From Kineococcus vitellinus (GTDB lineage Bacteria > Actinomycetota > Actinomycetes > Actinomycetales > Kineococcaceae): a DNA stretch of 32,556 nucleotides. The position numbers were made by a program, and so were the translations under genes. Positions 1 to 32,556 of this stretch are shown one piece after another. Within the stretch, counting starts at the first letter, position 1. Each line of letters begins with the position of its first letter. The notes under the pieces are model-generated. The model did no database searches. It was given only the letters and a program-made list of their open reading frames with translations, and had not been told where the DNA came from. The stretch covers positions 1-32,556 of the forward strand of contig NZ_JAAALL010000012.1 of NCBI RefSeq assembly GCF_009906315.1, written 5' to 3'.

Positions 1-46
1 CCCTGGCACGGTCCAGGCGAGCAGCCGCTACCCCTCGAGGAGACCG

Positions 47-1720
47 ATGCGCCAGCACTCCACCCCGTCCACCGCGCTCCAGCCCGCACCCCGGCCGTTG
101 CGCGGCACCGGGGGGCAGGCCCCCAGCCGGCGCTCCCTGCTCACCGGCGGCGCCGGCACGCTCGCGGGACTGGCCACCGGGGCGGTCGCTGCGGTGCCAC
201 CCGCCGCGGCGAGCACCGCAGGCGCCGCACCTCACGGCAGGACCTCGGACGTCGTCCACCTGGACGCCTCGGCGCTGTCCAGGGCGATCGCGCGGCGGCA
301 GATCTCGTGCGTGGAGGTGATGAACGCCTACCTCGACCACATCGAAGGAGTGAACCCGCGGTTCAACGCCCTCGTCAGCCTGCGCCCGCGCGAGGAGCTG
401 CTCGCCGAGGCGCTGGGCAAGGACCGCCTCCTGGCGCGAGGAGTCCGCCAGGGGTGGATGCACGGCCTGCCGCACGCGGTGAAGGACCTGGCCAACGTGC
501 GCGGGCTGAAGACGACCTCCGGATTCTTCCGCCCGCCCTTCGACGTCCCACCGGCGAGCGCCGACGCCCTGCACGTCGAGCGCATGAGGAACGCCGGCGC
601 CGTCTTCATCGGCAAGACCAACACCCCGGAGTTCGGTCTGGGCTCGCACACCTACAACGAGGTCTTCGGCGCCACGCTGAACGCCTACGACCGCTCCCGC
701 TCGGCCGGGGGCAGCAGCGGCGGCGCCGCGGTCGCCCTGGCCACGCGCATGCTCCCCGTCGCCGACGGCAGCGACTTCTTCGGCTCGTTGCGCAACCCCG
801 CCGGCTGGAACAACGTCTTGGGCATGCGTCCCTCCTTCGGGCGGGTCCCCGGCGCCGGTGCCGACGTCTTCGTGCAGCACGGCGGTGTGGAGGGGCCCAT
901 GGCGCGCAACGCTACCGACCTTGCGCTGCTGCTGAGCACCCTGGCCGGCTACGACGAGCGCTCGCCGTTGTCGATCGAGCAGGAGCCCGATGTCTTCGCC
1001 GGGCGCCTGCGCCGGGACTTCCGCGGGGCGCGTGTCGCCTGGCTGGGTGACCTCGGCGGCTACCTGCCCACGGAGCCGGGCCTGCTTCCCCTGTGTGAGC
1101 AGGGCCTGAGAACCTTCTCCGCGCTGGGCGCCCACGTCGAGCACCTGGACGCTCTGCCGACCGCACCAGGTTTCGCGGGCACCGAGGACCTGTGGCCGCT
1201 GTGGCTGGTGTTCCGCCACTGGCTCATCGGTGGCATCCTGCACCCGATCTACCAGGACCCCCTCCTGCGAGCGGCGATGAAGCCGGAGGCGATCTACGAG
1301 GTCGAAGGCCTGCTCAACGGCGCGGACGGCAATCCTGCGATCACCGGGTTGGACACCTACACGGCCTCGGTGAAGCGGACGGCGATGTACCAGGCCTTCC
1401 GGCAGCTCTTCCAGACGTACGAGTTCCTCGTTCTGCCCACCTCCCAGATCTTCCCCTTCGAGGCCTCGACCACCTGGCCCCGCAGCATCGACGGGGTGCC
1501 GATGCCCTCCTACCACCGCTGGATGGAGGTCACGGCCATCGCCACCCTGCTGGGGGCCCCGGCGATCAGCCTGCCCGTCGGGTTCGACGCCCGCGGCCTG
1601 CCCGCGGGCGTGCAGGTCATCGCCCGCAACCACGCCGACCTGTCGCTGCTGCAGCTGGCGCGCAGCTGGGAGCAGGTCCACGACTGGGTCGCGAGCGCGC
1701 CGGCCGCGGTCGTGCAGTGA
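47..1720 (+). CDS. Tat-exported amidase-signature family hydrolase
   Basis: This is a 557-residue member of the amidase signature family, which hydrolyses amide bonds by a Lys-cisSer-Ser triad. Lys146 sits in HAVKDLANV, the cis-Ser is about Ser223 in AGGSSGGAA, and the nucleophile is Ser247 in GSDFFGSLRNPA; the 24-residue Ser-Ser spacing is typical. Residues 1-56 look like a twin-arginine signal: SRRSLLTGG, a hydrophobic stretch, then an Ala-rich cleavage region, so the enzyme is probably exported. The start is supported by GAGGAG a few bases upstream. The substrate cannot be told from the sequence. The gene is intact and stands alone; the next plus-strand gene is unrelated. Confidence 0.9.
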   Translation: MRQHSTPSTALQPAPRPLRGTGGQAPSRRSLLTGGAGTLAGLATGAVAAVPPAAASTAGAAPHGRTSDVVHLDASALSRAIARRQISCVEVMNAYLDHIEGVNPRFNALVSLRPREELLAEALGKDRLLARGVRQGWMHGLPHAVKDLANVRGLKTTSGFFRPPFDVPPASADALHVERMRNAGAVFIGKTNTPEFGLGSHTYNEVFGATLNAYDRSRSAGGSSGGAAVALATRMLPVADGSDFFGSLRNPAGWNNVLGMRPSFGRVPGAGADVFVQHGGVEGPMARNATDLALLLSTLAGYDERSPLSIEQEPDVFAGRLRRDFRGARVAWLGDLGGYLPTEPGLLPLCEQGLRTFSALGAHVEHLDALPTAPGFAGTEDLWPLWLVFRHWLIGGILHPIYQDPLLRAAMKPEAIYEVEGLLNGADGNPAITGLDTYTASVKRTAMYQAFRQLFQTYEFLVLPTSQIFPFEASTTWPRSIDGVPMPSYHRWMEVTAIATLLGAPAISLPVGFDARGLPAGVQVIARNHADLSLLQLARSWEQVHDWVASAPAAVVQ

Positions 1721-2027
1721 TCACCTGCTCGGCGATCACCATCCGGTGCTCGCTCAGCGGACGCCCCGGCCAGCGGTGGCAGACGCCGGCACGTCAGGCC
1801 CGGGCAACCAGGGAGGGTGCCTCCGGCCTGCGCCGGAGCGGTCAGAGGTCCTGGTGCTTGGTCCTGCCCGTTGGTCGTTCGTGGCGGCGTCGATGAGGAA
1901 CGGCCTCTGTACGGGATCCGCCGGGCGTGCGAGTCTTGTCGAGCTCGAAGAGGGGCCCTTGGAGGCAATCAGGCAGCTGTTGTCGATTTTGCCCACTGCG
2001 GCAGCAACCACTCACGGGTATCGCCTG
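1721..2027. other. Intergenic stretch with no supported gene
   Basis: About 300 bases between the amidase stop and the HTH gene. Open frames run through it on both strands, but they have no recognisable protein, no good ribosome-binding site and no consistent codon bias. No clear terminator hairpin was found. Confidence 0.5.
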
Positions 2028-2405
2028 ATGCGCACAACCAGTGTGGACCGTGACATGGGGCGCAGCACATCGTCCGATCTCCGTTGCGGTGCTCCCGGGC
2101 GTGAGGTAGAACCGCCCGAAAACCGAGGTGGGCTCGCACCCAGGTCAGGTGATCAACAGCGTCTTGCCGTCGGCGCGCTGAGCGAGGAGATATCCGCCGT
2201 GGATGAGTATGTCGCCTTGGTGGATGTCGACGATCGCCGGCTGCTGCAGTTGATCGCTGATGGCTGTTCGGTCGCCGAGGCTGCCGACGCGCTGGGCTGG
2301 CAGCTGCGCTACGCCGGGCAGCGGTTGCAGTCGCTGCGACGGCGTTTGAAGGTGGGCAGCACCGCTGAAGTCGTGGCGCTCGTCATCCGGTGGCGACGGG
2401 CCTGA
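2028..2405 (+). CDS. Short LuxR-type helix-turn-helix protein
   Basis: The C-terminal 70 residues resemble the DNA-binding domain of LuxR/NarL-type regulators: DRRLLQLIADGCSVAEAADA, then LQSLRRRLKVGSTAEVVALV, matching the usual 'LL..la.G.s..eiA..L' and 'l..lr.KLgv.sr.eav' pattern. No receiver or ligand domain is visible in the short N-terminal part. The reading frame is open far upstream (to about 1746), so the start is uncertain; an ATG at 2028 is chosen because codon bias becomes gene-like only after it. It ends 12 bases before the TA that flanks an IS5-family insertion, which has therefore replaced whatever lay downstream. The target is unknown. Confidence 0.55.
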   Translation: MRTTSVDRDMGRSTSSDLRCGAPGREVEPPENRGGLAPRSGDQQRLAVGALSEEISAVDEYVALVDVDDRRLLQLIADGCSVAEAADALGWQLRYAGQRLQSLRRRLKVGSTAEVVALVIRWRRA

Positions 2406-2474
2406 CGCGAGCCGACTTACAACCGATTTCACTTTGACATGCGAGGCCGCAGCGGTCGTTGCAGCTTTGTGCGC

Positions 2475-2844
2475 ATGGCCGACGAGGTGGTGTTGGAACG
2501 GATCGCGGAGCTGGTGCCGGACGAGCTGTGGCAGCGGGTGCAGCCGCTGCTGCACCAGCGCCCGCCCCGTCGCTTCCGCCACCCCGGCCGCCTGCCCCCG
2601 CGACGACCGCGCCGCACTGGCCGGCATCGTCCACGTCCTGATCACCGGCTGCACCTGGGCCCAGGTACCGACCGAGCAGCTCGGCTGCTCCGGCGTGACG
2701 TGCTGGCGACGACTGCGGGACTGGACCGAGGCCGGCGTCTGGCCGACCCTGCATCAGGTCCTGCTCGATGAGCTGCGCGCCGCCGGGAGACTGGACCTGA
2801 ACACCGCGGTGGTGGACGGCTCGCACGTGCGGGCCCTCAAAGGG
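2475..2844 (+). pseudogene. IS5-family transposase, N-terminal part (frameshifted)
   Basis: The N-terminal half of a DDE transposase of the IS5/IS427 type. It starts at MADEVVLERIAELVPDELW and runs through RFRHPGR in one frame, then continues as PRDDRAALAGIVHVLITG, CWRRLRDWTEAGVWPTLHQ and VVDGSHVRALKG in the +1 frame. The frame changes at a run of five C at 2595-2599, consistent with one extra or missing base. The first catalytic Asp is probably the one in VVDGSHVRA. The coding sequence stops at the IS110 insertion point after 2844; the rest of the gene is at 4343-4807. Confidence 0.85.
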
Positions 2845-2861
2845 TGTCCCTATGACCTCCG

Positions 2862-4127
2862 TCAAGCGGCAGCCAGCCCAGCAGGCGGTGTGACGGCGGG
2901 ATCCGGAGTTGGCCGGCGGTAGGGCTGCCCCGTTCTGATCATGGCATGCAGGACGTCGCATCGACGCCGCGCCAGGCAGAGCACCGCAGCAACGTGGTGC
3001 TTACCTTCGCGACGTTTGCGGTCGTAGTAGGCCCGGCTGGCCGGGTCGCGCAGGCTGGCGAAAGCCGACAAGTAGAGCACCCGCTTCAGATCACGGTTGC
3101 CGCGGCGGGCGGGGTGCTCGCCGCGGATGCTGCGCCCAGACTTCCGCGTCACCGGCGCCAGGCCGGCGTAGGACGCCAGGTGCGCGGCAGTTCGGAAGGC
3201 CGAGCCATCGCCGAGGGTGAGCAGGAGCTGGATGGCGGTCCTCACTCCGACCCCGGGCATCGAGGTGAGGACCGGGGCAAGAGGGTGCGCCTCCAGCAGA
3301 TCTTCCAGTTCCGCAGCCAGCTCGGCACGGGTGTCCAAAACCGTGCGCAATGAGGCAGCGAGGCCGCTGATCACCCGGCCGTACTGAGCGGTGCCGGCGA
3401 TGACGACGCTCTGCTCAGCCAAGGCGGCAAGGATCCGCGTGGGCAGCGTCTTGGCCAGCTGGGGTGAGCGCTTGGCCATCACCGCCGCCATGCCCTCCTT
3501 GCCCACTGCCTGCAATTGCTGCGGAGTTCCCGCTTCAGCGAGCAGGTCGAGCACACCACCACGACGCAAGTGCCTGCCCAGCAGTCGCTCCAGAGCCGGG
3601 TGAACGTGCAGGAGCGCGTCGTGCAGGCGGTTGGTTAGGCGGGTGGCTTCGGCGGCCAGGTCGGCGTCGTAGCCGGCCAGCACGCCCAGCGCGATGACGG
3701 TTTCATCGTCAGGGCCGACCCGGCGCAGTGTGTGCGGCAGGGTGCGGGCAGCGTCGGCGATGACGTAGCCATCGCGGGCGTCGGTCTTGGCTTCGCCGGG
3801 GTGCAGGTCGGCCAGGCGGCGCATCACCAGACCCGGCAGGTAAGCCACGTCCAGGCCCATCGACCGGGCAACCTCGACGGCCAGGGCGCCGATGGAGGCG
3901 GGCTGGTCCACGATCACCAGTACCGGGCCGTGCTCGGACAAGCTGGTGAACAACGCTCGCAGCGCGGTCTCGTCGTTGCGCAGCGGCGCATCAGCCAGAC
4001 GTCGCCCAGCGGTGTTCAAAGCGACGGCATGATGGTTCTCCCGCGCGACGTCGAGGCCGCAGAACACGGCATAGCCGAGACCATCGTCGGAGTCTGCGCC
4101 ATGGTGGCGCTTGTCGGATCCGGACAA
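2862..4127 (-). CDS. IS110-family transposase (DEDD recombinase)
   Basis: A 421-residue transposase of normal length. The N-terminal DEDD (RuvC-like) domain has Asp26 in FCGLDVARENHHAV, Asp74 in VIVDQPAS, and Asp116 and Asp119 in GEAKTDARDGYVIAD. The C-terminal Transposase_20 domain has LTSMPGVGVRTAIQLL, LASYAGLAPVTRKSG and RGNRDLKRVLY. The start codon is TTG at 4125-4127, preceded by GGAAGGAG with a short spacer, so this start is well supported. In this family the protein acts with a bridge RNA made from the element's leader. No inactivating change is visible, so this element may be active. Confidence 0.92.
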   Translation of the reverse strand: MSGSDKRHHGADSDDGLGYAVFCGLDVARENHHAVALNTAGRRLADAPLRNDETALRALFTSLSEHGPVLVIVDQPASIGALAVEVARSMGLDVAYLPGLVMRRLADLHPGEAKTDARDGYVIADAARTLPHTLRRVGPDDETVIALGVLAGYDADLAAEATRLTNRLHDALLHVHPALERLLGRHLRRGGVLDLLAEAGTPQQLQAVGKEGMAAVMAKRSPQLAKTLPTRILAALAEQSVVIAGTAQYGRVISGLAASLRTVLDTRAELAAELEDLLEAHPLAPVLTSMPGVGVRTAIQLLLTLGDGSAFRTAAHLASYAGLAPVTRKSGRSIRGEHPARRGNRDLKRVLYLSAFASLRDPASRAYYDRKRREGKHHVAAVLCLARRRCDVLHAMIRTGQPYRRPTPDPAVTPPAGLAAA

Positions 4128-4342
4128 GACCGCTCCTTCCGCACCGCTGCCAGGCCAGCCTGGACACCGCGCCGGCAGCCACGTTACGGAGGGCCTACAC
4201 GAATGCGGCCAGGTCCCTATCAGCGGTCACGAGCGCCCTGCGGTCCCGGCGACACCACCTTTTCGATCATGACGACAGGGGCTTCGAGTCATACCGGGGC
4301 CGCTGGCCTACACCCCCACCTTGGAGGCAAGAACAAGGTAAC
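4128..4342 (-). ncRNA. Candidate bridge RNA leader of the IS110-family element
   Basis: The leader lies 5' of the transposase on the minus strand. Read in that direction it contains a strong stem, GCGGCCCCGG (complement of 4294-4303) with CCGGGACCGC (complement of 4240-4249), ten pairs with one mismatch. Inside the loop are AGCCCC (4278-4283), identical to the sequence next to the insertion point, and AAAAGG (4258-4263), complementary to the other target side. A second, weaker loop holds ATAGGGAC (4213-4220), identical to the element's own 3' end, and GUAACG (4182-4187), complementary to its 5' end. The order target-left, target-right, donor-left, donor-right is that of the IS621 bridge RNA. 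The RNA's exact ends are unknown. Confidence 0.65.
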
Positions 4343-4807
4343 GGGGCTCACACCGGCCCTTCACCGGTAGACCGGGCCCGCAACGGATCCAAGCACCACC
4401 TCCTGACCGACGCCGGCGGTGTCCCGCTGGTCGTGACCCTCACCGGCGGCAATCGCCACGACGTCACCCAACTGCTGCCGCTGGTCGACGCCTTCCCACT
4501 CGTCCGCGGTGTCCGCGGCCGGCCCCGCCTGCACCCGAAGTACCTCTATGCCGACCGCGGCTACGACTACGACGTCTACCGCCGCGCCTTGCGCGACCGC
4601 GGCATCGTCCCGCGTATGGCTCGTCGCGGCGTCATCCACGGCTCAGGACTGGGCCGCATCCGCTGGGTCGTGGAACGCAGCTTTGCTTGGCTGCATCAGT
4701 TCAAACGGCTGCGGGTTCGCTACGAGGTTCGGGCTGATCTGCACTTGGGCCTGCTGCAGCTGGCATGCGCGCTGATCTGCTACCGCAAGCTGCCCGCGTC
4801 AAAGTGA
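4343..4807 (+). pseudogene. IS5-family transposase, C-terminal part
   Basis: The continuation of the interrupted transposase: GAHTGPSPVDRARNGSKHHL, then DAGGVPLVVTLTGGNRHDVT, a second catalytic Asp region YLYADRGYDYDVYRRALRDR, and the C-terminal catalytic Glu region IRWVVERSFAWLHQFKRLRV. The stop TGA at 4805-4807 lies inside the right inverted repeat. The part has no start of its own and is separated from the N-terminal half by the IS110 element. Confidence 0.9.
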
Positions 4808-4881
4808 AACGAGTTGTAAGGCTCGGCAAGGCGATGCCCTGTCTCCTCAGCGCGCAGTAAGGTTGAAGAAGTTGTGCTGGC

Positions 4882-5622
4882 TCAACGTTGCGGCGTCAGC
4901 GTCGTGGGCCGGTTGCACTCGAACCACGTCCTGTGGACGTTGACGCCCCAGGCCCGCCCCGGGTGGGCGGTGTCTGCGCGCGCCGCCTCGCGCGCCGTGA
5001 CCGTGGCGCGCAGCACTTCGTTGCTGGGTGCGCAAGCAGCTTCCTGCGGTGACAGCCCGGCACGGACCACCAGGAGCAGGCGAGCGACGGGCAGGCGCAG
5101 GGGTGCGTACGCCTCCAACTGGAGCCGGCCATCGGCCCTCAGGTTCGCCCTCCACGGGTCTCGGCCCGGCACCCAGTGGTACCCGTCGAGGTACTTCATG
5201 ACGTCGAAGACCTGCCGCGCCGAGTAGCCGTTGCGCTTCCACGTCAGCGCCTGCGCGACGGCCACCTTTGATGCCCATAGGTTCCACGCCTGCGCGGGCG
5301 TGAACCCGTGCACGTGCCAGGCGGTAAGCTCTTCCGCGGTAAAGCGCGGCGCCCCTGCGGGGTGACCCAGCTCGATGGCCGCCAAGCACCAGCCTCCGTA
5401 GAACCACGGCGCGGCTTCGAGGGGTGTCCACCCACGCACTTCGTAGTCGCGTTCCCAGCCCCGCGGCAGGTGCAGGTCGTCCCAAGTGATCGCATCGGTG
5501 TAGTCGCAGTAGCACATGACTGCTTCATCGGCGGTCTCCTCGGACAGGCTGACCAGTCCTGCCTCGAGCGCGAAGAAGCCGGCGAGGGGGCGCGAGCCGT
5601 GGCAGGAAGCCGGTCGGGACAC
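4882..5622 (-). CDS. Hypothetical protein with repeated helical motif
   Basis: I do not recognise this 246-residue protein. Codon third positions are strongly GC-biased along the whole frame, which supports a real gene. It contains a recurring motif of an aromatic residue after Gly, then Thr/Ser-Pro and Ala: RGWTPLEAAPW, HGFTPAQAWNLW, NGYSARQVFDV and AGLSPQEAACA, suggesting a chain of similar two-helix units. There are no membrane segments or signal peptide. The chosen GTG at 5622 has only a poor ribosome-binding site; an ATG at 5517 is the alternative, but the intervening stretch also looks coding. The 15-bp minisatellite lies about 95 bases upstream of the start. Confidence 0.6.
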   Translation of the reverse strand: MSRPASCHGSRPLAGFFALEAGLVSLSEETADEAVMCYCDYTDAITWDDLHLPRGWERDYEVRGWTPLEAAPWFYGGWCLAAIELGHPAGAPRFTAEELTAWHVHGFTPAQAWNLWASKVAVAQALTWKRNGYSARQVFDVMKYLDGYHWVPGRDPWRANLRADGRLQLEAYAPLRLPVARLLLVVRAGLSPQEAACAPSNEVLRATVTAREAARADTAHPGRAWGVNVHRTWFECNRPTTLTPQR

Positions 5623-5716
5623 CTCGGGGTGGTGGCCGGGGACAGGCGCACCTCACCGCGCGCGGCCGCTGAAGCCTGCCCCGGGCCGCGCCAGTGGATC
5701 GCCGACGGGCTTTCGC

Positions 5717-5842
5717 GATGTCGAGCACTGCGATGTCGAGCACTGCGATGTCGAGCACTGCGATGTCGAGCACTGCGATGTCGAGCACTGCGATGTCGAG
5801 CACTGCGATGTCGAGCACTGCGATGTCGAGCACTGCGATGTC
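5717..5842. repeat. 15-bp tandem repeat, eight copies (minisatellite)
   Basis: The unit GATGTCGAGCACTGC is repeated eight times without a single mismatch at 5717-5836, followed by a partial unit GATGTC. Because the period is a multiple of three, every frame stays open and gives artificial repeats (MSSTA, HCDVE, LDIAV). Perfect identity suggests recent expansion by slippage. Confidence 0.95.
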
Positions 5843-6105
5843 CCGCGCCGTCTATTGTGCACCGCCCTGCCCGGCACCGAAAGCTACTAGATGCTGCAAG
5901 TGTTCTCCGTCATCGGCGCGCGGACACCCCGCTATTCGGGGTGCCGGGGTGCCGGCGAGCACCACGCGGACGTGAGTGCGGTGGACACCGCAGCAGGTGG
6001 CGTAGATTGGTTGCGCTCAACGGTGGCCGTCAGGTCGATCGGTTCGTGCGTGAGGTGCCCGAAGCAGCACAGTGCTCCTTCAGGCACCTCAACACCTGCG
6101 CCGAA
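5843..6105. other. Intergenic stretch with a hairpin
   Basis: No supported gene. It contains a perfect hairpin CACCCCG-CTATT-CGGGGTG at 5925-5943, with a 7-bp stem and 5-base loop and no following T-run. It could end transcripts from either side, but the flanking minus-strand genes do not demand it. Confidence 0.4.
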
Positions 6106-6441
6106 CTAGACGTCGTTCCAGGGCCGCGAGGTGATCACGACGTAGAAGCCGGCGCCGCCGGCGCTCAAATCCTGCACCTGCTCAGCAGAGTGCCCTGCGT
6201 GCCGCAACGCGGCCTGCAGAAGCAGCGCTGAGACCAGGTCGCTCGTCCAGTGGAGCGTCCCATCAGTGTAGATCTCGTCGGTGATGACGTCTTCCACGCT
6301 CCTGTCGGTGATGTGGTTGGGAATCAGCCAGCGCTCCGGCTGCTGGCGTGCGAGGTGGGCCGGGCACGACATCACCCACAGCTCACTCAGGATTGCTTCG
6401 AGATCGGGGTACCACGTGAATGGGGTGCTGGTGGTGCTCAT
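6106..6441 (-). CDS. Small hypothetical protein (111 aa)
   Basis: An unrecognised soluble protein, beginning MSTTSTPFTWYPDLEAIL and ending FYVVITSRPWNDV. It is mildly acidic with no membrane segment. The frame has GC-rich third positions and amino-acid composition like a globular protein (many Trp, Leu, His, Asp). The start ATG has only weak purine-rich sequence upstream (GAGTATGAG). It has the same orientation as the genes at 4882 and 6843, but gaps of several hundred bases argue against one tight operon. Confidence 0.55.
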   Translation of the reverse strand: MSTTSTPFTWYPDLEAILSELWVMSCPAHLARQQPERWLIPNHITDRSVEDVITDEIYTDGTLHWTSDLVSALLLQAALRHAGHSAEQVQDLSAGGAGFYVVITSRPWNDV

Positions 6442-6842
6442 CTCATACTCGTTTCTGCTTGTGTCCGTTCTCGGACGGCACGTTTGGATGGGTGGACCGT
6501 CCGACTCCGCGGTGCGGGATCGAACGGGCTTGCTGCGCGCTCCAGATCGTCTGCTCTTCTGCGCCTCGAGGGAACCTCGCGGACGCTTTGTGTTAGGTCA
6601 GGAGTGTTGGAGACGTTGCCTTTGAAGGCATCATTGGCTGGGCGCCAGAAGGCGGCGGTCCGCGGTGCGCGTACTGACGTGTGCAGTTGCTGTGAGCAGT
6701 GGGTGCGCGTCCTAGAGCACGCGCACACGTCAGCGAGCCACGCGGCTGCGTACCTTCTGCCCGGTGACCGTGCGGTACCCGGGCAGCGGCCGAGCGGCGA
6801 CTGGGCGGCTGAGCCACTGAGCAGCTGCTGTCAGCGGCGCCA
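6442..6842. other. Intergenic stretch with no supported gene
   Basis: About 400 bases between two small minus-strand genes. Overlapping open frames exist on both strands, but none has a ribosome-binding site or a recognisable product. The minus-strand promoter of the 6106-6441 gene is presumably here. Confidence 0.45.
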
Positions 6843-7127
6843 CTACGCGCCTGCAGCGGCCATCGGCCGCGCGCTGACGAGACGGCGCACGCACCGCGGG
6901 CAACCGCAGGCAGCCAGCGAGCGCGTGAGGGCGTCAGCCTCGCTGGCCAGGGCGTCCCGCTGCCGCTGCGGCACCTGCGACATGTAGGCGTCGAAGGCGC
7001 GCAGCACGGCCCGCTGGAAGCGGGCATCCAGCGCCCGTCCTGCCGCCAGCCACTCCTCTTGCAAGCGCTGCTCGATCTGGGTCAGTGCCTGCAGCATCGG
7101 CGCCGCCGAGTCGTTCATCATGGTCAT
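6843..7127 (-). CDS. Small hypothetical protein (94 aa) with CxC-xx-C end
   Basis: A mostly helical small protein: MLQALTQIEQRLQEEWLAAG, then LDARFQRAVLRAFDAYMSQV and a C-terminal CGCPRC cluster that could bind metal. A good ribosome-binding site (GGGAGATG) precedes the ATG by a few bases. It follows the replication-like gene on the same strand, after the 58-bp hairpin repeats. The function is unknown; a small regulatory or replication-linked protein is only a guess. Confidence 0.6.
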   Translation of the reverse strand: MTMMNDSAAPMLQALTQIEQRLQEEWLAAGRALDARFQRAVLRAFDAYMSQVPQRQRDALASEADALTRSLAACGCPRCVRRLVSARPMAAAGA

Positions 7128-7215
7128 CTCCCATGTCGTTGTGGATGTCGGGTGGTTCGTGCTCTCACCAGCGCCGCTGGTGAGCCGCTGCGGGCGTGGC
7201 GCCCGCTGTTGAGGC

Positions 7216-7345
7216 TCTCGGCGGGCAGGTTGACGATGGTGACCGTCCTGCCCTCCGAGCCTGCTGCTGGTGTTCTCGGCGGGCAGGTTGGCGATGGTGA
7301 CCGTCCTGCCCTCCGAGCCTGCTGCTGGTGTTCTCGGCGGGCAGG
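7216..7345. repeat. 58-bp direct repeats, each forming a hairpin
   Basis: Two copies of a 58-bp unit (7216-7273 and 7274-7331) differ at one base. A third, partial copy starts at 7332 and diverges after about 14 bases. Within each full unit CTCGGCGGGCAGG can pair with CCTGCCCTCCGAG around a 17-base loop, 12 of 13 positions. The array lies between the stop of the primase-like gene and the start of the next minus-strand gene. Iterons, a transcript-processing or attenuation element, or a replication origin part are all possible. Confidence 0.9.
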
Positions 7346-7431
7346 ATGGCCGCCGTGACCGGGCGCGTTAGCGGCAGAGCCCTCAGCGCCCGGTGCACGC
7401 GCGTGTGCGGCGCGCCGGCGCGCGCTGGTGG

Positions 7432-9831
7432 CTAGGAGGGCACGGGCTTCGAGGTCGACGTGGCGGCGCTGCGCGCATCAGCGCTGGCCGCATCAGCGCT
7501 GGCCGCATCAGCGCTGGCCACGCCCGCGCTGGCGGCATCTGCTGAAGCCATGGCCGCCTCGTACCAGGCCAGGTCGGCGGCGCTGGCGCGCTCCGCCTCC
7601 GCCTCGTCAAGCCATGCGCTGCCGCCGTGGCCGTCAGCGCGTCGAACACCGCCATGGCCGGCCCTGGTGGCGCCGAGTTCCATCACAACCTCAGCGGGGG
7701 CGTTGAAGTGGCGCAGCCACCGCTGCTCCCACGCCTGGCGCTCCTCACGAATGCGTGTGGCTAGGCGCTCAGTGACGCTGTTCACCCCGAGCGTGGTGGC
7801 CACCTGATCCAAGGTGGCCGGCCCCCGCAGCCACCGCGTTCCGTCCATAGTGGCCAGCCCGTGTGCGTGCAGCCTGCGCAGCACGGTCCGCATCCCGCAC
7901 GCGCTCATGCCCGCAGCCTCGGCCAGTTGGGTCAGGGTGCTGGGCTGGTGCAGCAGCCCGTAGACCAGCCAGGCCCGCTTGCCCAGACCTGCAGCTGCAC
8001 GCCTTGAAGTGTCGGAGGTATGACAGACGTGCCCACTCTCGATACCGCCCCCCTCAACGGCTTCGGGCTGAATGCGCGCAGCGCGCTCGCTCCACAGTTC
8101 GTGACCTACGCTGGCGCCATCGACAACGTAGAACCGCGCGGGCAGCGGCCCGACCACATTGACCCCACTGCCACCGTCACCGGTCTCTTGAGGAACCGTC
8201 AGGCGATAGCAGTGAGGGGTGAACGCCTCGGCCAGCGCACCAGCGGGCTCGCCGGCCCGCTCAGGTTGAGGCCGACGCACCTCCACGACCATCAGGAAGC
8301 CGGCCTCCTGCAGCTTGCGACGTGCGCCGCGGGCGTGGTGGCGCCCAAGCTGCAAGGCCAGCTGTTGCAGTTGCCGCTCCGAGGCGCCGTAGCCCTCAGC
8401 CGTCCCGGCCTGCAGCGCGATCAGGCAGTGCGCTTGCAGGTGCGCCAGGACCCCGGGGCGCTCCTGCACGCCCCAGGGGTAGCGCTCGGCGGCGGCGCGC
8501 ACCCGCGCCAGGTGCCCGAGCAGGTCCTCCGCCTGCACCGTCGCCACCATGGTGGCGCTGTCCCCGCCGCTGGTGAAACCGTCACGAGGTCGCCCAGCGC
8601 CGCTGCTCGCAGTACCCGCGCGGGCGGCGTCCTCGGCGCGCAGTTGCGTCAGCCTCGCCGCTACCCGGCGGTAAGTACCCCGCGCCCAGCGTTCCGGTGT
8701 GTACTTCGCCCGGGCTGAGCGGCGCCAGGCGTGACGGCACCCGGCCATGCGCCGGTTGGTGGCCAGCGCGGTGAACCAGTCCTCGGAGAGCCCGTTGGCC
8801 CAGCAGGCACACGCGAGGATCCACAGCATCCGCGACTCATCGGCGCGCCCGTCCCTTCCGCGGGGTACCAGCGGCCCTGCAGCATCGCGAGCCAGCATCC
8901 ACTGCTCAGCGCTCAGATCACCTCGTCCGGTGCGGCGGCGCCTGAGACGGGCTGGGCGCGGCGCGGGCACTGCCAGGCGCTGCCATCCGGCGGTGTCCTG
9001 CTCGCGCCGCCTCCGCGCCGGATCCTCCTGCCTGCGCCGCTTGCTCACTGCGTTCTGCTGGCCGGTCCGGTGATAGGTGCCGCGAGGGCTCCGCCGAGTG
9101 CCGGCCGAGGGAGCTGTGACTGCTGTGCTGTGCGCCGTCGTGCCCGCTCCTGCCGTGGCCGCCGTGGTGTGGGCGTGACCGGCCTTGGAACGCCGGGTCG
9201 TGGCGGTGCTGGCCGGTTGGTCGAGCCCGAGCAGGCTGATCACCTCGGGGATGCTGAGGCTGGAATCCAGCCGTGAGGGCGGCAGCCCGGGCAGGCGGTG
9301 CGGGGCGCCCGGCGGGCGGATCAGTGAGCCGCCCTCGCGCAGCTGCGAGGAGGGCACCAGCTTGGCGACATACCTGCCGAACGCGGTGCGCTGTTGCGGG
9401 GCGACGGCCGCGTACACATGCGCATGACCGGGCTGGCCAGAGAGCGCGAAGACCGCGCGGATTCCCTGAGCCCGGCACCAGGTCAGCAGCTGGTGAGTGG
9501 CCACATCGCCGTCCACGCCATCGAGGTCGACGTCCGCGGCTACGAGGCCGGCCCGCAGCTCGATGGCGAAGGTGGCGGCTGGTGAGTGGGGGTCGTTGAC
9601 CTTGCGCCAGGCGGCGTGGACGGTGGCGACGGTGCCGGGGGAGGTGTTGTCGGGACTGATCAAGCGTACCCGGCGACCGGGCGCGGCCAGCGCCTGCTGC
9701 AGGCGCACCAGCTCAGGGCTGGGCTGGTGCGCCTGCGCAACTGGCAGGGACCGGTCAGGATGTGATGTGGATAGCGCAGTAGGCGCCGGAGTGGGTGCCG
9801 TAGGCGCGGTGGGGTGGGGACTAGAGCTCAT
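7432..9831 (-). CDS. Primase-like (AEP/PrimPol-type) replication protein with C-terminal winged helix
   Basis: A large protein of about 799 residues, or 851 if the in-frame GTG at 9987 is used. Neither start has a strong ribosome-binding site, and the extra N-terminus is low-complexity. Near the N-terminus are the signs of an archaeo-eukaryotic primase fold: DVDLDG (Asp pair for metal binding), then LSGQPGHAHVY (the S-x-H type motif) and LIRPPGAPHR. A very basic middle part follows, then LSAEQWMLARD and a region with SEDWFTALATNRRMAGCRHA, typical of plasmid/phage replicative primases. A winged-helix segment, TLTQLAEAAGMSACGMRTVL, lies towards the C-terminus. The C-terminus is an Ala-Ser-Asp repeat tail. 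It probably initiates or primes replication of this replicon or element; the family is inferred from motifs only. Confidence 0.65.
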   Translation of the reverse strand: MSSSPHPTAPTAPTPAPTALSTSHPDRSLPVAQAHQPSPELVRLQQALAAPGRRVRLISPDNTSPGTVATVHAAWRKVNDPHSPAATFAIELRAGLVAADVDLDGVDGDVATHQLLTWCRAQGIRAVFALSGQPGHAHVYAAVAPQQRTAFGRYVAKLVPSSQLREGGSLIRPPGAPHRLPGLPPSRLDSSLSIPEVISLLGLDQPASTATTRRSKAGHAHTTAATAGAGTTAHSTAVTAPSAGTRRSPRGTYHRTGQQNAVSKRRRQEDPARRRREQDTAGWQRLAVPAPRPARLRRRRTGRGDLSAEQWMLARDAAGPLVPRGRDGRADESRMLWILACACWANGLSEDWFTALATNRRMAGCRHAWRRSARAKYTPERWARGTYRRVAARLTQLRAEDAARAGTASSGAGRPRDGFTSGGDSATMVATVQAEDLLGHLARVRAAAERYPWGVQERPGVLAHLQAHCLIALQAGTAEGYGASERQLQQLALQLGRHHARGARRKLQEAGFLMVVEVRRPQPERAGEPAGALAEAFTPHCYRLTVPQETGDGGSGVNVVGPLPARFYVVDGASVGHELWSERAARIQPEAVEGGGIESGHVCHTSDTSRRAAAGLGKRAWLVYGLLHQPSTLTQLAEAAGMSACGMRTVLRRLHAHGLATMDGTRWLRGPATLDQVATTLGVNSVTERLATRIREERQAWEQRWLRHFNAPAEVVMELGATRAGHGGVRRADGHGGSAWLDEAEAERASAADLAWYEAAMASADAASAGVASADAASADAASADARSAATSTSKPVPS
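7475..7519. repeat. 15-bp tandem repeat, three copies, in the primase-like gene
   Basis: GCATCAGCGCTGGCC is repeated three times exactly, with degenerate copies after it. It encodes the Ala-Ser-Ala-Asp-Ala repeats at the C-terminus of the minus-strand primase-like protein and is likely prone to copy-number change. Confidence 0.85.
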
Positions 9832-9987
9832 GGTGGCCTGCCGTTCGGGTGCACCCGGCAGGCCCCTAGGGGGCAGACCGGGGACCGGGCAGGGCGCCCG
9901 GTCGAGCAGCGCCATCGGCAGGCAGGCTGGCACCTCGGCACTTGGGGGCGCTGCCACAGCCGGGCGCGATGGCGCCGGGGCCTGCAC

Positions 9988-11091
9988 CGCATCGCCCGGT
10001 CCGGCTGACGCACCGGCTGACCTACCGGCCAGCTCAAAGCGATCTTTTTATCAGCAGCGGAATGGCACTGCTGTCACCCGCTCGCCGGCGCGTACTGCAC
10101 GAGCTAGACCAGAGGGTGACACGAACACGATGAGCGGCTGACGGTGAGCCGCAATCGCGTAGGCCGGGACGCCTTGCCGTGCGTGCAGCGGACGGCGGTG
10201 CGCGACCTGCCGCCGTGCTTCCAAGATCACATGCGCCAAGCACCAGTCGTCAGCTGCATGGCGCGGCCGCGAGCAGCTGCCGCCGTCGACCTCGGGGCGT
10301 TCATGACAGGCCGGCGCGAAGGGCACTGACGCCGTTGAGCCCGCGGTGGTCCTGCCGCTTGTCAGCTCCTAGTGATCCGCCGAGAGGCTGCGAGTACCGA
10401 GCCGATTCGGTGCGTCTACCGACCCCCCAGCGTCTGAGGCGGGCCGGTGTTCAACCCGTCCGAGCCGATGAGAGGAGGAGACACGGAGATAGCGCTACGC
10501 GGGCCGTGATCCACCCGTGAGCCATCAGTAGGCCAGCGGTCCCGCCGCCGTCCACGGCGAGTCATGGCGGACCCAGGCACACGACGTCAGGCGCTGGCAC
10601 GCCTCGCGAACGCCTCAGCACCGCTGCCCCTTCCTGCCTGAGCCTGACTCGACCATGGACAGGCGCTGCATCGTGCAGGAGCGCCGGAGTGAGAACCACC
10701 AGAACCAGTCGTCACGCGCGTGTGACTTGTAAGACCGCCTCCGATCGGCGCACAGACGGGGCTGGCCGCGGCGCAAAGGGACAAGCCAGATAGCGAGTCC
10801 GCGGTTCTGCATCAGCATTTCGTGCCTGCACCATCAGCGACTAGTGGCGGCCGTAATGCCTCTACCGCTGGCTGCTTCCAAGTGCACCGCTGCACACCGC
10901 TGCGCCACTGCTGGATGTTGGCACGCTGCGCCCTCAGAAGGGGTGGGACAGAAGATCGAGACAGAAGAGCGGCCGCGATCGAACCAGCCCCCGGACTGCC
11001 GATAGCTGCAGCGGGCTGTTCGGCCTGACCGGACAGGTCATCGCATCACACCGTAGTCGTCACCATGAAGACCAGAGCACGAGGAGTGCAC
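9988..11091. other. Long non-coding region upstream of the primase-like gene
   Basis: About 1.1 kb without a supported gene: open frames are short, lack good ribosome-binding sites and change codon bias. An A/T-rich patch (GATCTTTTTATCAG) is at 10041-10054. An inverted repeat TGTCACCC (10072-10079) / GGGTGACA (10114-10121) lies beside it. The sequence GAGAGGAGGAGACACGG near 10470 looks like a ribosome-binding site without a following start codon. Being between two divergent replication-like genes, it may hold promoters or an origin. Confidence 0.45.
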
Positions 11092-11478
11092 ATGTTGGGT
11101 CACATCGCCTGGATCAGGCCGGAGCTTTTTCGCTGCGAGCGCATGGCGGGAGTTTCGGTACCGGCCATGATCACTTACGTCGGGTTGCTGACGCAGGTGG
11201 ATGGTAGTGGATACGTCAAGGACCGGGCCGCGGTCTTCAACGCCGTCCTGTGGCCGGGGCGCGGGCACACCGTGGAGGAGATGGAAGAAGAGCTTGAGCA
11301 GCTGACGACCGCGGGCCTGCTGTGCCGCTTCGGCGCTCTCCGCGGCTACCTGCACATCGTGGACCACGCCGTGCAGCGGCGCGGCCACCGGCACGCAAGC
11401 CGCAAGCTGCCCAGCTGCCCGACTCATCACCGTGCGCTGACCCTCCCTCGGCAGCCAGCAGGTAGCCAGCGCCCCTAG
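11092..11478 (+). CDS. Small phage/plasmid-type protein, paralogue of the gene at 13808
   Basis: A 128-residue protein beginning MLGHIAWIRPELFRCERMAG and continuing VGLLTQVDGSGYVKDRAAVF, EEMEEELEQLTTAGLLCRF and YLHIVDHAVQRRG. It shares the plan 'RPELF...tyvGLLTQaD.dG...d....nA.LWP...t...m...L..L..aGLLCRy....lh' with the 13808 gene. That plan resembles the N-terminal domain of phage replisome-organiser/winged-helix proteins, where it is followed by a longer replication domain that is absent here. The start was chosen at 11092 because GAGGAG lies five bases before it; the in-frame ATG at 11065 has none. The C-terminal 30 residues look less conserved. Confidence 0.65.
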   Translation: MLGHIAWIRPELFRCERMAGVSVPAMITYVGLLTQVDGSGYVKDRAAVFNAVLWPGRGHTVEEMEEELEQLTTAGLLCRFGALRGYLHIVDHAVQRRGHRHASRKLPSCPTHHRALTLPRQPAGSQRP

Positions 11479-12094
11479 CCAGCAAGGCCCGCTGGAGCGC
11501 TGAGGTGCGCACCCGTCACCTGCCAGCGGACCGCAGGGAGGCGACGGGTGCGCCGAGCGTCGCGTTGCTCAGCGACCGCAGATTTTGACGCGCATACAGC
11601 CGATGCGGCCATAGCGTCCATCGCTCTAGGTTCCCGAGCGGACCACTCCACAGACGCCACCACAGCGTGAAGCCGCACGGCGCCGCCGTCACGGCCCGGC
11701 CTGACGCGTGACGGGGCGGACGCAGGAGGCGTGTCGTCGCAGACCACCGGGCCAGCCACCGTGCAGCTTCCGGCCCGCCAGCGCCACCTTCGAAAAATCT
11801 TGAACTTCCCTGCTCGCTCCGGTGCATCCAGCCCGCCTGCCTGCCAATGGCTAAAGAGGAACGCCAGGCAGGCCGGGCGGGCCAGGCGGCCCAGGCAGGC
11901 AGAAACGAGCGCTGCTACATGATCAACCACTGAGCCACCAGTAGGGAGTCGCAAGCACCTGCACCATCCGCGACGCGAACCCTGCGCCGCTGCAGAGCGC
12001 GGATCCCCGATCCCCTCACGCACTCCCTGCGGTGCAGTGAAGGCACCACATCAGCTCACGTCACCACCGACAACACGATGCGAAGGACACAATC
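11479..12094. other. Long intergenic region
   Basis: About 600 bases with no convincing gene; a long minus-strand open frame has no recognisable product and no ribosome-binding site. It contains an inverted repeat GCCTGCCTG (11835-11843) / CAGGCAGGC (11865-11873). The end of the region carries the ribosome-binding site of the SSB-like gene. Confidence 0.45.
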
Positions 12095-12595
12095 ATGAAG
12101 TTGACGATCGGCTCGCCGGACACGACGAGCGCCATCGAGTTCCCACACGAGGGCATCTACGACGCCCGGCTGGACCGCTGCGAGGAGAAGACCATCACCC
12201 GCCGCGACGCCACCCCCTTCTCGCTCCTCAACTGGTACTTCACGGTCACCGGACCCGATGCGCGCTTCACCGGCCGCAGGGTGCGCGGCACCACCACCAC
12301 GGCGCTGCGCCGCTATGGCTCGGCGCTGGACCGTAGGCTGAATGGGTGGCTGACCATGATTTACGGGGACCAGCTGAGTGACGGCATGGTCATTGACACC
12401 GAGAATCTCACCGGCCTCACCTTCCGTGTGACGATCGCCATGGTCCCCGATCGCAAGGATCCCCGGCAGCGGTGGGCTGAGGTGACGGACATTCACGGTG
12501 TCAGCCCTGACCCGTCCTTCGTCGATGAGCAGAACGGCGAGAGCGCCAGCGACCCCGGCAGCCTTGGCGAGGACCCCTACGGCGTGCCGTTCTGA
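12095..12595 (+). CDS. Phage/plasmid SSB-like (DUF669-like) protein with acidic -PYGVPF tail
   Basis: A 166-residue protein whose layout resembles phage DUF669-type single-strand-binding-like proteins: EGIYDARLDRCEEKTI, then LNWYFTVTGPDARFTGRRV, LNGWLTMIYGDQLSDG, LTGLTFRVTIAMV and a closing beta-strand. It ends in an acidic, Gly/Ser-rich tail and the tip EDPYGVPF, reminiscent of the DDDIPF tip by which bacterial SSB recruits partner proteins. GAAGGA precedes the ATG by seven bases. It lies between the two paralogous replication-like genes, which fits a role in DNA replication or recombination. The family assignment rests on pattern only. Confidence 0.6.
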   Translation: MKLTIGSPDTTSAIEFPHEGIYDARLDRCEEKTITRRDATPFSLLNWYFTVTGPDARFTGRRVRGTTTTALRRYGSALDRRLNGWLTMIYGDQLSDGMVIDTENLTGLTFRVTIAMVPDRKDPRQRWAEVTDIHGVSPDPSFVDEQNGESASDPGSLGEDPYGVPF

Positions 12596-12981
12596 TGCTC
12601 GAACGGGTAGCGCCCCGGCGCCCTGCCCGGCGCGCCTACCGCGACGGCTCACCCGCAGCGCAGCGCACCACCCGGCACACCCGGCGTGCCCACCGCAGCC
12701 CTCGGGGAACCGCATAAGCCTGCAGGCCGAGACCAGCGTACGCACTCGCCTTGCCGTGGGCAGCTTTGGCGCCCACGGCAAGGCGAGCGCGGTGAGCGTG
12801 GGAGAGGCGGTCGGTGTGAGGGAGGTGGGTGCGGCGGTGGGTGTGGCGCGTCGGCGATCGACGGTCGAAGCGGCCGGCGGTCACGCCCCACCGTCAGCCT
12901 GCCGATGACGGACCCGTGACGACCGTGAGGACGCGCCGCGCCCACCGCGGTAACGCTGGATCAGAAGAGGAAGGAGCACTT
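12596..12981. other. Intergenic region with strong hairpin
   Basis: No supported gene. Its main content is the 17-bp inverted repeat at 12745-12787, described separately. The last 20 bases hold the ribosome-binding site of the following membrane-protein gene. Confidence 0.5.
12745..12787. terminator. Perfect 17-bp inverted repeat with 9-base loop
   Basis: CTCGCCTTGCCGTGGGC at 12745-12761 is followed after 9 bases by its exact reverse complement at 12771-12787. It is very GC-rich and has no T-run, so it is either a factor-independent-like terminator of the actinobacterial kind or a DNA-binding/replication structure. It lies 150 bases after the SSB-like gene. Confidence 0.55.
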
Positions 12982-13518
12982 GTGATGTTGGGTTATCGCC
13001 GCCGCGCCCGTGCGCTCGCCGTGGGCATCATCGCGTTCATCATGCTGCGGCTGCTGGAGTCGACCTGGCAGAGCGCCGCAGGCGGCTACCAGTGGACGGT
13101 TCCCGCGGCGGCAGCGCTGTGGACTGCTGTCACCTTGCGCTGCCTGTACCGTCCGCAGATCACCTTCAGCGAAGATGACGACTTGGTCGTGGAGCAACCG
13201 CTGTGGCAGACGGTGCTGCCGCCGGGATCCCTGCTGCGAGCGAAGGTGGATGAGCGCTTGCTGCTCTTCACCCGCCGTCAGATGGTTCTAGTGGCTGCGT
13301 TCTTGCCGTTTCCTGCCCTGCGCGAGCATCGCGACGATCCCGAACGTGATGAGATCTTCCAGGTGATTGAGGACTGGCACGCGCGTCACCCCACCCACCG
13401 CGATCCGTTCGCGGTGAAGGAGTACCGCCGTTACCGGCCGCTGCTGGTGGATCTGCTGCTGTGCACCGTCGGCGCGCATGCGTTGTACGGCTTCGCCTTG
13501 CTGGGGCTCACTCCCTGA
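12982..13518 (+). CDS. Membrane protein with possible PH-like domain
   Basis: A 179-residue protein starting at GTG 12982, with GGAAGGAG five bases before it; the ATG at 12985 is nearly as good. Two membrane segments near the N-terminus, AVGIIAFIMLRLLES and VPAAAALWTAVTLRCLY, are followed by a beta-rich part, QITFSEDDDLVVEQPLW and LLLFTRRQMVLVAAF. This part resembles the short PH-like domains seen in many actinobacterial membrane proteins. A third hydrophobic segment, LLLCTVGAHALYGFALLGL, ends the protein. The function is unknown. Confidence 0.65.
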   Translation: MMLGYRRRARALAVGIIAFIMLRLLESTWQSAAGGYQWTVPAAAALWTAVTLRCLYRPQITFSEDDDLVVEQPLWQTVLPPGSLLRAKVDERLLLFTRRQMVLVAAFLPFPALREHRDDPERDEIFQVIEDWHARHPTHRDPFAVKEYRRYRPLLVDLLLCTVGAHALYGFALLGLTP

Positions 13519-13807
13519 GCACCGTCCCCTCGGCCGCGGCCTGGGTGCGCGCCGGTCGCACGTGAGGGACTCCCGTCGCCAGAACGCAGGCATGAACGAT
13601 GGCGATGGACCGCCAAGATGCAAGGCCTTGGAAGCGGCCGGCATGCACCGCAGGAGCCGGCGACCGGGGTGACACGAACCCTGGCACGTCGTGCCGATAG
13701 CTCCAGTGAGGACGTGACGACCTGCCCAGGCAGGCCAGCACACCCGAGGATAGAAGTTTCAACGATAGTCCGCGTTCCGGCGCGGCGATGCGACGAGGAG
13801 GGCCAGC

Positions 13808-14152
13808 ATGGCTCGCAAGCGACAGTTGAGGCCAGAGCTCTTTCAGGGGGAGGAGTTGATGGAGGTGTCGGCGGCAGCGCAGTGGACCTTCTTCGGTCTG
13901 CTGACGCAGGCCGATGACGACGGCCGGCTGGGTGACAACGGGTGCCTGCTCAACGCCGACCTGTGGCCGCTGAGGCCAGAGCACACGGCGATCGAGATGG
14001 CCCGCGACCTTCGCGAACTCATCGCTGCGGGCCTGCTGTGCCGCTACACGGCAGGAAGCGAAAGCCTGCTACACCTGATCGGCTTCCGCAGCTACCAGCG
14101 CTCCAGCGGGTACAGCCCCTCCAAGCGCCCTGCGTGCCCGACCCATCCCTGA
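13808..14152 (+). CDS. Small phage/plasmid-type protein, replisome-organiser-like N-terminal domain
   Basis: A 114-residue protein: RQLRPELFQGEELMEVSAAA, WTFFGLLTQADDDGRLGDNG, LNADLWPLRPEHTAIEMARD, LIAAGLLCRYTAGSES, HLIGFRSYQRSS and a C-terminal KRPACPTHP. This is the pattern of small phage proteins with a winged helix ('kp.ff.de.l..ls..ar.lfiGLw..aDd.Gr'). It has the strongest ribosome-binding site nearby (GAGGAGG). It is a paralogue of the protein at 11092 and likely acts in the same replication-related module. The usual catalytic or C-terminal replication domain is absent. Confidence 0.7.
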   Translation: MARKRQLRPELFQGEELMEVSAAAQWTFFGLLTQADDDGRLGDNGCLLNADLWPLRPEHTAIEMARDLRELIAAGLLCRYTAGSESLLHLIGFRSYQRSSGYSPSKRPACPTHP

Positions 14153-14905
14153 TCGGCACCGTCTACGCGAATGAGGCGTCGGAGCTGACCTCCTCGGTGG
14201 AGGAGGGACGGTGAGGAGACCATGCTCACTGTCCCTTCCTCCACCCTCGACAGTCCACCGCTCGACCTCACCGCCGCAGTGTTGCCACCGCCTCCACCTC
14301 CGCCTCCGCATCGGCGGCAACGCGGTGGCATGCGCCAGTGCTGCGGAGCCGAAGCAACAGCAGAGCAACAAGATTCAAGCATTGGGTGCTGACCCGCACA
14401 CGCCCGCGCAACCCCCGACACTGACGGAAGTCGATCAGCGCATCAGGCAAGCACAACCAGAGGCATTTCGGGCACGGGTGGCACGCTCTGCTGCGACTGG
14501 GTAGACCTGCCGCGACCGGGTACAGCACCGACCGTCCCCGCCTGGGCGGGGCGACACCGCCTCACCGCGCAGGAGACACGTCGGGACGATTCGCGGGCGG
14601 CCAGGTGCTGATCAAGACTTCCTTGTCCACATCTGTCGACTCTCGCGTGCATGACGCAGCTAGGCCGGCGGAGACGGTGCCCGCTCCTTCACAAGCTACC
14701 TGCCGCGACATGGAGTGCCGTGCACGCCTGCCGGCTCGTGCACGACCCGGGGTGCAGCGCCACCCACCACTTCTTCACTGAAGGTCACTCGTCGAGGAGG
14801 GAAGTACTCATCGCTGGCCGCCAGTGAGGCGCAATGATGGTGCATCGGGCCGAGGCGATGAGGAACGTGATGTGCACCGCGGGCTAGTGCGGAAGGAAGT
14901 GCCGG
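14153..14905. other. Long intergenic region
   Basis: About 750 bases without a supported gene. It contains a perfect short hairpin CCCCGCC-TG-GGCGGGG at 14536-14551 and a purine-rich GAGGAGGGAAG near 14795 with no good start codon after it. Short open frames here have no recognisable product. Confidence 0.45.
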
Positions 14906-15508
14906 GTGATGTCGGAGGCGGGTGAGAGGCTGATGTCAGAAGTTGTTCCTCCGTCCTCAGGAGCAGATATGCCTGTAGTGATCGACCGCCTCGCCCGGGG
15001 CCAGGTAAGGCCCCCGCGCCCGCTGCTGCGCCCTGACGGCTCCCGGTTTGCCTTGGCCGTGAGCTACGGCGGGAATGGGTGGATCGCCTATGGCGACGTC
15101 CCGGCTGACTTGTTGGACGCTCTGATCCCCGGTTACTGCGGTCTGGACGATCAAGCGCGTCTGGTGGCGCGCATCCGCCTGGCCTACCGGGCGGCGGTGG
15201 CTGCTCAGGCTCTCGTGCTGGCCGAGGCAGACTCGAAAGAGCTGCGGGCGCTGCGGCCGCGTGAGCGCGCGGCGCTGCTGCGGCCGCAGCACGAGGCGGT
15301 GCGGTTGGAGTGCTGGTCCTCGCCGATCCCGCTGGTCCTCGTTGACACTGCGTATGCGCCGTTCACCAGCGTCGACCGCCCGATCAGCGCTGTCGCGGAT
15401 GTGGTGGACCCGCCCAACATGATGTGGTTGCGGCCCCAGGATGAATGGGAGCTGCTGGAGAGTCTTGCGCGATCGGGGTATGTGCAGGGTTTGTATGAGG
15501 CTCTGTGA
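14906..15508 (+). CDS. Hypothetical protein (about 200 aa)
   Basis: I do not recognise this protein. It is soluble and starts at GTG 14906 or the adjacent ATG 14909, with GGAAGGAAG upstream. Conserved-looking blocks are RPLLRPDGSRFALAVSYGG, AYGDVPADLLDALIPGYCG, RPRERAALLRPQHEAVRLE, SPIPLVLVDTAYAPFTSVD and RPQDEWELLESLARSGYVQG. Third-position GC bias is strong throughout, so the gene is very likely real. It belongs by position to the group of small accessory genes that follow the primase-like gene. Confidence 0.7.
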   Translation: MMSEAGERLMSEVVPPSSGADMPVVIDRLARGQVRPPRPLLRPDGSRFALAVSYGGNGWIAYGDVPADLLDALIPGYCGLDDQARLVARIRLAYRAAVAAQALVLAEADSKELRALRPRERAALLRPQHEAVRLECWSSPIPLVLVDTAYAPFTSVDRPISAVADVVDPPNMMWLRPQDEWELLESLARSGYVQGLYEAL

Positions 15509-15564
15509 TCGGCGCCATCGGTTGAGGCAGTTGATGCGGCGCCGCCGTACCCGTTGGCACTCGA

Positions 15565-15753
15565 CTAGGGTCCATCGTGCGGATCATCAAAGCACAGCAT
15601 GACGTAGGCGATGATCACCGGGCTGTGGGGGCGGGCAGCACCTCGGGCATGATGAGTGGCAGAGGTGCGCGACTGATCGCACCGCCTAAGGCAGCACTCC
15701 ACGGCGTTGCGCTGGTGGCAGACCTTCGCCTCGAAGGCCGGCGGCCGTGTGGT
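15565..15753 (-). pseudogene. C-terminal remnant of an IS5-family transposase
   Basis: The minus strand reads RPPAFEAKVCHQRNAVECCL, then RRCDQSRTSATHHARGAA and PHSPVIIAYVMLCF before a TAG at 15565-15567. This matches the C-terminal signature of IS5-type transposases (R-P-x-F-D/E-A...QRN-x-VERCI-x-RLKQ-x-R-x-IATRY), including the region of the catalytic Glu. It is clearly degraded (VERC has become VECC, RLKQ has become RCDQ). Only about 60 residues remain. It is related to, but not the same copy as, the transposase pseudogene at 23775-24651. Confidence 0.65.
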
Positions 15754-15810
15754 GATCTCGACAGGAAGCGTTGCGTTGACTACACGGGCAGGCCAGCGGA
15801 TCTTCTACTC

Positions 15811-15844
15811 TGGTGTACGCCGTACGAGACGGCGGCGTACACCA
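15811..15844. repeat. Perfect 12-bp inverted repeat
   Basis: TGGTGTACGCCG at 15811-15822 and its exact reverse complement CGGCGTACACCA at 15833-15844, separated by 10 bases. It lies between the transposase remnant and the decayed gene downstream. An operator or terminator is possible, and a mobile-element end is also possible. Confidence 0.7.
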
Positions 15845-15890
15845 GGGGCGGCAGGGAGCACCGGTCGCCCTGCTGGATGGTCTCGCGCGC

Positions 15891-16389
15891 TCACAGCCCG
15901 GCGGCGATGGTGTTGTCCTGGTCCCAGCCGAGGAACGCCTGCATGACCAGAGTGCCTGCGTGCTCGGCGTCGTTGCAGGTGGCCTTGTCGAGCACACGGC
16001 CCACCCTCGTCGATGATGCGATCGCTGATGTCGAGGTCGAGGGTTCCGCTGACGAGCAGGCGGCCTGCGGCGTGGTCGGTGAGGGGATCGGTACGAGGGC
16101 TGGAGTGGCTCGTGGTGAGGTCGCCCTCGGTCCAGGTGCCGCTGTGGGGCGGGACGAGCAGCAGGTCGCGGCTGCTGTGGTGCCTCAGCGCCGCCGCCAG
16201 GGCGTTGCCGGTGACATTGGTGAAGGAGGTGCTGTCGTCACCATCCATCCAGCCGATCTACGTCTGCGTGCCGCGTGCACGGCCTCGGCCTGCGCGCCGG
16301 TCGAGCCTGCGGCGACGGGCAGGGCGTCCAGGCCGGTGACATCCGTCAGAGTGCGCTGAAGAGCTGCGCCGTCTCATGAGCGGTCACCG
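15891..16389 (-). pseudogene. Decayed hypothetical gene with several frameshifts
   Basis: Coding-like segments follow one another in different frames: VTAHETAQLFSAL, then LTDVTGLDALPVAAGSTGA (shift near 16357), then DSTSFTNVTGNALAAALRHH through LVSGTLDLDISDRIIDEGG (shift near 16260). The last is VLDKATCNDAEHAGTLVMQ and FLGWDQDNTIAAGL to a TGA at 15891-15893 (shift near 16002). Each segment has strong third-position GC bias in its own frame only. Together they would give a protein of about 165 residues that I do not recognise. Sequencing errors cannot be excluded, but three shifts in 500 bases fit a decaying gene. Confidence 0.5.
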
Positions 16390-16536
16390 TGCCGCGAGGA
16401 ACGAGCGGGCGGCTGGGGGAGCGCGCAGCGACACTCCTGACCCGTTGCGCCGAACCGCACGCCCGAGCAGCGAGGGCGGGGAAGCGCCGCAGCCCTGACA
16501 CCGCCGGCTTGCAGCGCCGTCCACCTGAGCGAATCA

Positions 16537-16568
16537 CCCGGGCACCAGCGAGCTCGCTGGTGCCCGGG
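16537..16568. terminator. 32-bp perfect palindrome
   Basis: CCCGGGCACCAGCGAG is directly followed by its exact reverse complement, with no loop. It lies 14 bases outside the left end of the IS481-family element. Before that element inserted, the palindrome would have lain just after the stop of the lysozyme-like gene, so it could be that gene's original terminator. A protein-binding site is the alternative. Confidence 0.5.
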
Positions 16569-16582
16569 CACGCCACCTGCAT

Positions 16583-17726
16583 CCACGGTGCAGTCGTGGG
16601 AGCGCTAGCTGTACTGGCCACTGAGGTTGGTAACGCGCGAGGCGGGCGGTAGCCCGCCGAGCGCGGTGTGGTGGCGGTGATGGTTGTAGAGGTGCAGCCA
16701 GTTCGGCAAGGCCGCCCGCCGCTGGGACTCGCTGGCGTAGGGGCGGGCGTAGGCCCACTCGGTGGCCAGGGTGCGGTGGAAGCGCTCGACCTTGCCGTTG
16801 GTCTGCGGGCGGTAGGGGCGGGTGCGCTTGTGGACGGTGCCAGTGGCTGCCAGCGCGGCGGCGAAGTCGCGCGAGCGGTAGTTGGGGCCGTTGTCGGTCA
16901 AGACCCGTTGAACGCGGATACCGCAGTCGGTGAACCAGGCCGCAGCACGGGCCCAGAAGCCGGCGGTGGTGCTGGCCTTCTCGTCACCGAGGACCTCGGT
17001 GTAGGCCAGGCGGGAGTGGTCGTCCAGCGCGGTGTGCAGCCAGGCGTAGCCCAGAGCCTGCGGGCGGCTGCGGGCGCGAACCGCGCTGCTGCGGCCGTGG
17101 ACGCGGTGCCCACCACCGTCGGGGATGTTGCCCAGCTTCTTGACGTCGACGTGGACCAGATCGCCTGGTGCGGCGTGCTCGTAGCGGCGCACCGACCGGC
17201 GCAGCGCCTGGCGGGTGGCCAGGTCGACATCGCTCAGGCGTGGCAGCCCCTCGCGGTGGATGACCTTCGCGACGGTGGAGACGGGCAGGCCCAACTTGGG
17301 GCCGATGCGGGCTGGGCCCCACCCACGACTGGTGCGCAGGTGCTTGATCCGCTTGACGATCCGCGGCCGGGTCCGGCGTGGGCTGCGGTGGGGACGCGAG
17401 GACCGGTCACTCACGCCTGCTTCGCCGAGCTGGCGGTAGCGCCCGGCCCAGCGCGCGGCGGTGCTCACCGAGACCTGGAAGCGCTCGGCGGCTCGGCGCA
17501 GCGGCCAGCCGTCTTCGACGACGCAGCGGGCAAGGCGCAGCCTTCCGAGCTCGCTCAAGGGCGCATTAGCGTGGGGCACGAAGACCTCCGGGTGATCGGT
17601 GCGGATGCCGTCAGACAGCTCCACACCTCACTCGGAGGTCTTCGCTACGTCACGGACCCGACGGCCCCCGGCGTGTCACCAACGTGCGTGGTCAGTACAG
17701 CTAGCCCTACCACGACTGCACCGTGG
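16583..17726 (-). mobile_element. IS481-family insertion sequence, apparently intact
   Basis: A 1,144-bp element bounded by a 37-bp inverted repeat with three mismatches: left 16583-16619, beginning CCACGGTGCAGTCGTGG; right 17690-17726, the complement beginning with the same 17 bases. It carries one full-length transposase. No clear target duplication is visible at the flanks (left flank ...CCTGCAT, right flank AAAGCTC...). Its right end lies ten bases from the stop of the lysozyme-like gene. Confidence 0.88.
16605..17579 (-). CDS. IS481-family transposase
   Basis: A DDE transposase of about 324 residues. The N-terminal helix-turn-helix region is RLRLARCVVEDGWPLRRAAE and VSVSTAARWAGRYRQLGEAG. 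The rve/integrase core has Asp in LVHVDVKKLGNI, Asp in RVLTDNGPNYRS and Glu in NGKVERFHRTLATEW, the three catalytic residues. The start is GTG at 17577-17579 because GGAGG lies five bases before it and homologues begin at this point (xPHANAPL); the open frame itself extends 15 codons upstream. No inactivating change is seen. Confidence 0.93.
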   Translation of the reverse strand: MPHANAPLSELGRLRLARCVVEDGWPLRRAAERFQVSVSTAARWAGRYRQLGEAGVSDRSSRPHRSPRRTRPRIVKRIKHLRTSRGWGPARIGPKLGLPVSTVAKVIHREGLPRLSDVDLATRQALRRSVRRYEHAAPGDLVHVDVKKLGNIPDGGGHRVHGRSSAVRARSRPQALGYAWLHTALDDHSRLAYTEVLGDEKASTTAGFWARAAAWFTDCGIRVQRVLTDNGPNYRSRDFAAALAATGTVHKRTRPYRPQTNGKVERFHRTLATEWAYARPYASESQRRAALPNWLHLYNHHRHHTALGGLPPASRVTNLSGQYS

Positions 17727-17736
17727 AAAGCTCTGC

Positions 17737-18777
17737 TCAGCTACCACAGTGCTCCCAGGCCGACGCGCCGGCTTTGATCCCGTCGATCGAGCCGCCCCAC
17801 TTGATGCAGCCAGGGGCCACCTTGCTGACAGGTCCGGCGTAGTACTTGAAGGATCCGGAGTTGGTGGCGACCGTCTGACCTCTCACCTGCAGGTAGGCGC
17901 TGGTGGACGTCACCTTGCCGAGATCACGCGCCTTCAGCGTCACCACGCAGTTCTGCCGCGCGCCGGCGTTCCAGAGCAGGTAGACCGTTCCCCGCCCGCC
18001 GACGTCGGCGGAGTCGATGACCTGGAAGCCTGCGCCGCAGACTTCCTCGGGGCTGTAGGGGTTGACCGGACCGCCCTGGCCGAGCAGCTTCAACAACGCG
18101 CGCGCATCACCCTCTCGCTCGTCGTAGCGATCGGGGAAGGCGGAGCGCTGCGTGGCCTGCGCGAGGTCCCCGGCGGTGCGGATCTTCTGCCCCCACGGGT
18201 CGATGCCGCGCTTGTCGAGGGCGATGGCCCCCTGCACACCGGGGGAGCCGGTGTAGAAGTGCTGCGCGGCCCACTTGACGTTCAGGCGGGGGTCCTTGCC
18301 GGGAACGCACCAACCACCGGCGCTGGGGCGCTGACCGGCCGGCACCCACACCCGGCGCTGCTGGAAGGCGCCGGCCGAGTCGTGGTCGCCCTCGCACGGT
18401 TGGGGGTTGGCGCGCACGTTGGACTCGACGATGACGGTCTCCAGGGCCGCCAGGACGGCTCGATCTGAGGCGTGCACGGCACGTCCGGCATCGCGGACCA
18501 CGTGCGCCACCTTGACCTGCTCGGTGGTGAAGCTCTGCGCGTGCGCAGCGCTCGGTGCGGCGCTGAGCGCGGCGCCGCTGAGCAGGAGGACACCGCCCAG
18601 TCCGCCCAGGCCGCGCAGCACTGGGCGCAGGCGTCGTACCGGCTTCACCTGGCGGTCCTGCTGGCGGTCCTGCTGACGGTCCCGGTCCGGGCTGCGGGTG
18701 GGGAGCAGGACGCGGAGCACGGGGCGCAGGGCGCTGCGAGGGGAGGTCCGGTGGGCGGTCACCGGGGATGTGATCAT
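17737..18777 (-). CDS. Secreted lysozyme/transglycosylase-like protein with SapA-like C-terminal domain
   Basis: A 346-residue exported protein. A long basic N-region (with DRQQ repeats) precedes a hydrophobic stretch and a cleavage site after AAHA about residue 80. Residues 85-230 resemble actinobacterial GH23-like lysozyme domains: LETVIVESN with likely catalytic Glu118, DHDSAGAFQQRRVW, and KWAAQHFYTG. Residues 245-345 form a domain like spore-associated protein A: VCGAGFQVIDS, GTVYLLWNAGARQNCVVTLK, SFKYYAGPVSKVAPGCIKWGG, with Cys247, Cys277 and Cys324. The ATG at 18777 has GGAGA before it. The gene is divergent from the FHA-kinase operon. It likely cleaves peptidoglycan, its own or a competitor's. 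Confidence 0.82.
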   Translation of the reverse strand: MITSPVTAHRTSPRSALRPVLRVLLPTRSPDRDRQQDRQQDRQVKPVRRLRPVLRGLGGLGGVLLLSGAALSAAPSAAHAQSFTTEQVKVAHVVRDAGRAVHASDRAVLAALETVIVESNVRANPQPCEGDHDSAGAFQQRRVWVPAGQRPSAGGWCVPGKDPRLNVKWAAQHFYTGSPGVQGAIALDKRGIDPWGQKIRTAGDLAQATQRSAFPDRYDEREGDARALLKLLGQGGPVNPYSPEEVCGAGFQVIDSADVGGRGTVYLLWNAGARQNCVVTLKARDLGKVTSTSAYLQVRGQTVATNSGSFKYYAGPVSKVAPGCIKWGGSIDGIKAGASAWEHCGS

Positions 18778-18930
18778 GGTGGTCTCCGGGGTGGTGTGGG
18801 CGAGCGGGCGCACGGTGTGTGCGTTGGCGCTAGCCGTCAGCGACGGGGTCGGGCACACTGACCGCTGCCTGGGCGTGCGGGCGGCAGGTCCTTGAGGGGC
18901 TCAGTGGTGGCGCGGTCGGTGGAGGTGGCG

Positions 18931-19767
18931 ATGTCAGCCTGGTCTCGAAGCAGCGCTCGCAGCAGGGCAGGGGCTGCCCCCTCAACACCGAACGGCGATC
19001 ACACACCGCACGCAGCGCAGGCAGCGCAGGCAGCGCAGGCACCGCAGGCACCGCTCGCCGCGAGCTTCCAGGTGCGCTACGCCGACGAGGAACCGCACTC
19101 CTTCGCCAGCGGGACACGCATGCGCTTCGGGCGCGACGACGCCGCGTGCCAGATCCCGGTGTGGGAGCAGATCAACGGCCACTCGCTCTCGAAGGTCGCC
19201 GGCGAGCTGTGGTGCACCGGCCGGCAGATGTGGGTGCGCAACCTGTCCACCGCGCACGAGCTGGTGGTCGCCGGCACGTCGGGCAGCCAGCTGCTGCCCC
19301 CGCGCGTCGGCGACGAGCCCGGCCACGCCTGCTCAGTGCCGCTGCCGACCGGTACCGTCAGCGCCCCCAGCACAGGAGCGTGGTCGCTGAGCATCGAGCA
19401 GCTGCGACCCCTCGAGCCCGAGCACGGTGAGCTGCTCGGCGCTGCCCTGACACTGCGCATCGACGACATCCCCGACCGCCACCGTCAGGCCGCCGAGGCC
19501 CTGTGCGCGCCCCTGCTCGCCGGGCAGGCGGCGCCGGCCACGTACGCGCAGATCGCCGAACGCACCGGCTGGAGCGATCGGGTGGCGCGTCGGCGGGTGC
19601 AGGAGCTCTGCGAGCACTACCGCCCGCAGATCCAGGCACTGCCCGGTGGCCGCCTGCCCCAGGAGACCCTCACCCAGGCCGTCGCGCGCACCCTCGTGAC
19701 CCGCAACAAGCTCACCGCACCCCGCTCCCGCACCGCGCAGACCACCGCGGCGGAGGAGCACGGGTGA
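18931..19767 (+). CDS. FHA-domain protein with C-terminal HTH
   Basis: A 278-residue cytoplasmic protein. An Ala/Gln-rich linker (short 9-bp DNA repeats) precedes an FHA domain at about residues 45-157. Its phosphothreonine-binding residues are recognisable: MRFGRD (Arg65, Gly67, Arg68), INGHSLSKVAGEL (Ser85-Ser87 region) and MWVRNLSTAH (Asn104). Residues 180-262 form a helix-turn-helix-like domain, TYAQIAERTGWSDRVARRRV and QELCEHY. The start at 18931 is chosen because GGAGG lies five bases before it. It overlaps the kinase gene by four bases, so the two are co-translated. It is probably a phosphorylation-reading regulator and substrate or partner of that kinase. Confidence 0.85.
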   Translation: MSAWSRSSARSRAGAAPSTPNGDHTPHAAQAAQAAQAPQAPLAASFQVRYADEEPHSFASGTRMRFGRDDAACQIPVWEQINGHSLSKVAGELWCTGRQMWVRNLSTAHELVVAGTSGSQLLPPRVGDEPGHACSVPLPTGTVSAPSTGAWSLSIEQLRPLEPEHGELLGAALTLRIDDIPDRHRQAAEALCAPLLAGQAAPATYAQIAERTGWSDRVARRRVQELCEHYRPQIQALPGGRLPQETLTQAVARTLVTRNKLTAPRSRTAQTTAAEEHG

Positions 19768-21419
19768 GCGGGCGTGACGGCGCCGGCGCACGCGGAGGGG
19801 ACGAGGTCGACGGTGAGTCCGTGACCGTCCACGACGAACCCCCCGCCCTGGTCGAGCGCGATGAGTCCCCCGTCGCGCCCGCCACGGAGCAGCTGAGCGC
19901 CCAGCCGCCGCAGGTCGGCTGGCTGCCGGCCGACTTCGAAGCCACCGGCCCACCCCTCGGAGTGGGCGCCACGGCGATCGTCTGGCCGGCCAGGCACGTC
20001 CTGGACGGGCGCAGCTTTGCCTTGAAGGTCTGGCGACGCCCCTTCACCGACGACGCCGAGCGGCAACGCTTTCGCCGCGAGATCCGCCAGCACGTCACGC
20101 TGAACCAGGTGAGCTGGCACATCGTCACCTACACCTGGGCCTCAGAGGAGCCCGGTGGGGGGCTGCCTTGGATCGGCATGCAGCAACACGGTGAATCGCT
20201 GGAGCAGCTGCAGCAACGACAGCCCGTGCCGCTGGAGGAGGCGCTCGTGCTCGGTGCCGACCTCTTGGCAGGCTTGAGCGCGATGCACCAGCTGAAGATG
20301 GTGCACCGCGATGTCAAACCTGCCAATGTGGTGGCCGAGCACGGGCGGGCCAAGCTGTGCGACCTCGGTCTGGCCCTGGACCTGTCCGCCCTCACCCAGG
20401 ACAACGCCGCCGGCACCCCCCGCTACCTCGCCCCCGAGCTGCTCGACGGCACCACGCGTCCTAGCCGACGCACCGACGTCTACGCCGCGGCGCAGACACT
20501 GCGCACCATTATCGGCACGGACGTGCCGGAGCCCTTGGAGCAGCTGCTGACCGAGGCTGCGTCGGTAAACCCTGCAGACCGGCCAGCTGATGCCGGTGCC
20601 TTCGAGCGGATGTTCCGGCAGGCCTGTGGTGCGCTGGGGCATCGCCTGGTGCCTCCCCTTCCTGCGCCCTCGAGCACACCGACGAGCCAGACGGGCACCA
20701 CGGATACCACGGGCAGCGAAGAGGTGCCGGCGCGGGAGCGCGATGAGCGACCCGCACGTCCTCGGTGGCGCACCCTGCGGGCGGGTGCGCTCAGCGCCGG
20801 TGTCATCATCGCCGTGCTGATCACCGTGCTTGCGATGGACGGGGACGTCACCAACCTCAAGGTCGCCCCGAACCGTGCGGCGACGACACCTTCAGCGACG
20901 ACACCTCCAGCCGCGGCGAGCACCCCGGCGACGTCCGCGCCCGCTGCCGCAGAGAACACGGGAAGCCCGCCGGTCACTGCCGCTCAGCTACCCGACGCCC
21001 GCTTGGCTCCTCCCGACATCGCCGAGGACGACACGCCGGTGCTGCTGCCCTCCACCAAGGCCGGCCGGTGCTCCGACGCAGTCAGGGGCGCTACGTCCAC
21101 CGGCGATCACTCCTTCATCATCGACGGTACCGTCATCGCCCGGATCCAGACCTACTACAGCCCGACCCTGCAGCAAGCCTGCGCCAAGCTGGTCAAGGCG
21201 GACAACAGTGAGATGCGCGGTGTCCCCACGCACTTGGCGATCACCCTGTGCGGCGACGCCAACTCCTGCGACCACGACTGGAACTCCTACCCCATCGATG
21301 CGGGACCGGTCGTGGTGCCCTCCCACGACGGGTGCATCAGCTGGCGGGCCTCCATGAGAGACCAAGGCGACACCCGCTGGCTGCTGCGGGACAGCACACA
21401 ACGACAAGGGTGCCTGTGA
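19764..21419 (+). CDS. Membrane Ser/Thr protein kinase with SapA-like ectodomain
   Basis: A 551-residue PknB-type kinase. Its GTG start overlaps the FHA stop (GTGA). Kinase signatures: GVGATAIVWPA loop, Lys88 in ALKVW, HRDVKPANVV (Asp183, Lys185, Asn188), DLGLALD in place of DFG (Asp200), and AGTPRYLAPELL. One membrane helix spans about 338-358 (AGALSAGVIIAVLITVLA). A Thr/Pro/Ala linker follows, then an ectodomain of about 120 residues with Cys436, 473, 496, 502, 524 and 550. Its blocks GTVIARIQTYYS, ACAKLVKAD and AGPVVVPSHDGCISW parallel the SapA-like domains of the two secreted hydrolases nearby. The sensor ligand may therefore be a wall component or one of those proteins. Activity towards the FHA protein is inferred from the operon. 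Confidence 0.88.
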   Translation: MSGRDGAGARGGDEVDGESVTVHDEPPALVERDESPVAPATEQLSAQPPQVGWLPADFEATGPPLGVGATAIVWPARHVLDGRSFALKVWRRPFTDDAERQRFRREIRQHVTLNQVSWHIVTYTWASEEPGGGLPWIGMQQHGESLEQLQQRQPVPLEEALVLGADLLAGLSAMHQLKMVHRDVKPANVVAEHGRAKLCDLGLALDLSALTQDNAAGTPRYLAPELLDGTTRPSRRTDVYAAAQTLRTIIGTDVPEPLEQLLTEAASVNPADRPADAGAFERMFRQACGALGHRLVPPLPAPSSTPTSQTGTTDTTGSEEVPARERDERPARPRWRTLRAGALSAGVIIAVLITVLAMDGDVTNLKVAPNRAATTPSATTPPAAASTPATSAPAAAENTGSPPVTAAQLPDARLAPPDIAEDDTPVLLPSTKAGRCSDAVRGATSTGDHSFIIDGTVIARIQTYYSPTLQQACAKLVKADNSEMRGVPTHLAITLCGDANSCDHDWNSYPIDAGPVVVPSHDGCISWRASMRDQGDTRWLLRDSTQRQGCL

Positions 21420-22541
21420 GCTCGTCCCACCCAAGAGCCCACCGCCACGTCGACGAATGAACAGTCGATCACCGAGTACAGGTGCCCACTGACGCAGGTC
21501 GCCGACGACGCCGCCCGACTGTCTCGCACGCTCGCCATGCCGTCCGCGCGAGCATTCTTAACGTGCATCCGCCTTGCACTCCACCACCACGCGGCTGCAG
21601 TGCCGGCTGGCTGACTGCCGGCTGGACATGCGCAACCACCGCAGGGGCAGCCGCTGCCCCTGACAGGTCCGGCGAGCGGCGCCATGCTTCCTGCATGTCC
21701 ACCGCTGAGGCATCCAGGCGGCGCACCGCTGACGACCTCACACGCACGAGCACCGCCTTTCAGCCGACGTCCGACACGCCAGCCGCCAGTGCACGTGCCG
21801 CCTACGCCACCTTCCAGGCATCACTGCGCTACCAGGCTCTGGATGCCCATGGACTGCCAGGCCCGACGTCCCCGGCGAAGCTGGTAACCAATCGCTTCAC
21901 CTTGGCTCACAGGATCCAGTTCAGCAGTACTCATGACAACTACGGCGGCCGGCGCGTGAGAACCCGGACGCAGGAGTCGCCCCTAGGGCCGCGATCGGGC
22001 AGCGGTCTGATGTGGTGAAAGGACATCTTGCGTGATAGCCGGCCAGCACCGTGCGGGGATGGACAGCAACGTCGCTGACGCGACCGCGCGCCGACCCTCC
22101 ACCTTGGTGACGGTAGCGCCCCGATCCGCGTCACAAACGGAGAACGTCACCATGCGCGGAACAAGGTCGCCCGCCGTGCTGGCCGTAGCGACAACAGTCA
22201 TAGCTCAATGCATGAAAGAATGTCTTCGGGCGAGCGGCACTGTACTTCTTGTGCTGCGGTGCCGAAGCGGTCGGTGCAGAAATACGAACTTCACGCAGAG
22301 AAGCCGTTCCGACTGCTGCCTTGGCGTTCGAGCACGTGCAGGGCCGCACCCAGCTGCACCCGCGAGGCAGAGACTTACCTTGCATCAGATAGAGACGGCA
22401 CGACAGCTCGTCCACCGTTCGTCAATTGCCTGTGACTGACCAACCAATGCCGTGCAGCAGTGCATGTGCGCGTTACAGCGCGTAGAGCGCAACCGGCGCC
22501 AGAGGGCGCATCACACATGACCCGACGACGAAGGACACCCG
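21420..22541. other. Long region without a supported gene
   Basis: About 1.1 kb between the kinase and the M23 gene. The longest plus-strand frame (from about 21482) contains a low-complexity Ala/Thr/Ser-rich peptide with no recognised family. A small open reading frame starting with an ATG at 21695 (MSTAEASRRRTADDL...) is possible but unsupported. Base composition becomes less GC-rich after about 22130, suggesting a different origin for the following segment. No terminator or tRNA was recognised. Confidence 0.4.
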
Positions 22542-23423
22542 ATGCGTACAGCAAGACTGCTCATCTCCACAATCGCCGCGGTCACAGCCTGCCTCGCCGT
22601 GCAAGCTGCTCCCGCCGCAGCCTCCGGCCAGCGTCCCCTGATGCAAGCCCCCTTCCCGTGTGGGCAATCTTGGAGGGGTGACTCCGACAACAGCAGCGCT
22701 CACGCAGGAACTCACGAGATCGACTTCAATCGAGGCGCCAGCGCGACCGCTGACCTTGGCGACACCATCGTCGCCGCCGCCCGCGGTCGAGTCGTCACCG
22801 CCGCTCACCAGGGAAGCGCTAACGGGTACGGCAACCTCGTCAAGATTGATCATGGAAACGGTTGGTACACCTACTACGCTCACCTGCGTAGCATTTCCGT
22901 TCGCGCCGGCACGACAGTGAAACAGGGGCAGAAAATCGGAGAGCTCGGCAACACCAGCAAGCCCGGTAACGCAATCTCACCGCACCTCCACTTCGAGCTG
23001 CGCAACGACGGATCCTACCCGGGAAGCGTCGAGCCTGTCCGATTCGATGGCACCCAATTCGCCTATCCCGAGCAGAGCATCACTTCGCGCAACTGCAACG
23101 ATCCAGAGCAATTGTGCGGTCCTGGCTTCAGGGCGATCGACTGGGCCTATCTGCGCGGCTCGGCAGGCGTCCACCAAGGAACCGTTTACCTCGCGTGGAA
23201 CGCCTCCACGTCCAACAATTGCGTCGTCACTGTGAAGCATCGCAACCGTAGTGCATCCAGCGCGACAAGTGCTTACCTTGAGCCGGCGGGGAGCAAGCGC
23301 TCGACCGACTCTGGTTCCTTCACCTCTTATGCAGGCCCAGTCACGCGCTCCTCGCCTGGCTGCATCCGCTGGGGCGGCGCCATCAGCGGTGTCACCTACA
23401 ACAGTCCCAGCGAGCACTGCTGA
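22542..23423 (+). CDS. Secreted M23-family metallopeptidase with SapA-like C-terminal domain
   Basis: A 293-residue exported protein: a signal peptide with cleavage after about residue 27 (LAVQAAPAAAS), then an M23 LytM-type domain. His58 and Asp61 in GTHEIDFNRG, His114 in YYAHLRSISV, and His148 and His150 in SPHLHFELR provide zinc ligands and the catalytic His. The C-terminal domain (about 190-293) matches the SapA-like domain of the lysozyme-like protein nearly block for block: LCGPGFRAID, GTVYLAWNAS, NNCVVTVK, SFTSYAGPVTRSSPGCIRWGG, with Cys192, 227 and 274. It likely cuts peptidoglycan cross-links. The base composition is slightly less GC-rich than the neighbours. Confidence 0.88.
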   Translation: MRTARLLISTIAAVTACLAVQAAPAAASGQRPLMQAPFPCGQSWRGDSDNSSAHAGTHEIDFNRGASATADLGDTIVAAARGRVVTAAHQGSANGYGNLVKIDHGNGWYTYYAHLRSISVRAGTTVKQGQKIGELGNTSKPGNAISPHLHFELRNDGSYPGSVEPVRFDGTQFAYPEQSITSRNCNDPEQLCGPGFRAIDWAYLRGSAGVHQGTVYLAWNASTSNNCVVTVKHRNRSASSATSAYLEPAGSKRSTDSGSFTSYAGPVTRSSPGCIRWGGAISGVTYNSPSEHC

Positions 23424-23457
23424 CAGCAAGGGAACTGCGCTGATGCTGTAATCCCTG

Positions 23458-23774
23458 GTGCGCGCCTTCTCAGTGAGATTGTTGACCGCTACGGCGCTCA
23501 CAGTCGGCACACCTTCTGCACCCGCGGCGGCCGACACGCGAAGTTGCTTGACCACCGCGACGCTGGGTGCTCGCACTGAGAAGGTGCTGAGCAACCCTGC
23601 CGCTCCCAGTAGATACTCCTCCGAGTCTCAAGTCATCGCCTGCCAGCGGCCCGGCTACGCCACCGCGATGGTCGGGTGGGACTGTCTACCTCACCGCCGA
23701 GGTCGTTCACCTAGGCCGGGAGCCGTCTATGATGGCGAGGGTGGTCCATACCGTTCTAGGACATGTCCTGTAGA
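23458..23774 (+). CDS. Possible remnant of a small secreted protein
   Basis: A GTG-started frame begins with a signal-peptide-like stretch, VRAFSVRLLTATALTVGT and SAPAAADTRSC. It soon becomes low in recognisable content and runs into the decayed transposase region. There is no good ribosome-binding site. It could be a truncated secreted protein cut by the IS5-family insertion, or chance. The span 23424-23774 otherwise holds only a 12-bp palindrome AGGACATGTCCT at 23758-23769. Confidence 0.25.
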
Positions 23775-24651
23775 TCACTGCAAGTGCAGCGTGACGCAGG
23801 TGATGATCACCTCGCTGTGGAAGTAGGCGGCACGCTTGGCGTAGCGGGTGGCGATGGCGCGGAACTGCTTGAGGCGGTCGATGCAGCGCTCGACGACGTT
23901 GCATGGGCGGTGGATGTCGGCATCGAAGGCCGGTTGACGCCCGCCTGCTGATCCCTTCGCCTTACGGCGGGAGATCTGGTCGCTCTTCTGAGGGATGGTG
24001 GCTTTGACGCCTCGGCGGCGCAGCGCCTCTCGAGTGGGGCGGTGGGCGTAGGCCTGGAGGTACCGCCCGCTTGCGGGGGAGCGGCGATCACCCGCTCGAC
24101 GCACAGGCGGCGGCCGCTGACGTGGAGGTCGGCCAAGGCGTCCAGCAGCGGTAGGAGCTGGGGGTTGTCCCCGGCCTAGCCGGGGGTGAGGAGCACGGCC
24201 AGCGGCAGAGCGTCCGCATCGACGGCTAGGTGCAGCTTTGAGGTCAGGTCGCCGCGTGAACGGCCCATGCACTCTCCCTCAACGGCCAGGGCTTCGATCC
24301 AGGCTGCACACGCCTTTTTGCGGGCATCGGCGGCGTGGTGGTGGGCTCGGACATGGGTGGAGTCGATGCTGAGGACCGTGTCCGTGCGTGGTGGGCGAAG
24401 CGCGCCGTCGGCAGCGGCAGAACCGGGTGTGGTGATGAGGCTGGCGCGGAGGCGCTGCCGGGTGCCGTCAGCGGTCCACCTGCGTAGCCGTTCGTGTGCC
24501 TCTTCCAGGAACCGTAGCGTCGGGGCACTTCCCGCCGAGGCGCTCTGGTCCACAGCTTCCAGAGGATGGCGTTGAGCACTTGGCGGCGGTCTCACCAGCG
24601 TGCTCCCCGGCGCCCGGTCGCAGGCAGCAGGGGCTAAATCCGTGCCCCCAT
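23775..24651 (-). pseudogene. IS5-family transposase, heavily decayed
   Basis: The reading can be followed through changing frames. MGARI-stop-PLLPATGRRGARW-stop-DRRQVLNAILWKLW and VPRRYGSWKRHTNGYAGG come first. After a frameshift near 24480 it continues RWTADGTRQRLRASLITTPG, SIDSTHVRAHHHAADARKK and DLTSKLHLAVDADALPLAV to TPG, where an in-frame TAG interrupts. AGDNPQLLPLLDALADLHVS follows. After a further shift near 24090, YLQAYAHRPTREALRRRGVK and NVVERCIDRLKQFRAIATRY lead to TGA at 23775-23777. Three nonsense codons and at least two frameshifts make it non-functional. The terminal inverted repeats were not found. Confidence 0.85.
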
Positions 24652-24780
24652 GGCATCGCTGAGCTCACGAGGTGCCCGCCGACTCAGCGCACCACGCTGG
24701 GCGCCGGGGTCGGCGGTTCGGGCGCTCCGAGGCTGGATGAGGCTGGATGTGGCCCGGGTCCGAACGTGTCTGCTGACGGT

Positions 24781-25641
24781 TCATCGCAAGTACGGCGTGG
24801 TCAGGGACAGGAACTGCTCGGCGTCGTCGAGCCAGGGAAAGTGCCCGGCTGCGGCCTGAATGACCAGCTCGCAGCGCGGGAAGAGACCGGCGAGCCTGGC
24901 CATCGCCTCAGGAGGGGAGTTCACGTCGACCTCCCCCGCCAGCAGCAGCACCGGGGAGGTGAACGCCGTCATCGCGGCGCGGGTGGCTGGCGGATCGAAG
25001 GCGCCGCCAGCACCGAAGATGCCAGCGGCCTCGCGGTTGCGCTGCACCTGCTGCGCCGCATGCAGGGCCTGAGCCCGCTCGTCCCAGCGGCCGTACCAGA
25101 ACGGGGCGATCGCCTCGAAGGCGGCGGCGTCTGCGCGGCCTGCGACGACCGCTTCGAGGGCTGTAAAGGTGGCGGTAAACCACGGCTCGTCTCGACGGAG
25201 CCGGGCCACCGCCAGTCGGTCCTGGCCGGTGACGGGGACGCCGACGGCCGCGACGCTCGGCGTGATCAGAGCCAGCTTCCCGACCCGCTCGGGGTGGTGC
25301 TGCGCGTAGAGCACCGCGAGGTTGGCGCCGGCGCAGTGCGCGAGCAGATCGACCCGGTCGAGCCGAAGGTGCGCGCGCAGGGCGTCGACGTCGTCGACGA
25401 GGCGGTCGCAGCGGCAGGAGGTGACGTCCTGCGGGGTCGCCGAGCGGCCGGTTCCCCGCAGATCCAGCAGCACCAGCTGCCGGTGGGCGGACAGCCCACC
25501 GAGGCCGCCGAGGTAGCTCGAGTCCTGCATCGGTCCGCCGGGAAGGCAGACCAGCGGGGCACCATGGCCCACGAGGCGGTAGGCGAGGCGGGTGCCGTCG
25601 TGGGCGGAGAAGGTGACTTCGCGCCCTGCGTCGGGCCGCAT
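24781..25641 (-). CDS. Alpha/beta hydrolase with Cys at the nucleophile position
   Basis: A 286-residue alpha/beta-fold hydrolase similar to proline-iminopeptidase-like proteins. Oxyanion region LPGGPMQDSSYL, DLRGTGRSATP, nucleophile elbow LLAHCAGANLAVLY, Asp239 in LLLAGEVDVNSPP and His267 in AAAGHFPWLDD. The elbow has Cys103 (codon TGC) where relatives have Ser; a TCC serine codon would differ by one base. The start ATG at 25641 overlaps the stop of the upstream gene (TGATG), so the two are translationally coupled. The substrate is unknown, and the Cys may alter or abolish activity. Confidence 0.85.
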   Translation of the reverse strand: MRPDAGREVTFSAHDGTRLAYRLVGHGAPLVCLPGGPMQDSSYLGGLGGLSAHRQLVLLDLRGTGRSATPQDVTSCRCDRLVDDVDALRAHLRLDRVDLLAHCAGANLAVLYAQHHPERVGKLALITPSVAAVGVPVTGQDRLAVARLRRDEPWFTATFTALEAVVAGRADAAAFEAIAPFWYGRWDERAQALHAAQQVQRNREAAGIFGAGGAFDPPATRAAMTAFTSPVLLLAGEVDVNSPPEAMARLAGLFPRCELVIQAAAGHFPWLDDAEQFLSLTTPYLR

Positions 25642-26405
25642 CAACGCGACCTCTCGTCGTAGTCGACGTGCAGGAATCCGTCATCGCAGCTGCTCAGCCG
25701 GCCACCGGCTATGGCCATCGCCTCCGCCTCGTCCGCGAGCTCCTGGTAGGCGGCTGCGGCCTGCAGCAGGCTCGCGGCTCCATCGGCAGCGTGCTGGAAG
25801 GGCAGCACCTCCCGGGTCCGGACGAGGGCGCCGTGGACGACGGCGTGCAGCCGCAGCGCGCTGCCCTCGGCGACCAGGTCGAGCCCGATCCCGACGCGTG
25901 CCGTGCTGACACCCCACCGGGCTGCGGCGACGTCTGCGGGCCTCACCTGCGGGGCTATCTCGGCGAGGACGTCGGCGGGGACCGCGGGGCCGCTGACCTG
26001 CTCCAGCGACCGTGCCGTGCAGAGCAGGACCGCAGTCCCGGGTGCCGCAGCGATGTCGAAGACCGCCTCGTCCACCAGGGGAGGATCATGGATCAGCCTC
26101 AGCCGCCGGGCTGGCGTCGGCGGGCTCGCCGCCGCAGGGGTGCTGAGGTCCTCAGGTGCCTGCCGCGCCCGCTGTCGCCGGGACGCACGGGCAGCCACCA
26201 GGTGACCGCTGCGCATCGGTTCCACCAGCCACCAGCCTGCGGTGTGCGCGGCGGTGAGCTTCGCCGCCAGCTCCCGCAGCAGCGTCACGGCCTGGGTCAA
26301 GCCGATCGCGGAGTCCAGCTGCCACCGGTGCCGGGTCTGGTACGCAGATCCCGTCCACGGCGACGGCGGCCGGGGCGAGAGGTCGTGCTCGGTCATCATG
26401 CGCAT
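25641..26405 (-). CDS. Hypothetical protein coupled to the alpha/beta hydrolase
   Basis: A 254-residue protein that I do not recognise. GGAGG lies seven bases before the ATG at 26405, supporting this start. It is Ala-rich and probably helical in the first third (AIGLTQAVTLLRELAAKLTA). A basic linker comes next, followed by a mixed part with LRLIHDPPLVDEAVFDIAAA, LHAVVHGALVRTREVLPFQH and the C-terminal DDGFLHVDYDERSR. No membrane segment. It forms a two-gene operon with the hydrolase, so it may be its partner or regulator. Confidence 0.7.
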   Translation of the reverse strand: MRMMTEHDLSPRPPSPWTGSAYQTRHRWQLDSAIGLTQAVTLLRELAAKLTAAHTAGWWLVEPMRSGHLVAARASRRQRARQAPEDLSTPAAASPPTPARRLRLIHDPPLVDEAVFDIAAAPGTAVLLCTARSLEQVSGPAVPADVLAEIAPQVRPADVAAARWGVSTARVGIGLDLVAEGSALRLHAVVHGALVRTREVLPFQHAADGAASLLQAAAAYQELADEAEAMAIAGGRLSSCDDGFLHVDYDERSR

Positions 26406-26610
26406 GGTGCTACCTCCAGGCGCAGGACCTCGCCAGCCTGGCGGGTGAGCGACAGCTACAGCTGTCGGGCCAGCACCAGGCCGAAAGCCCTGCGCACAGT
26501 CGAGCCAGCGGGGTTCCCCAGGAAGGAGTCCAGCGCCAGCAGCCCCATGCTGACACAGACGACGTCGACCGCGGCAGCGCAGGTCGCCCCGTGCCCCCTT
26601 CCCGTGTCCG

Positions 26611-26639
26611 CGATCATGACGTCACGGTCACCATGATCG
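26611..26639. promoter_or_regulatory. Inverted repeat upstream of the OB-fold gene
   Basis: CGATCATG at 26611-26618 and its exact reverse complement CATGATCG at 26632-26639, separated by 13 bases that include the palindrome TGACGTCA overlap. It lies 28 bases before the OB-fold start, a position that suits an operator. Confidence 0.4.
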
Positions 26640-26666
26640 GCAGGACACGGCCTAGCCAGCACCGGG

Positions 26667-27014
26667 ATGGACCTGCAGCAGCACGTCCTCACCCCGCACC
26701 TGCCTGAGCTGCGCCGGCGCGGCTGCACCCCGGCCGAGCGGCTGCTGGAGGTGCGCACCGACGTCGACGTCCTCGTCGCCGGGGTACGGGTGGCGACCCG
26801 GACCCCGCCGGTGCGCTCCGGGCGGCGGGTGGCGTTCCTGACCCTGGACGACGGCACCGGCTGCGTGGACGTCACCGTCGTCGCCGACGCGCAGGAAGCC
26901 ACCAGCCACCACCTGCTGCACCGGGCATCGCTGCCGCCGGTCACCGGGCAGGTGCGCCGCACCGGCCCGCGCGGGCTCGGCGTCCGCGCCCTCCAGCTGC
27001 ACGCCACGCCGTGA
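26667..27014 (+). CDS. Stand-alone OB-fold resembling the C-terminus of DnaE2
   Basis: A 115-residue protein whose central part, VLVAGVRVATRTPPVRSG, RRVAFLTLDDGTGCVDVTVV and GQVRRTGPRGLGVRA, closely resembles the C-terminal OB-fold nucleic-acid-binding domain of the error-prone polymerase DnaE2. The polymerase (PHP, palm, fingers) domains are missing: the 260 bases upstream contain no DnaE2 sequence. An ATG at 26667 precedes the domain, with no strong ribosome-binding site. It may be a remnant of a lost dnaE2, or an independent single-OB protein of an accessory region. Confidence 0.75.
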   Translation: MDLQQHVLTPHLPELRRRGCTPAERLLEVRTDVDVLVAGVRVATRTPPVRSGRRVAFLTLDDGTGCVDVTVVADAQEATSHHLLHRASLPPVTGQVRRTGPRGLGVRALQLHATP

Positions 27015-27068
27015 GGGTCACCCCTCGGCGCCCGTGTCCCCGGTCAGCGGACCCGGTGAAGATCAGGA

Positions 27069-27431
27069 GTGGGTGCCGCGGCTGCACCCGTTCCCGACGG
27101 TGCTGACGGTGTGGACTCCTTCTCGGCATTGCTCACCCTGGCCTGCCCGATGGCAGGGGGTGTCACCGTCGTGATCGCCGTCGTGTTCGCCCTGATCACA
27201 CCACCACGGCGACCGGCAACGGTCCTGCTCGCCCTGGCCGGCGCCGGGCTCGCCGCGGTCTGGATCGTGCTGACCCACCAGGGCGGCGTCCGCGCCGACG
27301 TGACCGGGACCAGCGGCAGCATCCTCGACGACGTCATCTGGCTCGTCGTCGCCGCCGCCCTCAGCGCCACCTCCCTCGTCCTCGGTGCATGGCACCGCCG
27401 ACGTCACTCGCCGATCCGGGCGTTGTCGTGA
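27069..27431 (+). CDS. Small membrane protein with three helices
   Basis: A 120-residue protein with three hydrophobic segments: ALLTLACPMAGGVTVVIAVV, TVLLALAGAGLAAVWIVL and VIWLVVAAALSATSLVLG. A GTG start at 27069 is chosen, with an AGGA just before it; the start is uncertain. A basic C-terminus (WHRRRHS) would lie in the cytoplasm. I do not recognise a family. It converges on the DUF4193 gene. Confidence 0.55.
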   Translation: MGAAAAPVPDGADGVDSFSALLTLACPMAGGVTVVIAVVFALITPPRRPATVLLALAGAGLAAVWIVLTHQGGVRADVTGTSGSILDDVIWLVVAAALSATSLVLGAWHRRRHSPIRALS

Positions 27432-27470
27432 CGAGCGGCTGAAGGTGACGAGCGACCGAAGCCGATCGGG

Positions 27471-27803
27471 TCAGCCGACCGAGGCGGCGTGTCGGTCGGC
27501 GCACTCGTTGCAGATCAGCTGACCGTCGCCGCCGCTCTGCGCGGCGTGCAGCTGGTTGCGGTGCTTGACCAGGAAGCAGCTGGTGCAGGTGAACTCGTCC
27601 TGCTGGCGCGGCAGCACCCGCACCGACAGCTCCTCACCCGACAGGTCTGCTCCAGGCGGCTCGAATCCTTCCGCGGCTTCGGCCTCGTCCTCATCGACGC
27701 GGGCGGACGACGTCCCGTCCGCGCGGTGGGACTTCAGCTCCTCGATGGAGTCGGTGTCCGAGTCCTCACCGGTCTTGCGTGGGGCGTCGTAGTCGGTCGC
27801 CAT
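27471..27803 (-). CDS. DUF4193 domain protein
   Basis: A 110-residue member of an actinobacterial family: MATDYDAPRKTGEDSDTDSI, ELKSHRADGTSSARVDEDEA, GADLSGEELSVRVLPRQQDE and a zinc-ribbon-like CTSC...CNEC pair. GAGAGG lies a few bases before the ATG. The family's function is not established. In chromosomes it usually lies in a conserved neighbourhood with dut and DUF3093 genes, which is not present here. Confidence 0.9.
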   Translation of the reverse strand: MATDYDAPRKTGEDSDTDSIEELKSHRADGTSSARVDEDEAEAAEGFEPPGADLSGEELSVRVLPRQQDEFTCTSCFLVKHRNQLHAAQSGGDGQLICNECADRHAASVG

Positions 27804-28203
27804 CGGTACCTCTCGTCACGTTCTGCGCTGTCCGCCCCGAGGTCGGCCCGGCTTCCCCAGGCCGCCGTCTCAGCAGGGCGCCGTACTCAACCACGCCAGG
27901 ACCACACGCATGCCCGCGCCACGCCACGAGATGTCGCCACGCGGTGGCCGCGCTGTGCCATGTCGCAGCCGTGTCACAGCCGGGCCGCAGCCATGCCGGG
28001 GCCGATCCAACCCGGGACCCGCTCATGAGCAGCCGGTGGCCCTGAGGCCACCGCGCGGATCAGGCCCCGCCGGAGCCCATGTCGCTCTCTGTATCGAAGC
28101 GGTGGCAGCGTGTCGTGGGGGCGGGGCATGCTGAAAGCAGCCCGGTCTGGACCGCTGCACCAGGGCGCACCGGAGCACGGGCAGCAGATCGGGGGACGAC
28201 GTC
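27804..28203. other. Intergenic region between divergent genes
   Basis: About 400 bases between the DUF4193 gene and the two-gene membrane/nuclease-like unit. It should contain both promoters. No gene, tRNA or strong repeat was recognised; open frames on both strands have no ribosome-binding site. Confidence 0.45.
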
Positions 28204-29217
28204 GTGGGCATCGCCTGGGTGGAGGCGGCCCGGTTGGCGCGCGCCAACCGCAGCCAGCAGGAGGAGCTCGAGGACCGCCAGACCGCCCTGCAGAAGCGCG
28301 CGGAGCGGGAGCGGCAGGCGCAGGAGCAGCGGCGTCGGGAGGTCTACGAGCAGGTCCTGGTGCCCTTCCGCGACGTCTTCGCCCGGCTGAAGAACATCGA
28401 CCTCGCCGAGCTGGCCAGCATCGACCTGCCCAGTGCCGGGCACACCCCACAGGTGGAGGTCACCCAGGTGCGCCTGAGCGCCCTGCAGACCGTCGGGGCG
28501 CTGGCCGGCGGGCTGGGTGCTGGGGCCGGGGCCGGCGTGGGCACCGTCGCCGCGGTCACCGCCTTCGCCGCCGCCTCCACCGGGACCTCGATCTCGGCGT
28601 TGTCCGGGGCGGCGGCTTCCAGCGCCACCCTGGCGTGGCTCGGTGGTGGGTCGCTGGCCGCCGGCGGGTACGGCGTGGCCGGCGGAACGATCGTCCTCGG
28701 CGGTCTGGTGGCTGCACCGGCGATCCTCGCCACCGCCGGGGTGCTGATCTGGCAGGGGCGACGTCACCACCGCCGCCAGCGGGAGACCGCGGAGGAGCTC
28801 ACGCAGGCCGAGGTCGACCTGGCCAGGGCCGAGGACAACACCGCCGCGGTGATCCGCCGCAGCCGCCAGGTCCGCACCCTGCTCACCGACCTGCAGGCCG
28901 AGGCCGGCGACCACCTCGAAAAGCTGAGGAGCCTCGTCGACGCTGAGGCGGACTACGCGCTCTACACCCCCGACCAGCGGGCCCAGTTCGCGACGACGGT
29001 CTCGCTGATGACGACGACGATCTCGGTGATGGCCACCGCACTGGCGGACGAGCACGGGGTGGTGAGCGACCTGTCGGGTCAGGTCGTCGACGACGCCCGC
29101 CAGCGCCTGCAGGACCTCGCCGCTGACCGTGCAGACGAGCACGCCGCCGCCGCAGACACCGCCGCAGACGCTGCCGCCGAAGCGGCCTCCTGGCCGAGGC
29201 CGGGAGCGGCGTCATGA
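28204..29217 (+). CDS. Glycine-rich membrane protein flanked by coiled coils
   Basis: A 337-residue protein. Residues 8-50 are a charged coiled coil (ELEDRQTALQKRAERERQAQ). Residues 95-185 are hydrophobic and glycine-rich: AGGLGAGAGAGVGTVAAVTA, ISALSGAAASSATLAWLGGG and GVAGGTIVLGGLVAAPAI, compatible with two or three membrane segments packed by glycine zippers. Residues 187-310 are again a long coiled coil. The 'LSGAA..xATLAWLGGGSLA.GG' block recurs, as I recall, in many bacterial membrane proteins of unknown function. The start is GTG with a weak ribosome-binding site. It overlaps the next gene by four bases (ATGA). Confidence 0.75.
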   Translation: MGIAWVEAARLARANRSQQEELEDRQTALQKRAERERQAQEQRRREVYEQVLVPFRDVFARLKNIDLAELASIDLPSAGHTPQVEVTQVRLSALQTVGALAGGLGAGAGAGVGTVAAVTAFAAASTGTSISALSGAAASSATLAWLGGGSLAAGGYGVAGGTIVLGGLVAAPAILATAGVLIWQGRRHHRRQRETAEELTQAEVDLARAEDNTAAVIRRSRQVRTLLTDLQAEAGDHLEKLRSLVDAEADYALYTPDQRAQFATTVSLMTTTISVMATALADEHGVVSDLSGQVVDDARQRLQDLAADRADEHAAAADTAADAAAEAASWPRPGAAS

Positions 29218-30944
29218 GCGAGGGCATGGCTGAAGACCCCGACGAAAGCGTCGAGGCGCCACAACGTGTCGAAGCCTCGGGGGCTGACTTCCCGGAGTCC
29301 AGCGAGCCTGACGCTTCTGGTGGCCCCGAAGAACCCGGTGTGTCGGGCCGGCGCGCTCGCCGGGCCTGGCGGGCTGCGGCACGAGCTGGGGTACAGGCTG
29401 GAGCGGAGGCCGCAGCCGGGGCGGCAGCGGGCGCCGCAGCGAAGGCCGCGGCGAAGGTGGGGGCACAAACGGCGGCGTGGACGCTGGTGAACGCCGCCAC
29501 CCGCCGCCACGCCGCCCAGACCGCGGAGGCTCTGCGGATCCGGGAGCTCGCCCAGCAGGTCGCCCAGCGCTACAGCAACCTCGGGATCCCTCAGCGCGCC
29601 GGGCACCTCTTCGAGGTCATGCACGAGGCGACCTTCAACCACGACGCCATCGCTAAGGGCTCGAGGATCCGCGCCTCCACCACCGAGTGGGTCAAGGGTG
29701 GCTCGCAGAGCGCACCCGCGGACCTGCACATCAGGGACGAGGGTGGGCGGCTGCTGGCCGCGGCCCAGGCGAAGCTGATGGGGAAGGCGACGACCGCCGC
29801 CAGCGGCATCTCCCACGAGCGCTACGAGGGGATGCAGCGCCTCATCGGCGCCGACAAGCTCGCCCGGGTGGAGGACCTGCTGGATCGGCGGCTGCAGATG
29901 AACCCGGAGGGCTTGAAGTTCGACGACTACGTCGACGCCCGCGCCCACGTCACCGACACCCTGCACCTCGACACCACGGACACCACCGGCACTGTCGGGA
30001 ACGCCACCACCGTGAGCAGCCGCCCGGTGTCCACCGAGCAGGCCCACCACGCCGCCACCAACCCCTCTCGGTGGGGGGACAAGCACGCCGCTTCCGTCGC
30101 CTCCCACGAGATCGGCGCGGCGATGGCGTTCGGGGCCGCCACCGGTGCCGCCGTGGCGGGGCTGATGGAGGCCGCGACCCAGGCCGCCCGGGTCCGCGCG
30201 GGGGAGACCTCCGCCGCGGCGGCCGCCGCGACCGCCGCCGGGGCGGCGGCGATGGGCGCGGTGCGCTCGGCCTCCGGGGCGGGGCTGGGCAAGGCCATCG
30301 GGATCGCCGCCCAGGCCGGCGCCCTGCCCGCCGCGTTCGGGCAGGGTTCGGTGCCGTCGGCGATGGCGGGAGCGGTCGTGGACATCACCGCCGCCGGGGT
30401 CGCCTTCGCCCGCGGCGACATCGACTCCGCCGAGCTGGCTGCGCGCTGCTGCGACTGCGCGCTGCAGGCGACGCTGGTGGGGGTGTGCGGCGGGCTGGGG
30501 CAGACGGTGATCCCGGTCCCGGTCGTCGGCGGGCTCGTCGGGGCGGTGGTGGGGCAAACCGCGGCGACGTTGATCAGCCAGGGCCTGCGCGCCGCGAGCG
30601 CCGCGGTCCGCGCCGAGCTCGCCGCCGGGGAGGACCTCGACGCCGAGCTCCTCGCGGCCCTGGAGGACGAGACCGCCTCCGCGCTCGCCACCGCGATCCT
30701 GCTCGGGGAGGCGGAGCGGGCGCTGGGGGAGGAGCGCAACACCTACGTGAGTGCCACCGTCGGGCCCCTGCTGGACGACGCCCTGATCGCGGTCACGAGC
30801 GCCGGCCCCGACGAGGCGCTCAAGCGGCTCGCGGAGGTGGCACGCTGCTTCACCGGGCAGCCGCTGTTCGTGACGGTGGACGAGTTCGACGCGTGGATGG
30901 CCGACCCGATGACGTCCTTGACGTTGAACCCGAACTGGCGCTGA
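29214..30944 (+). CDS. Unknown protein: nuclease-like N-half and hydrophobic glycine-rich C-half
   Basis: A 576-residue protein coupled to the previous gene by an ATGA overlap. After an acidic and Ala-rich N-terminus, residues 128-225 have the plan of a PD-(D/E)xK-like core: GHLFEVMHEATFNHDAIA (Glu134, Glu138), SAPADLHIRDEGG (Asp170) and LAAAQAKLMG (Gln185, Lys187), then HERYEGMQRLIGADK. Residues 300-465 contain several Gly/Ala-rich hydrophobic segments (AMAFGAATGAAVAGLM, VPVVGGLVGAVVGQTAATLI). The C-terminus is charged and helical. I know similar proteins of unknown function from accessory genome regions, but this is from memory. The nuclease fold is inferred and not shown. Confidence 0.72.
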   Translation: MSEGMAEDPDESVEAPQRVEASGADFPESSEPDASGGPEEPGVSGRRARRAWRAAARAGVQAGAEAAAGAAAGAAAKAAAKVGAQTAAWTLVNAATRRHAAQTAEALRIRELAQQVAQRYSNLGIPQRAGHLFEVMHEATFNHDAIAKGSRIRASTTEWVKGGSQSAPADLHIRDEGGRLLAAAQAKLMGKATTAASGISHERYEGMQRLIGADKLARVEDLLDRRLQMNPEGLKFDDYVDARAHVTDTLHLDTTDTTGTVGNATTVSSRPVSTEQAHHAATNPSRWGDKHAASVASHEIGAAMAFGAATGAAVAGLMEAATQAARVRAGETSAAAAAATAAGAAAMGAVRSASGAGLGKAIGIAAQAGALPAAFGQGSVPSAMAGAVVDITAAGVAFARGDIDSAELAARCCDCALQATLVGVCGGLGQTVIPVPVVGGLVGAVVGQTAATLISQGLRAASAAVRAELAAGEDLDAELLAALEDETASALATAILLGEAERALGEERNTYVSATVGPLLDDALIAVTSAGPDEALKRLAEVARCFTGQPLFVTVDEFDAWMADPMTSLTLNPNWR

Positions 30945-31049
30945 CTGCCGACCGTGATCAGACGGCCGCGCTCGCGGGCACCGGGATCACGGCGATCGCC
31001 GCCGCGGTCGGGCTCGACGTCGACGATGTGTCGGTGGTGGGCGGCGACG

Positions 31050-32553
<1,504 letters not shown>

Positions 32554-32556
32554 TCG

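Follow-up and report, generated by a model that had tools for sequence, protein, structure and literature searches.

The window, the whole 32,556-nucleotide stretch analyzed here (a 32.6 kb contig of the Kineococcus vitellinus genome, which totals 4.86 Mb), carries an IS110-group element whose recombinase gene lies within an IS5-type transposase gene (Table 1). Read on the minus strand, the element begins with the G at 4342 and ends with the core A at 2845, and one core C is common to element and target (2844/4343). The recombinase matches DEDD_Tnp_IS110 (PF01548, 6.8e-42) and Transposase_20 (PF02371, 4e-22), in both cases exceeding the curated cut-off, and its C-terminal domain, though only that domain, matches the IS621 chain 8wt6 (phmmer, 1.2e-12) and also the ISCro4 chain in the PDB. 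The conserved C-terminal serine is present, with the Ser of "trkSgrs" aligned to that of "yeSgss" in 8wt6; allowing for a chain offset of two residues, it would correspond to S241 of IS621. Among the DEDD residues, a KTDxxD stretch is common to the recombinase and ISCro4 in an alignment that is itself non-significant, and the counterpart of E60 looks by eye to be an Asp. Non-coding sequence extends for 215 nt upstream of the recombinase gene versus 17 nt downstream, and the element thus lacks the long downstream non-coding region of the IS1111 group. The element is present as one copy in its own genome.

Elsewhere in the window, a perfect tandem array at 5715-5842 (8.5 copies of the 15-bp unit GCGATGTCGAGCACT, 100% identity) overlaps ORFs on both strands. 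Further arrays occupy 7216-7350 (2.3 copies of a 58-bp unit, 97%) and 7466-7539 (4.9 copies of a 15-bp unit, 83%), the latter at the C-terminal end of an 851-aa ORF (7432-9987, minus strand) that had no Pfam match at 0.001.

Table 1. Features of the element, its leader, and its insertion site (window coordinates)
Feature	Position	Strand	Basis
IS110-group element	2845..4342	minus	Junctions against uninterrupted copies; ends conserved in relatives
IS110 recombinase (transposase), 421 aa, TTG start (tentative)	2862..4127	minus	ORF, Pfam, PDB-chain match
IS5-type transposase, first part (orfA, DUF4096), up to AAAGGG tract	2439..2844	plus	Pfam; uninterrupted copies
IS5-type transposase, second part (orfB, DDE_Tnp_1)	4346..4807	plus	Pfam; tblastn and frames
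Non-coding left end (leader) holding predicted bridge-RNA sequence	4128..4342	minus	Alignments of 97 and 41 leaders; folds
Target-binding stem, 5' arm (predicted)	4294..4308	minus	Consensus folds, two-sided changes
Left target guide (LTG) CGAAGCCCC	4278..4286	minus	LTG/LT permutation 0/20,000; scan diagonal
Right target guide (RTG) CGAAAAGG	4258..4265	minus	RTG/RT permutation 0/20,000; scan anti-diagonal; 12 further loci
Target-binding stem, 3' arm (predicted)	4235..4249	minus	Consensus folds, two-sided changes
Donor-binding stem, 5' arm (predicted, approximate; several outer pairs non-standard in the window row)	4223..4238	minus	Consensus folds
Left donor guide (LDG) ATAGGGAC	4213..4220	minus	LDG/LD permutation 0/20,000
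Right donor guide (RDG) GTAACGT	4181..4187	minus	RDG/RD permutation 109/20,000; compensated end changes
Donor-binding stem, 3' arm (predicted, approximate)	4169..4183	minus	Consensus folds
Right donor (RD) GTTACC, element start	4337..4342	minus	Read from sequence
Left donor (LD) ATAGGGAC, then core AC (2845-2844)	2846..2853	minus	Read from sequence
Left target (LT) GTGAGCCCC, core CC at 4344-4343	4343..4351	minus	Read from sequence
Right target (RT) CCTTTGAG	2836..2843	minus	Read from sequence
TTGAC, -35-like box in right end, 7 nt before LD	2861..2865	minus	Coordinates
TACCTT, -10-like box in left end	4335..4340	minus	TAnnnT in relatives' left ends

Guide matches in the leader

An earlier note on this DNA had proposed that the leader contains four short guides to the element's own ends and its target, arranged as in a bridge RNA. 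All four matches are where the note placed them, and the target guides do precede the donor guides; the guide sequences CGAAGCCCC, CGAAAAGG, ATAGGGAC, and GTAACGT have one occurrence apiece in the leader. Six of the nine LTG bases match the left flank, the last two lying on the core; the AGCCCC within it (4283-4278) is identical to the minus-strand flank at 4348-4343. The LDG equals the element's 3' (right) end at 2853-2846 in 8/8 bases, and the RDG complements ACGTTAC, that is, the core AC followed by the element's left end. When the 215-nt leader was shuffled 20,000 times with its dinucleotides preserved, the four matches never arose together. Taken singly, AGCCCC was found in 2421 shuffles, AAAGG in 4116, the LDG in 30, and the RDG in 948; the note had cautioned that the single matches are short, and the two target matches are indeed weak on their own because each is frequent in shuffled leaders. 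The note's match between the AAAGG of AAAAGG (4263-4258) and CCTTT (2843-2839, minus strand) is present but stands one base out of the family-wide register, in which 4259-4263 lie opposite RT+1 to RT+5 with four of five bases paired and a mismatch at RT+2, and 4258 pairs with the core C.

Relatives were collected from 28 places in 19 of 393 other genomes of the class and from the best 80 of 116 loci in named genomes. A tblastn hit was obtained at 110 loci, one of which (L001) repeats the window, leaving 109 with the window included; ten had no recognizable left end and two (L071, L094) too little upstream sequence, which left 97 leaders, and one of these (L028) lacks a target loop, so that 96 loci were parsed for leader and guides, with right ends in 86. 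Recombinase identity in the best segment is 49-72%. Left ends were located by a loose match to the consensus, and the search rule for right ends itself required a -35-like box at 6-8 nt. Thirteen stretches of viral contigs matched a search pattern, with no relative among them, and the leader had no Rfam match at the gathering threshold.

Covariation of guides with flanks and ends

Guides were compared with their flanks in a fixed register, with one row per distinct guide and the flanks permuted 20,000 times. RTGs (15 guides) gave 4.60 matches to the six bases after the core versus 2.65 expected (0/20,000); LTGs (43 guides), 5.49 matches to nine bases versus 4.81 (0/20,000); LDGs (17 guides), 6.76 matches to LD versus 5.75 (0/20,000); and RDGs, with only six distinct guides, 5.00 matches to RD versus 4.11 (109/20,000). 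The RTG is of the C-tract type, for which matches are cheap, in 77 of the 96 loci; however, the ten RTG classes that do not start with CCCC gave 4.60 of six matches against 2.34 expected (0/20,000), and seven natural RTG classes outside the C-tract type have fitting right flanks. The behavior by which the note had suggested its proposal be judged, loops that change with target and donor sequence across relatives, is therefore seen in all four guides and at fixed positions.

Because this register was first seen on the same loci on which it was then tested, 208 testable left-end columns (gene start included) were also scanned against 28 flank positions, in both senses, over 53 distinct-guide loci. 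The seven highest-ranking of the 11,208 tests fall within stretches marked in the earlier note: five pair the RTG with RT+5 to RT+1 by complementarity, and two match the LTG to LT-2 and LT-4 by identity. Shifting the register in one direction lowered z for the RTG from 5.9 at zero to 1.8 at one base and 2.9 at two, and for the LTG from 4.2 to 1.6. RTG and right flank also differ together between elements whose recombinases are 84-88% identical (L009/L035, L075/L087, L087/L072).

A donor-loop pattern found 20 places in 16 of 343 genomes of one genus. Three of these repeat insertions of the first set (L142, L130, and L131 correspond to L009, L035, and L034), with the same flanks, and as two of the matching loci belong to named Streptomyces records, the genus is Streptomyces. 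L145 is a copy of L135; L132 and L136 were unparsed and L137 and L143 lack a right end, leaving 12 further distinct insertions for RT and nine for LT. The RTG complement equals the right flank at five of five bases in all 12 (CTTTT in ten, TTTTT in two), whereas either sequence fits only 4 of the 85 right flanks in the first set. The ten CTTTT loci have the RTG class of the window, whose own flank is CCTTT. Permutation among these loci is weak, there being two like RTG classes (317 of 20,000 for RT; 470 of 20,000 for LT, nine loci). Bias from the choice of register affects the scan and these 12 loci less than it does the permutations of the first set.

Three loci of one Streptomyces genome (L135, L145, L147) and L134 carry sequence ending in CTATCACA or CTCTCACA to the left of GTTACC, and not the usual C-ended target. 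The left 120 nt are identical in the former three, and the right flank of L147 differs; the left end of this group may be extended or rearranged.

Individual relatives illustrate the range of fits. The closest relative with a leader (L111, 72-73% in aligned segments) has LTG CACGGCTCC and left flank TTCGGCTCCC, which fit one base out of register, and an RTG complement of CTCTGA against a right flank of CTCTGT. L087, L105, and L106 combine LTG GTGACGCTC with left flanks ending in ACGC(T/C)C, and RTG complement GCTCAG with right flanks GCTCA(C/G); L075, 88% identical to L087, has TCTCAG with flank TCTCAC, a compensated change at RT+1. In L064, the RTG complement AAATCA accompanies the flank AAATCC. 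Donor ends ATAGGGAC, ATAGGGGC, ATAGAGGC, and ATAGAAGC are paired with like LDGs in most loci, and RDG changes track the left ends ATTAC (L014), GTTATG (L015), and GTTACA (L022). Matches are poor in the RTG, LDG, and RDG of L100, and a left-end change in L046 is uncompensated.

L087, L105, and L106 are copies in one Arthrobacter genome at sites of the ACGCTC/GCTCA type; their right flanks, judged by eye, repeat a like motif shortly after, and the site is perhaps a repeated genomic motif. In three C-tract elements (L086, L104, L059), the right flank starts like another member's left end (CCGTTACC, CCCGTTATG, GTTATC), for which adjacent insertions or recombination with a circle junction are possible readings.

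Consensus fold and putative junction promoter

Folded by itself, the window leader is no more stable than its shuffles (z -0.22), so the structural model rests on the relatives. Folding 41 leaders to a consensus gives 26 pairs, and two-sided changes occur in 13 of these (raw counts); two of the 13 are GTTAC/GTAAC pairs and three are LTG/RTG pairs, and eight remain without them. For the inner region, the consensus of 36 leaders has 35 pairs, with 1174 of 1255 cells standard and two-sided changes in 22 pairs, three of them LTG/RTG (19 of 32 without LTG/RTG; raw counts). Target and donor loops are both closed by stems with two-sided compensatory changes; the outer donor stem includes several non-standard pairs in the window row of the 36-leader alignment. 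RNAalifold also pairs the LTG with the RTG and GTTAC with the RDG; these were rejected as helices and read as C-tract complementarity and as the RDG/RD match, respectively.

The window's TACCTT would stand 18 nt from TTGACG across a circle junction. Among the relatives, TTGAC lies at 7 nt in 83 of 86 right ends and at 6 nt in two, with TTGGC at 7 nt in one, although the box was part of the search rule; TAnnnT is present in 94 of 96 left ends, themselves found by a loose consensus match.

Empty site and core

An uninterrupted copy of the IS5-type gene in the same genome (contig C673, L114/L122) has AAAGGGGGG at the site, as do copies in two other genomes (L117, L120), with six G's; the site differs in a second copy from the window's genome (C444, L115). 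We therefore read the left and right flanks as having one C in common, and the element-strand target as GTGAGCCCCCCTTTGAG. The flank matches claimed in the earlier note stand, with the correction that the empty site has six C's, of which a single one is common to both flanks. An empty site with four C's, deduced from the reading frame, was dropped, since the uninterrupted copies show six together with a frame change; a shared CC or CCC core was likewise dropped.

Among the relatives, the left core is CC in 90, TC in five, and GC in one of 96, and the right core is AC in 80, CC in four, and AA in one of 85 complete cores. This is read as a two-base core with a shared second base; its first base would come from the target on the left and usually from the donor on the right. 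Donor and target cores would accordingly be unequal, the donor having AC and the target NC, mostly CC; the identical CT core in donor and target that marks an IS621-like subgroup is absent.

In the leader, the RTG is followed by GTG and the RDG by TGG, both nearly fixed. These bases could pair with the partner DNA's core and its neighbors (AC, CC), by analogy with the handshake guides of IS621, and vary too little for covariation to bear on this.

IS5-type transposase genes as a target

With the IS5-type protein of the window as query, tblastn was run on 91 left and 83 right flanks from the 96 loci. An IS5-type gene lies at the insertion in five of the eight loci with an A-tract RTG (the window, L009, L034, L037, L038) versus none of the 88 others (Fisher 9e-7), and in 6 of the 13 further distinct loci with a testable flank (L129, L133, L135, L137, L139, L141). 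Overall, 11 of 21 insertions with A-tract RTGs are in IS5-type transposase genes, mostly in one codon stretch: in both sets, the IS5 alignments end at residue 135-136 of the first part and resume at residue 1-3 of the second, except that the second part resumes at 6 in L137 and at 10 in L139, the latter a weak match (2e-4). The IS5 match is on one side only in L037, L038, L135, L137, and L139. A-tract insertions outside IS5-type genes were translated and judged by eye only.

The targeted position falls soon after the motif VDGSHVRA, at a tract where the reading frame changes. The second part is in the -1 frame in seven of nine distinct uninterrupted copies from the window genome and relatives, six of them with an A/G tract, and likewise in the four uninterrupted Streptomyces copies found (two of them identical). 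The A/G tract is probably the frameshift site of the IS5-type gene; in the IS427 group of IS5 elements, a conserved frameshift motif is described together with two overlapping ORFs (PMC3281130).

As a background control, 30 of 65 CCCCCTTTT sites in six Streptomyces genomes were tested, and 4 of these 30 lie at the same IS5 position. Occupancy of 11/21 exceeds this background (Fisher 0.004; 0.04 for the new loci alone, 6/13); therefore, the guide fits sites with a C run and a T run at large, and IS5 tracts form a rich but non-exclusive target. It is tempting to propose, at a little under even odds for the two statements jointly, that in one lineage of this clade the target loops (an LTG ending in a C run and an RTG with an A run) are tuned to the antisense of the A3-6G5-6 IS5 frameshift tract, so homing on a stretch that a rival cannot easily change and splitting its transposase, and that the clade recombines unequal cores, donor AC with target NC, of which only the second base is common.

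A probable bridge RNA of the IS110 group

Because the guides covary with flanks and element ends at fixed positions, including in the 12 further insertions, the leader most probably encodes a bridge RNA of the IS110 group comparable to that of IS621, a reading to which we assign a probability of about 0.93. The element would excise as a circle whose joined ends form a promoter, with TTGAC from the right end and TAnnnT from the left. The transcript would fold into two stem-loops and bind the recombinase; the first loop (LTG, RTG) would pair with both strands of the target and the second (LDG, RDG) with the joined ends; strand exchange by the recombinase would follow at the core. For this copy, the target would be the A3G6 tract that separates the two reading frames of the IS5-type transposase gene.

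A rider on this reading, and no alternative to it, is that the bridge RNA is real but this particular copy is dead. The single genomic copy, the RTG mismatch at RT+2, and the LTG match of only 6/9 point that way; however, the 421-aa recombinase ORF is uninterrupted, the element has both of its ends and both boxes, and zero to two mismatches between guide and consensus target are described as usual in natural elements (PMC11208160), so that inactivity appears unlikely. Alternatively, the leader could be a structured 5' region of the ordinary type or act as a small regulatory RNA, with the protein choosing the target; this would account for its stems, as structured leaders with covarying stems also occur in regulatory RNAs. 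Small RNAs are, moreover, thought to modulate the IS110-family element ISPpu9 (PMC11208160). This explanation is nonetheless highly improbable, as the variable bases of the first loop track the flanks base by base, through complementarity on one side and through identity on the other. Coincidence, in the form of short matches in a GC-rich leader beside a low-complexity target, draws on the frequency of the single target matches in shuffles and on the predominance of C-tract RTGs, but is scarcely credible given that the four matches never arose together and that covariation holds in the ten non-CCCC RTG classes and at the 12 further loci.

The bridge-RNA reading agrees with IS621, for which the same guide order and strands are published (PMC11208160, PMC11208158). 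As there, the RNA would lie in the left end upstream of the recombinase and have two loops, the target loop first; LTG and LDG would pair with the bottom strand and RTG and RDG with the top strand; a promoter may be rebuilt across the circle junction; and the second core base is nearly invariant. The IS621 core is CT in both donor and target, with an almost invariant second base (PMC11208158), whereas here the donor core is AC and the target core NC. The recombinases differ as well, with 421 aa here against 328 in the 8wt6 chain and a phmmer match in the C-terminal domain only.

A second parallel is ISEc21, in which a non-coding region upstream likewise contains a bottom-strand match that precedes a top-strand match, and whose target also lies inside the transposase gene of another IS family (PMC11187229). 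That target consists of IS3 codons around the second D of the DDE triad (PMC11187229), as opposed to the IS5-type frame-change tract here. The RNA of ISEc21 is a seekRNA, and the one described here is predicted from sequence. By its name, the IS110-family element ISAar29 has an Arthrobacter-type host. It is likewise listed with predicted guides (PMC11208160).

Published work already covers IS110 bridge RNAs, the order of the guides, their covariation across thousands of elements, and re-aiming in nature (PMC11208160, PMC11208158, PMC11187229), and the large published IS110 set may well contain these elements. The literature searched, supplementary tables aside, describes neither the guides of this clade nor any targeting of IS5 frameshift tracts by IS110 elements. 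What is new relative to known bridge RNAs, in an otherwise well-supported member of the group, would be the unequal core and the notable IS5 target.

Target and donor guides can be read in this clade of actinobacterial IS110 elements, and its natural changes of guide with target form a record of bridge-RNA re-aiming. Elements of the clade are candidates for work in GC-rich hosts. The IS5 link, if it holds, would join ISEc21 with IS3 as the second example of an RNA-guided transposon directed at a conserved segment within the transposase gene of a different transposon.
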